This document shows positions 1 to 47,986 of a stretch of DNA of 47,986 nucleotides, in pieces. The position numbers and the translations under genes are program-made. Numbering within the stretch: position 1 is the stretch's first letter; each line of letters starts with the position of its first letter. Origin of the DNA: a virus; IMG/VR virus record IMGVR_UViG_3300025646_000072, positions 1 to 47,986 of that record; one strand, given 5' to 3'. The notes under the pieces were generated by a model. It did no database searches and had not been told where the DNA came from. It saw only the letters and a list, made by a program, of their open reading frames with translations.

Positions 1-516
1 AAAGTAGAAACCGTAAGTTTAAACGGTCAAACAGGTGTTGAATTAAATGGCAGCACTTGGTTTAGAGTTAATAGAATTGTGGTAAATACTGCTGGTAGTG
101 GCGGTGGTAATGCTGGTGTTTTATATGTAGGAACAGAAGCAACACCCTCAGGTGGAGTGCCTACCAATAAATACGCTACAGTAGGTATAGGTGACAATCA
201 AACCCTAATGATGACCTATACTATACCTAGAGGTTATACTGCCTATGTTACTCAAAAAGATGTATCGGCATCTTCTTCAGCAGGTAAGTTCGCAATTTTA
301 AGTTTAGTAGCTAGACCGTATGGCGGTGTTTTTAATGTAAAAGACAGGGTTTTATCAAGTTCAGGTTATAGTACGATTGAATATCCTTACCCTATAAAAC
401 TTACTGAAAAAACAGATATAGAAGTTAGAGCTCAAGCAGACTCAGCAGGAGGAACGGTTACCGTTTCTGCTGCTTTAGATATATTATTAATACAAAATAG
501 ACCGTACCCTGAATGA
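1..516 (+). CDS. Virion structural protein, 5'-truncated by window edge
   Basis: The reading frame is open from base 1, so the N-terminus lies outside the window. A GTG at 79 is an internal codon rather than a convincing start because it has no ribosome binding site. The visible 171 residues are rich in Gly, Ser, Thr and Val and look like a beta-rich virion protein, with stretches such as GSGGGNAGVLYVGTEATPSG and a C-terminal beta-sandwich-like part. There are no enzyme motifs. It lies upstream of large virion genes on the same strand, which fits a tail, fibre or decoration component. I do not recognise a named family. Similar proteins are common in marine podophage contigs, which is recollection and was not searched. 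Confidence 0.6.
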   Translation, partial: KVETVSLNGQTGVELNGSTWFRVNRIVVNTAGSGGGNAGVLYVGTEATPSGGVPTNKYATVGIGDNQTLMMTYTIPRGYTAYVTQKDVSASSSAGKFAILSLVARPYGGVFNVKDRVLSSSGYSTIEYPYPIKLTEKTDIEVRAQADSAGGTVTVSAALDILLIQNRPYPE

Positions 517-602
517 ATGTATTAGGCGAAGGTATTTTAAAATTAAAGAGAAATACAGCAGTGTCAGCAACTTTTGAGGGCGTATTAATAGATAACGCTT
601 AA
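513..602 (+). CDS. 29-residue microprotein coupled to the virion gene
   Basis: ATG overlaps the stop of the preceding virion gene in an ATGA arrangement, which is typical of translational coupling. The product starts MNVLGEGILKLKRN and ends GVLIDNA. It is hydrophobic/basic with no recognised domain. It ends three bases before the next gene. Its support is the tight overlap and the otherwise unexplained gap it fills. It could still be spurious because it is so short. Confidence 0.4.
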   Translation: MNVLGEGILKLKRNTAVSATFEGVLIDNA

Positions 603-605
603 TTT

Positions 606-1118
606 ATGGCACAAGTTTGTATAAGGTGTAATGAAGAAAAACCTTATACTAGCTTTCCTAAAAACTACGGTTGTACACCTAAAAACAATCAAAGAAAACG
701 TGAAGCGGTTTGTACCCCTTGTCGCATAAAACGTAAAAACGAATTAATTTCTAGTTGCCCAGAACGTTATATAAAAAACCTTTTTGTTCATTTAAATAAT
801 AAAAGAGGAAAAGTACAAGGGTTAAATATTATAGTTACTTTAGAAGAACTTATTGACTTGTATCATAAACAAGACGGTAAGTGTGCTCTTAGTAATATAA
901 CTATGACTTATAATAAAGACGGTACAGGTAAAGATAACGAACACGCTCAAACTAATATTTCTATAGATCGAATAAACCCTTCAGGAAATTATCAAATAGA
1001 AAATTTACAATTAATTTGTAATCAAGTAAATTTTATAAAACATGTCTTAAAACAAGAAGATTTATTGTTTTGGGTTAAAGCTATTTATGAACATAATGCT
1101 TTATTTAAAATGCAATAA
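606..1118 (+). CDS. Putative HNH-type endonuclease with zinc ribbon
   Basis: This 170-residue protein has an N-terminal zinc-ribbon-like Cys set (C5-x2-C8 and C36-x2-C39). Its C-terminal half resembles phage HNH/homing endonucleases: GKCALS near residue 93, then SIDRINPSGNYQIENLQLIC around 119-138, which is the Asp-Arg, Gly-Tyr and Asn pattern of the beta-beta-alpha metal site in phage HNH-like nucleases. It probably cleaves DNA. It sits between tail genes and is followed by a hairpin, so it may be a free-standing mobile nuclease inserted into the late operon. Only the family-level call is supported. Cleavage specificity is unknown. Confidence 0.65.
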   Translation: MAQVCIRCNEEKPYTSFPKNYGCTPKNNQRKREAVCTPCRIKRKNELISSCPERYIKNLFVHLNNKRGKVQGLNIIVTLEELIDLYHKQDGKCALSNITMTYNKDGTGKDNEHAQTNISIDRINPSGNYQIENLQLICNQVNFIKHVLKQEDLLFWVKAIYEHNALFKMQ

Positions 1119-1162
1119 TAGCTATGATATTGAATATATCAGGGGTTGGTATAACTACCTGC

Positions 1163-1184
1163 ATTCAACATTCGTTGAATTTTT
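1163..1184 (+). terminator. Weak intrinsic terminator after the HNH gene
   Basis: A 7-bp stem, ATTCAAC/GTTGAAT, with loop ATTC is followed by a short T run. The stem is AT-rich, so termination may be partial. It separates the endonuclease gene from the following virion genes. Confidence 0.45.
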
Positions 1185-1212
1185 AACAAAAATTAGTTAT
1201 TAACAGGACGTA

Positions 1213-1518
1213 ATGGCAGAGAAAAAACGGAAAGCAAAATCCATACCTCGAACAACAAAAGGCAAAGGGGCTAATTATAGACCTACCAAGAGCGGTGCAG
1301 GCATGACCAAAAAAGGAGTTGCTGCTTATAGAAGGGCAAATCCTGGCTCGAAGCTCAAGACTGCTGTGACTGGAGAAGTTAAAAAGGGTAGTAAAGCAGC
1401 AAAACGTAGAAAGTCTTACTGTGCAAGATCTCTCGGTCAATTAAAAAGAAGTTCAGCTAAAACCAGAAACGATCCTAACTCTAGAATAAGACAGGCAAGA
1501 AGACGATGGAAATGTTAG
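1213..1518 (+). CDS. Basic DUF6321-like phage protein
   Basis: This 101-residue, strongly basic protein (Lys/Arg/Ser-rich, no acidic clusters) contains the block MTKKGVAAYRRANPGSKL and a C-terminus RIRQARRRWKC. I recall this pattern from the DUF6321 family of marine phages; the assignment was not searched. Function is unknown, although its charge suggests nucleic-acid binding or DNA condensation during packaging. It starts with ATG about 7 bases after an AGGA-like site and overlaps the next gene by 13 bases, so it belongs to the late virion operon. Confidence 0.6.
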   Translation: MAEKKRKAKSIPRTTKGKGANYRPTKSGAGMTKKGVAAYRRANPGSKLKTAVTGEVKKGSKAAKRRKSYCARSLGQLKRSSAKTRNDPNSRIRQARRRWKC

Positions 1519-2576
1519 AAAAAGGTGGTATCGCCTCTTTATCAGAAGCAGAAAAAATTCAAAAAGATTTTGAATACGCTACTCAATATGGATTAGGTAG
1601 TGAAATTAAAAAATTTGTTAAAAAAGCAGGACCTGCAATCGGTGCAGTTATAGGTGGTATGATTGGCGGACCTGCAGGAGCAGCCATTGGTGCAGGAATA
1701 GGTACAAAAACTTCTGCTAGTGATAACTATGCTCAAAATATGTTAGCGGCTTTTACACTAGCTTCTGCTTCAGGTATGCAGGGTCAAGGGATGAATGTCT
1801 TTAAGCAAAACCCTATAACTTCTTTTCAACAAAGTTTTGCTGGTTTCGATGAGTCAACCATAGGAACTATGTTAGGTAAAAATAAAGCAGCACAAGTTGA
1901 TGCTTTAAGTAAATCTGGGCAAGCAGACATACTTAAAAGAATAAATGAATTAAATGCAACTGGAATTACAGACCCTGATAAAATATTAAGTTCTTTAAAT
2001 ACTGAATTTGGAAGAGGAACGATCTCTGATGCTATACGAATGGGTGGAGGACAAGGGTACGGACCAATAAGTGCTGCTAGAGAAGTTCCAATTTTAGGAA
2101 CAGCTATAAATTTAGGAGAAGGTTTAGCTTCTTTTGCTGCAGATAATCCATTACTTACACAGTTAGCAATGCCTAAAATAGTTGAAGCTATTTACGGTGA
2201 AGACCCATATGGAACAAGTGCAAATTTAAGTTTTGCAAGTCAAAACTTAACTCCTGGTGTTAATTTAAACGTAAACCCTTACATTGAAGGCTCAAGAGTA
2301 AACGCTCCTCAGTTTCCTAACTTAGAACAATTTGTAGGGGCTAAACGAGCAATGTTCGGTGGTAAAATAGGTAATAATTATAAAGAAGGTGGTAAGCCTT
2401 TAGTTAGACCTGATGGACAAGTTACAGGTCCAGGAACACCAACAAGCGATGATATCCCTGTATATTTAAGTGATCAAGAATATGTAATGCCAAAAGTTAT
2501 GGTAGACTATTTTGGAAACGGTGATTACGATAACGGTATAGCAGCATTAGAACAAATTAGAACAAGGTTAGTATAA
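1506..2576 (+). CDS. Virion-associated protein with glycine-zipper segment
   Basis: This is a 356-residue protein. Residues about 40-70 form a glycine/alanine-rich hydrophobic stretch (GAVIGGMIGGPAGAAIGAGI), typical of glycine-zipper membrane-inserting segments. The C-terminal part carries GPGTPTSDDIPVYLSDQEYV, a motif I have seen near the end of many phage virion or ejection proteins. It overlaps the upstream DUF6321-like gene and abuts the next gene through TAATG. The zipper and context suggest an internal or ejected protein that helps DNA pass the host envelope. That role is inference. Confidence 0.55.
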   Translation: MEMLEKGGIASLSEAEKIQKDFEYATQYGLGSEIKKFVKKAGPAIGAVIGGMIGGPAGAAIGAGIGTKTSASDNYAQNMLAAFTLASASGMQGQGMNVFKQNPITSFQQSFAGFDESTIGTMLGKNKAAQVDALSKSGQADILKRINELNATGITDPDKILSSLNTEFGRGTISDAIRMGGGQGYGPISAAREVPILGTAINLGEGLASFAADNPLLTQLAMPKIVEAIYGEDPYGTSANLSFASQNLTPGVNLNVNPYIEGSRVNAPQFPNLEQFVGAKRAMFGGKIGNNYKEGGKPLVRPDGQVTGPGTPTSDDIPVYLSDQEYVMPKVMVDYFGNGDYDNGIAALEQIRTRLV

Positions 2577-4051
2577 TGGCAGTAGAATCCCAACAACAAA
2601 CCGTAGTACCAGCAAGACTGGTTCAACAATTTTTAGGCGGAGGGGGTGCAGGAATTCCTGGACTGTTTCCATTATTAAATCAACAATTAGTTAGCCAGTT
2701 TTCACAACTTGGACTACCTGATACTAGTCCTTTTACTTATACAGGTCAAAGAATCGCTGGGTTCACTCCTCAAGAACAAAGAGCTTTTCAATTAGGTGAA
2801 CAAGCTATTGGTTCTTATTTACCATTTTTAGAAAGAGGAGCAGGTTTAACTGAAGAAGCTGCTCAACAATTAATGATGGGTAGTAGGTTAGGTGCTGAAC
2901 AAATACAAGGTGCTTTAGGAGAAGCTGAACGCTTAACAGGCAGAGGAGTCGGTCAATTAGAAGCTTCTTTAAGTCCAGAGTTAGCTCAATACCAACAAGC
3001 TGAACGTGCTGCTCGTATGGGAGCAAGAGACGTAGGCAGAGGAGTAAGAGAAGCACAAGCAGGTTTTAGAGGGCTTGCAGGAACACAAGCACCGTTTATA
3101 GGATCTGCTATGCAAGGTCTTGGTCAAGCAGGGCTTGCAGGACTTATGTCAACAGGAGCTTTTGATCCTAGATCTACTGGAGCTTTTTATAATCCATTTG
3201 AAGAACAAGTAGTACAACAAACTCTTTCTGATATTGGTGAACAGTTCGGTAAAGCAGGGGTGGCTGAAAGTGCTAGGCAAGTAGCTAGTGGAGCTTTTGG
3301 CGGTGCTAGAGGTAGATTAGCTCAAGAAGATATAGCCAGACAATTTGGTAGAGGAGCTACGGAAGCAGTTAGCGGTATCAGAGCAGGTGGTTTCGGTCAA
3401 GCTCAACAAGCAGCTCAACAAGCGTTTGAAGCTCAACAAGCAAGACAAGCAAATCAAGCAAGATTGCTCTCACAACTTGCAGGTCAAACAGGTGCTCTAG
3501 GTCAACAAACTCTTGCAGGTCAACAAGCAGGTCTACAAGGTTTATTAGGGGCTACACAATTAGGCGGTGCTCAACAAACACAACTAGCACAACAACTAGG
3601 GACTTTAGGTCAAGCAGCAGGTACAGCAGGCAGACAAGTAGGTCTAGGTGTAGGTCAACTTGGTTCACAATTAGGAACTTTAGGCGTAGGTGCTGGAAGA
3701 TATACAGGTCAATTAGGTGCTCAATTAGGACAAGGATTAGGTCAACTAGGGCAACAAACTATGGGTATTGCTAGTGCTCTACCTTCATTACAAAGAGCCG
3801 ATGTACAATTACTAGGTAATATTGGTGGAACTCAAAGAGGTATGGAACAAGCTGGACTAGATCTAGGCTATCAAAACTTTGTAGGTCAATATAACCTACC
3901 TATGCAAACTCTAACTAATGTTGCAGGAGTCTTTGGACCTCTAGCAGGATTAGCAGGATCAACTACTGCGTTACAACCACTTAGTAATACAAGTTCTTAT
4001 TTAGGTAGTGGTCTTGGAAGTGCAGTTTACGGTGGAGGACAGTTAGTATAA
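2576..4051 (+). CDS. Gln/Gly/Ala-rich virion protein
   Basis: This is a 491-residue, very low-complexity protein. The central and C-terminal regions (about residues 250-400) are built of short Gly-Gln-Leu-rich units such as GQLGSQLGTLG, probably extended helical or coiled-coil-like. The N-terminus contains TYTGQRIAGFTPQEQRAF. It overlaps both neighbours by one base (ATG inside TAATG), so it is in a translationally coupled virion operon. The role is probably internal core or tail component of a short-tailed virion. No enzyme motif is visible. Confidence 0.55.
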   Translation: MAVESQQQTVVPARLVQQFLGGGGAGIPGLFPLLNQQLVSQFSQLGLPDTSPFTYTGQRIAGFTPQEQRAFQLGEQAIGSYLPFLERGAGLTEEAAQQLMMGSRLGAEQIQGALGEAERLTGRGVGQLEASLSPELAQYQQAERAARMGARDVGRGVREAQAGFRGLAGTQAPFIGSAMQGLGQAGLAGLMSTGAFDPRSTGAFYNPFEEQVVQQTLSDIGEQFGKAGVAESARQVASGAFGGARGRLAQEDIARQFGRGATEAVSGIRAGGFGQAQQAAQQAFEAQQARQANQARLLSQLAGQTGALGQQTLAGQQAGLQGLLGATQLGGAQQTQLAQQLGTLGQAAGTAGRQVGLGVGQLGSQLGTLGVGAGRYTGQLGAQLGQGLGQLGQQTMGIASALPSLQRADVQLLGNIGGTQRGMEQAGLDLGYQNFVGQYNLPMQTLTNVAGVFGPLAGLAGSTTALQPLSNTSSYLGSGLGSAVYGGGQLV

Positions 4052-5856
4052 TGGCAACATTAGAAGATTTAGAAAAAAGAGTTGGAATGATGGGGGGATT
4101 ATACCCTTATGATCTATATTCGCTATCCCAAGGAACTGATCCAATGAGCCAAGCTGTACGAGGATTCAGTGGTGGAGTAAATATACCTGACGTTAATTTA
4201 CAAGGTGCTCCTACGTTGACTCCTGGTCAAGTTACAGGAGTTAGTGGTGTAACTGGTGGTAGTTTACCAAAAGGTAACTTAACCACAGGAACTTCTACAG
4301 GAACTATGGGTAATAGGTTAGACGAACTAGTAAACGATAGTTCTCCTGTAACTGCTGAAGGCATAGGAACGATGGCTGAACTTTTAGGCTCTATTGATCC
4401 AGATAAATTAGATATGGGTAATATCAACACAGTTGCCGATATGTTAGTAAGTCAACAATATCCTAATTTAGGTACTGAACAAAAAGGAAAAGTAATAAAT
4501 TTAATAGCGGATTTATATGCCGCAGGTCAAGACCCTCAGTTCCAACAATCTTATTTTGAAACTAAAAAAAGTTTATCAGCATTAAATAAACAAAAACGTA
4601 TTCAATATCAACAAGCAAAAGCAGCTTCTAAAGATAAAATTTATGGTAAATTATTAGATTATGTTTTAAGAGAAGATAAAGATAGCCCTGTTGGAACTAA
4701 AATTGTTAACGTATTCCGACCTGATGTACTAGAAGGTGGAGGCTCAATAGATGATGCTACACAAAATGCTAGAATTAGAACTAATGCAAATGGAGAAGAA
4801 ATATTAGAAATAGTTTCAGGTGTAGACCAAAACGGAAATAATATTTATCAAACTGCACCAGCAGAAACAGTAGTTATCAACAATCCAGGACAACTACAAA
4901 CATTAAGAGACGGTGCTAGAGGTAAAATTGATTTTAAAGAATACGGTAAAGCGTTAGACGCTAATAATGCAAAAATTGCTGCGGCACAAAACATTGTAGC
5001 TCCAGTTAATCAAATGTTAGAAATAGCTTCTAGTCCGCAAACTCCTAGAGATATTGCAGGGTTTACAGGTGCTATATTTGATACTGTAGGAAGAATAAAA
5101 ACTGAATTAGACGTCCTACAAAATAACGTATTAGGTAAATTAGATAAAGATCAACAAGCTATTGCAAATAGAATTTCAGGTTATTTTGATAATTTAACTG
5201 CAGATAACAACACTACTTCTGCTAATGGATTAGAAAACGCAGTAGATGAAAATGGAAAAGCATTAAATTTTAAATGGTCAGAACTTGGTACACAGGTAGC
5301 TAACAACGCAGTTTATAAAGCTCTCTTTTTAGAATTAGCGTATTATTCATTATTGCTTAAAGGACAAGAATCTAGGGCGGTATCTGATAAAGATATTGTA
5401 AACGCTTTAAGAACTATTGGTGGAGACGCTTCAACACCTGAAGCCGCTATGAGGACTATTGTAAATTTTACTTCTAAAGCATTAAGTGCCGCAGAAAACG
5501 AAGTAGCTGCTGCAAGAAAAGTATATAAAACCAAAGCTTATGAACCTTTTAGAAATCAATTCGGTTATTCTGAAGAAGATATTGATAACGAATGGCAAGG
5601 TCCAATAACCTCTCTTATGAATCCGTCTAGTAATTACAATCAAGAGTTTACAGAATTTTTAAACTTTGCTCAAATATACGGTGGTGATATAGGGAATCAA
5701 AAAGGTCCGTTTAATAGATATTTAGCACCTTTTGTAGGTAGTGTTTTACAACAACAATCTCAAACTGGTAAAAATTTACCAAAAGAAGAACTAACTAACG
5801 AAGACATTGCACTTAATGCATTAAAAGCCGCAGGAATTAAAATAGGGTCTCAATAA
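4051..5856 (+). CDS. Large virion protein, unknown family (601 aa)
   Basis: This 601-residue protein has no recognised catalytic motif. The N-terminal 120 residues are Gly/Thr/Pro-rich and probably flexible. The remainder alternates predicted helices rich in Ala, Asn, Lys and Gln. It is coupled upstream by a one-base overlap and followed after one base by the 1018-residue gene. Position between other giant low-complexity proteins and upstream of the strand switch suggests an internal virion (ejection) protein or tail-hub component. Confidence 0.5.
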   Translation: MATLEDLEKRVGMMGGLYPYDLYSLSQGTDPMSQAVRGFSGGVNIPDVNLQGAPTLTPGQVTGVSGVTGGSLPKGNLTTGTSTGTMGNRLDELVNDSSPVTAEGIGTMAELLGSIDPDKLDMGNINTVADMLVSQQYPNLGTEQKGKVINLIADLYAAGQDPQFQQSYFETKKSLSALNKQKRIQYQQAKAASKDKIYGKLLDYVLREDKDSPVGTKIVNVFRPDVLEGGGSIDDATQNARIRTNANGEEILEIVSGVDQNGNNIYQTAPAETVVINNPGQLQTLRDGARGKIDFKEYGKALDANNAKIAAAQNIVAPVNQMLEIASSPQTPRDIAGFTGAIFDTVGRIKTELDVLQNNVLGKLDKDQQAIANRISGYFDNLTADNNTTSANGLENAVDENGKALNFKWSELGTQVANNAVYKALFLELAYYSLLLKGQESRAVSDKDIVNALRTIGGDASTPEAAMRTIVNFTSKALSAAENEVAAARKVYKTKAYEPFRNQFGYSEEDIDNEWQGPITSLMNPSSNYNQEFTEFLNFAQIYGGDIGNQKGPFNRYLAPFVGSVLQQQSQTGKNLPKEELTNEDIALNALKAAGIKIGSQ

Positions 5857-5857
5857 T

Positions 5858-8800
5858 ATGGCAGAGCCAATAACTCTTTTACGTCAAGAAGATTTAAACG
5901 TTATTGAAAGTATTAATGCTTTATCTGAAGACGAAAAACAAAAACTATTTTCTGATAATCCTGCTGCTAAAGATTATTACGATACTTTAGTTAAAAGAGT
6001 TGAAGCTCCTAGAACACCTATAGAATACGATCCCACAACTCTACAAAGTGGGATACAAACAGTTGGGAAAGGTTTAACTGCTATTGGAGAAACTGCAGAA
6101 AAACTAGAAGAAAAATTACCTCCAGTACAATTACTTCCGTTCTTAAATACACAAGATATTTTAAATGCTTATAAAAACATTTATAAACCTATTGGTATGT
6201 GGCTTGACGATGAAGAAAAACTAAGGCAAGCAGGAGAAATAGGTATAGATATAAATACAACTGGTGCTAATCTTTTAACAAGATTAAAATCTGGTTTTGG
6301 CTCTAGACAACTTTCTTTTGAAGATACTAAAAAATTATTAAGCGAACAACTTGGTAAAGAACCATATTACATGGAAGATATCGAAGGTGTTGGAGTAGTT
6401 TTTCAAGAAAATAAAGGTGATCGCTTAGTAGCTTTTAACCGTCCAGGAGCTGACGTAGGTGATGTTGTTGAGTTTATAGGAGAAGAAGCTTTACCATTAG
6501 GTTTAGACGTAGCAACACAAATAGCATTAACAAAAAATTTAAAAAGATTACCGCAAAGCACATTGAATAAAGTTTTTTCTGGTGCTTCTACTGCTACTAC
6601 ATCAGGCGTTACAACTTACATGGGGGAACTTACAAAATTAAAAGTAGGTCAAGATTTATTTGGTTTAAATAAAGATAAAAATTTTACTGATCTTTTAGAA
6701 GAATCTGTGAATCCAGCATTATTATCAGCTGGAGGTACTGCTGCTTTTAATTTAGTAGGAACATTTGCTACAGGCTTATATAGAGCTTTTAATCAAGGTA
6801 AAATCCCTAATGAGGTTGTAAACGATATTAATGAAACTTTACTTAGGATAAAAGAAAAAGGCGAAGGAGCTGAAGTTTTACCAACAGGTGAAATACCTAA
6901 CTTTAAACCTACGTTAGGACAAAGAACAAAAGACCCTGAACTTCTTGCATTAGAAGATGCATTTATTCTTGCACCAGGAGCAGATCAAAACGTCAGAAGA
7001 AAATATTTAGCACAACTTGATGATAACGAAGAGGCTTTAGTTGAATACGCTACAAAACTTGCAGACGAATTTGGTTTAGATTACGCTAATCAAGCGATAG
7101 AGGTCTTCGGCAGAAATTTTAAATCTGCTGCTGGAGATAAAGCAGATGTATTAAAACAAAGAGTTTTAGATAGTTATAAACTTTCAAGGGAAACTGCTGG
7201 GGCAAGTATAAAAGGCTTAGATGGATATGAAGGGGCAGCAGGTGATTTAGGATTAGATTTATTAACGATTACTAATAAATCAGCTGATGAACTTACCGAA
7301 GGAGATACAGTATTACAGACATTATTAAATAGAGCTAAAGAACAAAGTAATACGATATTTGAAACTGTAAAACAGGCAGTAGGTGTATTACCTGCTAGAC
7401 AAACTAATACTTATAATGTCCTTAAAAAATTAGTAGACGATCCAGGAGAAAGATCAATATTTACTGCATTAAATGACCCTACTTTTACAAACAGAGTATT
7501 TCCTGATCCTGCAGAAGCAAAAGAATTATTATTAAGATTAAGTAATCGAGATGCTAATGGTAGGTTTACTACTCCTTTAAATTTATCTGAATTAATTGCT
7601 ACTAGAAAGTTTTTAAATATGGCTAAAGGTGGTAAAAAAGACATAGATCTAGATGTTAGAGAAGTTAACGAACTATTAAAAGCTATAGATCAAGATATAG
7701 CTGATTCTCTTAAATCAGCTGATTTAAAAGGTGGAAAAGTAGTAGTAGAAGGTCAGGAACTACTACCAAGTGAGGCTTGGAGATTTGCTAACGATAGATA
7801 TACACAGGCTAATAAATTAGGACGAAAACAATTTATAGGTGAAGTAAGAGCAGGGAAAATTCAACCTTCACAACTTTTTGATATGACCATGTCTAAAAGC
7901 GTTAGAGGTGCGAGAACTAACGAATATTTTGATGACTTGTATGAAGTATTAGAACTTGGTGACGATAAACTTATAACGGATTTACGTTTCGCATTTGGTG
8001 AAAGATTAAAAGACACTATTAAAGATACTAACATAGCAAATAGAAATAAAGCGGTTAATGAATTTTTAGATCTACATAGTGGTATTTTTAAAAAACTATA
8101 CCCTACTAAAGGTGATCAATCTGCATTTAGGTTAGCGGCTCGTGATTTAGATAACGTAGCGAAATCTAAAATAAAATACGATAATGCTATAGACCAAATT
8201 AATAAAAAATACGGTCAATACACAGGTAAAACAGACGACGTAATACAAAATATTTATAGTATTTTTAAAGGTACACCTGAAGAAAGCTTGTTGCAATTAA
8301 ATGGTCGTAGAAAAGAATTAGCTAAAATATTAAATACTAGCCCTGAATTAAAAAACCAATTTCAATATCATCTACAACAGGTTTTATTAAGAGATATGAA
8401 ATCTGTTGATCCTTTTTATGGTGATATATTAGATCTAGATAAATTAGTTAAAATAATACAAGACCCTAATTTTGAAAAATCATATGGAACATTTTTCAAT
8501 AAAGAGTATATTAACAATCTTAAGAAGTTAGCAGAAGTTACACAATTTACTAATAAAAGAATTCAATCAAAAATACCTCAAGAATCTAGGCAAAATGCGA
8601 AAGATATTGTGTCTAAAATGACTACTCCTTTTTCTGAAGGACAACAAGCAGCACAAGGTATTTTAGGTCCATTGAACCCTATTAGTGTTAAATTTAGAAT
8701 TTACGATAAAATACAATTAAACAGAGGGTTTAAAACATTAAATAATTTAATATTAGATGCTGACGCTTTAGATAGTTTTATTAAAAACAGATTTAGTACA

Positions 8801-8914
8801 TTTAAAAATATTAAAAGAACAACACCTTTTGGAGGGTTATATGCACGTAATTTTGATGATATAATGAGTGATGATGATATACCTGAAGAAGTAAGGTTAA
8901 TAGAAGAAAAATAA
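5858..8914 (+). CDS. Largest virion protein, probable internal/ejection protein (1018 aa)
   Basis: At 1018 residues this is the longest gene in the window. It is predominantly charged and helical, with no visible lysozyme, transglycosylase or protease motif. A moderately hydrophobic segment lies near residues 285-310 (NPALLSAGGTAAFNLVGTFA). Size, charge pattern and placement resemble the large internal core proteins of podoviruses, but sequence alone does not identify it. It shares a one-base overlap with the downstream gene, keeping the virion operon continuous. Confidence 0.5.
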   Translation: MAEPITLLRQEDLNVIESINALSEDEKQKLFSDNPAAKDYYDTLVKRVEAPRTPIEYDPTTLQSGIQTVGKGLTAIGETAEKLEEKLPPVQLLPFLNTQDILNAYKNIYKPIGMWLDDEEKLRQAGEIGIDINTTGANLLTRLKSGFGSRQLSFEDTKKLLSEQLGKEPYYMEDIEGVGVVFQENKGDRLVAFNRPGADVGDVVEFIGEEALPLGLDVATQIALTKNLKRLPQSTLNKVFSGASTATTSGVTTYMGELTKLKVGQDLFGLNKDKNFTDLLEESVNPALLSAGGTAAFNLVGTFATGLYRAFNQGKIPNEVVNDINETLLRIKEKGEGAEVLPTGEIPNFKPTLGQRTKDPELLALEDAFILAPGADQNVRRKYLAQLDDNEEALVEYATKLADEFGLDYANQAIEVFGRNFKSAAGDKADVLKQRVLDSYKLSRETAGASIKGLDGYEGAAGDLGLDLLTITNKSADELTEGDTVLQTLLNRAKEQSNTIFETVKQAVGVLPARQTNTYNVLKKLVDDPGERSIFTALNDPTFTNRVFPDPAEAKELLLRLSNRDANGRFTTPLNLSELIATRKFLNMAKGGKKDIDLDVREVNELLKAIDQDIADSLKSADLKGGKVVVEGQELLPSEAWRFANDRYTQANKLGRKQFIGEVRAGKIQPSQLFDMTMSKSVRGARTNEYFDDLYEVLELGDDKLITDLRFAFGERLKDTIKDTNIANRNKAVNEFLDLHSGIFKKLYPTKGDQSAFRLAARDLDNVAKSKIKYDNAIDQINKKYGQYTGKTDDVIQNIYSIFKGTPEESLLQLNGRRKELAKILNTSPELKNQFQYHLQQVLLRDMKSVDPFYGDILDLDKLVKIIQDPNFEKSYGTFFNKEYINNLKKLAEVTQFTNKRIQSKIPQESRQNAKDIVSKMTTPFSEGQQAAQGILGPLNPISVKFRIYDKIQLNRGFKTLNNLILDADALDSFIKNRFSTFKNIKRTTPFGGLYARNFDDIMSDDDIPEEVRLIEEK

Positions 8915-10578
8915 TGGCACTATCAGAAACATTAAAAGATTTAACAGAAGGTATTTCTTCTTTGAGAAATCAAACCTATAAACTAGGTGATCGGTATATG
9001 CAAGGCGAAGATATCATGAAAGACGGTATGGATCTTCGTAATATGTTAAAAAATATGGATATTGAAATTACCAAATTAGAAGGTACTTCAAGAAAAGATA
9101 ATCCGTCAGTTTATGATGTAGAAGTAGAACAATATACTTCAGATGAAGCAGGTAAACTTAAAAATAGATTAGGTGAACTAATGAACGCTACGTCTGATTT
9201 TGACGAAGCTCCTGGAATGTTCGATGGTGGAATGCTGACAGGGGTTATCGGTGGACCTGTTGATGTAGAAAAACTTGACGAATCAAGAACAGTTCCAGGA
9301 ATTATCAAAGAAACATATTCAGACCCCATGTTACGTTTAATATCAGGACAACGTGCAGGGTTTTATCCACAACTAGGTTTTGGTGCTGATCCTTATGAAA
9401 ATGTATTTAAACGTGCTTTAGGAATTCCTGTTGCTGAAGCCCCTACAACACCACCACCTGATAGACCTCCGTACATACCACCACCTGATGGACCTCCTTT
9501 CAAAGACCCACGTGATGGAGATTTTTACGATCCTAGAGACGATTATTTAAGAGATCGTTTTTTAGATTTTAGAGACGCTGACCTTTTTGATTTTACTCCT
9601 ATTGGGACTCCTGATACACCAAAAGTTCCTATGGATTTTGATCCTGCCGCATTTAGAGAAGATATATTATCAAACATACCTGCCTACGATCCTTCTGAAT
9701 TAGAAAAAGGAATTGCAAGTTTACAAGAACAAATAGGAAGTTTTAAACCGCCTACATTAGACATAGGTCAAATTACTAGAGATATTCAATCTCAACTTAA
9801 ATTACCTCAAACTCCTCAAATAGATAGAGAAGCTCTTGTTAGAGATATTCAATCTAGCATAAAAATTCCTCAAGCTCCTCAAATAGATATTGAAGCTTTA
9901 AGATCAGATATTTTAAGATCTGTTCCACAACAACAATTACCAGATGTTTCTAAATTTGTAACTCAATCTGATATCAATAAAGCTCTTGCTAATATACCTC
10001 AACCAGAACAATTAGATAGACAGGCTTTGATTAGAGATATACAGTCGCAAATAAAAGTTCCTGAAAGATTTGATCCAACTGGTTTAGAATCTCAGATATC
10101 AGGTTTACAATCTCAAATACAAGGAATACCACAATTTGATCCAACAAGTTTACAAGCAAGATTGGGTGGGCTAGAGCAACAATTAGCAAACATTCCGCAA
10201 CCACAACAAATAGATATTGGAGCATTAAGACAAGATATTTTATCTCGTGTTCCACAATTTGATCCCTCGTCTATTCAACAAGGATTAGCAAGTTTAGAAT
10301 CTAGATTACAAAATATTCCCCAAGTAACTCCTAGAAGCGATGCGGAAATACAATCTTTAATAAACAGGTCTATTTCAAATATTCCTACTCCTCAAACACC
10401 TGATGTTTCAAGATTTATTACAGCAGATGATTTAAGCAGAGGATTAGCTTCTATAAATATTCCTCAAGTAAATTTAGACCCAATTACAAGCAGATTGGCT
10501 CAACTAGAAAAACAATTAGCAGGTTTATCAACACCTTCCGTTTCAATACCTAACTTTAGAAACTTTACTTTAGGATAA
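8914..10578 (+). CDS. Repeat-containing virion protein (554 aa)
   Basis: The N-terminal third is followed by a Pro/Asp-rich linker (residues about 175-230, with PPPDGPPFKDPRDGDF). Residues about 245-545 then consist of degenerate repeats of roughly 30-40 residues built around units such as DREALVRDIQS and IPQ, alternating helix-like and Pro-containing turns. At DNA level AGAGATATTCAATCT recurs near 9780 and 9840. Such architecture suits an elongated fibre-like or internal scaffold-like virion protein. It ends the plus-strand late operon and overlaps the convergent helicase gene by 9 bases with no terminator between them. Confidence 0.55.
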   Translation: MALSETLKDLTEGISSLRNQTYKLGDRYMQGEDIMKDGMDLRNMLKNMDIEITKLEGTSRKDNPSVYDVEVEQYTSDEAGKLKNRLGELMNATSDFDEAPGMFDGGMLTGVIGGPVDVEKLDESRTVPGIIKETYSDPMLRLISGQRAGFYPQLGFGADPYENVFKRALGIPVAEAPTTPPPDRPPYIPPPDGPPFKDPRDGDFYDPRDDYLRDRFLDFRDADLFDFTPIGTPDTPKVPMDFDPAAFREDILSNIPAYDPSELEKGIASLQEQIGSFKPPTLDIGQITRDIQSQLKLPQTPQIDREALVRDIQSSIKIPQAPQIDIEALRSDILRSVPQQQLPDVSKFVTQSDINKALANIPQPEQLDRQALIRDIQSQIKVPERFDPTGLESQISGLQSQIQGIPQFDPTSLQARLGGLEQQLANIPQPQQIDIGALRQDILSRVPQFDPSSIQQGLASLESRLQNIPQVTPRSDAEIQSLINRSISNIPTPQTPDVSRFITADDLSRGLASINIPQVNLDPITSRLAQLEKQLAGLSTPSVSIPNFRNFTLG

Positions 10579-12009
10579 CCAAGCTTGAAAACCGTCTCCT
10601 AAGACTTGTTTTGCTAAATCGTGTTTCGCCCTTAAAGACTTTACTATCTTTTCATCAATAGTATCTTTGGTTGTAAGGTCATAATAAGTAACTTTATTTT
10701 CTTGACCTATTCTATGAGCACGGTCTTCAGACTGTAATCTTTTTTCTAGATCAAAACTATTAGAATAATAAATTACGTTGTTAGCTTTAGTTAACGTAAT
10801 ACCATAACCAGCAGTCATTTGATTACCTACGAAAAATCTAGGGTATTCGTTATCGGATTGGAATTCTTTAATCGCTGACTTTCTATGGTCTAGGTCTGTA
10901 TCCCCATAATAACTAACTACACTTGCTCCACCATACTCTTTTTGTAAAGCTTTGGTAATTTTTTCTATATTGTGAACATAGTTCGCCCATATGATAACTT
11001 TTCCATCCATATAAGAAATAAGTTCCATCATAGCATCTATTCTATTATTATCTATATCTATAATTTCATCTTGATCGTTTCTTACAAAACCACAAATCAT
11101 GGTATGTAATCTTAAAAGCTGTGTCATGACAGAAGTTGCGGTAACAGTTTCTTGGTCTTTTAAGACTGCCATCGCATCTTTTTTCATTTCTTTATATAAT
11201 TTATTTTGTTCAGGTGTTAATTCAACATAATGTTTGTTATAAATTTTATCAGGTAAATCAAGGCATTCTTTCTTTAAAACTCTGAAACTATAGGCTTGTG
11301 TAAGCGTCTTTAGTTCGTGTAAGTTCCTATATCCTTTAACTTCACGAAAGCTATGAGACCCTATTGATCTTTGAATGATCTCTGCAAAGTGGTTTTGAAA
11401 TGAATAATAAGATTGGAAACCTAATATGTGTGTATCAAGAAATTTGAACTGTGTGTAGAAGTCTAAAGGTGATCTTGTAATAGGAAAACCTGTAAGTATT
11501 CTACGAAACTTTGCATGTGCACTAATTTTTAATAAACTTTTTGTTCTATTAGCTTTTGGGTTTTTAATAGTTGTACTTTCATCTATAGCTATTAAAGAAT
11601 TAGTAGACTGTAATAATTTTTCTGTAAAGATGCGACCTTTCTCAGAAGAAAAAGCTTCAACGTTTATAACTAAGATTCTTAATTTATCTGTTTCCGTAAA
11701 CAGTTTCATAAGAGCTTCTTGTTTTCTTTTAGTAGGTGAGGATTTCCAAAGTGTGGTATAGCACTCTACGTGGTCAGGCATGTGTGTAGGTAACTCTTTA
11801 TCTATCCAGTTTAGATATACTCCTTTAGGTGCGATAATAACTGCGGTATTAATTGCCCCTCTATCGTAGAGAATAGCTATGTTATCTATAAGAACTTTAG
11901 ATTTACCTGTACCCATTTCCATAAAAAATGCATATGCAGGCTTATTCCAACTTTGTTTTAAAGCCTCTAATTGATGTTCATAAGGTACTGTTTTAAACTT
12001 ATATTTCAT
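10570..12009 (-). CDS. SNF2-like SF2 helicase / DNA translocase
   Basis: This 479-residue protein shows superfamily 2 helicase motifs in order: Q-motif-like PYEHQLEAL near residue 10, Walker A MGTGKS at 32-37, Walker B IDEST at 142-146, motif III-like LTGFP near 172, and motif VI QSEDRAHRIGQ at 426-436. The AHRIGQ signature is characteristic of the SNF2/RapA branch. It probably translocates on duplex DNA in replication, repair or recombination. It is the only minus-strand gene in the window, so it must have its own promoter in the gap upstream of 12,009, divergent from the replication operon. Confidence 0.85.
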   Translation of the reverse strand: MKYKFKTVPYEHQLEALKQSWNKPAYAFFMEMGTGKSKVLIDNIAILYDRGAINTAVIIAPKGVYLNWIDKELPTHMPDHVECYTTLWKSSPTKRKQEALMKLFTETDKLRILVINVEAFSSEKGRIFTEKLLQSTNSLIAIDESTTIKNPKANRTKSLLKISAHAKFRRILTGFPITRSPLDFYTQFKFLDTHILGFQSYYSFQNHFAEIIQRSIGSHSFREVKGYRNLHELKTLTQAYSFRVLKKECLDLPDKIYNKHYVELTPEQNKLYKEMKKDAMAVLKDQETVTATSVMTQLLRLHTMICGFVRNDQDEIIDIDNNRIDAMMELISYMDGKVIIWANYVHNIEKITKALQKEYGGASVVSYYGDTDLDHRKSAIKEFQSDNEYPRFFVGNQMTAGYGITLTKANNVIYYSNSFDLEKRLQSEDRAHRIGQENKVTYYDLTTKDTIDEKIVKSLRAKHDLAKQVLGDGFQAWLS

Positions 12010-12057
12010 CTTCTTCTTTCTAGTAAAACTATATTACTATAAAAAATAATAAAACGC

Positions 12058-12086
12058 TTTACTTTGCTTAAATAATTTTATATCTT
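12058..12086 (+). promoter_or_regulatory. Promoter of replication operon (TTTACT-17-TATCTT)
   Basis: CGCTTTACTTT begins at 12055. TTTACT at 12058-12063 is separated by 17 bases from TATCTT at 12081-12086. The same -35 context recurs ahead of several other gene clusters in this window. A transcript would start near 12093 and lead into the gene at 12,125, which has an AAGGAAG ribosome binding site. Confidence 0.6.
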
Positions 12087-12101
12087 AGTTAACGTAACTA
12101 A
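12085..12101. promoter_or_regulatory. Palindromic operator candidate at the replication promoter
   Basis: TTAGTTA-ACG-TAACTAA is an inverted repeat with perfect 7-base arms. It overlaps the last bases of the -10 hexamer and the expected start site. That is a classic position for a repressor, and it also lies between the divergent helicase and replication genes. Function is inferred from position only. Confidence 0.4.
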
Positions 12102-12124
12102 TAACTTAAAGAAAGGAAGAAAGT

Positions 12125-12478
12125 ATGAATGAAGATTCTAAGCCGACAGTTTATGTCGTTCAGGAAACTCCTGGAAGAAACATTCTGAAAGCTACTTCGT
12201 TTGGTAATATTGAAGTTTTACTTCCTGCTAACACAAATATCATGTTTAGCAGCATTCCTGTTATTAGAAAACTCAAACGTAAACTATCTAATTATAACTC
12301 CGATAAAGATTATCTACTACTTATAGGAGATCCGTCTGCTATTGGGGTTTGCTGTGCAATTATTGCACAAAAAGCTAGTAAGTTTACTGTTCTAAAGTGG
12401 GATAGAGAAACGCAAGTTTACTATCCTGTGTTGTTGGATTTGATGGCAAAGGAGGACTTAGAAAATGACATCGGATAA
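12125..12478 (+). CDS. Conserved hypothetical protein, first gene of replication operon
   Basis: This 117-residue protein has no recognised motif. It contains a hydrophobic beta-alpha stretch, DYLLLIGDPSAIGVCCAIIA, near residues 61-80, and a preceding basic segment RKLKRKL. The start is supported by AAGGAAG about 8 bases upstream and a promoter of the recurrent class. It overlaps the next gene by 14 bases. Its place ahead of ssDNA-binding-like and primase genes suggests a replication or recombination accessory protein, but this is positional inference. Confidence 0.5.
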   Translation: MNEDSKPTVYVVQETPGRNILKATSFGNIEVLLPANTNIMFSSIPVIRKLKRKLSNYNSDKDYLLLIGDPSAIGVCCAIIAQKASKFTVLKWDRETQVYYPVLLDLMAKEDLENDIG

Positions 12479-13031
12479 TTTAACAGCTGAGTTTTTTGAA
12501 AAAGAGGTAGACTGGAAAAGCCTTACAACTGATGATCAGATGAAAGGTGTTTCCGAATTAGCTCAAAAACAGGTAGAAGCGAAAAAGAAAGTTGATGAAC
12601 TTACTGGTTTGCTTGACCAAGCTAAAGAAGAACTCAGAGATATTCAGGAAAGACAATTACCTGAAAAAATGGCTGAAGTTGGCTTCAGCGAAATAAAACT
12701 AAATGACGGTACTAAAATCGTTATTGAGGATTTTTATAATGCTCACATCTCAAGAAACCATGCCGACCAAGCTTTTGATTGGTTAGAAGGTAATGGTTTC
12801 GGTGACATTATAAAACATGAAGTTGGTGTTAAATTTAACAAAGATCAAGCGTTAGATGCAGCATCAGCTTTTGATCAGCTTCGTGCTATGGGTTTTACTC
12901 CTTATAATAATAAAGGTGTGCACCCATCAACACTAAAAGCTTGGGTGAAAGAACAAATACAAAATGGTAATGGAGACATTCCCACAGAGTTGTTTGGTCT
13001 TTTTATTGGTAGTCGTGCTAAAATAACTTAG
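12465..13031 (+). CDS. Coiled-coil replication-module protein (188 aa)
   Basis: The N-terminal 75 residues form a charged heptad-like helix (KQVEAKKKVDELTGLLDQAK), followed by a compact alpha/beta part containing EIKLNDGTKIVIEDFYNAHI and a C-terminal segment ending IGSRAKIT. No catalytic motif is seen. It is coupled by overlap to the upstream gene and is followed by the probable ssDNA-binding protein gene. Proteins of this type are frequent in marine podophage replication modules. I cannot assign a biochemical role. Confidence 0.5.
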   Translation: MTSDNLTAEFFEKEVDWKSLTTDDQMKGVSELAQKQVEAKKKVDELTGLLDQAKEELRDIQERQLPEKMAEVGFSEIKLNDGTKIVIEDFYNAHISRNHADQAFDWLEGNGFGDIIKHEVGVKFNKDQALDAASAFDQLRAMGFTPYNNKGVHPSTLKAWVKEQIQNGNGDIPTELFGLFIGSRAKIT

Positions 13032-13043
13032 AAAGGAGGATAT

Positions 13044-13790
13044 ATGTCTGAAGAAAGTAAGAAAAGCACAGATTTAGCTGTCTTTGATGACGATCTGCTA
13101 TCCGCAGGTACTGGTCTAGAGGAAGTTAAAAGCGATGATTTAGCTATCCCTTTTATTAGGATACTACAAGCTATGTCACCGCAAGTGAACAAACGTGCTG
13201 CAGAGTACGTTGATGGAGCAGAGGTCGGTATGATATTTAATACTGTTACTAATGCTATCTACGATGGTGAAAAGGGTGTGGAAATTATTCCGTGTTCTTA
13301 CACTAAAAGATACCTTGAATGGATTCCTAGAGAAAAAGGCGGTGGTCTAGTAACCGCTGACCATTCTCCAGATATCCTGAGACAGTGTACTAAAAACACT
13401 AAAGGTGAATATGTGCTCGAGAACGGCAACACTATAGATGAAACTGCACAGTTCTTTATTCTATTATTAGATGAGAACGAAGGTCCACAGCAAGCTGTGT
13501 TGAGTTTTAGCAGAAGTCAGCTAGGTGTAGCTAGGAAGTGGAATACTATCCTTCGCATGGCTAAAATTCCTAACTCTGAAGGGAAACTAGTTCCAGCACC
13601 TATGTTTGCTTATAAATACCTATTAACCACAGTTGAGCTATCTAACGATAAAGGCTCTTGGTTTGGGTTTAATGTCTCTCAGGCTGATGCCATTGTAGGT
13701 AAAGAAAAGGCTCTAGCATATGAAGCTAGAGATTTTATGTTAGCTGCAAGATCAGGTGATGTTGAAGTAAAACACGACGACGTTTTGTAG
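13044..13790 (+). CDS. Probable phage ssDNA-binding protein
   Basis: This 248-residue protein has an acidic C-terminal tail (DVEVKHDDVL) and an N-terminal LAIPFIRILQAMSPQVNK segment. That combination occurs in a phage family often labelled single-strand DNA-binding or recombination-associated. The central part contains aromatic-rich beta segments compatible with an OB-fold. A strong GAAAGGAGGA ribosome binding site precedes the ATG, implying high expression. Its place directly upstream of the primase fits coating of single-stranded template. The family label comes from memory and the fold is inferred. Confidence 0.5.
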   Translation: MSEESKKSTDLAVFDDDLLSAGTGLEEVKSDDLAIPFIRILQAMSPQVNKRAAEYVDGAEVGMIFNTVTNAIYDGEKGVEIIPCSYTKRYLEWIPREKGGGLVTADHSPDILRQCTKNTKGEYVLENGNTIDETAQFFILLLDENEGPQQAVLSFSRSQLGVARKWNTILRMAKIPNSEGKLVPAPMFAYKYLLTTVELSNDKGSWFGFNVSQADAIVGKEKALAYEARDFMLAARSGDVEVKHDDVL

Positions 13791-13794
13791 ATAG

Positions 13795-15324
13795 ATGTCT
13801 TTAGCTCGAGATTATGCAAAACTTTTTGCTGGGCTAAAACAGGCGTATGGAAAGTTTACTCAAACTTCTGACCTTAGAGACGACGGTAAAGTTGGCGGAA
13901 AGGTTGTTACTGTATCAGAACAACTAACCGAAAACAGACTAAGGGAGCTTTGGCAACAGCACTTAGACGGTAAGACTTCGATAGGTATTGTTCCTATAGA
14001 CGAAGATAATTGCTGTCAATGGGGTGCTATAGACGTAGATGATTTTACGCTAGACCTTAAAGGTTTAGCTAAGAAACTACATAAACTAAAGCTTCCATTA
14101 GTTCTTTGTCGTAGTAAAAGCGGTGGAGCACATATATTTCTGTTTGTTTTTGATCCAGTTCCTGCAATCATTATGCAGAGGAAACTAAAAGACATTGCCG
14201 CATGTCTTGGTTTTGGACAGGCAGAAATATTCCCTAAACAAACTAAACTATTAATAGAAAGAGGGGATAAAGGAAGTGCTTTAAACATGCCATACTTCGG
14301 TGGAGAAGATTCTACTAGATATGGTTATGGAAACTCTGGAGTTGCTCTTACTCCAGAAGAATTTATAGAACTAGCTAATGAAAGAACTATAACTGCAAAA
14401 GAGCTAGAGGAGTATGTTATTGAAGCTTCGCAAGACGAAGAATGGCTAGACCAAGCTCCTCCCTGTTTACAACACCTAATTACACAAGGCTTTCCTAAAG
14501 GAACACGTAATTCAGGATTATTTAACGTAGGTGTATTCCTTAGAAAGAAATACGAAGATGATTGGGAACACCGTTTAGAACAAGTTAATATGAACTATAT
14601 GTCACCACCGTTAGTGGCACAAGAAGTTTTAACAATAATAAAACAAGTTCAGAAAAAAGATTATTTCTATCGTTGTAACGATCAACCTATTGCAGGTCAT
14701 TGTAATTCAACGGTATGTAGGACTAGAAAGTTTGGTATAGGGTCATCAGGTGGTACACCGCAGTTTAGTAACCTAACAAAACAAAACTCAGATCCACCGA
14801 TATGGTTTTTAGATGTAGAAGGTGGAAGGTTAGAACTAGAAACAGACGACCTACTAAACCAAAACAGATTTCAAAGAAAGTGTATGGATGCACTCAATAT
14901 AATTCCACCTAGAGTAAAAGATAATGTGTGGAGACAATTAATACAGCAGTTATTAGATAATTTAACTGTAATAGAAATGCCTGACGACGCTTCTAACGAA
15001 GGACACTTTAAAGAATTATTAGAAACTTTTTGCACAGAAAGACCTGCAAGAGAACGAGATGAGATATTATTACATAAGCCTTGGACTGATGCTTATAAAA
15101 CCTATTTTAGAGTTAGTGATCTAGTTGATTACTTAAATAGAAATGGGTTTAAAGAATATGCTAGAAACAAGATTACTTCTAAGTTAAGGCAAATGGGAGG
15201 TGGTGCACACTTCTTCAATATAAAAGGTAAAGGAACTAACGTTTGGTACGTTCCTGAGTTTGAAACACAAAACGAGGTATTTTCGATACCTAAAGACATA
15301 ACGGATATAGACGAGGAAATATGA
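13795..15324 (+). CDS. Archaeo-eukaryotic-type primase (primase-polymerase-like)
   Basis: This is a 509-residue protein. Residues about 45-170 match the AEP primase core as in TOTE-type primases: GIVPIDEDNCCQWGAIDVDD carries the catalytic Asp-x-Asp at 80/82, RSKSGGAHIFLF supplies the Ser-x-His-type nucleotide-binding motif with H113, and EIFPKQ lies near 144. Further on, C294, H302-C303 and C308 form a Cys/His cluster that may bind zinc. The C-terminal 150 residues look like a DNA-binding or helicase-interaction domain. It would make primers for PolA. It overlaps the AlkB-like gene by 4 bases (ATGA). Confidence 0.75.
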   Translation: MSLARDYAKLFAGLKQAYGKFTQTSDLRDDGKVGGKVVTVSEQLTENRLRELWQQHLDGKTSIGIVPIDEDNCCQWGAIDVDDFTLDLKGLAKKLHKLKLPLVLCRSKSGGAHIFLFVFDPVPAIIMQRKLKDIAACLGFGQAEIFPKQTKLLIERGDKGSALNMPYFGGEDSTRYGYGNSGVALTPEEFIELANERTITAKELEEYVIEASQDEEWLDQAPPCLQHLITQGFPKGTRNSGLFNVGVFLRKKYEDDWEHRLEQVNMNYMSPPLVAQEVLTIIKQVQKKDYFYRCNDQPIAGHCNSTVCRTRKFGIGSSGGTPQFSNLTKQNSDPPIWFLDVEGGRLELETDDLLNQNRFQRKCMDALNIIPPRVKDNVWRQLIQQLLDNLTVIEMPDDASNEGHFKELLETFCTERPARERDEILLHKPWTDAYKTYFRVSDLVDYLNRNGFKEYARNKITSKLRQMGGGAHFFNIKGKGTNVWYVPEFETQNEVFSIPKDITDIDEEI

Positions 15325-15917
15325 TTAAGTTTATTAAAGGTGGCATGAAAGGTTTTGATCCTTTAATTTATGAATGGGATGAACCTGTAGTTAGAGAATA
15401 TTGCGGTAAAACTATCTATGGTAGAAAAACCAAAGGTTTCGGTGAAGAAAGTTTTGAGTATGCAGGGAAGTTCTACAACCCTTCTCCATGGACTCAGCCT
15501 ATGAAATATATTAAATGGAATACAGAAAGCTTAGTAAAGGCACAGATAGGTAAAAAAGTAGATTTTAATTTTTGTTTATGTGGTTTATATGAGGAAGATG
15601 GAAAAGGTATCCCTCATCATTCAGATACTGTTCCTACGTTAGATGATATAGTTGTATCACTTTCTTTTGGTGCACCAAGAATATTTGAATGGAGAGAATA
15701 CCATTACGATATTAAAAAAGAAACCAATACTAGTGAAACATACATAGATTTAGAAGGAAACGCTACTATAACTCATTATCTGCTAGAAGACGGTGATGTA
15801 CTTATATTTGATGGAGCTTCTCAGATGACATCTACACACGCTGTATTAGATGTAGTAGGTGCTAGAGATAGAGTTAACTTGACATTTAGAACAGGAATTA
15901 ATAATGTCAAACACTAG
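15321..15917 (+). CDS. alkB: AlkB-like 2-oxoglutarate/Fe(II) dioxygenase
   Basis: This 198-residue protein, the usual AlkB length, has H100-S-D102 as the first two iron ligands and H173 as the third (STHAV). The AlkB signature RVNLTFR follows at 184-190, with the two Arg residues that bind 2-oxoglutarate. GDVLIFDG at about 158-165 matches the segment before the distal His. It should remove alkyl lesions from DNA or RNA by oxidative demethylation. Location between primase and helicase suggests repair at replication. A role in processing modified bases of this phage is possible but not shown. Confidence 0.85.
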   Translation: MIKFIKGGMKGFDPLIYEWDEPVVREYCGKTIYGRKTKGFGEESFEYAGKFYNPSPWTQPMKYIKWNTESLVKAQIGKKVDFNFCLCGLYEEDGKGIPHHSDTVPTLDDIVVSLSFGAPRIFEWREYHYDIKKETNTSETYIDLEGNATITHYLLEDGDVLIFDGASQMTSTHAVLDVVGARDRVNLTFRTGINNVKH

Positions 15918-16083
15918 AGAAGATTATATAAAAGTTGTTGTTAAGTGTGATAATGTAATGCATAAAAATCTAAACGATTTAAAGAAAGCAGCTAAAGAAA
16001 AAATATTAAAAGACGAAATAATGTGGGTAGAAGCTATATCGCCAGCACATAGAAGAAAAGAAAAAATATATGTTGCCGACTAA
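15904..16083 (+). CDS. 59-residue hypothetical protein
   Basis: The ORF starts inside the end of the AlkB-like gene and overlaps the helicase start by 14 bases. The product is basic, MSNTREDYIKVVVKCDN at the start and RRKEKIYVAD at the end, with a central Lys-rich helix. No domain is recognised. The double overlap, typical of coupled genes in this operon, and balanced codon use support it as real. Confidence 0.5.
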   Translation: MSNTREDYIKVVVKCDNVMHKNLNDLKKAAKEKILKDEIMWVEAISPAHRRKEKIYVAD

Positions 16084-17563
16084 AACTCAGGTGATTCTTG
16101 GACCTCCAGGAACAGGAAAAACATCTACATTATTACAACTTATAGAAAACGAATTAGATAGCGGTGTTTCTCCTAACAAGATTGGTTTCTTTACGTTCAC
16201 AAAAAGAGCGGTAAATGAGGGTGTTGAGAGAGCCATGAACAAGTTTTCATTAACTAAAAAAGATTTACCTTATTTTAAAACATTACATTCATTAAGTTTT
16301 CATCAGCTTGGATTAAACAAAGAAGATGTGTTTGAACGTACACATTTAATAGAGCTTAATGATAAATTAAATGTAAAACTTACAGGCTCGCAAAGTACAG
16401 AAGACGGAACTATTTACAGTATGACTAAAGATGATAGGTTGATGTTTATAGATAACCTAGCAAGAATGAAGAAGTGTTCGCTTGAGGATTTATGGCATGA
16501 TGTAGAAGACGCTGTGAATTGGTATGCACTTGATAGATTTAGTAGAGGGTATTCAGCTTATAAGAAAGCTAGACGGTTGTACGATTATACAGATATGTTG
16601 CAGTTCTTTTTAGAAAGAGGTTATGCACCAAAGCTCGATGCACTGTTTATAGATGAAGCACAAGACCTTAGTCCTTTACAGTGGGCGGTAGTTAGAAAGC
16701 TTATAGATAGTAGCCATAAAGTATATGTTGCAGGTGATGATGACCAAGCTATTTATAAGTGGGCAGGTGCAGATGTAGATTATTTAATTAGTAATTGCAC
16801 GAATGCAACTGTATTAGAACAAAGCTACAGGATACCTAGCTCTATACACGAACTAGCGAGAAAGACTGTAGGTAGATTAACTAAGAGAGTAGCTAAATCT
16901 TGGAAACCTAAAGACGATACAGGCGTGGTTAGTTGGGAAAGAGGTTTTGAACATATAGATATGAGCGAAGGCTCATGGTTAGTTCTAGGTAGAACAAATT
17001 ACATATTAGAAAACGTAATAGATCATTGTAAACACGAGGGTTGGTTTTTTGAGGTTAAAGGTAATCCTAGCGTTGCAGGAGTTAAGTTAGACGCTATTAG
17101 AAGTTGGGAACGTTTTAATAAAGGTGAGGAGCTTACACTACAGGAATGTGGAACGTTTTTAAGATATATAAAGAAAGTAGCTAAAAACCAATTAAAGTTA
17201 TTTGAGGGAGATCTAAAAGTAGGTAGAACTCATGTAGAGGGTTTAGTAGGTGTATTGCCTAAAGGTAGGTGGTACGATTGCCTAGATATGATCTCTATAA
17301 CAGAAAGAAGTTACCTACAAGCTATGCTAAGACGAGGAGAGAAAGTTTTAAAACAACCACGTATCCGTATATCTACTATTCATGCGGCAAAAGGAGCAGA
17401 GGCTGACAACGTAATACTGCTAACCGACATGACACATAAAGTTTATAACAGTTATCAACGAGACCCTGACGATGAAACGAGAGTGTTTTACGTTGGTATG
17501 ACAAGGGCAAAAAAGAGGCTTTACTTGATTGAACCTACATCAAGGAAATATTTCGACTTGTAA
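16070..17563 (+). CDS. UvrD/Rep-like SF1 DNA helicase
   Basis: This is a 497-residue superfamily 1A helicase. Walker A GPPGTGKT is at 11-18, motif Ia FTFTKRAV near 42, Walker B DEAQD at 195-199, motif III GDDDQAIYKWAGA at 222-234, motif IV QSYR at 251-254, motif V STIHAAKGAEADNV near 430, and motif VI VGMTRAKKRL near 475. It is shorter than cellular UvrD, lacking most of the 1B/2B insertions. It likely unwinds DNA during replication or recombination. Start is ATG within the preceding small ORF. The gene ends at a promoter for the next operon. Confidence 0.85.
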   Translation: MLPTKTQVILGPPGTGKTSTLLQLIENELDSGVSPNKIGFFTFTKRAVNEGVERAMNKFSLTKKDLPYFKTLHSLSFHQLGLNKEDVFERTHLIELNDKLNVKLTGSQSTEDGTIYSMTKDDRLMFIDNLARMKKCSLEDLWHDVEDAVNWYALDRFSRGYSAYKKARRLYDYTDMLQFFLERGYAPKLDALFIDEAQDLSPLQWAVVRKLIDSSHKVYVAGDDDQAIYKWAGADVDYLISNCTNATVLEQSYRIPSSIHELARKTVGRLTKRVAKSWKPKDDTGVVSWERGFEHIDMSEGSWLVLGRTNYILENVIDHCKHEGWFFEVKGNPSVAGVKLDAIRSWERFNKGEELTLQECGTFLRYIKKVAKNQLKLFEGDLKVGRTHVEGLVGVLPKGRWYDCLDMISITERSYLQAMLRRGEKVLKQPRIRISTIHAAKGAEADNVILLTDMTHKVYNSYQRDPDDETRVFYVGMTRAKKRLYLIEPTSRKYFDL

Positions 17564-17586
17564 AGAGGTTTTTTGTCGTATATAAT
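17558..17586 (+). promoter_or_regulatory. Promoter of the modification operon (TTGTAA-17-TATAAT)
   Basis: TTGTAA at 17558-17563, overlapping the helicase stop codon, is 17 bases from a perfect TATAAT at 17581-17586. A GAAAGGAGAAA ribosome binding site and ATG at 17622 follow. This is the closest match to a sigma-70 consensus promoter in the window and lacks the GCTTTACTTT context of the others. Confidence 0.6.
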
Positions 17587-17621
17587 TTTTATTTTAAAAG
17601 TAAACAAGAAAGGAGAAACTT

Positions 17622-18461
17622 ATGCCAAGTATAAGAAAAAAATTAACAGCTGAACAAAACCCTAACGATTGTAAAAATACAAGAATGGATATTGCTCATG
17701 CTGGAGTGTTCGCTAACTTTAGACCTGATGAAATAGCTCATATTTCTAGGTTTGAAAAAATAGCTTCATTTCTAATAGATGAATCTAAACGTCAAGGTAG
17801 ACCGCTAGATACTTTAGAGATAGGTTGCGGACAGTTGTGGGTGCTACGAACTTTATATAAGTCTTTTGTAGTTAAGAAATCTGATGTAGTTTCATCTTAT
17901 TATGGTTACGATATCGACCCTGCCTCATTTGAAGAAATCAAATTTTGGGCAGGAGAAGGTGGTCATGTAAACGATACTACTTGGATTAAAAACTTTAACG
18001 CTACTTTAGAATTAAAAGACGTTAGTGTAGATCCGACATTACCCCATAATAGCGAAACTATAGACGTAGCTTGGTCTACCGAAGTTATCGAGCATATGCC
18101 AAGAGAAGCTGTAGAGCCTTGGATTGCCGAGTTAAGTCGTGTGGTAAAAAGTGGTGGAACAGTATTTATCTCAACACCTAACCACGATGGCTCTAACGAT
18201 AAACTTCCTGAAGACCATATCTACGAGTGGGGTTTCGAGGAACTAAAAGGGTTGCTTACTAGATACTTTAAACTTGAATCTGTAGTAGGTGTATTTACTC
18301 AAACTAAAAAGTTCCAGAAATCTCAAGACGCTAAACAAATATGGACTCCTGAACAGTTAGACATGTTGAAAGAAAGATATGGAAGACAGTTCTTAAGAGT
18401 TGTATTAGCGACTTTTTATCCAGAGACTTCTAACAACTGTTTTTGGAGATTAACTAAGTAA
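17622..18461 (+). CDS. Class I SAM-dependent methyltransferase
   Basis: This 279-residue protein has SAM-binding motif I LEIGCGQLW at 65-73, an acidic ribose-binding loop YGYDIDP near 94-100, and the post-motif segment STEVIEHMP at 152-160 followed by VVKSGGTVFISTPNHDG, typical of class I (UbiE/Methyltransf_11-like) enzymes. It transfers a methyl group from SAM; the acceptor cannot be read from sequence. It heads the operon with the 5-hmdU-DNA-kinase-type protein and the ThyA-like enzyme, so methylation of a nucleotide or a modified base is a reasonable hypothesis. The downstream gene starts inside its stop codon. Confidence 0.75.
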   Translation: MPSIRKKLTAEQNPNDCKNTRMDIAHAGVFANFRPDEIAHISRFEKIASFLIDESKRQGRPLDTLEIGCGQLWVLRTLYKSFVVKKSDVVSSYYGYDIDPASFEEIKFWAGEGGHVNDTTWIKNFNATLELKDVSVDPTLPHNSETIDVAWSTEVIEHMPREAVEPWIAELSRVVKSGGTVFISTPNHDGSNDKLPEDHIYEWGFEELKGLLTRYFKLESVVGVFTQTKKFQKSQDAKQIWTPEQLDMLKERYGRQFLRVVLATFYPETSNNCFWRLTK

Positions 18462-19330
18462 TGTTCATAGAGGAAGAACTAGATAGATATATCTATTGGA
18501 TAGAGGAAAGAGAGAGGATCAGGACTAAAAAAGAAGAAGAAGGTCTTGATCCTCCTTGGACTGACGACAAGATATTACAGGAGTATAAGTTCTGTCAAGT
18601 CTTTAGGGATGACGATAGAACTAGTCGGTGGTTTATAGAGCATATGCGTGATCCATTAAGAATGTCTCCTGAAGTATTTATGGCTACTGTTATTTTCCGT
18701 TGGTTTAATTTAATCCAAACAGGAGAAACTATTCTTAAATATGATTTGCATACTGATTGGGATCCAACGATTGCAGATGTACAAATAAGAAAACAAAACC
18801 AATGGATAACAGGTGCTTATGTAATTAAAAGTCCAGACGGATTAGATAAGTTGCAAGGTATTATCAGGTGTATTAATTACATGTGGTATAGAAAAGATGA
18901 AATACTAGAAGAAGTTTACAACCGCATGGATTCTATGCAAAAGATGTGGGAGTATTTACGAGGTTTTCCATTTCAAGGTCCATTTATGGCTTATGAAATA
19001 GTAACTGATTTAAGTTTTACTATGTTTTTAAAAGACGCTACTGATAGGTTGACTTGGGCTAATGCAGGTCCAGGAGCAATGAGAGGTCTAAACAGACTGA
19101 CAGGTAGACCATTAGATTTTAAAAAGAAGTCAAACGATTGGGTTGGAGAAATGAACGAACTTTACGAAATATGTAAGTTGAGATTATCTCCTAGTATATT
19201 AAAAAGTAACAGACATGCCTTTGAGTTACGAGAAATAGAAGGTGGTCTTTGTGAGTTCGATAAGTATTCTAGGATACTAAAAGGAGAAGGAAGAACAAGG
19301 AGTAAGTATGTACACAATAAAAGCGTATAA
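18461..19330 (+). CDS. 5-hmdU DNA kinase helical-domain (aGPT-Pplase2-type) protein
   Basis: This 289-residue, largely helical protein has an N-terminal block that matches my memory of the family described as alpha-glutamyl/putrescinyl thymine pyrophosphorylase clade 2, now called the 5-hmdU DNA kinase helical domain. The matching parts are ERERIRTKKEEEGLDPPWTD, ILQEYKFCQVFRDDDRTSRW and FRWFNLIQTG. Such proteins occur in phages that convert 5-hydroxymethyluracil in DNA to complex thymine derivatives. It overlaps the ThyA-like gene by 23 bases, which strengthens that reading. No separate P-loop kinase domain is visible in this protein. The exact reaction is uncertain. Confidence 0.65.
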   Translation: MFIEEELDRYIYWIEERERIRTKKEEEGLDPPWTDDKILQEYKFCQVFRDDDRTSRWFIEHMRDPLRMSPEVFMATVIFRWFNLIQTGETILKYDLHTDWDPTIADVQIRKQNQWITGAYVIKSPDGLDKLQGIIRCINYMWYRKDEILEEVYNRMDSMQKMWEYLRGFPFQGPFMAYEIVTDLSFTMFLKDATDRLTWANAGPGAMRGLNRLTGRPLDFKKKSNDWVGEMNELYEICKLRLSPSILKSNRHAFELREIEGGLCEFDKYSRILKGEGRTRSKYVHNKSV

Positions 19331-20306
19331 CGTAAACGATGCTTTTTACAAAGGTTTAGATCTTTTTGGCTCTAACATTAACTATAGAGAATATGAAAGC
19401 AGAAACGGTAGAGTGTGGGAACTAAAAGACCCAATCACTATTAAATACATTAATCCACACCATAGAGTTTTATTTGATAAATGGAGAGATTGTAATCCTT
19501 TTTTCCATTTAGCTGAAGGCTTATGGATGTTAGCAGGTCGAGGAGATTTAGCTTCTATGGAGCATTACGTTCCTAGAATGTCTGAGTTTTCAGACGATGG
19601 AAAAAGTTTATGGGGTGCTTACGGTTATAGATGGAGATGGATGTTTGGCACTGATCAACTAAAAACTATTATTAAGATGCTACAAAGAAATCCTGATGAT
19701 AGACGTTGTGTATTACAGATGTGGGGTGCTGAACAAGACCTAAACCATTTAGACGGTAAAGGAAAAGACGTGCCTTGTAATACTCAAATTTATTTTAAGA
19801 TTAGAGACGGTGCTTTACGTATGACCGTAACTAATAGGTCTAATGATTTAATATGGGGTTGTTTCGGTGCTAACATGGTTCACTTCAGTATGCTTCATGA
19901 ATACATGGCAAGTATGATCGGAGTAAAGCTTGGTGAATATTATCACTTTACTGACAACTTACATATCTATGTAGACTATCCAATATGGAGAGATAAAGTT
20001 TCTCAAATAGACACAGAGGTAGGTTTATACTGTTATAGAAATGATGACGCTTACCCTGCAAATTTAGTTCCTTTGGTGCTTGAGCCTAGTACCTTTGACC
20101 AAGAAGTTAAAGATGTATTAGATCGTGTAGAAAAAGATAAAGGTTATTATCAAAATCCTTTTCTAGAGTATACAGCAATTCCTGTTATAAATGCTTGGGA
20201 TCTTTGGAAGAAAGGAGACCTTAATTCAGCTAAAGATGTTGTTGAAAGCATCGAAGCACAGGATTGGAGGACAGCTTGTTTAAATTATTTACAGAGGAGA
20301 AGTTAA
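19308..20306 (+). CDS. ThyA-family thymidylate synthase / dUMP hydroxymethylase-like enzyme
   Basis: This is a 332-residue ThyA-fold protein. The catalytic Cys is C157 in VPCNTQ, after the phosphate-binding Arg pair in NPDDRRCVLQMW (R132/R133). RSND at 177-180 is followed by GCFGAN, and DNLHIY at 216-221 carries the conserved His and Tyr. The residue after the catalytic Cys is Asn158 instead of the His of thymidylate synthases, and the RSND/IRD pattern is closer to T4 deoxycytidylate hydroxymethylase. It may make 5-hydroxymethyl-dUMP rather than dTMP. The neighbouring 5-hmdU-type gene supports this, but sequence alone does not settle it. Confidence 0.75.
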   Translation: MYTIKAYNVNDAFYKGLDLFGSNINYREYESRNGRVWELKDPITIKYINPHHRVLFDKWRDCNPFFHLAEGLWMLAGRGDLASMEHYVPRMSEFSDDGKSLWGAYGYRWRWMFGTDQLKTIIKMLQRNPDDRRCVLQMWGAEQDLNHLDGKGKDVPCNTQIYFKIRDGALRMTVTNRSNDLIWGCFGANMVHFSMLHEYMASMIGVKLGEYYHFTDNLHIYVDYPIWRDKVSQIDTEVGLYCYRNDDAYPANLVPLVLEPSTFDQEVKDVLDRVEKDKGYYQNPFLEYTAIPVINAWDLWKKGDLNSAKDVVESIEAQDWRTACLNYLQRRS

Positions 20307-20630
20307 ATGTCAAATAATTATAAATTAATAGAAGACTTAGCATGGGGCGATGTCGAAGTATTAAAAGAAGCAGAAAAGTCTTATGGCACAAGTTGGAAAC
20401 AACGTGGTGGTATAGGTGCTTTTATGATGTTAGCACGTAAGTGGGATAGGTTAGAAAACCAAGTTAAAAAGAATGGTTACGATGTTTTCCTATCTGCCTT
20501 AGAAGACCAAAGAGCCGAAGGTATCTTAGACGATATCCGAGACCTTAGACAATACTTACTGCTAGTAGAATCTCATTGCTTAGAACTAATAGCTATAGAT
20601 AAGCTTGGAGACGAAGTAGAAAGTGATTAA
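20307..20630 (+). CDS. Nmad1/DUF1599-like nucleotide-modification-associated protein
   Basis: This 107-residue helical protein contains KSYGTSWKQRGGIGAFMMLA and KWDRLENQV, then DDIRDLRQYLLLVE. The YG-x-SW start, a K-x-x-R-x-x-x-L segment and a late Asp-rich helix resemble the DUF1599 / nucleotide modification associated domain 1 pattern. The assignment comes from memory and is tentative. It begins directly at the stop of the ThyA-like gene and completes the four-gene putative modification operon. MazG-like helical folds use similar acidic helices, so a nucleotide pyrophosphohydrolase-like fold is an alternative. Confidence 0.5.
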   Translation: MSNNYKLIEDLAWGDVEVLKEAEKSYGTSWKQRGGIGAFMMLARKWDRLENQVKKNGYDVFLSALEDQRAEGILDDIRDLRQYLLLVESHCLELIAIDKLGDEVESD

Positions 20631-20666
20631 TTATTTATGGGGTTGGTTTGACCCTGAACAACTACC

Positions 20667-22526
20667 GTGAGTCTACAGACAACATTGTTCGATCCAAAAG
20701 CCGACTGGTCTGCACCTGAGACTTTACCTAATCTATCTGGAGCAAAAGAATTCAGTATAGATTTAGAGACTCGTGACCCAAATTTGAGAACTAAAGGCTC
20801 AGGTTGGGCTAGAAAGGACGGAGAGATAATCGGTGTTGCGGTAGCGTGGGAGAGTGGTAAAGCTTATTTACCATTCTCTCATCTTGGTGGTGGCAACCTA
20901 GATAAAGAAATAGTTTATCGGTGGTTACAACGACAATTAAATTCTAATGCGACAAAAGTATTCCATAACGCTACCTATGATTTAGGTTGGTTAACCTCTG
21001 AGGGTTTTAGTATAAATGGAAGTATCGTAGACACCTTAGTTGCCGCACCTTTATTAGACCAAGATTCTTTTTCATACTCTTTAGATAACTTAGGAGAGAA
21101 ATATTGTAATGAAAAGAAAAATGAAAACTTATTAGACGAAGCATTAAATTCATACGGATTAAAAGATAAAGGTGATATGTGGAAGTTACCTGCAAAGTAT
21201 GTAGGGTTATATGCAGAACAAGATGCAGCATTGACTTTACAACTTTGGAAAATATTAAAACAAAAAATAAAAGACGAAAACTTATCTCAGCCATTCCAAA
21301 CTGAAATGGAAATAGTAAAACTTGTTATTGAGATGAGGATGAAAGGTGTAAAGGTTGACTTAGAAAAAGCAGAAAAGATTATGCGAGAGTTAACTGTAAA
21401 AGAACAAGCTATCTTATTAGAGATAAAACGGAACTATGGAGTTGAAGTAGATATATGGGCTAATGCTTCTATCCAAAAAGCTTTTGATAAAATTAATTTA
21501 TATTACCCATATACAGAAAAAGGCTCACCAAGTTTTCAGGCTAACTGGTTAGAAAACCACGAACATGATTTACCTAAAGCTATTGCTCGTGCTCGTAAAT
21601 ATAACAAAGCAGGTGGCACGTTTATTAAGAAGATGATCTTCGACCACCAAGTTAACGGAAGGATACATGCTGAAGCCCATAGTTCACGTTCTGAAATAGG
21701 TGGAACTGTAACAGGTAGGTTTAGTTATTCTAACCCAAACCTACAACAAGTTCCAGCTAGAGACCCAGAGATTGGACCAATGATCAGATCTATCTTTGTT
21801 CCTGAGCAAGGAGAAGAGTGGTGCTGTTTTGATTACAGCCAACAAGAGCCAAGAATAACAGTTCATTATGCTCATCGCCTAAAGATGACTGGGGCTGATC
21901 AAGCTGTTAAAAGTTATTTAGAAGGTAACGCTGACTTTCACCAAATAGTTGCGGACATGGCAAATATACCTCGCAAACAAGCTAAAAATATAAACTTAGG
22001 ACTTACCTATGGGATGGGCGTAAAGAAGCTTATAAACGAGCTAGGGGTATCTGAGGAAGAAGGTAACGAGCTACTATCTCAATACCATACTAAAGTTCCT
22101 TTTATAAAAGGGTTGATGGATTACTGCACTAAACTAGCATCCGATAGAGGGTATATAAAAACTCTAGGTGGGAGAAAGTCTAGATTCGATTTATGGGAGC
22201 CAAGCGGAACGTATAACGAAGTATCAGCTTTACCAATCGAAAAGGCTTTAGAAAAATATGGGGCGGATTTAAAAAGAGCCTACACCTATAAAGCATTAAA
22301 CAGATTAATCCAAGGGTCAGCAGCAGATATGACCAAGTTGGCTATGTTAGAAGTTCGTAAACAAGGAATAGTTCCGCTACTACAGGTTCACGATGAGTTA
22401 GATTTTTCTTTAGGTAGTGAAGAAGAAAAACAAACCGTTAAAGAAGCCATGATAAACTGTGTTAATTTAAGTGTTCCGATGGAAGTTGATATGGAGATCG
22501 GAGCAAGTTGGGGGGAGATAAAATGA
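20667..22526 (+). CDS. polA: Family A DNA polymerase with 3'-5' exonuclease
   Basis: This is a 619-residue PolA without a 5' nuclease domain. Proofreading motifs are Exo I D32-x-E34, Exo II N101/D105 and Exo III Y182-x3-D186. Polymerase motif A is DYSQQE with D389. Motif B is RKQAKNINLGLTYG with R436, K440 and Y448. Motif C is QVHDELD with H575-D576. The residue equivalent to E. coli Phe762 is Leu444. Start is GTG at 20667 because homology begins there and no upstream ATG stays in frame. No clear ribosome binding site precedes it, so coupling to upstream translation is likely. It replicates the phage genome. Confidence 0.9.
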   Translation: MSLQTTLFDPKADWSAPETLPNLSGAKEFSIDLETRDPNLRTKGSGWARKDGEIIGVAVAWESGKAYLPFSHLGGGNLDKEIVYRWLQRQLNSNATKVFHNATYDLGWLTSEGFSINGSIVDTLVAAPLLDQDSFSYSLDNLGEKYCNEKKNENLLDEALNSYGLKDKGDMWKLPAKYVGLYAEQDAALTLQLWKILKQKIKDENLSQPFQTEMEIVKLVIEMRMKGVKVDLEKAEKIMRELTVKEQAILLEIKRNYGVEVDIWANASIQKAFDKINLYYPYTEKGSPSFQANWLENHEHDLPKAIARARKYNKAGGTFIKKMIFDHQVNGRIHAEAHSSRSEIGGTVTGRFSYSNPNLQQVPARDPEIGPMIRSIFVPEQGEEWCCFDYSQQEPRITVHYAHRLKMTGADQAVKSYLEGNADFHQIVADMANIPRKQAKNINLGLTYGMGVKKLINELGVSEEEGNELLSQYHTKVPFIKGLMDYCTKLASDRGYIKTLGGRKSRFDLWEPSGTYNEVSALPIEKALEKYGADLKRAYTYKALNRLIQGSAADMTKLAMLEVRKQGIVPLLQVHDELDFSLGSEEEKQTVKEAMINCVNLSVPMEVDMEIGASWGEIK

Positions 22527-22681
22527 ATTGTTGGCACTGTAACACAAAACTAATATGGGGTGGAGATCATGATATTCAAATGGAGGATGAAGAGTATATT
22601 ATCGAAACTAATTTAAGCTGTCCTAATGAAAAATGCAGGGCAGCAGTTTATGTTTATTTACCAAAGGAAAAAGATGAGTAA
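22523..22681 (+). CDS. 52-residue zinc-ribbon microprotein
   Basis: ATG overlaps the polA stop (ATGA). The product begins MNCWHCNTKLIWGGDHD and carries C3-x2-C6 and C33-x4-C38, a four-cysteine zinc-ribbon arrangement. Nearly identical openings are common in marine phage small proteins (recollection). It overlaps the next small ORF by 8 bases. Function is unknown, possibly a polymerase or transcription accessory factor. Confidence 0.65.
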   Translation: MNCWHCNTKLIWGGDHDIQMEDEEYIIETNLSCPNEKCRAAVYVYLPKEKDE

Positions 22682-22787
22682 AGGAAGCAAGCAAAGACCA
22701 ATCAAAGATAGAAAGAAGTTTGAAGAAAACTGGGAAAAGATTTTTAAGAAGGAGAAACCTAATGCAGGGAATAGAAGAAAAAGTTAG
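22674..22787 (+). CDS. 37-residue basic conserved phage microprotein
   Basis: The product is MSKGSKQRPIKDRKKFEENW followed by a Lys-rich tail. The MSKGSKQRP...F..NW..IF pattern recurs in many phage genomes in my memory. The start overlaps the zinc-ribbon gene and the end overlaps the sigma-like gene. Function is unknown. Confidence 0.55.
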   Translation: MSKGSKQRPIKDRKKFEENWEKIFKKEKPNAGNRRKS

Positions 22788-23085
22788 GGAGGAGAAATCC
22801 ACCCAATATCCACTTATGGTTATGTTAAGTGAAAAAGGTATGACCTATGAAGAAATAGGCAGACAGTTTAATGTAACTAAACAACGAGTTCACCAAATTA
22901 TTTGTTGTTGTAGAATAGGTAATGGTGATTATTACGAAGGTAGAAAGTTAGCTAGAGAGTTTAGAACATACTTAAATTCATTAACTAAATCAGAAACAGA
23001 AAAACAAAAACTGTTTAAAGACTGGCTACAAGATAAAGGTGTAAAGGTATCAGAGAATAACAAAAATTATTCAACCTATGCCTAA
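22762..23085 (+). CDS. Sigma region 4-like helix-turn-helix protein
   Basis: This 107-residue protein contains LMVMLSEKGMTYEEIGRQFN then VTKQRVHQI, which is the HTH of sigma-70 region 4.2 (E-x-I-G-x-x-x-x-V-T-x-x-R-V-x-Q-I). It lacks regions 2 and 3, so it is not a full sigma factor. I chose ATG 22762, preceded by AAGGAGAAA, over an upstream in-frame start because the latter would lie inside the preceding small gene. It may bind promoter DNA or core RNA polymerase to redirect host transcription, which is plausible given that no phage RNA polymerase is seen. Confidence 0.65.
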   Translation: MQGIEEKVREEKSTQYPLMVMLSEKGMTYEEIGRQFNVTKQRVHQIICCCRIGNGDYYEGRKLAREFRTYLNSLTKSETEKQKLFKDWLQDKGVKVSENNKNYSTYA

Positions 23086-23470
23086 AGAAACAACTCTTTA
23101 TCAAAACCTTAAAAAACATTTACCTCAAGTTCATTGGCAAAGAATAGAATCACCAATGACTCAAGGAACTCCTGACGTTAATGGTTGTATCCAAGCTCAA
23201 GAATTTTGGCTAGAGTTAAAGATAGCTAGAGGTAATAAAATAAAGTTCTCTAACTTCCAATGTAATTGGGCAGTTAAAAGAATGGCGTCAGGAGGCAAAG
23301 TCTTTAGTTTAATCCAACACCATGATAATAAATGGATACGATTATACGAAGGCAACCAATTTAGAAAATTACAAGAAAGCCTCTCCTCTACTGAGTGTTT
23401 ATACGAAATGCAACCGCAGTATACAAAAGACAAATGGCTAGGATTATTAAATAATATTTTAAGTCGTTAA
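23078..23470 (+). CDS. PD-(D/E)XK nuclease (VRR-NUC or resolvase-like)
   Basis: This 130-residue protein has the restriction-endonuclease-like core: E24, then GTPDVNGC with D33, and FWLELK with E46-x-K48. This is the arrangement of small VRR-NUC/Holliday-junction-resolvase-like nucleases. It likely cleaves branched or replicative DNA intermediates before packaging. It overlaps the HTH gene by 8 bases and ends the replication operon, with a recurrent-class promoter 5 bases after its stop. Confidence 0.7.
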   Translation: MPKETTLYQNLKKHLPQVHWQRIESPMTQGTPDVNGCIQAQEFWLELKIARGNKIKFSNFQCNWAVKRMASGGKVFSLIQHHDNKWIRLYEGNQFRKLQESLSSTECLYEMQPQYTKDKWLGLLNNILSR

Positions 23471-23474
23471 TCGC

Positions 23475-23503
23475 TTTACTTTCTAAACGCTGTTATTTAT
23501 ATT
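23475..23503 (+). promoter_or_regulatory. Recurrent-class promoter upstream of DUF932 gene
   Basis: TAATCGCTTTACTTTC spans 23469-23484. TTTACT at 23475-23480 is followed by 17 bases and TATATT at 23498-23503. AAAGGAGAAA precedes the ATG at 23562. The repeated GTTAGCT units at about 23511-23528 lie just downstream. Confidence 0.6.
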
Positions 23504-23561
23504 ATTAAAAGTTAGCTAGGGTTAGCTGACGGAAATGTCATAAATAAGAAAGGAGAAATAT

Positions 23562-24590
23562 ATGGCACACGAAGTAGAAACGATGGCTTACGCAGGGGAA
23601 GTGCCTTGGCACGGACTCGGTGTTAAAGTCGATGACACCCTAACGCCTCAAGAGATGATGAAGGCTGCAGGACTAGACTGGACAGTCTCTAAACGTCCAG
23701 GATACACTTTATCAGAACCTGCTTGGTCAGATTCTGTAGAGGTTATCCAAACACCTGATACTTACTTTGTTGTTAGAGATTCTGATAACACAGTATTATC
23801 ACATTGTGGTAATAGTTATATACCTGTGCAAAACGAAAGAATTTTTGAGTTCTTCGAAAGGTTTACTAAAGCAGGTAATATGACTATGGAGACCGCAGGC
23901 TCTCTAAAGAATGGTTCAGAGATATGGGGCTTGGCTAAAGTATCCTATGACTTTGATCTTTTAGGGGTTGACCATATAAAAGGGTATTTATTAATCAACC
24001 AACCACATAAGGTCGGTAAATCCCTATCTATAAGGTGCACACCTATTAGAGTAGTCTGTAATAACACATTGACATTAGCCCTACAAAGCGGTAATGCCTT
24101 TAGAATGCCTCATGTTAGGGATTTTAATATTGATGTTATGCAAGAAGCTGAAGAAGCTTTAGGTCTAACCATAGCTACTATGAAAGACTTCCAAGAAAAA
24201 GCTGAGTTCTTAGCTAAGTCTAAAGCTACCAAAGCACAGGTTCAGGAATTTGTGTCTAGGGTTTATCAACCTAATATATATGATGAACTTATGGCTTTTA
24301 GAAAAGCTAAAGAAGAAGGCAAAGCTGTTGGTGAGGAACCATTAATTATAGAACAGCTTGGTCGTTCAGCTAATACTGTTCTAGAAGCAGTCGAACGTCA
24401 GCCAGGAGCTGAACTAAAATCTTCCGCAGGAACATGGTGGGGTGCATTTAATGCTGTGACCTACTTTGAAGACCATAAAGAAGGTGAACATGAGTTAGGT
24501 AATACTTTACACAGTGCATGGTTCGGTGCAGGTGCAAATAGAAAAGCCAAAGCTCTCGATCTTGCGTTACAATATGCTAATGCAGCTTAA
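23562..24590 (+). CDS. DUF932 phage/plasmid-like protein
   Basis: This 342-residue protein begins MAHEVETMAYAGEVPWHGLG, the hallmark opening of the DUF932 / phage-plasmid-like (TIGR03299) family. It continues with LSIRCTPIRVVCNNTLTLAL in the middle and GTWWGAFNAVTYFEDH near the C-terminus, both characteristic. Length is normal for the family. Function is not established; it is found on plasmids and phages and is presumed to act in DNA metabolism. It has its own promoter and a strong ribosome binding site and starts the accessory region. Confidence 0.85.
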   Translation: MAHEVETMAYAGEVPWHGLGVKVDDTLTPQEMMKAAGLDWTVSKRPGYTLSEPAWSDSVEVIQTPDTYFVVRDSDNTVLSHCGNSYIPVQNERIFEFFERFTKAGNMTMETAGSLKNGSEIWGLAKVSYDFDLLGVDHIKGYLLINQPHKVGKSLSIRCTPIRVVCNNTLTLALQSGNAFRMPHVRDFNIDVMQEAEEALGLTIATMKDFQEKAEFLAKSKATKAQVQEFVSRVYQPNIYDELMAFRKAKEEGKAVGEEPLIIEQLGRSANTVLEAVERQPGAELKSSAGTWWGAFNAVTYFEDHKEGEHELGNTLHSAWFGAGANRKAKALDLALQYANAA

Positions 24591-24810
24591 TCAAAACTTC
24601 CAGATCAGTGCTCGTCTTGCGAGCACTATCTGGATATATTTATACAATACAGGTCAAGAAGAACTTGCTGAATCTTTATCCGAATCCATGATTGAAGAAG
24701 GCGTAGAACTTGACCCTAATGTAGAAGGTTTCGAAACAGAACACCTATTAGCTTTTTGGTCACACCACCTTTTAAGAGAAGGTGTGATTAAAAAGGTTAA
24801 ATTACATTAA
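24574..24810 (+). CDS. Small acidic helical protein overlapping DUF932 end
   Basis: This 78-residue ORF starts at ATG 24574 or 24580 within the last codons of DUF932. The product contains EELAESLSESMIEEGVELDP and ends LREGVIKKVKLH. Composition is protein-like and acidic, and the overlap suggests coupling. Against it, a 14-bp hairpin at 24600-24633 lies within its first codons, so part of this stretch may serve an RNA role. No family is recognised. Confidence 0.45.
   Translation: MLMQLNQNFQISARLASTIWIYLYNTGQEELAESLSESMIEEGVELDPNVEGFETEHLLAFWSHHLLREGVIKKVKLH
24600..24633 (+). other. Strong hairpin just after the DUF932 stop
   Basis: CCAGATCAGTGCTCG pairs with CGAGCACTATCTGG over 14 base pairs with a single bulged C and a 5-base TCTTG loop. 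No U-tract follows, so it is not a standard terminator. It could protect the 3' end of the DUF932 message or control the overlapping small ORF. Confidence 0.6.
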
Positions 24811-24830
24811 TGTAATTACTCGTAAATCGC

Positions 24831-24859
24831 TTTACTTTCGGTTTTTAGTAAGGCACAAT
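24831..24859 (+). promoter_or_regulatory. Recurrent-class promoter with upstream palindrome
   Basis: TAAATCGCTTTACTTTCGG includes TTTACT at 24831-24836, then 17 bases to CACAAT at 24854-24859, a weak -10. The first 15 bases of context are shared with the site at 26,648. An 18-base perfect palindrome AATTACATTAATGTAATT at 24800-24817 lies just upstream and may be an operator or part of the preceding gene's terminus. Confidence 0.5.
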
Positions 24860-24898
24860 GATAATGTTTTTGTTAACTATTTAGAAAGGAGAAAACTT

Positions 24899-25240
24899 AT
24901 GGCAAAAGCAGCAAAAAAAGTCGACACTAAAGTCGCAACACCCCCAAAGGCTACAGGTAAAATATCAATACCTGCACCTGTAAAGAAGACTAGAGCTACC
25001 TCTGAGTCTTTAACGGTTAGAATTAAACAGCTTCCAGACGGTTCTGCGAAGTTACCTAACCAAATGTGGTCTATTCTTGAAGCATTAGAAACCTTTAAGA
25101 ATAAGCAAGCTAATGTGAATGACCTTATGACTTACGCTAGTAAGGAAGGCATACTCACTACTTGTCAAAGTCCTATGAGAATCTTTCGTTTTTATAAGAA
25201 AAGGTTTCTCGATGAAGGGATCTTGGAAGTTGTTAGCTAA
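24899..25240 (+). CDS. Winged-helix-like small protein, paralogue 1 of 3
   Basis: This 113-residue protein has a basic, Ala/Lys/Pro-rich tail (residues 1-40), then a compact helical domain of about 65 residues ending MRIFRFYKKRFLDEGILEVV. The C-terminal pattern (hydrophobic-x-x-x-Y-x-K-x-x-x-x-x-G-[IVL]-[IVL]-E-[VL]) is shared with the proteins at 33,256 and 33,838, so the three are paralogues. The domain shape, helices followed by a short strand, is compatible with a winged-helix DNA-binding fold. This copy has the longest basic tail. Its promoter, ribosome binding site (AAAGGAGAAA) and terminator are its own. Confidence 0.6.
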   Translation: MAKAAKKVDTKVATPPKATGKISIPAPVKKTRATSESLTVRIKQLPDGSAKLPNQMWSILEALETFKNKQANVNDLMTYASKEGILTTCQSPMRIFRFYKKRFLDEGILEVVS

Positions 25241-25253
25241 CGCTACATTTTAC

Positions 25254-25311
25254 AAACCTCTAGTGAGTGGAGTATTATGGATATAATATTTTGCTCACCG
25301 AGAGGTTTTTT
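25254..25311 (+). terminator. Three-tier hairpin terminator that contains the next gene's ribosome binding site
   Basis: AAACCTCT/AGAGGTTT (25254-25261 with 25301-25308), GTGAG/CTCAC (25263-25267 with 25294-25298) and TATTAT/ATAATA (25273-25278 with 25283-25288) stack into one long hairpin followed by T6. The 3' arm AGAGG is also the only ribosome-binding-site candidate for ATG 25313, 7 bases downstream. Folding would both terminate transcription and hide translation initiation. Confidence 0.65.
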
Positions 25312-25312
25312 A

Positions 25313-25756
25313 ATGGCTGACAGATATACCGTTGAGTACGATTTATCAGAAATAGATAGTTGGGAAGAACTATATACTTATGATGGAGACCAAATATTAG
25401 ACGATGACGGTAATGAAATATCTAATCTTAGCCAAGACACCCAACAAATTATAGTTCACAGTGCACTGTTTGCTGTTCCTGTATTAGATGAAATAGGTAT
25501 AAAGGAATGGTTAATACGACAATATTTATTATGTAATGTTGGTTGTTACGATTGCCCTTTAAGTATTGATAGTTTATATAGACATAGGAATTTAAAAACA
25601 GACGTAGACTTTATGACTAGGTCTGATTGGTTTTCACATAATTTTTACCAACTTTGCACAGACGAAATTGAGAGGGTAGCACACGGTATTTATTTTGATT
25701 TTGTTAAAGAAAAAGAAATAGAAGAAAGAAGAAAAACAATTAAATTGGTAAAGTAG
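25313..25756 (+). CDS. Hypothetical protein (147 aa)
   Basis: I chose ATG 25313 (MADRYTVEYDLSEIDSWEEL) because the upstream in-frame ATG lies inside the terminator hairpin. The product is acidic at the N-terminus (LDDDGNEISNLSQD) and has a Cys-containing segment CNVGCYDCPLS in the middle that could bind metal. It ends in a charged helix KEKEIEERRKTIKLVK. There is no recognised family. Its translation start is coupled structurally to the upstream terminator. Confidence 0.5.
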   Translation: MADRYTVEYDLSEIDSWEELYTYDGDQILDDDGNEISNLSQDTQQIIVHSALFAVPVLDEIGIKEWLIRQYLLCNVGCYDCPLSIDSLYRHRNLKTDVDFMTRSDWFSHNFYQLCTDEIERVAHGIYFDFVKEKEIEERRKTIKLVK

Positions 25757-25764
25757 TTAATCGC

Positions 25765-25793
25765 TTTACTTTGTTATTAATGTAAATTACTAT
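25765..25793 (+). promoter_or_regulatory. Recurrent-class promoter
   Basis: TTAATCGCTTTACTTTG with TTTACT at 25765-25770, 17 bases, TACTAT at 25788-25793. It precedes the gene at 25,828. Confidence 0.55.
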
Positions 25794-25827
25794 TATATAG
25801 TTGTTTACTTTTAGAAAGGAGAAAAAT

Positions 25828-26214
25828 ATGGCAACGTTCCCAGATGATTACGATCCGACTGAGTTCGATAGAATGCAGGACGATGAAGAAAACGCTAGGC
25901 GTCCAAAGCTATCTGATTACGAGATAGAAAAACGTGGACCAACGATATCGGTCAAACTACACGGTGAATATATTTTACCTGCAGTTGCCGAGAACGTTGA
26001 ACTCATAACTAACCTAGTTCAAAAGCTCACTAAGGTTAGAACTATCTATATAGATGGAAAGATGTATAAGCGTATAGATAACGACCCTGTAATAGACCCA
26101 GAAGTCTTTATAAGCGTCGATAAGGTTTACCTTAACGATAAGCTAGAGGTTAATAAAAATACACCTATACAGGACGCTATAGAAAGTATTTTGTTAGGTG
26201 ATAAAAGTGCTTGA
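25828..26214 (+). CDS. Hypothetical protein (128 aa)
   Basis: Start ATG 25828 follows AGAAAGGAGAAA; an upstream TTG is ignored. The product starts MATFPDDYDPTEFDRMQDDE, is acidic at the N-terminus, then has an alternating beta-like part (TISVKLHGEYILPAVAENVE) and ends KNTPIQDAIESILLGDKSA. No known domain is recognised. It is a single-gene unit bounded by a recurrent-class promoter and an intrinsic terminator, which suggests individually controlled early expression. Confidence 0.5.
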   Translation: MATFPDDYDPTEFDRMQDDEENARRPKLSDYEIEKRGPTISVKLHGEYILPAVAENVELITNLVQKLTKVRTIYIDGKMYKRIDNDPVIDPEVFISVDKVYLNDKLEVNKNTPIQDAIESILLGDKSA

Positions 26215-26282
26215 CTATTTTGTTGTTTTATGTATGATAAAATGATCATTCTAACCTTATCTTCCTCTCGTAAGAATGTGTT

Positions 26283-26311
26283 AAAGCCCTGTCACTTGAT
26301 GGGGCTTTTTT
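26283..26311 (+). terminator. Intrinsic terminator
   Basis: AAAGCCC pairs with GGGCTTT (26283-26289 with 26302-26308), followed by a T run through 26311. It closes the single-gene unit at 25,828. Confidence 0.75.
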
Positions 26312-26327
26312 GTTATATGATAGGGTT

Positions 26328-26642
26328 ATGAAAAGTTGTTTGATCTGTTTTAAAGAAATATCGAAAGGTGAATTTTGCAGCGATGAATGTAGAGCTAAAC
26401 AGTATAAACACACTGGTTCAACTTACGGTCAAGGAGGAGATCCAGAAACTTATTCAGCTTATGCTTGTTCTTACGATGAATACCCAGTCGATCAAGGTAT
26501 TTTACAATTAGCAGAAGCTAATGAGTCAGCCTTTAAATGGAATCAAGAAGCTTTAATGAGGGTGGGTTCATCCTCTAGAGGTAAAGAAAGGTTTGGAAAA
26601 CAGAAAAAACCTAGAAAAAATACATTAAATAGTTTTTCGTAA
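26328..26642 (+). CDS. Zinc-ribbon small protein (104 aa)
   Basis: The N-terminus MKSCLICFKEISKGEFCSDE contains C4-x2-C7 and C17-x3-C21, a compact zinc-ribbon. The remainder is Ser/Gln/Lys-rich with a basic tail (GKERFGKQKKPRKN). The chosen start is ATG 26328; a TATGAT hexamer at 26316-26321 lies only 6 bases before it, and no ribosome binding site is present, so a leaderless message is possible. Family unknown. Confidence 0.55.
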   Translation: MKSCLICFKEISKGEFCSDECRAKQYKHTGSTYGQGGDPETYSAYACSYDEYPVDQGILQLAEANESAFKWNQEALMRVGSSSRGKERFGKQKKPRKNTLNSFS

Positions 26643-26647
26643 ATCGC

Positions 26648-26676
26648 TTTACTTTCGGTTAAATGGGCTTTACTAT
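26648..26676 (+). promoter_or_regulatory. Recurrent-class promoter
   Basis: TAAATCGCTTTACTTTCGG with TTTACT at 26648-26653, 17 bases, TACTAT at 26671-26676. It precedes the zinc-ribbon gene at 26,709 and the long gene-free segment beyond. Confidence 0.6.
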
Positions 26677-26708
26677 TTATATAGTTAATAATTTTTATAG
26701 GAGAAATT

Positions 26709-26906
26709 ATGAAAGCAGAATGTAGAATTTGTTCAGAGCCAGTTGACGAAGGTCGCTGGGCTCTAGGTAGAAATACCTGTTTAGAATGTGGTGAGATACA
26801 AGCTAGAGAGCTTGCCACCAAAAGACGTATGCAGATTGCTCCGATGTATAACAAAGGTGCATATCAGTATATAACTGAAAACGATCTACTACATATTGGT
26901 AGATAA
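26709..26906 (+). CDS. 65-residue zinc-ribbon phage protein
   Basis: The product MKAECRICSEPVDEGRWALG has C5-x2-C8, and C24-x2-C27 follows in CLECGEIQAR, forming a treble-clef-like or ribbon zinc site. The motif EGRWALG...TC..CGEIQAR recurs in small proteins of marine phages in my memory. It is the only gene between a recurrent-class promoter and the structured segment at 26,907. Function is unknown. Confidence 0.65.
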   Translation: MKAECRICSEPVDEGRWALGRNTCLECGEIQARELATKRRMQIAPMYNKGAYQYITENDLLHIGR

Positions 26907-27380
26907 ATTTTTGTGTGCGAGGGGTGAAGGTGAAATTAGCTGTTACTGAGCCTTCCACTTGGTGCTAACGAGATTCACGAGGTTAGTTAAATGAGACTTG
27001 TTAAACACTCAAGCCAAGCGATACTCCAACAGCCCACACGAAAACGTAGTTAGGAAAGAGCCTTGTAAAAGCCTTTGAAAAATAAGGTTAGGATAAAAGT
27101 AAATGAGAACTACACCTTCATGCACTAACTACAAATGTAAGGTGTCCTGTTAAGCGATTAGTACAGGAATGGACTTAAATAGCTTCCTGTTGGATGGGTT
27201 TATAAGCATCCTATAAACATTGCCTTACACCCTAGTATAGCCAGTGATTGGTCGTACAACAATCCGTCACTGAGTAGCCAACGGATACTGGTTATACTAT
27301 GTGGTCAACAAATAGTCATTAATTGTTGTTAAAGATAAATTGAAACAAATGCATACTAAATTTATCGCCACGCCTTTTTA
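26907..27380 (+). ncRNA. Candidate large structured non-coding RNA
   Basis: These 474 bases hold no ORF worth calling but many long complementary blocks: a 13-bp helix 27233-27245 with 27287-27299 (one G-U pair); CCTTACA 27223-27229 with TGTAAGG 27136-27142; TCCTGT 27145-27150 with ACAGGA 27163-27168; GTTTATA 27198-27204 with TATAAAC 27212-27218; GATAAAT 27334-27340 with ATTTATC 27360-27366; ATCCG 27262-27266 with CGGAT 27282-27286; TTAGC 26936-26940 with GCTAA 26964-26968. Several cross or compete (ACACCTT 27112-27118 also pairs with AAGGTGT 27139-27145; TTCCTGT 27184-27190 also pairs with ACAGGAA 27163-27169). I do not recognise a known class. Pairings are read by eye, and ends are approximate. 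Confidence 0.55.
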
Positions 27381-27390
27381 GAGAAAGTTT

Positions 27391-27564
27391 ATGAAAGAAA
27401 ATACAGATAAAAAACAGTGTCATAAAGATGCTCATGACTGGGGTTACAGTTATAATATTGGAGTATTAGGAACATTAGTTTCTATATTTGAATGTGAGAA
27501 TTGTGGATTACGTATGAATAATCCTGATTCTACAATTATTAAGGAGAAGAAGAAAAATGTCTGA
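27391..27564 (+). CDS. 57-residue Cys/His small protein
   Basis: MKENTDKKQCHKDAHDWGYS and later FECENCGLRM give C10, H11, H15, C35 and C38, consistent with a small zinc site. Ribosome binding site GAGAAAG lies close to the ATG. The stop overlaps the next start (ATGTCTGA). It is the first gene after the structured segment. Function is unknown. Confidence 0.55.
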   Translation: MKENTDKKQCHKDAHDWGYSYNIGVLGTLVSIFECENCGLRMNNPDSTIIKEKKKNV

Positions 27565-27787
27565 TTTTGGACCAAGAGAAGAGTGGACTAACGTGTTCAT
27601 GGTAAAAGAAAAGAAAAACGAAAAGATGCCTGATTTTAAATCGAGCACCCCAGTCGTTATTGAGGGTAAAAATTTTGACGTATCTTTATATGCTAGGAAC
27701 GATAAAAATGGCAATACTTACTACGGATGTAGGGTTACTCCAGAGTGGAAGCCTGAGCCTAAACAAGAAGATACTGGAGAAATTTAA
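27557..27787 (+). CDS. Hypothetical protein (76 aa)
   Basis: The product starts MSDFGPREEWTNVFMVKEKK and has a beta-rich centre (NFDVSLYARNDKNGNTYYGC) and an acidic/proline tail. GGAGAAGAAG precedes the ATG. It overlaps the upstream small gene and abuts the next gene through TAATG, so it is in a coupled cluster. No known family. Confidence 0.5.
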   Translation: MSDFGPREEWTNVFMVKEKKNEKMPDFKSSTPVVIEGKNFDVSLYARNDKNGNTYYGCRVTPEWKPEPKQEDTGEI

Positions 27788-27984
27788 TGGCTGATTACGA
27801 AACTAGGGAAAAGTTAGCAAGGCGTAGAGAAGAACTTGCTGAAGAAGCTAAAGACAATAATCTTGTTTTTGATTATTATTCTAGTTTGATCGAGGACGGT
27901 ATGCGAAAACAGTTTATATGGCATAAATTTGAATCAGGTAGAGAAACTAAAGAAACTATTACAACGCCATATAATGAATCCTAA
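27787..27984 (+). CDS. Hypothetical helical protein (65 aa)
   Basis: MADYETREKLARRREELAEE opens a highly charged helix. The C-terminal half (FIWHKFESGRETKETI) is beta-like. It starts within the stop of the previous gene and overlaps the next gene by 11 bases. No family is recognised. Confidence 0.5.
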   Translation: MADYETREKLARRREELAEEAKDNNLVFDYYSSLIEDGMRKQFIWHKFESGRETKETITTPYNES

Positions 27985-28237
27985 AGAATTTGAGCCTTTT
28001 AATATTGACGGTTATCATCGTGCAACAGACAATACTCTCGTGCACTGGGAATACAAAGTTAGACCGTTATCTCGAATTTTCGAAAAGAACTACAGACCGC
28101 AACTTCACCATATAAAAATATTAGATAATTTTGATGGGTTGACGGAACGAAAATATGCAAAAGAAATCCTAGAGGAAATATTAGTGAACTCAGGTTTTAA
28201 AGAAAAGGAGAAAACTCCAGAGAGAAAGTTTTGGTAA
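27974..28237 (+). CDS. Hypothetical protein (87 aa)
   Basis: ATG 27974 (MNPKEFEPFNIDGYHRATDN) is preferred to an upstream GTG inside the preceding gene. The protein is mixed-charge, with HWEYKVRPLSRIF and a C-terminal basic segment KEKEKTPERKFW. It is the last gene before the structured intergenic segment at 28,239. No family is recognised. Confidence 0.5.
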   Translation: MNPKEFEPFNIDGYHRATDNTLVHWEYKVRPLSRIFEKNYRPQLHHIKILDNFDGLTERKYAKEILEEILVNSGFKEKEKTPERKFW

Positions 28238-28238
28238 C

Positions 28239-28381
28239 TGAGTCAGGAACTCCTATTAATATCGTTGCGAGGGGCAACGTCAAGAAACTATACTTCCTGA
28301 CTCAAACAAATCGGTAAAAGTTTTTAATCATTTTGTTTTCTTTTATCGGTTAATTCATAATCTGTATAGTTTCTACCCCTC
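28239..28381 (+). ncRNA. Candidate structured RNA with crossing 10-11 bp helices
   Basis: TGAGTCAGGAA 28239-28249 pairs perfectly with TTCCTGACTCA 28294-28304. Within it, CGTTGC 28263-28268 pairs with GCAACG 28274-28279 around GAGGG. GAAACTATAC 28284-28293, inside the first loop, pairs perfectly with GTATAGTTTC 28364-28373 beyond it, forming a pseudoknot, and GAGGGG 28269-28274 can extend it with CCCCTC 28376-28381. GGTAAAAG 28313-28320 pairs with CTTTTATC 28340-28347. Four long matches in 143 bases are far beyond a simple terminator. Function unknown; ends approximate. Confidence 0.6.
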
Positions 28382-28390
28382 ACTAATCGC

Positions 28391-28419
28391 TTTACTTTCT
28401 AGTAAATGTAACTTATATT
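28391..28419 (+). promoter_or_regulatory. Recurrent-class promoter
   Basis: CTAATCGCTTTACTTTC with TTTACT at 28391-28396, 17 bases, TATATT at 28414-28419. It begins 10 bases after the end of the structured segment and drives the cluster from 28,460. Confidence 0.6.
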
Positions 28420-28459
28420 ATTTATAGTAAGTAAACAGCTTTATAGAAAGGAGAAAATT

Positions 28460-28900
28460 ATGAAAGGATTACTTAACGGATACCTTATCGACCCTGTCGA
28501 ACAAGAAGTTACATGGCGTAGTTTTAGTGAGTCGAAAATTAGAAACGTTATCGGTTGCGACTTACTCGAATTAGTTTATCTACATGACGAAAATCGCGTG
28601 ATAGTTCTTGATGAAGAGGGGTTATTAAAAAACAATCAACGCTACTGGAAATACGGTGATATGAATAACGTCTTGAACAATGCTTTTGCAGGTAAAGGAA
28701 TTATTTTAGGTTTCGATTTCGACAAAGGTGAATTTATTGATATTTGTCCAGATTTTCCTGACAAACAAACTGATTCAAACATAATTTTAGAATGTATTGA
28801 AAACACTTATACTGAAATTGAAGCTAAAGTTTCTTTTATTGAAGATGAAAATTACTCGGAAGAACCATTCTTCCAATTTGTTCCTATGGAGAATTTATAA
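28460..28900 (+). CDS. DUF3846-like hypothetical protein (146 aa)
   Basis: The order LNGYLIDPVEQEVTW, IGCDLLELV, RVIVLDEEGLLKNNQRYW and GKGIILGFD resembles the DUF3846 pattern of phage and plasmid proteins: an N-terminal strand, a DEEGL-containing strand and a G-rich end. The match is from memory and weak. The acidic C-terminal third (ENTYTEIEAKVSFIEDEN) is extra. It is first in a run of overlapping small genes, with AGAAAGGAGAAA upstream and a one-base overlap with the MazG-like gene. Confidence 0.4.
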   Translation: MKGLLNGYLIDPVEQEVTWRSFSESKIRNVIGCDLLELVYLHDENRVIVLDEEGLLKNNQRYWKYGDMNNVLNNAFAGKGIILGFDFDKGEFIDICPDFPDKQTDSNIILECIENTYTEIEAKVSFIEDENYSEEPFFQFVPMENL

Positions 28901-29259
28901 TGGAAATTAAAAATATGCGAGGTGCATTCGGCTCAGATAAAATTGCAGACGATGTTATTCAGTGGGCGAGGGATTGTGGTTTGTTGTTACAACCGCAAAC
29001 AGATCGTCAGTTTCTAAAACTTATCGAAGAAGTTGGCGAAACGATTAGTGCTTATAATCATCTAGCTCCAGGATCTTCGTTCGACGACAGCAAAGAACTT
29101 ATCGATGGGTTAGGTGATTGTTTTGTCGTATTAATAGTTATATGTGCACAGCTTGGTTGGCATCCGAACTGGGTTATTTCACAGGCTTACAATGAAATTA
29201 AAAATCGTAAAGGTCAAATGTTTAATGGTTACTTCTTGAAGGAGAACGAAGATGAGTAA
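28900..29259 (+). CDS. MazG-like nucleotide pyrophosphohydrolase
   Basis: This 119-residue all-helical protein has KLIEEVGETISAY with E43-E44-x2-E47 and later ELIDGLGDCFVVLIV with E66, D69 and D73, matching the metal-binding E-x2-E and D/E-x3-D helices of MazG/dUTPase-like enzymes. It should split a (d)NTP to (d)NMP plus pyrophosphate. The target could be a canonical dNTP, if the phage replaces thymine, or alarmone-like nucleotides. Choice of substrate is inference. It overlaps the next gene at a repeated SD module. Confidence 0.75.
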   Translation: MEIKNMRGAFGSDKIADDVIQWARDCGLLLQPQTDRQFLKLIEEVGETISAYNHLAPGSSFDDSKELIDGLGDCFVVLIVICAQLGWHPNWVISQAYNEIKNRKGQMFNGYFLKENEDE

Positions 29260-29458
29260 ATATAACTATGCAATAGTGAAAACAATAACAGCATATATAA
29301 ATGCAGAAGATGATAACGATCTACTCAATCTATATTCAGAGGGAATAGTAGACGAAGAATTATATGATGCAACAGAAAATGCTGATTACACCTTTTACAG
29401 AATAAACAGCAATAATGAAAAGCAAGTGATTAACTTTAAGGAGAACGAAGATGATTAA
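29252..29458 (+). CDS. Hypothetical acidic protein (68 aa)
   Basis: MSKYNYAIVKTITAYINAED starts a beta-strand-like segment; the rest is acidic and ends NFKENEDD. Its upstream junction AAGGAGAACGAAGATGA is copied at its downstream junction. It overlaps both neighbours by 8 bases. No family is recognised. Confidence 0.5.
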   Translation: MSKYNYAIVKTITAYINAEDDNDLLNLYSEGIVDEELYDATENADYTFYRINSNNEKQVINFKENEDD

Positions 29459-29579
29459 AGTAATTATAGAATTAGAATTTGATGATAAGCCGACTGATGC
29501 AGATGTTTACAATTATCTGAATGAGTTAATGGATAATGATTGTTTGGGATATGAAATCAAGGGGAACGAAGATGATTAA
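29451..29579 (+). CDS. 42-residue acidic microprotein
   Basis: The product is MIKVIIELEFDDKPTDADVY, with NYLNELM and a tail GNEDD. ATG lies 8 bases after AAGGAG in a repeated junction, and the stop overlaps the next ATG in the third copy of the same junction. The beta-alpha-like start and acidic composition resemble its neighbours, so local duplication is likely. Confidence 0.5.
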   Translation: MIKVIIELEFDDKPTDADVYNYLNELMDNDCLGYEIKGNEDD

Positions 29580-29853
29580 AAACATATCGTTTAAAGATAA
29601 AGATGAAGCAATGGTATTCTTACGTGAAGCTTGTAATGGTAGATTAAAGCTCGGTGGAACTGAACACGGAAGCGAACTTTACCAAGTATCACCTGTTGCG
29701 ATAGTTATCGTTAGGAATGTAGGATTAGTTACATTTTTTATTAACGAAAGTTATGAAGATATATGCGAATATCTTGTAAGTTTCAATATAGCTGTAGATG
29801 AATTATTAGATGAAAGAGGAATTTATTACCTTAAGGAGGAAACAGATGTCTGA
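29572..29853 (+). CDS. Hypothetical protein (93 aa)
   Basis: I chose ATG 29572 (MIKNISFKDKDEAMVFLREA), which sits in the junction AAGGGGAACGAAGATGA, over an upstream alternative start in the previous gene. The middle has SPVAIVIVRNVGLVTFFINE, a beta-hairpin-like hydrophobic stretch. It ends KEETDV, overlapping the next gene start. No family is recognised. Confidence 0.5.
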   Translation: MIKNISFKDKDEAMVFLREACNGRLKLGGTEHGSELYQVSPVAIVIVRNVGLVTFFINESYEDICEYLVSFNIAVDELLDERGIYYLKEETDV

Positions 29854-30187
29854 ATATAAAAACATAGGTTTACATGAAGTTTTATTTGCAAAATATGATG
29901 ACGATGGAAACGCAGAAGAATGGGGGAGTGGAAAAGTAAAACTTTATACTGCACCTTATCAAGATTTTGAACATTTTTACGATTTTATAACTGAAGACGA
30001 CTTAGAAGTAGATTCTTCTACCATAGACGCTTCAGATGCAATGGAAGTTTTATGTAGATTACTTACCCATATGTATGACGAAAATATATTAACGAGAGCT
30101 AGTGCTCAACGAGCCAGTCCTGAGTTAAAAAAGATCTATAACGATGCTTGCGAACTAGCAAATGAATATCAGGGGCTTCATGACTAA
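29846..30187 (+). CDS. Hypothetical acidic protein (113 aa)
   Basis: ATG 29846 follows AAGGAGGAAAC, the strongest ribosome binding site of this cluster. The product begins MSEYKNIGLHEVLFAKYDDD and is strongly acidic (ITEDDLEVDSSTIDASDAME), ending in a helix. Acidic DNA-mimic proteins are one possibility in early phage regions, but nothing specific supports this. It overlaps the next gene by 8 bases. Confidence 0.5.
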   Translation: MSEYKNIGLHEVLFAKYDDDGNAEEWGSGKVKLYTAPYQDFEHFYDFITEDDLEVDSSTIDASDAMEVLCRLLTHMYDENILTRASAQRASPELKKIYNDACELANEYQGLHD

Positions 30188-30410
30188 TCAACGATTTATT
30201 GGGGCAGTAGGGTATTTACTCGATACCATCACCAAATCTGGCAAAGGACAGGAGACAGAGGTGATTATAAAATTAAAATTTAGATTACCTGAAGAAGAAA
30301 ATCCAACCTTATATGCGAGCACTGTGACTGAAGCTTTACGTCGATTGCTCGATAGCAAAGAACTTTTTCGAAAGTTAGTAAAACTTGATAAAGGGGAACT
30401 AGATGATTGA
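30180..30410 (+). CDS. Hypothetical protein (76 aa)
   Basis: ATG 30180 (MTNQRFIGAVGYLLDTITKS) is favoured over an upstream ATG inside the preceding gene. It contains a beta-strand EVIIKLKFRLPEEENP and a C-terminal helix RRLLDSKELFRKLVKL. AGGGGC near the start is a weak ribosome binding site. It overlaps the next ORF by 8 bases. Confidence 0.45.
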   Translation: MTNQRFIGAVGYLLDTITKSGKGQETEVIIKLKFRLPEEENPTLYASTVTEALRRLLDSKELFRKLVKLDKGELDD

Positions 30411-30483
30411 TGTTCCTTACCCTTTATTTATCATCGAAACATTAATTGCATTAATACTTTTTTACATTATTTGGAGACTATAA
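30403..30483 (+). CDS. 26-residue single-pass membrane microprotein
   Basis: ATG is 6 bases after AGGGGAAC and overlaps the previous gene. Translation gives MIDVPYPLFIIETLIALILF followed by YIIWRL: about 18 consecutive hydrophobic residues, a clear transmembrane helix with a positive end. The next gene starts immediately after its stop. It is a candidate host-membrane-targeting or holin-like peptide, though far shorter than classical holins. Confidence 0.5.
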   Translation: MIDVPYPLFIIETLIALILFYIIWRL

Positions 30484-30606
30484 ATGTCGTGTGAAGAAAA
30501 CCAAAGAATATTAGAAGATTTATATCAACAATATATTGATAAAGGATATACGCCAGCGGTTGCTGAAGCGTTAGCTAAAAAAGATTTTGAGGATTTATGC
30601 CAGTAA
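30484..30606 (+). CDS. 40-residue microprotein
   Basis: The product starts MSCEENQRILEDLYQQYIDK and ends DFEDLCQ, a charged two-helix peptide. It starts directly after the stop of the membrane microprotein, whose last codons GGAGACTA supply a GGAG ribosome binding site, and overlaps the next microprotein by 10 bases. Confidence 0.5.
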   Translation: MSCEENQRILEDLYQQYIDKGYTPAVAEALAKKDFEDLCQ

Positions 30607-30674
30607 AAACATTAATGGGTTTATCGTTAATGGCTTTATTTTCTAGTTTATGGTTAGTATTATTAATACTATAA
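30597..30674 (+). CDS. 25-residue hydrophobic membrane microprotein
   Basis: MPVKTLMGLSLMALFSSLWL followed by VLLIL, nearly all hydrophobic, a second predicted transmembrane peptide in this cluster. GAGGA precedes the ATG by about 7 bases. The coding sequence also contains a promoter-like -35/-10 pair for the next gene, so the reading frame could be incidental. Confidence 0.4.
   Translation: MPVKTLMGLSLMALFSSLWLVLLIL
30635..30663 (+). promoter_or_regulatory. Variant recurrent-class promoter
   Basis: GGCTTTATTTTC with TTTATT at 30635-30640, 17 bases, TATTAT at 30658-30663. One base differs from the TTTACT form. It lies ahead of the gene at 30,709, which has a strong AAAGGAGGG ribosome binding site. 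Confidence 0.45.
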
Positions 30675-30708
30675 CTACTTTACTTTTCATACAAACAAAG
30701 GAGGGAAA

Positions 30709-30945
30709 ATGTCAGTAGAAAGAAATGTACAAGTGCCACTAAATAGTATGTGGCAGTTTTTAACCAAAGAAAACTTTGAAGAACAACTCGGTAGAAAGAT
30801 ATCCGAAGCTGTTTGGAATGAGTTCTTGAACCGTTGCCATGACGATTGGTCTACACAGGCAGCAGACTTAGCTTACGATATGTTGAGCGAAGAAATTGAT
30901 GATATTATTTTTGACCTTACGGAGGAAGATAATGGAACTTTTTAA
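30709..30945 (+). CDS. Hypothetical protein (78 aa)
   Basis: The product starts MSVERNVQVPLNSMWQFLTK and continues as acidic helices ending DIIFDLTEEDNGTF. AAAGGAGGG provides an excellent ribosome binding site. It overlaps the next gene by 14 bases. No family is recognised. Confidence 0.55.
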   Translation: MSVERNVQVPLNSMWQFLTKENFEEQLGRKISEAVWNEFLNRCHDDWSTQAADLAYDMLSEEIDDIIFDLTEEDNGTF

Positions 30946-31231
30946 TATTTATACAGAACGTGATGCGGTGTTTAGCACTGGTTTCACTTTAGTTGCTAGA
31001 AACGTGACCTTAGATAATGCTAAAAAGATTATCGCCCTTTACGATCAGCTTTGGGATATTGTTGTTGACAAAGGCTCTGAGCACTTAGAAAAAGGTCAAG
31101 AAACCGATTATTTGACAGCCGATACAGTTCTTCGTAGCTGGGAAGGTTGTGATGTTGTTGCGGTTAGTGTTGATAATTTGCGTCGTTATTATTACGATGA
31201 CGGTGAGTGGGATACACTTAATAATAGTTGA
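30932..31231 (+). CDS. Hypothetical protein (99 aa)
   Basis: ATG 30932 (MELFNIYTERDAVFSTGFTL) follows GGAGGAAG and is preferred over the longer in-frame start. The sequence alternates strands and helices, with CDVVAVSVDNLRRYYYDDGE near the end. No family is recognised. It is the last gene before a structured leader segment. Confidence 0.5.
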   Translation: MELFNIYTERDAVFSTGFTLVARNVTLDNAKKIIALYDQLWDIVVDKGSEHLEKGQETDYLTADTVLRSWEGCDVVAVSVDNLRRYYYDDGEWDTLNNS

Positions 31232-31257
31232 TGAGGTCAAGGGTTATGGGTTATAAT
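31228..31257 (+). promoter_or_regulatory. Promoter for the 31.3 kb leader RNA (TTGATG-18-TATAAT)
   Basis: TTGATG at 31228-31233, 18 bases, perfect TATAAT at 31252-31257. The expected start, near 31264, falls at the base of the hairpin that begins at 31261, so the transcript would open with that hairpin. Confidence 0.5.
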
Positions 31258-31260
31258 AGT

Positions 31261-31374
31261 TTTGGTTGCTCTCCTGCCCTCCTTGTATCAACATCATATC
31301 AAATGGAGAGTAGCCAAACGCTCTCTGTGGAATCGACTCCTATTAGATTATTCATATTCGGTTTCGCAGAGGGC
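31261..31374 (+). promoter_or_regulatory. Structured 5' leader with anti-Shine-Dalgarno loop
   Basis: TTTGGTTGCTCTCC 31261-31274 pairs with GGAGAGTAGCCAAA 31305-31318 over 14 pairs (two G-U). Its 30-base loop contains CCTCCTT, and CTCCTT 31279-31284 is the exact complement of AAGGAG 31384-31389, the ribosome binding site of the next gene. A second stem joins GCTCTCTG 31320-31327 and CAGAGGGC 31367-31374. The arrangement suggests cis translational control or a trans-acting antisense RNA. Confidence 0.55.
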
Positions 31375-31395
31375 ACTTTTAGAAAGGAGAAATAA

Positions 31396-31659
31396 GTGAT
31401 TATAGTTATTTACGAAATACGTGACGGTGAACACGAATACGAGTCTATCGACTATTTTAGAGATAAAAATATATCCGATTATCGAGAAGGTAAAATTACC
31501 GATTTAGATTTATTAAACGAAAAATATGGTATAGAAGCCAGTGACCGTGATAATGAAGATAGTAGTTGGTATTGGATGGGTGGTCTTAGAACAGTTCAAG
31601 TTTATAGTGTTCAAGAAATTACAGAAGAAGAATTAGATATCGTTTCGAGGTTTATATGA
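31396..31659 (+). CDS. Hypothetical protein (87 aa), GTG start
   Basis: GTG 31396 is 6 bases after AAGGAGAA. The product MIIVIYEIRDGEHEYESIDY is an acidic beta-alpha protein with SSWYWMGGLRTVQVYSV in the second half, ending DIVSRFI. No family is recognised. Its ribosome binding site is complementary to a loop in the upstream leader. It overlaps the next gene by 4 bases. Confidence 0.55.
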   Translation: MIIVIYEIRDGEHEYESIDYFRDKNISDYREGKITDLDLLNEKYGIEASDRDNEDSSWYWMGGLRTVQVYSVQEITEEELDIVSRFI

Positions 31660-32156
31660 ATATATTTGTATTAAACGAAGATCCAATCCAAGCTGCAAAA
31701 GACCAATGCGATAAGCATGTAGTTAAAATGATATTAGAAACAGCTCAGATGTTATCGACTACTCAGCGTTGGTTTTACGAAGACGATTATTGTAATAGAG
31801 TTGGTTATTATAAGATTGCTCATATTAACCACCCTTGTACGATTTGGGCTAGGACAGATGCTAGTAATTACCAATGGTTATACGAACATTTTGTAGCGTT
31901 ATGTGATGAATATACGAAACGCTATGGCAAAGTCCATTTAACCGATACTAAGTTGCGAGATAAGCTATCTTACATTCCTGGAGATATGCCAAGTTCTTAT
32001 CCAAATAAGACAACACCATTTGCCCAAGCTATGCCTGACGAATATAAAGATCCAACCGATGCAGTTAAAGCATATCGGAACTATTACATTGGCGAGAAGT
32101 CAGGGTTTGCTAAATGGGAGTATACCGACCCTCCTGAATGGTTCGTTGCCAGTTGA
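31656..32156 (+). CDS. Conserved phage protein, CDKHVVKM...ETAQ family (166 aa)
   Basis: It opens MNIFVLNEDPIQAAKDQCDK and contains KHVVKMILETAQML, HINHPCTIWARTDASNYQWL, TPFAQAMPDEYK and AYRNYYIGEKS. These blocks recur in many phage and bacterial hypothetical proteins in my memory. Conserved Asp, Lys-His, Glu, His and Trp residues suggest an enzyme with a nucleotide or DNA substrate, but I do not know a demonstrated function. It ends at a strong terminator that closes the accessory region. Confidence 0.6.
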   Translation: MNIFVLNEDPIQAAKDQCDKHVVKMILETAQMLSTTQRWFYEDDYCNRVGYYKIAHINHPCTIWARTDASNYQWLYEHFVALCDEYTKRYGKVHLTDTKLRDKLSYIPGDMPSSYPNKTTPFAQAMPDEYKDPTDAVKAYRNYYIGEKSGFAKWEYTDPPEWFVAS

Positions 32157-32160
32157 TCTG

Positions 32161-32183
32161 ACCCCTCATAAGAGGGGTTTTTT
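32161..32183 (+). terminator. Strong intrinsic terminator closing the accessory region
   Basis: ACCCCTC-ATAA-GAGGGGT (perfect 7-bp stem, 4-base loop) followed by T5. It separates the accessory region from the packaging module. Confidence 0.9.
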
Positions 32184-32505
32184 GTGCTTGGTTAGCTCTC
32201 CAGTCTATTAATTTATTAGTCTTATATAGTTATTTCTAAAATATTTTATTTTTTAAAAAAAATTTCTAAAATGGCTAATATCACTAATAAAGTAATAGAA
32301 TCGTCGTCAAAGTCTCGTGGTTAAAGGTTTTTTCGGTCTATTACTTTTTTTAAAATCTATTAGATTTTAACCAACCTATTACTTTTTTAGAGTTGTGGGC
32401 AGGTGGATGCGGCACAGTATATAATTCAGAAAGGAAAAGTTTTTTATTTTTTCTTTTTTAATTTAAAATTAGAGAAATATATCGACGCAACAGGGGTTTA
32501 AGCCT
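32184..32505 (+). other. Gene-free T-rich segment with direct and inverted repeats upstream of terS
   Basis: About 320 bases without a credible gene. Contents: CTATTACTTTTTT twice (32338-32350, 32376-32388) and its inverse AAAGTAATAG at 32289-32298; a palindrome TAAAATCTA-T-TAGATTTTA at 32351-32369 between the direct copies; TTTCTAAAAT twice near 32233 and 32263; and a TATAAT hexamer at 32420-32425 without a good -35. Location just before the terminase small subunit gene suggests a packaging recognition site or replication origin, or only a promoter region. Confidence 0.5.
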
Positions 32506-33051
32506 ATGAAAGAATTAGAGTACGTAAGATTAGAACCAACAGAAGATGGTAAAGGTATGGTAGATCCAGACGGTAAGATCTGGCAACCGTTAAACAGTAA
32601 ACAAAAACGATTCGTTAGCGAGTATATAAAAGGCGAAAGTGCTACACAAGCGGCTATAAAAGCAGGCTATACCAAGAATCGTAACGCAGCCAAACGACAG
32701 GGCAGTGTGTTACTAAATCACAACCCAGTAGTCCGAAACTACCTTATAGACCAATCAATAAAGTTGCAAGAGAGGTCTAGGGTAGATATAGACTCTCATC
32801 TTTCAGCTCTTTACGATTTAAGAGAAGAAGCCAAAGACCAAGGACAAATATCAGCGGCTATAACAGCCGAAGTCCATCGAGGGAAGGCTGGTGGACTGTA
32901 TGTCGACCGACGAGAGATCATCCAACAACAGATCCAATCCATGCCAAAGGAAGAAATTATCCAACGCCTTGAACAATTAATCCAAGCCAACTTCCCAAAA
33001 ATCATAGAAGCCCAAGTCGTCCAACCAACCAACCAAACCAAAGACCAATAA
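32506..33051 (+). CDS. terS: Terminase small subunit
   Basis: This 181-residue protein has the Terminase_2-type helix-turn-helix: LNSKQKRFVSEYIKGESATQ, AAIKAGYTKN and AAKRQGSVLLNHNPVVRNYL at residues about 29-85. A coiled-coil-like oligomerisation region follows (DSHLSALYDLREEAKDQ), then QSMPKEEIIQRLEQLI near the C-terminus, as seen in small terminases. It recognises phage DNA and delivers it to TerL, encoded 3.3 kb downstream. The separation from terL is unusual, with a duplicated regulator cassette and other genes between. The C-terminal codons merge into CCAA-type repeats. AAGCCTATG lacks a strong ribosome binding site. Confidence 0.85.
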   Translation: MKELEYVRLEPTEDGKGMVDPDGKIWQPLNSKQKRFVSEYIKGESATQAAIKAGYTKNRNAAKRQGSVLLNHNPVVRNYLIDQSIKLQERSRVDIDSHLSALYDLREEAKDQGQISAAITAEVHRGKAGGLYVDRREIIQQQIQSMPKEEIIQRLEQLIQANFPKIIEAQVVQPTNQTKDQ

Positions 33052-33163
33052 CCATCGTCCCTCGTCCTTCGTCCTTGGTCAATCGATCGTCTATCGTGGT
33101 TCGTGGTTCGTCGCAAACTAGGTGACTAAGCGATGAAAGAGGGAAGATAAATTAGATAAAATA
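33019..33163 (+). repeat. CCAAN/TCGTN simple-repeat block, copy 1
   Basis: The end of terS and the following gap consist of strand-biased short repeats: CCAACCAACCAAACC-type units, then TCGTCCYTCGTCC-type units, and finally the 18-mer TGGTTCGTGGTTCGTCGC at 33097-33114, followed by AGGTGA at 33120-33125. The same order recurs at 33,570-33,740. From 33,052 to 33,255 the segment holds this block and a recurrent-class promoter only. Confidence 0.65.
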
Positions 33164-33167
33164 GTTC

Positions 33168-33196
33168 TTTACTTTTATTATTAAATCGGCAACAAT
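33168..33196 (+). promoter_or_regulatory. Recurrent-class promoter
   Basis: TTCTTTACTTTT with TTTACT at 33168-33173, 17 bases, AACAAT at 33191-33196; TATATATAG follows immediately. It precedes the gene at 33,256. Confidence 0.5.
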
Positions 33197-33255
33197 ATAT
33201 ATAGTTAATTAAATGGTTTAATTAACACTAACAAGTTTTAGAAAGGAGAAAGATT

Positions 33256-33537
33256 ATGAAAAAACTTGATATGCCAAACGTGACTGTTAGATCTAGACAA
33301 GGTGTGACAGCATACAAACTAACTTGCGAGTCTATTCCAAAGATCGCACCACAGGCTCAGCTGATCCTCTGGGCGGTTAGCGAGTGTGCTGACAAGAATG
33401 GTCTAGCGACAGTTGAGAACATTGCCGAGTTCCTAAAAGGTGTCGACAATTTCAAAACTGTCCAGCCAGTCATTAGGGTAATTAGACATTACCAAAAAGA
33501 TATGGCTGATCGAGGTCTGATAGAGCTCGTAGCCTAA
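33256..33537 (+). CDS. Winged-helix-like small protein, paralogue 2 of 3
   Basis: This is a 93-residue protein: a basic start (MKKLDMPNVTVRSRQGVTAY), then a helical domain with APQAQLILWAVSECADKNGL and a C-terminus RVIRHYQKDMADRGLIELVA. The last 65 residues align with the proteins at 24,899 and 33,838, sharing the Q-x-x-x-hydrophobic, Y-x-K and G-L/I-E-L positions. It may be a DNA-binding regulator or nucleoid-type protein. Its own promoter, AGAAAGGAGAAA ribosome binding site and UUCG-loop terminator make it a self-contained cassette. Confidence 0.6.
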   Translation: MKKLDMPNVTVRSRQGVTAYKLTCESIPKIAPQAQLILWAVSECADKNGLATVENIAEFLKGVDNFKTVQPVIRVIRHYQKDMADRGLIELVA

Positions 33538-33544
33538 TCCAAAG

Positions 33545-33569
33545 TGCCCACTTCGGTGGGCATTTTTTT
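33545..33569 (+). terminator. Intrinsic terminator with UUCG tetraloop
   Basis: TGCCCAC-TTCG-GTGGGCA followed by T7: a perfect 7-bp GC-rich stem with an extra-stable tetraloop. Confidence 0.9.
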
Positions 33570-33740
33570 ACCCAACCCAATCACCAATCAACCAATCGCC
33601 CAATCCAACCAATCAACCAATCCAATTAACCAATTCCCAATTCCCACATTCCACCTTCCATGATCACTCGTCTCTCGTCGTTCGTGCCTGATAGTTCGTC
33701 GCTGATGGTTCGTGGTTCGTCGCTTTTTATAGGTGATAAA
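33570..33740 (+). repeat. CCAAN/TCGTN simple-repeat block, copy 2
   Basis: CCAATCAACCAATC-type units run to about 33,656, followed by CTCGTCTCTCGTCGTTCG-type units and a second exact copy of TGGTTCGTGGTTCGTCGC at 33706-33723, then AGGTGA. The order matches the block at 33,019 and lies upstream of the next paralogous gene. The 268 bases between the terminator and the gene hold this block and a promoter. Confidence 0.65.
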
Positions 33741-33767
33741 AAAGATTAATAAAGATTAATAAACCGC

Positions 33768-33798
33768 TTTACTTTTAAAATAATTCAGGCAATATAAT
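33768..33798 (+). promoter_or_regulatory. Recurrent-class promoter
   Basis: ACCGCTTTACTTTT with TTTACT at 33768-33773 and a perfect TATAAT at 33793-33798 after 19 bases (AATATA lies at 17). It precedes the gene at 33,838. Confidence 0.55.
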
Positions 33799-33837
33799 AG
33801 GTATATTAACTAACTCAATAACTAATAGGAGAAAATT

Positions 33838-34143
33838 ATGAGTAAGAAAGTAAACTTAACCTTTAAAGCTACTAAGTCCGTTCGCAAGGGCAATCAGGTT
33901 TCCGCTTATACGCTTAACCCTGATAACTTAGGCGAGGCTAATAAAATGGCTGGGCAAGCTCAAGCTATAGTAGCTACGCTAGTAGAACTAGCTAACGAAA
34001 CAGGTAGCTTAACTATTACTAGGGAAAAGCTACTTGATAGCCTTAACGCTACTAACGTTTTAGATAGCGTACAACCTACAGGTAAAGTCGTTAGCCATTA
34101 CCATAAGAAACTACAATCGTATGGCGTATTAGAACTAATCTAA
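33838..34143 (+). CDS. Winged-helix-like small protein, paralogue 3 of 3
   Basis: This 101-residue protein starts MSKKVNLTFKATKSVRKGNQ (basic) and has a helical domain with AGQAQAIVATLVELANETGS and C-terminus GKVVSHYHKKLQSYGVLELI. It aligns with the neighbour at 33,256 (AxQAQxI and the YxKxLxxxGxLEL end). Together with its upstream repeat block and promoter it looks like a tandem duplicate of the 33,256 cassette that has diverged. Function is unknown; a DNA-binding regulator is the simplest guess. Confidence 0.6.
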   Translation: MSKKVNLTFKATKSVRKGNQVSAYTLNPDNLGEANKMAGQAQAIVATLVELANETGSLTITREKLLDSLNATNVLDSVQPTGKVVSHYHKKLQSYGVLELI

Positions 34144-34163
34144 TAGCTACTAGCTAACGGATA

Positions 34164-34186
34164 GGGGGCTTAACGCCCCCTTTTTT
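34164..34186 (+). terminator. Strong intrinsic terminator
   Basis: GGGGGC-TTAAC-GCCCCC followed by T6. It closes the duplicated cassette region. Confidence 0.9.
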
Positions 34187-34433
34187 ATGCCCTTCGAAAA
34201 GGTTCATACCAACCTACCAATTATAAATAATATATATAATACCCCCCACCCCCCATAAGCAGCAGTTATGGTGCCCCCCCACCCACCCTCCCTTAATCCC
34301 CTCAAACAATCCTAGTAACTTTACGTTTGAAAATTTGTCGCATATGTATTTTTCAAATACCCCTTTACTTTTTTAGTCATCGTATCCATTTGTAATTATT
34401 TGTTATATAATCTTGATCTACAGCATAGATGAC
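34187..34433 (+). other. Gene-free segment with C-tracts (minus-strand G-quadruplex) and hairpins
   Basis: 34242-34254 and 34274-34292 are runs of C broken by single A or T. On the minus strand the latter reads GGG-A-GGG-T-GGG-T-GGGGGGG, a textbook G-quadruplex motif. Between them CCATAA-GCAGCAG-TTATGG forms a hairpin. Downstream, TTTGAAAA and TTTTTCAAA form an inverted repeat near 34,327-34,358. TATAAT at 34406-34411 may start the packaging transcript. The GC content contrasts sharply with the AT-rich surroundings. Confidence 0.6.
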
Positions 34434-34784
34434 ATGGCTATAGAGAACAAAGACGACAAACGGTTTCTAAAGAATCTTAGATTCTTACAATCGTACCACG
34501 ATCAATCGTCAATGGATCCTGGATCGTTGAATGGTGACGAAGTAACCATGTACCTTAAAACTCCTGTCGTAGACGGTAAATACTATATCCTGCCGAGCTT
34601 TGATCAACAGACAAAACAGATCATTGAAAGCGAAGATGAGGTAGGTAAAAAATTTTCCGAAGCTATTGAACAGGGAATCGTGGAAGGTTATGATAGTGCT
34701 GATGAAGCGTTGGCAGCATTGCCAATAATTTATAAACAAATAACTGGATTAGATATTCAACCGAAAAGGTTTAATGGCAACTAA
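34434..34784 (+). CDS. Hypothetical protein at head of packaging operon (116 aa)
   Basis: ATG 34434 (MAIENKDDKRFLKNLRFLQS) is chosen over an upstream TTG because it lies at a usual distance from a TATAAT at 34406. The second half contains VTMYLKTPVVDGKYYILPSF and ends KQITGLDIQPKRFNGN. The 'YLKTPVVDGKYYILPSFD' segment resembles phage proteins encoded near terminases, in my memory, but the function is not known. It overlaps the next gene by 11 bases. Confidence 0.5.
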   Translation: MAIENKDDKRFLKNLRFLQSYHDQSSMDPGSLNGDEVTMYLKTPVVDGKYYILPSFDQQTKQIIESEDEVGKKFSEAIEQGIVEGYDSADEALAALPIIYKQITGLDIQPKRFNGN

Positions 34785-34926
34785 ATTTTTAAACAGAGTC
34801 GACAGAACAAAAGCCACGACTGGTCGTGGAAAGAAAACTGCTCAAGGTCGACGGAACGTTGCCTTTGCAACTATGAACAAAGAAAAGAAATCTAGTTTCA
34901 AAAAATATAGAGGACAGGGCAAATAA
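34774..34926 (+). CDS. 50-residue basic microprotein
   Basis: The product starts MATKFLNRVDRTKATTGRGK and ends FKKYRGQGK. It is rich in Lys/Arg/Gly/Thr with no acidic cluster. It overlaps both neighbours (11 bases and 1 base). Strong positive charge suggests DNA contact during packaging. Similar small proteins accompany marine phage terminases (recollection). Confidence 0.55.
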   Translation: MATKFLNRVDRTKATTGRGKKTAQGRRNVAFATMNKEKKSSFKKYRGQGK

Positions 34927-35573
34927 TGGAAACCGTAACCGTCAGTCGAAAATTTACGGAAGACGATTTACGTTTTTTACCATCAAGTATTGCTGACTAT
35001 ATTCGATTAAACGATTACGAAGTTCCTTCAGGATACGGTTCAGGTATCCGTAATGAAATAGAAACACAAAAATATAATCTTCAAAAACAACGCAACGACC
35101 CTGATGCTATGTACAATAGTCCTGAATATTCTAGGGAATCGACCACGGACAGTTTACTTGAAGCTATCGGACGATTAACCGAGCCTAAAAGTATTTATAA
35201 TATGGTTGACCCTGTTACAAGATTATTATTTAGTGAAGCAACAGGTGGTGTGGCTTCTTATCGAACTGATCTAGACGAATTAACTTTACCTTCTTCTGCA
35301 TTATATAAGTCAGGTAAAAAAGATCCTGAAATCGAAGCCCATGAATATATTCATCGTGGGTTACGTAAAAGCCCTATTAAAGATTTAACCCCTATTAACG
35401 AACATTTATATATTGGTGTTAAAACAGGAAACGATAAATTAATACAAAGTATTAAAGACCAATACCTTAAAGGTATGCCTCAAGAAGAGTTTCAAGAGAA
35501 ATTAAATCTTTTAGTTTCACAAATAGACCGTATAACAGAAAGACGAAACCGTTTAGATGAGCTTTACGACTAA
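34926..35573 (+). CDS. HExxH-containing putative zinc metallopeptidase (215 aa)
   Basis: The sequence EAHEYIHRGLRKSP contains H139-E140-Y-I-H143, the zincin active-site motif, within a plausible helix. The flanking regions are charged and helical, with no clear third ligand, although E159 and H160 follow 16-17 residues later (NEHLYIG). It may process virion proteins or cleave peptidoglycan cross-links, since no other lysis or protease gene is visible. The motif can occur by chance, so the call is tentative. It begins inside the stop of the basic microprotein. Confidence 0.45.
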   Translation: METVTVSRKFTEDDLRFLPSSIADYIRLNDYEVPSGYGSGIRNEIETQKYNLQKQRNDPDAMYNSPEYSRESTTDSLLEAIGRLTEPKSIYNMVDPVTRLLFSEATGGVASYRTDLDELTLPSSALYKSGKKDPEIEAHEYIHRGLRKSPIKDLTPINEHLYIGVKTGNDKLIQSIKDQYLKGMPQEEFQEKLNLLVSQIDRITERRNRLDELYD

Positions 35574-35592
35574 ATACTTTTTGATATATAAT
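35563..35592 (+). promoter_or_regulatory. Promoter giving a probably leaderless transcript
   Basis: GCTTTACG (TTTACG at 35563-35568), 18 bases, perfect TATAAT at 35587-35592. The ATG of the next gene is at 35600, 7 bases after the -10, so transcription would start at or one base before the start codon. No ribosome binding site is present. Confidence 0.5.
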
Positions 35593-35599
35593 CGCTAGT

Positions 35600-36385
35600 A
35601 TGGCAGAATACACCGATAACGTTTATCGACGTCTTGAAGATCAAGGTCAAGTTAGTAGGATAGGCACAGATATTAGTGGTGGTGAAAATGTTCGTTATTC
35701 AGAACAACAACCTAACCTTGTAAAAATGGCAAAAGACCTTTATCCTGCTATACTTAAACAATTAGAAGAAAGAGGAATCAAACCTCAAAGAGCATTATCT
35801 GATAAAGACCTTTCTAGAATAGTAGATCAAAGTCCTTCGGTAGCTAACCGTTTAGATCAAATTTTAGAAGTAGGTGGATTTCCTAGCGAAAGTTCTACAC
35901 AACCTATGTCTAGAGGCGAAGGTATGATGATGGCAGAATTAATGAATATGCAACCTGTCGGTTCATCAGGAGTTGAAGGTTTATTAGCAGATGTAGCAGG
36001 TATGACACCACAAGGTAGAATGACAAGATTACTTGCCGATAAAAAACTATATTCACAAATGGTAGAAGATTCTACAAAAGTATTAAGGAATATGTTCGGT
36101 AAATCTAATAACCCTAAATTAGACCCTATGGATTTTAATACACGTTATATGTTTGACGACTTCCCTGTTTCTTCAAGACCAAGAGCTTTAGAACAATTAG
36201 AAAAATACCAACGCAGAACACAAGAATTAAGAAACATAGATAATCAAATAGCTTCTTTAGAAAAAGCTATGGGTCAAATGACCACAAATAAAAGAAACTT
36301 ACCTACTGACGAAGTTTTTGAAAGTTTCATGAAAAAAAGTGGTATGCGAGACGGTGGTATTGCAGGTTTACTACGTAGACCATAA
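35600..36385 (+). CDS. Hypothetical protein upstream of TerL (261 aa)
   Basis: This helical, Met/Gln-rich protein (MAEYTDNVYRRLEDQGQVSR at the start) has a coiled-coil-like segment RRTQELRNIDNQIASLEKAM near 210-229 and a C-terminus GMRDGGIAGLLRRP. The 'GGIA' end recalls virion proteins elsewhere in the window (KGGIASL in the gene at 1,506). It is likely a virion or packaging-associated protein. The message may be leaderless, as a perfect -10 sits immediately before the ATG. Confidence 0.5.
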   Translation: MAEYTDNVYRRLEDQGQVSRIGTDISGGENVRYSEQQPNLVKMAKDLYPAILKQLEERGIKPQRALSDKDLSRIVDQSPSVANRLDQILEVGGFPSESSTQPMSRGEGMMMAELMNMQPVGSSGVEGLLADVAGMTPQGRMTRLLADKKLYSQMVEDSTKVLRNMFGKSNNPKLDPMDFNTRYMFDDFPVSSRPRALEQLEKYQRRTQELRNIDNQIASLEKAMGQMTTNKRNLPTDEVFESFMKKSGMRDGGIAGLLRRP

Positions 36386-36390
36386 ATCTT

Positions 36391-37911
36391 ATGGCTCAGA
36401 TTGACGAGCTCAAAAAAATCGACCTTTCCTTTTTAAGCGAAAGCGAAGCGAAAGAATATCTATTATTACTAGAAGAACTTGATAAACGAAATACTCGTGA
36501 TGCAGCGACTTCTAATTTTTTAACTTTTGTAAAAACACTTTGGGATACGTTCATTGAAGGAGAACATCATAAAAAAATGGCGAAGGTCTTTGACGATATC
36601 GCCAGCGGTAAAACTAAACGTGTTATCATTAACATGGCTCCTCGTCATACAAAATCGGAATTTGCAAGTCATTATTTCCCAGCTTATCTTCTTGGGAAAA
36701 AGCCTGACTTAAAAATAATACAAGCCACTCACACCGCTGACCTTGCTGTGAACTTTGGTCGAAAGATTAGGGATTTAATTGATAGTGAAGATTATCAAAA
36801 ACTATTTCCAGCAACCTCACTAAAAGCGGATTCTAAGTCTGCAGGTAAATGGAATACGTCTGGTGGCGGTGAATACTTTGCAGCTGGTGTGGGTGGTGCA
36901 TTAGCAGGTCGTGGTGCGGATCTATTTATTATTGATGACCCCCATTCAGAACAAGACGCTATGTCGGAAAGAGCATTAGACGATACTTACGAATGGTTTA
37001 TGACAGGTCCTCGACAGAGGCTACAGCCTGGAGGAGCAATCGTCATTGTGATGACACGTTGGTCGAAAAGAGATTTAACAGGTAAATTAATTAAAAAGAT
37101 GACTACGGATCCGAATGCGGATCAATGGGAAATAATTGAGTTCCCAGCAATTTTACCTAGCGGTGATCCGCTTTGGGGAAACTTTTGGTCGTTAGATGAA
37201 TTAGAAAAAGTAAAAGCAAGTATTTCTCCTAGTAAGTGGTATGCAAACTATATGCAACAACCTACTGGTGGGGAAATGTCAATCATTCCTAAAGAATGGT
37301 TTAAAACTTGGGAAAACGATGACCCTCCGTATTGTGAATATATTATACAAAGTTACGATACAGCATTTTTGAAAAAAGAATCTGCTGACTACACTGCGGT
37401 AACAACGTGGGGAATATTTTATCCTAGTGGAAAAATAGGAGAAGATTATTACGACGGAAAACAAGCCCATATTATTTTATTAGACGTCTTACATGACCGC
37501 TTTGATTTTCCTGAATTAAAAGAAGCTGCGATTACACATTATAAACAATGGCAACCTGATTCCGTAATTATAGAGGCGAAAGCAAGTGGTTTGCCTTTAA
37601 CACAAGAACTACGTGCTATTGGAATTCCTATATTTAACTTTACACCGAGCCGAGGACAAGATAAAGTTGCTCGTGTGAACTCAATAAGTTCAATTTTGGC
37701 TGATGGCAAAGTTTGGGTACCTCAAACAAATTGGGCAGAAGAACTTGTTGAGGAAGTTAACGACTTCCCTAACGGTGAACACGACGACTTAGTCGACAGT
37801 ATGACGCAAGCACTTATGCGGTTTAGGCAAGGTGGTTTTTTACGATTAAGCTCAGACTGGAAAGATGAAGACGAAGATCTTTATAAATACAGGGAAAGAG
37901 TGTATTATTAG
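36391..37911 (+). CDS. terL: Terminase large subunit
   Basis: This 506-residue protein combines an ATPase and a nuclease. The ATPase has a variant Walker A APRHTKSE at 83-90 and Walker B LFIIDDPHSEQD with D182-D183; the coupling motif lies near IVMTRWS. The C-terminal RNase H-like nuclease shows QSYDTAF, VIIEAKASG and NGEHDDLVDSMTQAL, giving the acidic metal ligands. It packages DNA into proheads with TerS and the portal. Length is normal. It starts 6 bases after the previous stop and is followed by two small Lys-rich genes and the portal. Confidence 0.95.
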   Translation: MAQIDELKKIDLSFLSESEAKEYLLLLEELDKRNTRDAATSNFLTFVKTLWDTFIEGEHHKKMAKVFDDIASGKTKRVIINMAPRHTKSEFASHYFPAYLLGKKPDLKIIQATHTADLAVNFGRKIRDLIDSEDYQKLFPATSLKADSKSAGKWNTSGGGEYFAAGVGGALAGRGADLFIIDDPHSEQDAMSERALDDTYEWFMTGPRQRLQPGGAIVIVMTRWSKRDLTGKLIKKMTTDPNADQWEIIEFPAILPSGDPLWGNFWSLDELEKVKASISPSKWYANYMQQPTGGEMSIIPKEWFKTWENDDPPYCEYIIQSYDTAFLKKESADYTAVTTWGIFYPSGKIGEDYYDGKQAHIILLDVLHDRFDFPELKEAAITHYKQWQPDSVIIEAKASGLPLTQELRAIGIPIFNFTPSRGQDKVARVNSISSILADGKVWVPQTNWAEELVEEVNDFPNGEHDDLVDSMTQALMRFRQGGFLRLSSDWKDEDEDLYKYRERVYY

Positions 37912-37920
37912 GAGAATAAA

Positions 37921-38013
37921 ATGGCTTGCGGAATGAAACACAAAGGAAAAGCTAAAAAATATGGCAGCGGTGGTGCTGTTTATAAAAAGAAGAAAAAGAA
38001 ATCTAAAAAATAA
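37921..38013 (+). CDS. 30-residue Lys-rich microprotein
   Basis: MACGMKHKGKAKKYGSGGAV followed by a poly-lysine tail. AGGAGAAT lies just upstream and the stop overlaps the next ATG. Its extreme basic charge suggests DNA binding in the capsid or during packaging. Confidence 0.5.
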   Translation: MACGMKHKGKAKKYGSGGAVYKKKKKKSKK

Positions 38014-38195
38014 TGGGAGCAGGTGTAAAGCATTACAAACGTGATGGCACGGTACATAAAGGTGCTTACCATAAAATGCCGAACGGTCAATTACATTCAG
38101 GCAAAACCCATACTAAAAGTAGTGAAAGATTATTTCATTACGGTGATTTAAATAAAACCGCAAAGAAAAAAGCCATGAGCCAGCGAGGTAAATAA
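38013..38195 (+). CDS. 60-residue basic conserved phage protein
   Basis: MGAGVKHYKRDGTVHKGAYH, with HSGKTHTKSSERLFHYGDL and a Lys/Gln tail. It is His- and Lys-rich and coupled by one-base overlaps to both neighbours, between TerL and portal. Similar proteins are common beside portals of marine phages (recollection). Function is unknown. Confidence 0.6.
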   Translation: MGAGVKHYKRDGTVHKGAYHKMPNGQLHSGKTHTKSSERLFHYGDLNKTAKKKAMSQRGK

Positions 38196-40636
38196 TGGCA
38201 ATCGAAAAATTAAATTTAAATCCAGTTAACGAAGAAGAAGCATTAGAAATTGAAATCGGTGCTGACGATTCACCCATACCTGAAGATTTAGAAGTTTTAA
38301 TCGAAGAAATTTCTAATTTAGATTTAGACAGTATTGGTATGGAAGCGGTTGCTTTCGGTGATAATTTAGCTGAATCTATTGATGAAGATCAATTAAATGC
38401 TCTTGGCTCAAAACTAAACGATAACTACGAAGAAGATTTTCAATCAAGAGAAGATTGGTATCATGCTTTTACTCAAGGTTTAGAATTATTAGGTATTAAA
38501 TACGATCAAGAAAGAACACAACCTTTCCAAGGAGCAAGTGGCGTTCACCACCCATTACTAGCGGAAGCAGTAACTCAGTTCCAAGCACAAGCGTATAAAG
38601 AATTATTACCAGCAGGCGGACCTGTCAACACACAAGTTATTGGCGACATGGACGACGAAAGGGCAAAACAAGCTGAAAGAGTTCGTGAGTTTATGAACTA
38701 TCAAATTACACATGTAATGGAAGAATACGATCCTGATATGGATCAATTATTATTTTACTTACCACTTTCAGGTTCAGCCTTCAAAAAAGTTTTTTACGAT
38801 CCTGCTATGGGTAGGGCTTGTTCTAAATTTATTATGGCAGAAGATTTAGTTGTTCCTTATTATGCAACTGATCTTATGACTAGCCCACGTGTTACTCACG
38901 TAGTACGTATGACTTATAACGATTTACGTAAATTACAAGTAAGTGGTTTTTATAAAGACGTAGAACTAAGCGACCCTGCAGTAGACTTTGATAACGAAGT
39001 CGAAAATAAAATGGAGGAGCTTCAAGGTATTACACCTATAAATGAAGACGAAGAATACACCCTTTTAGAAATGCACGTTAACCTTGATGTCGAAGGTTTT
39101 GAAGACGTAGATAAAGAAGGTAATCCTACAGGAATAGCTTTACCTTATATCGTAACTTTTGTAAAAGAAACAAATACTATTTTATCTATAAGAAAAAATT
39201 ATAGAGAAGACGACCCATTAAAAAGAAAGATACAACATTTTGTACATTATAAATTCCTTCCAGGATTAGGGTTTTATGGTTTTGGTTTAATCCACATGAT
39301 TGGCGGACTTAGCCAGTCAGCCACTTCAATTTTACGACAGCTTATTGATGCAGGAACATTATCAAATTTACCTGCAGGATTTAAAGCTAGGGGTATGAAT
39401 GTTAGTAGGCTTGATGAACCGTTACAGCCTGGAGAATTTAGAGACGTAGATATTCCAGGAGGTACATTACGTGACGCTATCATGCCTCTACCTTATAAAG
39501 AGCCTAGTGGAACATTAGCTCAATTATTAGGTGTACTTGTAGATAGCGGAAGAAGGTTTGCTTCTATTGCAGATATGCAAGTTGGGGATGGAAATCAAGA
39601 AGCTCCAGTAGGAACAACTATAGCATTACTAGAACGTGGCTCAAAAGTCATGTCAGCTATACATAAAAGATTACATTATGCACAAAAAATAGAATTTAAA
39701 ATTCTAGCTAGAGTGTTTAGCGAAACGATTCCTGAAGAATATCCGTTTGATGTAGCAGGAGCTTCAAGAAGTGTGTTCGTTTCAGATTTTGATAGACGAG
39801 TAGATGTAATTCCTGTTAGTGATCCTAATATCTTTAGTACCTCACAAAGAATTACTATGGCTCAAACACAATTACAATTAGCACAAAGTGCTCCAGGAAT
39901 TCATAATTTACGTGAAGCTTATAAAAATATGTATCTAGCATTAGACGTAAAAGACATAGATGATATTTTATTACCTGAACCTAAAATATTCCCTAAAGAC
40001 CCTGTCTCAGAAAACCAAGATTCACTTATGGGAACTGAACTAAAAGCGTTTATAGAACAAGATCATGACTCACACGTTCAGGCTCATAACTTTTTTGCAC
40101 AAAATCCTAACGTACAATCTAACCCTGCAGCGGTTGCAGCACTACAAGCTCATATTCAAGAACATTTTGCTCTTAAATATAGACTTGAAATTAGTCAAAT
40201 ATTAGCTCAACAGGGTATGCAAATGCCTCCTGAAGGTCAACCATTACCTATGGAAATACAAAATGCTATCGCAGCACAGGCAGCAGCGGCTACTCAACAG
40301 ATAACAGGTAGAGATCAAGCGATTGTTCAAGCTCAAATGAACGCTCAAATGAATCCACAAATGCAAATGTTCCAAGCTCAGATGCAATTAGAACAAGCAA
40401 AACTACAATTACGACAAGCAGAAGCTCAACTTAAGTCTCAAACTGAGATAGAAAGAGAAAATATTAGAGCGAAAGTCGATAGAGAACGCATAGATTCAGA
40501 AGAAGCGAAGCAAGATGCACGTTTAGCAGTAAGTTTACAACAAGATTTACTCGATAAAGAAGAACAAAGAGTAAAAGACCTAGTAGAATTAGCAAAACAA
40601 GCTCAAGAAGCTAGAAATTTACCTGAAAATAATTAA
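38195..40636 (+). CDS. Portal protein
   Basis: This is an 813-residue protein. Residues about 100-330 (FQGASGVHHPLLAEAVTQFQ, QAYKELLPAGGPV, FYLPLSGSAFKKVFYDP) match the P22-like portal pattern of marine podoviruses. GLGFYGFGLIHMIGGLSQSA near 360-380 is the conserved clip/stem portion. The C-terminal 150 residues are Gln/Met/Ala-rich with a long coiled coil (QMQLEQAKLQLRQAEAQLK), fitting the barrel seen in P22 portal. It forms the dodecameric gate for DNA and the platform for adaptors encoded at 45,450-47,094. It follows TerL closely, as usual. Confidence 0.9.
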   Translation: MAIEKLNLNPVNEEEALEIEIGADDSPIPEDLEVLIEEISNLDLDSIGMEAVAFGDNLAESIDEDQLNALGSKLNDNYEEDFQSREDWYHAFTQGLELLGIKYDQERTQPFQGASGVHHPLLAEAVTQFQAQAYKELLPAGGPVNTQVIGDMDDERAKQAERVREFMNYQITHVMEEYDPDMDQLLFYLPLSGSAFKKVFYDPAMGRACSKFIMAEDLVVPYYATDLMTSPRVTHVVRMTYNDLRKLQVSGFYKDVELSDPAVDFDNEVENKMEELQGITPINEDEEYTLLEMHVNLDVEGFEDVDKEGNPTGIALPYIVTFVKETNTILSIRKNYREDDPLKRKIQHFVHYKFLPGLGFYGFGLIHMIGGLSQSATSILRQLIDAGTLSNLPAGFKARGMNVSRLDEPLQPGEFRDVDIPGGTLRDAIMPLPYKEPSGTLAQLLGVLVDSGRRFASIADMQVGDGNQEAPVGTTIALLERGSKVMSAIHKRLHYAQKIEFKILARVFSETIPEEYPFDVAGASRSVFVSDFDRRVDVIPVSDPNIFSTSQRITMAQTQLQLAQSAPGIHNLREAYKNMYLALDVKDIDDILLPEPKIFPKDPVSENQDSLMGTELKAFIEQDHDSHVQAHNFFAQNPNVQSNPAAVAALQAHIQEHFALKYRLEISQILAQQGMQMPPEGQPLPMEIQNAIAAQAAAATQQITGRDQAIVQAQMNAQMNPQMQMFQAQMQLEQAKLQLRQAEAQLKSQTEIERENIRAKVDRERIDSEEAKQDARLAVSLQQDLLDKEEQRVKDLVELAKQAQEARNLPENN

Positions 40637-40649
40637 AAAAGGAAAAAAT

Positions 40650-40829
40650 ATGAAAAAATTTGACCCAAAAAAGTCTGATCTTAATAAAGATGGTAAATTA
40701 TCGTCTTATGAAAAGAAAAGAGGCATGGCAATGGCTAAAAATATGTCAAAAGGCGGTCCAGTTTTAACAAAAACTAGAGGAACTGGTGCTGCTACTAAAG
40801 GTTTGAACTTTTATAGACAAGCTGATTAA
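40650..40829 (+). CDS. 59-residue microprotein with EF-hand-like loop
   Basis: MKKFDPKKSDLNKDGKLSSY followed by EKKRG contains a perfect 12-residue EF-hand/dockerin loop: D10, N12, D14, G15, L17, E21. The remainder is basic (KNMSKGGPVLTKTRGTGAAT). AAAAAGGAAAA precedes the ATG, and its stop overlaps the next gene's ATG. It may bind calcium in the virion. Similar peptides occur in marine phages (recollection). Confidence 0.6.
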   Translation: MKKFDPKKSDLNKDGKLSSYEKKRGMAMAKNMSKGGPVLTKTRGTGAATKGLNFYRQAD

Positions 40830-41026
40830 TGGAATATATAGATTTAGTTAGAAAATTCCTCAAATTAGTAAGAGATAGAGAGGAACAGTTAACAAAAACG
40901 TTGAAATCTGGCTCAATACAAGACCATGAGCAGTATCAACGTGTTGTAGGCGAGATTTCAGGTCTGAGTTTTGCCGAATTTACTATAAAAGACCTGCTAG
41001 ATAATAAGGAAGATATAGATGACTAA
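40829..41026 (+). CDS. Hypothetical helical protein (65 aa)
   Basis: MEYIDLVRKFLKLVRDREEQ begins a long amphipathic helix, with a second helix FAEFTIKDLLDNKEDIDD. It is highly charged, probably dimeric, and overlaps both neighbours. Position between the portal and the GroES-like gene suggests a morphogenesis helper. No family is recognised. Confidence 0.5.
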   Translation: MEYIDLVRKFLKLVRDREEQLTKTLKSGSIQDHEQYQRVVGEISGLSFAEFTIKDLLDNKEDIDD

Positions 41027-41453
41027 AGAAGTACCTAATATTAAATTAAATTTTGAACCTTCAGATGATTTTGAAGAAGAAAAAGGTATTACCACCCCTG
41101 AAGATTGCGAAAGAGAAGTCGATAAACTACCAGTTCCGACTGGATATAGAATATTGATTTTGCCCTATACCATTGCTAAAAAGACAAAAGGTGGTATAGT
41201 ATTAGCAAAAGAAACGGTTGAGAGAGAACGACTAGCTACTAACGTGGGGTATGTAGTTGCTCTCGGACCTGACGCTTACACCGATCCTGACAAGTATCCT
41301 TGTGGGGCTTGGTGCAAAAAAGGCGACTGGATTATTTTCGGCAGATATGCTGGAGCTAGAATCAAGATTGATGGTGGCGAAATGCGACTATTAAACGACG
41401 ATGAAGTTTTAGCTGTTGTTAATGATCCTGAAAACGTTGTCCACCACGCATAG
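41019..41453 (+). CDS. GroES-like co-chaperonin
   Basis: This 144-residue protein has residues 38-140 following the Cpn10 fold: PVPTGYRILILPY (first strand), TKGGIVLAKET with the GroEL-binding loop tripeptide IVL at 60-62, GYVVALGPDAY, CKKGDWIIFGRYAG and DDEVLAVV. A 37-residue acidic N-terminal extension is added. Like T4 gp31 it could partner host GroEL to fold the capsid protein encoded 2 kb downstream. It lies directly before the scaffold gene, which fits. Confidence 0.8.
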   Translation: MTKEVPNIKLNFEPSDDFEEEKGITTPEDCEREVDKLPVPTGYRILILPYTIAKKTKGGIVLAKETVERERLATNVGYVVALGPDAYTDPDKYPCGAWCKKGDWIIFGRYAGARIKIDGGEMRLLNDDEVLAVVNDPENVVHHA

Positions 41454-41463
41454 GAAATAGAAA

Positions 41464-42384
41464 ATGGCAAATCCAAAACTTACTGTCGAAGTCGAAGATA
41501 GAGACGTAGACATTCACGAAGCAGATGTTATTAACGAAAACGATAACGACGATGAAGTCGAGTTTGAAGTTAGTAAAGATTCTGTAAAAGAAGTAGAAAG
41601 AGAAGAAACTGCTGGAGCTTCATCAGAAGATGAACTTGAGGAGTATAGCGAAAGTGTTAAAAAGCGTATAAGTCAGCTTACTTATAAAATGAGAGAAGCT
41701 GAAAGACAGCGAGAAGAAGCTGTTAAATACGCTGAAAACATTGTTAACGAAAATAAGAAGTTAAAAACTTCTTTAAAAAATTCTGACTCAACACTAGTCA
41801 ACGAGGCTGTAAATCGTGTACAATCGCAGTTAGATCAAGCTAAAAGACAATACAAGCTTGCTTATGAAAACGGTGATGCAGATGAAATGGCTTCTGCTAA
41901 CGAACAAATAGCTAGACTTGGTGCTGAAGCTGATAATTTAACAAGAGTCAAAAGACGATTAGACTCTCAGGAACAAGAACAAGAAGTATATGTACCTCAA
42001 ACACAACAACCAGTCCGACAGACTGCACAACCAGATCCGAAAGCTCAAGAATGGGCTGGAAAAAATCAATGGTTTGGACAAGATCAAGTTATGACTTTTG
42101 CTGCATTTGGGATACACAGAGAATTAGCTGATTTAGGTTATGACTTACAATCAGATGATTACTACAAGGAAATTGATAAGCGTATGCGAAAAGAATTTCC
42201 TCACAAGTTTACGTCAGAGACATCTGATGCTAATGTAAACGTTCAGCCTAAAGTGGCAGCTCCTACTAGAGGAGCAGCTAAAAACGCTGCACGCAGAGTA
42301 CGGTTGACACCTTCTCAAGTAGCTATTGCTAAAAGATTAGGTGTTCCACTAGAAGAATATGCTAAACACGTAAAAGGAGTATAA
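41464..42384 (+). CDS. Scaffolding protein
   Basis: This 306-residue protein has an acidic N-terminus (DVINENDNDDEVEFEV), a central coiled coil (residues about 60-165: MREAERQREEAVKYAENIVN), a Gln/Pro-rich linker (VPQTQQPVRQTAQPDP) and a basic C-terminal end (AKNAARRVRLTPSQVAIAKR) that would contact the capsid protein. This organisation and its location just before the capsid genes are those of podoviral scaffolds. It guides prohead assembly and is then expelled or cleaved. Confidence 0.75.
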   Translation: MANPKLTVEVEDRDVDIHEADVINENDNDDEVEFEVSKDSVKEVEREETAGASSEDELEEYSESVKKRISQLTYKMREAERQREEAVKYAENIVNENKKLKTSLKNSDSTLVNEAVNRVQSQLDQAKRQYKLAYENGDADEMASANEQIARLGAEADNLTRVKRRLDSQEQEQEVYVPQTQQPVRQTAQPDPKAQEWAGKNQWFGQDQVMTFAAFGIHRELADLGYDLQSDDYYKEIDKRMRKEFPHKFTSETSDANVNVQPKVAAPTRGAAKNAARRVRLTPSQVAIAKRLGVPLEEYAKHVKGV

Positions 42385-42385
42385 A

Positions 42386-42847
42386 ATGACAGATCGATCT
42401 CCACGAACTGCAAACACACGAGAAAACACTTCTCGCAGAAAACCATGGACACCTCCATCAACTTTGGAAGCTCCACAAGCACCAGCTGGTTACAAATACC
42501 GTTGGCTCCGTGAGTCTTTACTGGGAACAGATGATAAGACTAACATGAGCAAACGTATTCGTGAAGGTTGGGAACCTGTGAGATCCGAAGACCATCCAGA
42601 TTTTCATGCACCTACTATTGAAGGTGGAAGAAATGACGGTGTTATTGGTGTGGGTGGACTGATTTTAGCAAAAATACCAGAAGAAACTGCTGAAGAACGC
42701 AATGCCTATTATAGAGGTATGGCGGAAAATCAAATGGAGGCTCTGGACTCAAACTTAATGAGACAAAGTAACGATGTAATGCCTATAGAAAAACCTAATA
42801 GGCAAACTAGAGTTAGTTTTGGATCAGGCGGTGTGAAAAAGGGCTAA
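42386..42847 (+). CDS. Conserved head-module protein (153 aa)
   Basis: The N-terminus is basic and Pro-rich (RRKPWTPPSTLEAPQAPAGY); APAGYKYRWLRESLLGTDD and RIREGWEPVRSEDHPDFH are blocks that recur in head modules of marine phages, in my memory. The C-terminus is charged. It lies between scaffold and the capsid-associated gene and starts two bases after the scaffold stop. Exact role unknown, perhaps minor head protein. Confidence 0.55.
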   Translation: MTDRSPRTANTRENTSRRKPWTPPSTLEAPQAPAGYKYRWLRESLLGTDDKTNMSKRIREGWEPVRSEDHPDFHAPTIEGGRNDGVIGVGGLILAKIPEETAEERNAYYRGMAENQMEALDSNLMRQSNDVMPIEKPNRQTRVSFGSGGVKKG

Positions 42848-42879
42848 TTTTTAATTTATTAACTTATATGGTGATATAA

Positions 42880-43419
42880 ATGGCAAATATTAATGATCCA
42901 GATGGATTCAATCCTGTATATCATCTAACAGGTGGTACAATTAGACCTTCTGAATTTGCTATCCAAAGTGGAGCAACTGGAGATATTTTCTCTGGTGATG
43001 TTGTTAAGCTATCAAGTGGATATGTACTTCAGAGCGGTGCTACTGACGCCCCTTTAGGTGTATTTATGGGTGCTGAATATCAAGATAGTACAGGTGCGGT
43101 TCAATTTGTAAAAAGATTCGTTTCTGGTACTACAACTTTGGGGTCTGCGGATATTAAAGCATATGTGTATGTTGATCCAGACATTGTGTATGAGGCTCAG
43201 AATACTGGTACTCCTACTCAAGCAAGTGTCGGTAAACTTTACACTATCTCTACTACTGCAGGTGATACTAACAATGGTCGTTCTAAAGAAGGGGTGACTA
43301 CTACAACTACTAGCGGAATTGCTAAAGTTATTGGGTTTGCTGACAAGCCTGGAAACTCTATTGGTCAATATGCTAGAGTTCATGTAACCTTCCCTACTTC
43401 CGAATTCGGCAATAACTAA
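42880..43419 (+). CDS. Capsid decoration/stabilisation-like protein (179 aa)
   Basis: A beta-rich, Gly/Thr/Ser-rich protein (MANINDPDGFNPVYHLTGGT, later GTTTLGSADIKAYVYVDPDI). The small size, absence of Cys and position immediately before the major capsid gene fit a head decoration protein. GGTGAT serves as a moderate ribosome binding site. Gene order and composition support a structural role; the family was not verified. Confidence 0.6.
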   Translation: MANINDPDGFNPVYHLTGGTIRPSEFAIQSGATGDIFSGDVVKLSSGYVLQSGATDAPLGVFMGAEYQDSTGAVQFVKRFVSGTTTLGSADIKAYVYVDPDIVYEAQNTGTPTQASVGKLYTISTTAGDTNNGRSKEGVTTTTTSGIAKVIGFADKPGNSIGQYARVHVTFPTSEFGNN

Positions 43420-43432
43420 AAGGTGATTAACA

Positions 43433-44341
43433 ATGGCAATTAACAGAGCTCAATTAGTTAAAGAACTCGAACCAGGACTTAATGCACTTTTTGGTCTTGA
43501 GTACAACAGGTACGAGAACGAACATGAAGAAATTTTTGATACAGAAACTTCTGAAAGAGCTTTTGAAGAAGAAGTAATGCTATCAGGTTTTGGTGAAGCT
43601 CCTGTGAAGGGCGAAGGTTCATCAGTCAGCTATGACTATGCACAAGAAACTTTCACAGCTAGGTATTCACATGAAACCATAGCTCTTGCTTTCTCTCTAA
43701 CAGAAGAAGCTATCGAAGATAATCTTTATGATACATTGTCTTCAAGATATACTCGAGCATTAGCTAGATCTATGTCTCAGACAAAGCAAATCAAAGCAGC
43801 AAACGTGCTTAACAATGGCTTTAACTCAAACTATCCAGGAGGCGACGGTAAAGAATTATTCGCTACCAATCACCCAACCTTGACTGCTGGAGATCAAGCT
43901 AACGAGCCAACAACAGCTGCTGACTTGAATGAAACTTCTTTAGAAAACGCTATGATTGATATTTCTCAATTCAAAGACGAAAGAGGTTTGAAAGTTAACG
44001 TACAAGCTAGAAAGCTTATCGTTCCACCACAACTTCAGTTTGTGGCTGATAGACTTTTAAATACTCAACTGAGAGTTGCTACTTCTGATAACGACATCAA
44101 TGCATTAAAGAATATGGGAATGCTCCCAGACGGTTACGTAGTTAACCACTTCTTGACTGATACTGATGCTTTCTTTATCAAAACTGACTCTCCTAACGGA
44201 ATGAAGCATTTCGTAAGAAGTCCTATCAAGACTGGCATGGAAGGTGACTTCGAAACTGGAAACGTTAGATACAAAGCTAGAGAGAGATACTCTTTCGGTT
44301 TTAGTGACTGGCGTGGAATGTACGGTTCACCAGGAGCCTAA
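43433..44341 (+). CDS. Major capsid protein
   Basis: This 302-residue protein starts MAINRAQLVKELEPGLNALF and contains SETFTARYSHE-like E-loop sequence (QETFTARYSHETIALAFSLT), SSRYTRALARSMSQTKQIKA (spine helix) and GLKVNVQARKLIVPPQLQFV, the segment preceding the P domain in Mu gpT-like/HK97-fold capsids. Its size, central position and own strong terminator indicate very high expression. GroES-like and scaffold genes upstream would assist folding and assembly. Confidence 0.85.
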   Translation: MAINRAQLVKELEPGLNALFGLEYNRYENEHEEIFDTETSERAFEEEVMLSGFGEAPVKGEGSSVSYDYAQETFTARYSHETIALAFSLTEEAIEDNLYDTLSSRYTRALARSMSQTKQIKAANVLNNGFNSNYPGGDGKELFATNHPTLTAGDQANEPTTAADLNETSLENAMIDISQFKDERGLKVNVQARKLIVPPQLQFVADRLLNTQLRVATSDNDINALKNMGMLPDGYVVNHFLTDTDAFFIKTDSPNGMKHFVRSPIKTGMEGDFETGNVRYKARERYSFGFSDWRGMYGSPGA

Positions 44342-44356
44342 ACTCTTTAATGGGGT

Positions 44357-44408
44357 GGGTGTCCTAGACACCTTTGAAAGGGGAACATTAAGTTCCCCTT
44401 TCTTTTTT
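44357..44408 (+). terminator. Double hairpin terminator after the capsid gene
   Basis: GGTGTC-CTA-GACACC is followed by a perfect 11-bp stem GAAAGGGGAAC-ATTAA-GTTCCCCTTTC (44376-44402) and T6. It should limit read-through from the capsid gene. A further inverted repeat, TTGTTTCA 44450-44457 with TGAAACAA 44485-44492, lies ahead of the next gene. Confidence 0.9.
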
Positions 44409-44514
44409 CAAACAATTATTCTACAATTAATCAAACTGAGATTAACTCGTTGTTTCAACTGGCTCAGCAGACTTACTCCAAAGATGAAACAACAAATTTA
44501 GTTAGGAGAAAATA

Positions 44515-45024
44515 ATGGCTAAATCAACTTTTTCAGGTCCAGTTAAATCTTTATCTGGATTTATTTCCGCAGGTAACACTGCAGTTGTTAGTTTAACCGC
44601 TGACACAACTTTAAGCGTAGATAGTCACGCTGGTAAAATACTTTTATGTAATGATGCTGATGGTAAATTTACTTTACCTTCTATTGTTACAACTGTACCA
44701 AGTGATCCTACAGACCCTAATCAACTCAACAATTTAGGTGCTTCTTTTACTTTTGTAGTAGTAACTGCTGCAACAGATCTTGACATCAAGACAGACGGTA
44801 CTGATAAGTTTGTTGGTAGTGTATTTGTTGGTATTGATGATGCTGCAACTGGTAAAACTTTTGTTTCAGGTGCTACTAATGATGTTATGACTTTAAACGG
44901 AACTACATCTGGTGGTGTTGCAGGAAGCATTGTAAAAGTTACAGCTATAGCAAGTGCTAAATACCATGTTGAGGCATTTTTAATCGGCTCAGGTACTTTA
45001 GTTACACCTTTTGCTGACGCTTAA
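44515..45024 (+). CDS. Beta-rich virion protein (169 aa)
   Basis: Thr/Val/Gly/Ser-rich (MAKSTFSGPVKSLSGFISAG), with repeating strands such as ASFTFVVVTAATDLDIKTDG and a hydrophobic C-terminus. No enzyme motif is seen. It follows the capsid terminator with its own GTTAGGAGAAA ribosome binding site. Likely a head decoration or head fibre protein. Confidence 0.55.
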   Translation: MAKSTFSGPVKSLSGFISAGNTAVVSLTADTTLSVDSHAGKILLCNDADGKFTLPSIVTTVPSDPTDPNQLNNLGASFTFVVVTAATDLDIKTDGTDKFVGSVFVGIDDAATGKTFVSGATNDVMTLNGTTSGGVAGSIVKVTAIASAKYHVEAFLIGSGTLVTPFADA

Positions 45025-45039
45025 TAACAGGAGCAAAAT

Positions 45040-45450
45040 ATGGCTGATACAGTAACTTCAACCACCATACTAGACGGTGAAAAAGATTTTATAGTTCAGC
45101 TTACAAATGTTAGTGATGGCACTGGAGAAAGTGCCGTCACTAAGGTTGACGTAAGTTCTTTATCTGTTCGTAAAAGTGATGGAGCTGCTTGCACTGGAGT
45201 TAAACTTTATAAAGTTTATTACAGTGTTGTAGGTTTTACTGCAATTAGATTATTGTGGGATGCTACAGCAGATACACTTTGTGTAGAAATTAATCCTGAT
45301 TCCTCTGACTTTTTAGATTATTCTTCATTCGGAGGTTTACAAAACACTGCAGGTTCAGGTAAGACTGGAGATATACAATTAACTACATTTGGTCATAGTG
45401 CTGGTGATACTTATACTATAGTATTACACTGTATTAAAGATTACGATTAA
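45040..45450 (+). CDS. Virion protein, unknown family (136 aa)
   Basis: The product starts MADTVTSTTILDGEKDFIVQ and is beta-rich, with DVSSLSVRKSDGAACTGVKL and GFTAIRLLWDATADTL. This pattern accompanies head-tail junction genes of marine phages in my memory. It overlaps the adaptor gene by one base, indicating coordinated production. Role unknown. Confidence 0.55.
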   Translation: MADTVTSTTILDGEKDFIVQLTNVSDGTGESAVTKVDVSSLSVRKSDGAACTGVKLYKVYYSVVGFTAIRLLWDATADTLCVEINPDSSDFLDYSSFGGLQNTAGSGKTGDIQLTTFGHSAGDTYTIVLHCIKDYD

Positions 45451-46121
45451 TGGCAACTTCAGGAACTAGAACATTCTCCCTGTCTACAGCGGATGTTATA
45501 GAAGAAGCATACGAACTAGCAGGATTAGAACTTCGTACTGGATACGACGCTAATGCTGCTAGACGTGCTTTAAATATAATGTTTGCAGATTGGTCAAACA
45601 GAGGTGTACAGCTTTGGGAAGTAGAACAAGTAACTCTTACTCTAACTAAAGACACAGCTTCTTATAATTTAAATGAATACGATATAGATGTGCTAGACGC
45701 TGTTTTACGCAGAACATCAGGCGGTACAATTAACGATTTACAAATGGAAAGAATAGATAGATCAGAATATTTTAATATTCCTGTAAAGTCTTCTACTGGA
45801 AGACCGTCTCAATATTATGTTGAAAGAACTAAAACACCGAAGATTTATTTGTATCCTACGCCTGAAAATTCTACAGATCAATTAATTACTTATCGTTGGA
45901 AAAGAATGGAAGACATAGATGCCTCTACTAACGATCAAGACTTACCTTCAAGATTTATACCTTGTATGGTTAGTGGGTTAGCTTATTATGTAGCGGTAAA
46001 GAAAAATCCGCAAAAAGCTATGATGTTAAAACAAATGTATGAAGAAGATTTTTTAAGAGCTTATGACTCCGATAGAGATAGATCTAGTCTACATTTAGTA
46101 CCTTTTAGACAATCCATATGA
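45450..46121 (+). CDS. Head-tail adaptor (P22 gp4 / tail tubular A-like)
   Basis: This 223-residue helical protein (VIEEAYELAGLELRTGYDAN, ARRALNIMFADWSNRGVQLW) has RPSQYYVERTKTPKIYLYPT in the middle and DLPSRFIPCMVSGLAYYVAV in the C-terminal half. These are typical features of podoviral gp4/tail-tubular-A-type adaptors that bind the portal. It lies after the capsid genes and just before a second adaptor-like gene. Confidence 0.7.
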   Translation: MATSGTRTFSLSTADVIEEAYELAGLELRTGYDANAARRALNIMFADWSNRGVQLWEVEQVTLTLTKDTASYNLNEYDIDVLDAVLRRTSGGTINDLQMERIDRSEYFNIPVKSSTGRPSQYYVERTKTPKIYLYPTPENSTDQLITYRWKRMEDIDASTNDQDLPSRFIPCMVSGLAYYVAVKKNPQKAMMLKQMYEEDFLRAYDSDRDRSSLHLVPFRQSI

Positions 46122-46450
46122 CATATGCTAGAGGTAAATATTCTTACGGAATTTGCGACAGATCTGGTCTAAGGTACAGATATAAAGATCTCAAAAAAAC
46201 TTGGGATGGTTTAAAAGTAGGACCTGATCAATACGAGCCTAAACACCCTCAACTTCAACCCATGAGGATAATAGCAGATCCTGAAGCTTTATATGAATCT
46301 AGACCAGACATAGATCAAGAAGTTTCATTAGGAATAGTTAGAACTTCTAGTGAAAACCCACAATACAATACAACTGATGATATAATAGGAACTAGTTTTA
46401 TTATTAATAAAGCTACTTCTGCTTTAGGAACTGTAACGGTATCAATATGA
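46118..46450 (+). CDS. Conserved head-tail junction protein (110 aa)
   Basis: The N-terminus MTYARGKYSYGICDRSGLRY and GLKVGPDQYEPKHPQLQP form a well-conserved block that recurs in adaptor regions of tailed phages, with a possible small zinc- or RNA-like fold around C13. The C-terminus is beta-like (SSENPQYNTTDDIIGTSFII). It overlaps both neighbours by 4 bases, so it is a coupled component of the connector. Confidence 0.6.
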   Translation: MTYARGKYSYGICDRSGLRYRYKDLKKTWDGLKVGPDQYEPKHPQLQPMRIIADPEALYESRPDIDQEVSLGIVRTSSENPQYNTTDDIIGTSFIINKATSALGTVTVSI

Positions 46451-47094
46451 GTTATACATATTCAGAAATAAAAACTTTAATCCAGGATTACATGCAAAAT
46501 AGTGAAACTACTTTTGTAAATAACCTTGATAATTTTATTGAAAACACAGAAGATAGAATTTTAAAATTAGTTGAAATAGATAATTTTAGAAAGAATGTTA
46601 CAGGAACTGTAACAGCCTCTAATACATATTTAGCAACCCCCAGTGATTTTTTAGCACCGTTTAGTTTAGCTTTAATTGATGGAAGTAATAATTACAATTA
46701 TCTTAAATTTAAACATGTAACTTTTATTAGAGACTATACTCCTGCATCAGCTACTACAGGAACTCCCTTGTACTACGCTTTATTTGATGACAACACTTTT
46801 ATTTTATCACCTACTCCTGATTCTAATTATACGATGGAATTACACTACTTATATAAACCTGCTTCTTTAACAACTGCAGGAGACAGTGGAACTACTTGGA
46901 TTTCTAAAAATGCTCCAGAAACTCTTTTATACGGTTGTTTGGTAGAGGCTTGTGTTTTTATGAAAAGTTTTGAAACCATCCCTGTTTACGAACAAAGATT
47001 TTTACAATCGTTAGATAGATTGAAAAATTTAACAGAAGCTAGAAGAACTAGACAAGAATATAGATATGATCAACTTAGAAGGGATCCTACATAA
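46447..47094 (+). CDS. Phage adaptor/tail-connector protein (215 aa)
   Basis: MSYTYSEIKTLIQDYMQNSE opens a helical N-terminus. NVTGTVTASNTYLATPSDFL and FILSPTPDSNYTMELHYLYK form beta segments, and APETLLYGCLVEACVFMKSF is the conserved helix of phage adaptor proteins encoded next to gp4-like genes. It likely extends the connector toward the tail. It starts inside the previous stop and overlaps the following Lys-rich microprotein. Confidence 0.65.
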   Translation: MSYTYSEIKTLIQDYMQNSETTFVNNLDNFIENTEDRILKLVEIDNFRKNVTGTVTASNTYLATPSDFLAPFSLALIDGSNNYNYLKFKHVTFIRDYTPASATTGTPLYYALFDDNTFILSPTPDSNYTMELHYLYKPASLTTAGDSGTTWISKNAPETLLYGCLVEACVFMKSFETIPVYEQRFLQSLDRLKNLTEARRTRQEYRYDQLRRDPT

Positions 47095-47258
47095 TGAAGA
47101 AAACACATAAAACTAAAGACGGTAGAACTGCTAAAAAAGGTTTATATTACAATATAAATAAAAAACGTAAAGAAGGTAGAAAGATGAGAAAGAAAGGTGC
47201 TAAAGGAGCACCAACTGCCGCTGCTTTTAAAAGAGCGGCTAAAACAGCTAAAAAATAA
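47094..47258 (+). CDS. 54-residue Lys-rich microprotein
   Basis: [20 protein letters not shown], then Arg/Lys/Ala-rich helix ending [11 protein letters not shown]. It overlaps the adaptor stop and the next start by one base each. It is probably DNA-binding, packaged or assembly-related. The composition parallels the Lys-rich proteins beside TerL. Confidence 0.55.
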
Positions 47259-47404
47259 TGCCGCTATCTAGAGGAAGTCACCCTAAAACAATTTCTAAAA
47301 ATATTAAGAAATTAAAAAAAGAAGGTAAGCCTCAAAAACAAGCGGTTGCTATTGCTTTAAGTAAAGCAGGAAAATCTAAAAAGAAAAAGAAAAAGAAAAA
47401 ATAA
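47258..47404 (+). CDS. DUF6496-like basic microprotein (48 aa)
   Basis: [20 protein letters not shown] followed by [14 protein letters not shown] and a poly-Lys tail. The [18 protein letters not shown] / [10 protein letters not shown] pattern is that of DUF6496 phage proteins (recollection, not searched). It sits in the head-tail module with one-base coupling to the upstream gene. Function unknown. Confidence 0.6.
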
Positions 47405-47412
47405 GGACACAC

Positions 47413-47986
47413 ATGAGAGAGGAAAATTTATTAGGTAAAAATATCGCTATTGTTGCTATAGGAAGAAGTCAGGTAGATTTCCATTTATCATTAGCTCATA
47501 GTAAAGAGTATGATGAAGTTTGGGGTATAAATTGTATGGGAGCTATCACTAAATGTGATAGAGTTTTTATGTTAGACCCTGTTAGTAGATTTTTAGACAC
47601 AGAGGACGCAGGTACGCAAACAGGTATTATGCGTAAATGGCTACCTAAAACTACTACCCCTATTTATTCTTGTGAACTTGATGACAGAGCTCCCAGTGTT
47701 ATTGAATATCCTTTATATGAAGTTATTAATGACGCTAAGTGTGCTTATTTAAATAATACAGTAGCTTTTGCTATAGCCTACGCTTTTTACCAACGAGTAG
47801 GACAAATTAATTTATTTGGAGTTGATTTTAGCTATAAAGGTAATGTCCATTTTGCTGAACAAGGTAGAGCTTGTTGTGAATATTGGATAGCTAAATGTAA
47901 TGATATAGGTATAAACATAGGAGTAGCACCACAGTCCAGCTTACTTGATACAGACTTACCGTTAAAAGAAAAATTATATGGCTACC
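47413..47986 (+). CDS. Rossmann-like phage protein (DUF115-like), 3'-truncated by window edge
   Basis: ATG 47413 with AAGGACAC upstream; 191 residues are visible and the frame is open at the window end. The N-terminus GKNIAIVAIGRSQVDFHLSL is a nucleotide-binding beta-alpha start. EVWGINCMGAITKCDRVFML, DPVSRFLD, AYLNNTVAFAIAYAF and FGVDFSYKGNVHFAEQGRAC resemble a phage family related to DUF115/MptE-like proteins. It may modify surface polysaccharide or nucleotides. The position between adaptor and tail genes is typical for this family in marine phages (recollection). Confidence 0.55.
   Translation, partial: MREENLLGKNIAIVAIGRSQVDFHLSLAHSKEYDEVWGINCMGAITKCDRVFMLDPVSRFLDTEDAGTQTGIMRKWLPKTTTPIYSCELDDRAPSVIEYPLYEVINDAKCAYLNNTVAFAIAYAFYQRVGQINLFGVDFSYKGNVHFAEQGRACCEYWIAKCNDIGINIGVAPQSSLLDTDLPLKEKLYGY

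Follow-up and report, generated by a model that had tools for sequence, protein, structure and literature searches.

Autonomous RNA domains, mostly pseudoknotted, form a modular array whose parts recur shuffled and nested in marine phages

A 474-nt non-coding segment of a marine bacterial virus consists of five small RNA domains in tandem (O, B, C, E and F), with a sixth, A, set into one of the arms of O. The domains, of about 60-130 nt and each with its own closing helix, form a string of autonomous, mostly pseudoknotted units that lie in the sense orientation to the genes, are shuffled and nested among marine phages and have no match in Rfam. That the segment is a modular array of RNA domains is near certain. 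The window, i.e., the whole stretch of DNA analysed, is a virus record of 47,986 bases, and the nearest GenBank kin of its portal protein and DNA polymerase are those of the Pelagibacter phages HTVC023P and HTVC027P, phage 023Pt_psg01 and phage DSL-LC04, at about 47-57% identity. The preliminary description had taken the segment for one large RNA recalling GOLLD and ROOL, a candidate that was rejected, since the domains move independently of each other and are found solo, permuted or nested in related phages.

Composition of the array

No credible ORF was found in 26907-27390, a gap flanked by same-strand ORFs of 65 and 57 amino acids, so that the non-coding character first ascribed to the segment was confirmed and its limits proved right to within a few bases (Table 1). 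The relatives of three window proteins were gathered from IMG/VR and then compared with the segment, whose pieces recur in other phages and other contexts. Thus, homologous copies of the domains occur in many other IMG/VR phage contigs in an order differing from that of the window: C-B-O[A]-further hairpin-E in contig L198, O[A] followed by other domains and then F in L003, B then A in L011, A then B in L175, and A then F in L213. The contigs L048 and L084 carry the host domain O with an unrelated arm replacing A; single domains elsewhere also stand solo or nested in other host domains. The content of the third arm of O varies across phages: it is the domain A, a hairpin of the G type described below, another hairpin, a short loop or an unrelated arm of 75 nt. 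When 2.9 million viral contigs were scanned with patterns, 22 stretches matched for A, 23 for O and 8 for E, and 45 for a looser pattern of B, part of them chance matches in coding DNA; a very loose search for F gave mostly chance matches in coding DNA and was rejected. Near-duplicate contigs are many; copies of the domains were counted as distinct sequences.

Table 1. Features of the RNA array and the reading frames beside it, in window positions
Feature	Position or pairing strands	Strand	Remark
65-aa zinc-ribbon-like ORF	26709..26906	+	directly upstream of array; context, outside RNA
Whole array, order O[A]-B-C-E-F	26913..27371	+	ORF-free; pieces recur independently in other phages
Domain O	26913..27039	+	13 aligned copies, guest excised
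O P1	26913-26917/27035-27039	+	covariation alignment of O
O P2a	26921-26925/27023-27027	+	covariation alignment of O
O P2b	26926-26930/26951-26955	+	covariation alignment of O
O pseudoknot	26939-26944/27028-27033	+	covariation alignment of O
O third arm, swappable guest site	~26956-27022	+	guests vary among phages
Domain A, nested in O arm	26958..27018	+	16 aligned copies; solo copies in other contigs
A P1	26958-26963/27013-27018	+	covariation alignment of A
A P2	26965-26969/26982-26986	+	covariation alignment of A
A pseudoknot	26977-26981/26997-27001	+	covariation alignment of A
Domain B	27046..27132	+	~20 distinct copies; inner arm variable, ATGAGAACTAMACC strand conserved
B P1	27046-27053/27125-27132	+	paired in 8/8 chosen sequences, double changes at 7/8 pairs
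Domain C, double pseudoknot	27137..27228	+	homologues in L226, L198; three sequences only
C P1	27137-27142/27223-27228	+	C homologue comparison
C first pseudoknot	27144-27147/27171-27174 with 27164-27169/27184-27189	+	C homologue comparison
C second pseudoknot	27192-27196/27207-27211 with 27198-27203/27213-27218	+	C homologue comparison
Domain E	27233..27299	+	7 distinct copies
E P1	27233-27245/27287-27299	+	double changes
E P2	TCCGT/ACGGA	+	double changes
E candidate pseudoknot	TTGG/CCAA	+	invariant in all copies, so covariation uninformative
Domain F	27301..27371	+	6 distinct copies, each just 5' of a gene start
F P1	GTGG/CCAC	+	invariant in all copies
F P2	CAACA/TGTTG	+	double changes
F P3	27334-27340/27360-27366	+	double changes
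57-aa ORF	27391..27564	+	directly downstream of array; context, outside RNA

The structures of A and O are carried by covariation. For A, the 16 distinct, gapless copies form 16 pairs with 99.2% of the cells paired and two-sided changes at 7 pairs, and sliding the partners out of register brings the pairing to at most 42%; for O, the 13 copies with the guest arm excised form 21 pairs with 100% of the cells paired and double changes at 9 pairs. The covariation reached 0.424 versus 0.109 in shuffles for A and 0.372 versus 0.130 for O, with none of 500 shuffles as high in either case, these statistics being shuffle counts rather than phylogeny-corrected probabilities. As the copies of both domains came mostly from pattern scans, positions fixed in the patterns are invariant partly by design; each doubly changed pair has one or both of its sides either unspecified in the pattern or beyond the stretch that it covers. 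The pseudoknot of A (ACGAG/CTTGT) is mostly invariant, with two copies changed on both sides (ACGTG/CATGT and ACGGG/CCTGT), and that of O (GCTGTT/AACAGC) becomes GCAGTT/AACTGC and GTAGTT/AACTAC in other copies. A covariance model of A scored the true copies above 82 bits and all else below 24, and the model-R1 matches below 24 bits were treated as chance and left out. The carriers of domain A include L211 and L222, whose terminase and portal resemble those of the window, as well as phages with other gene sets, such as L207 (primase/helicase), L209 and L214 (distant prohead protease), and A is near-invariant across these phages with unrelated genes.

The domains B, C, E and F all show double changes, in fewer copies and with hand-picked helices, the shuffle controls covering A and O alone. 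In C, they fall in four helices among three sequences, the window and its L226 and L198 homologues. The claim of a structured RNA was borne out by the homologues, while several of the helices first listed were not. The homologues support 27233-27245/27287-27299 as E P1, 27136-27142/27223-27229 as C P1, 27334-27340/27360-27366 as F P3, GTGAAGG/CCTTCCAC as O P2, and 27198-27204/27212-27218 and ACAGGAA/TTCCTGT (27184-27190) as parts of the pseudoknots of C, the former being a hairpin of one of them and the latter belonging to the other. Instead of 27145-27150/27163-27168, they allow TGTTAA 27148-27153/TTAGTA 27158-27163 together with GTCC 27144-27147/GGAC 27171-27174; the pairing of AAGGTGT with 27112-27118 lacks their support, and so does the proposed 26936-26940/26964-26968 helix, whose bases fall in the loop of the O pseudoknot and in A P2. 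By the refuting condition first proposed, the folding energy of the plus strand should have fallen below that of shuffled sequence, and it did not (-109.5 versus -106.0 +/- 6.3, z -0.56, with 29 of 100 shuffles as good), hence the support for a structured RNA is comparative rather than energetic, and the covariation overrules the energy.

Strand, gene context and searches

The RNA is on the plus strand, because the conserved G-U pairs, such as the O pair 13-49 (GU in 7 copies, GC in 6) and the A pair 12-62 (UG in 15 copies, UA in 1), would turn into A-C mismatches if the opposite strand were the RNA. The minus strand has the better folding energy (z -2.25) and was rejected by these pairs and by the gene orientation. 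A Shine-Dalgarno (SD) site with an ORF lies within 80 nt downstream of 52 of the 149 distinct domain copies on the sense strand versus 2 in the antisense control, and the nearest downstream ORF is on the same strand in most cases. The domain F and solo G are found 5-20 nt upstream of an SD site, with 6-15 nt from the F end to the SD site in the copies scored; in the window, F ends a few bases short of the ribosome-binding site that serves the next ORF. In L211 and L222, a -10 box precedes solo A by about 10 nt, the domain thus beginning close to the predicted start of transcription, only a few bases from it, and the arrays in L214 and L215 are also preceded by strong promoter-like boxes; these promoters and SD sites are consensus matches. 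The window array lies between genes rather than at a 5' end; the promoter-like matches near it are no commoner than in shuffled sequence, and no intrinsic terminator was found at its end. The arrays are surrounded by small accessory genes, and the genes downstream of the domains are diverse, mostly coding for small proteins without known identity, with a phage primase-helicase-like protein in L339 and L345 and no common pathway. The 65-aa ORF and the ORF that follows solo G in L299 (minus strand, oriented position 11138) have a common C-terminal motif, YNKGAYQ.I....IGR, and different N-termini.

Rfam 15 gave nothing at the gathering score in the whole window or in 13 array loci, in line with the early statement that no known class was matched, and no domain matches its riboswitch and ribozyme families; with E<=10, the 474-nt segment gave a single chance-level snoRNA match (sR28, E 6.4). 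With the covariation and the pseudoknots, this upholds the claim of an undescribed structured RNA. Within the limit set by blastn sensitivity, the segment and four related arrays found nothing relevant among 50,697 GenBank phages, and 10 kb around the segment had no megablast match. In the examined regions of HTVC023P, HTVC027P, 023Pt_psg01 and DSL-LC04, none of the domains A, O, E, G and D could be recognised, and B gave two weak matches at the level of chance. Non-coding, seemingly hairpin-rich gaps that match none of these domains occur in 023Pt_psg01 (L278, 3190-3390) and in the cultured HTVC027P (L277, 9960-10340). One exact pattern each for A and O had no exact match in 84,980 cellular genomes. 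No published description of the domains was found in a search that leaves preprints and most subscription journals outside. ARAGORN detected no tRNA or tmRNA in the window, and ten window proteins, the array neighbours included, had no match to a toxin family in PHROGs, the only collection searched.

Several further domains are related to this organisation. The domain G, with the consensus [stem]-UAUAAAN-CCUAGAUUNAAUUCGGGG-[stem], is missing from the window array and occurs in at least 120 stretches, with 73 distinct contexts among the matches listed, both inside the arms of O, B and F and solo just 5' of ribosome-binding sites; three examples with full stems are far more stable than their shuffled counterparts (z -3.6 to -5.0), which one short-stem example is not. 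The domain D (GTTCCATATGGA...GGGTTACACCA...GACTAGCGTGTGTAATC...TTGTTCCCTC), also absent from the window, is common to L142 16715-16830, L133 16548-16660 and L007 5990-6094. Arrays of about 700-800 nt with further unnamed domain types are seen on the minus strand of L209 (~400-1090) and L214 (~5400-6130), where they follow TTGACA/TATAGT-like promoters and the prohead protease is distantly like that of haloarchaeal tailed viruses. Two other places in the window resemble RNA domains: the ORF-free 28238-28305, closed by GAGTCAGGAA/TTCCTGACTC just 5' of a promoter-like box at 28391, and 31228-31378, with GGTTGCTCTCC/GGAGAGTAGCC and GCTCTCTG/CAGAGGGC directly 5' of a ribosome-binding site; for neither did the loci compared yield a homologue, near-identical contigs aside. 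The AT-rich, ORF-poor stretch 32150-32500, with repeated CTATTAC/CTAATA-like words, keeps both its place and its sequence in many related phages and is perhaps an origin or regulatory region.

Possible roles of the domains

From the structure, strand, modularity, nesting, distribution and gene-relative position of the domains we tentatively infer that they are transcribed and may act in cis on the carrying transcript, docking the host RNA machinery and so favouring phage transcripts, a proposal that leads the others while falling somewhat short of being probable. Such compact autonomous domains would sit in phage mRNAs as parts of leaders or intercistronic stretches, where each would dock host RNA polymerase (as the put RNA of HK022 does), the ribosome or decay enzymes. 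Because the sequence of its closing helix is free, a domain could come, go, change its place in the row or be inserted into an arm of another domain. The reading as cis leader or intercistronic modules comes from their being co-directional with the downstream genes, often just past promoters or before ribosome-binding sites; the diversity of these genes is easier to reconcile with general machinery than with a switch serving one pathway. The covariation and pseudoknots of A and O, the double changes in B, C, E and F, the varied order, the exchanged guests, the nesting of G, the sense strand fixed by G-U pairs, the start of solo A past a -10 box and the positions relative to SD sites and ORFs count for docking in cis, which on the other hand does not explain five or six different domains per transcript; the intercistronic place of the window array and its promoter-like matches at the shuffled level also count against it.

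The best analogue of this working mode may be the put elements of phage HK022, which are likened here by description, with no family membership claimed. The putL RNA, of about 70 nt and just downstream of an early promoter, binds RNA polymerase and contains a triplex, with the pairing beginning at +3, and put comprises two stem-loops, once per early operon (PMC9378689). Both putL and putR are phage RNA elements near the transcript start that act as RNA without a dedicated protein, and the domains would resemble them in this; solo A follows a -10 box in L211 and L222, and the window array lies between genes. The domains described here differ in that several unrelated, pseudoknotted ones follow one another, also between genes as in the window, and nest.

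The alternatives rank as decoys, mRNA protectors, riboswitches and ribozymes, in that order. It is unlikely that the array acts in trans as a bait scaffold that titrates host factors (RNases, RNA-binding regulators, RNA-triggered defence proteins or toxins) and is swapped like counter-defence genes. The fast turnover, the nesting of different domains and the small accessory genes around the arrays count for such a decoy. A nested decoy need only bind, the position of its closing helix being irrelevant; however, the sense-strand positions tied to gene starts and the window array end without an intrinsic terminator favour cis action, and the near-invariance of A in phages with unrelated genes is unlike a host-specific arms race. 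ToxI, the RNA antitoxin of type III systems, consists of near-identical tandem repeats beside an endoribonuclease gene, and phages use such systems too. It shares with the arrays the stringing of small pseudoknotted RNAs, whereas every domain in the row is here of a different family and the ten scanned window proteins match no toxin family in PHROGs.

Rather less likely again, the domains might protect mRNA, shielding its 5' end or parts further downstream from decay in the manner of 5' stem-loops or exonuclease-resistant RNAs, a role to which the place of solo A by the predicted transcript start, the compactness of the pseudoknots and the generic downstream genes would be suited; yet a domain nested within another leaves the 5' end no better shielded, simple hairpins would be enough, and the sequence conservation of A and G exceeds what a barrier needs. 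Ligand sensing is improbable. Each domain would then be a metabolite aptamer controlling the next gene, in keeping with the aptamer-like size, the invariant cores and the setting of F and solo G before SD sites, and glutamine riboswitches (PMC9004378; Rfam glnA motifs) are likewise small pseudoknotted RNAs known from marine phages. Unlike them, the domains match no Rfam riboswitch, have no obvious expression platform and stand as rows of unrelated types before one small gene without known identity, with the nested ones far from any platform and the downstream genes without a common pathway. Small ribozymes occur in phages, and the compact nested pseudoknots with invariant cores are similar to them; that the domains are self-cleaving ribozymes cutting the transcript to pieces is nevertheless highly improbable, given the lack of an Rfam ribozyme match and the fact that a guest able to cleave would sever the very O domain whose arm it occupies.

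A single large ornate RNA of the GOLLD/ROOL type with a variable periphery is hardly credible: the size of 460 nt, the phage origin and the pseudoknots agree with it, as does the variable 5' half of GOLLD, but each of these is one large RNA whose overall architecture is conserved and which often lies close to tRNA islands (PMC12286853), while the small independent domains, solo and permuted in other phages, conserve no global architecture. As families, GOLLD and ROOL are excluded because there is no Rfam match and no fixed architecture, the domains being permuted, lost and nested; the window has no tRNA genes either, a proximity that is not obligatory for the family. Phage tRNA gene arrays are tandem small structured RNAs which phages gain, lose and reorder, and in this they resemble the rows of domains; tRNAs do not nest, however, and the domains do.

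The novelty of the array rests on its organisation by shuffling and nesting, as the domains taken singly would be new RNA families of a familiar sort. To our knowledge, the swapping and nesting of pseudoknotted domains as a mode of RNA evolution is described in no other system. At least seven undescribed RNA families would be added at one stroke, and their domains, short and sharply bounded, are thus suited to structure work, pull-downs and transcript mapping. A wider conception, doubtful though less so than any of the alternatives above, is a shared pool of autonomous RNA domains in marine phages, shuffled and nested like protein domains, each docking a different part of host expression or defence; if true, the pool would be in RNA what the islands of accessory and anti-defence genes are in phage genomes.
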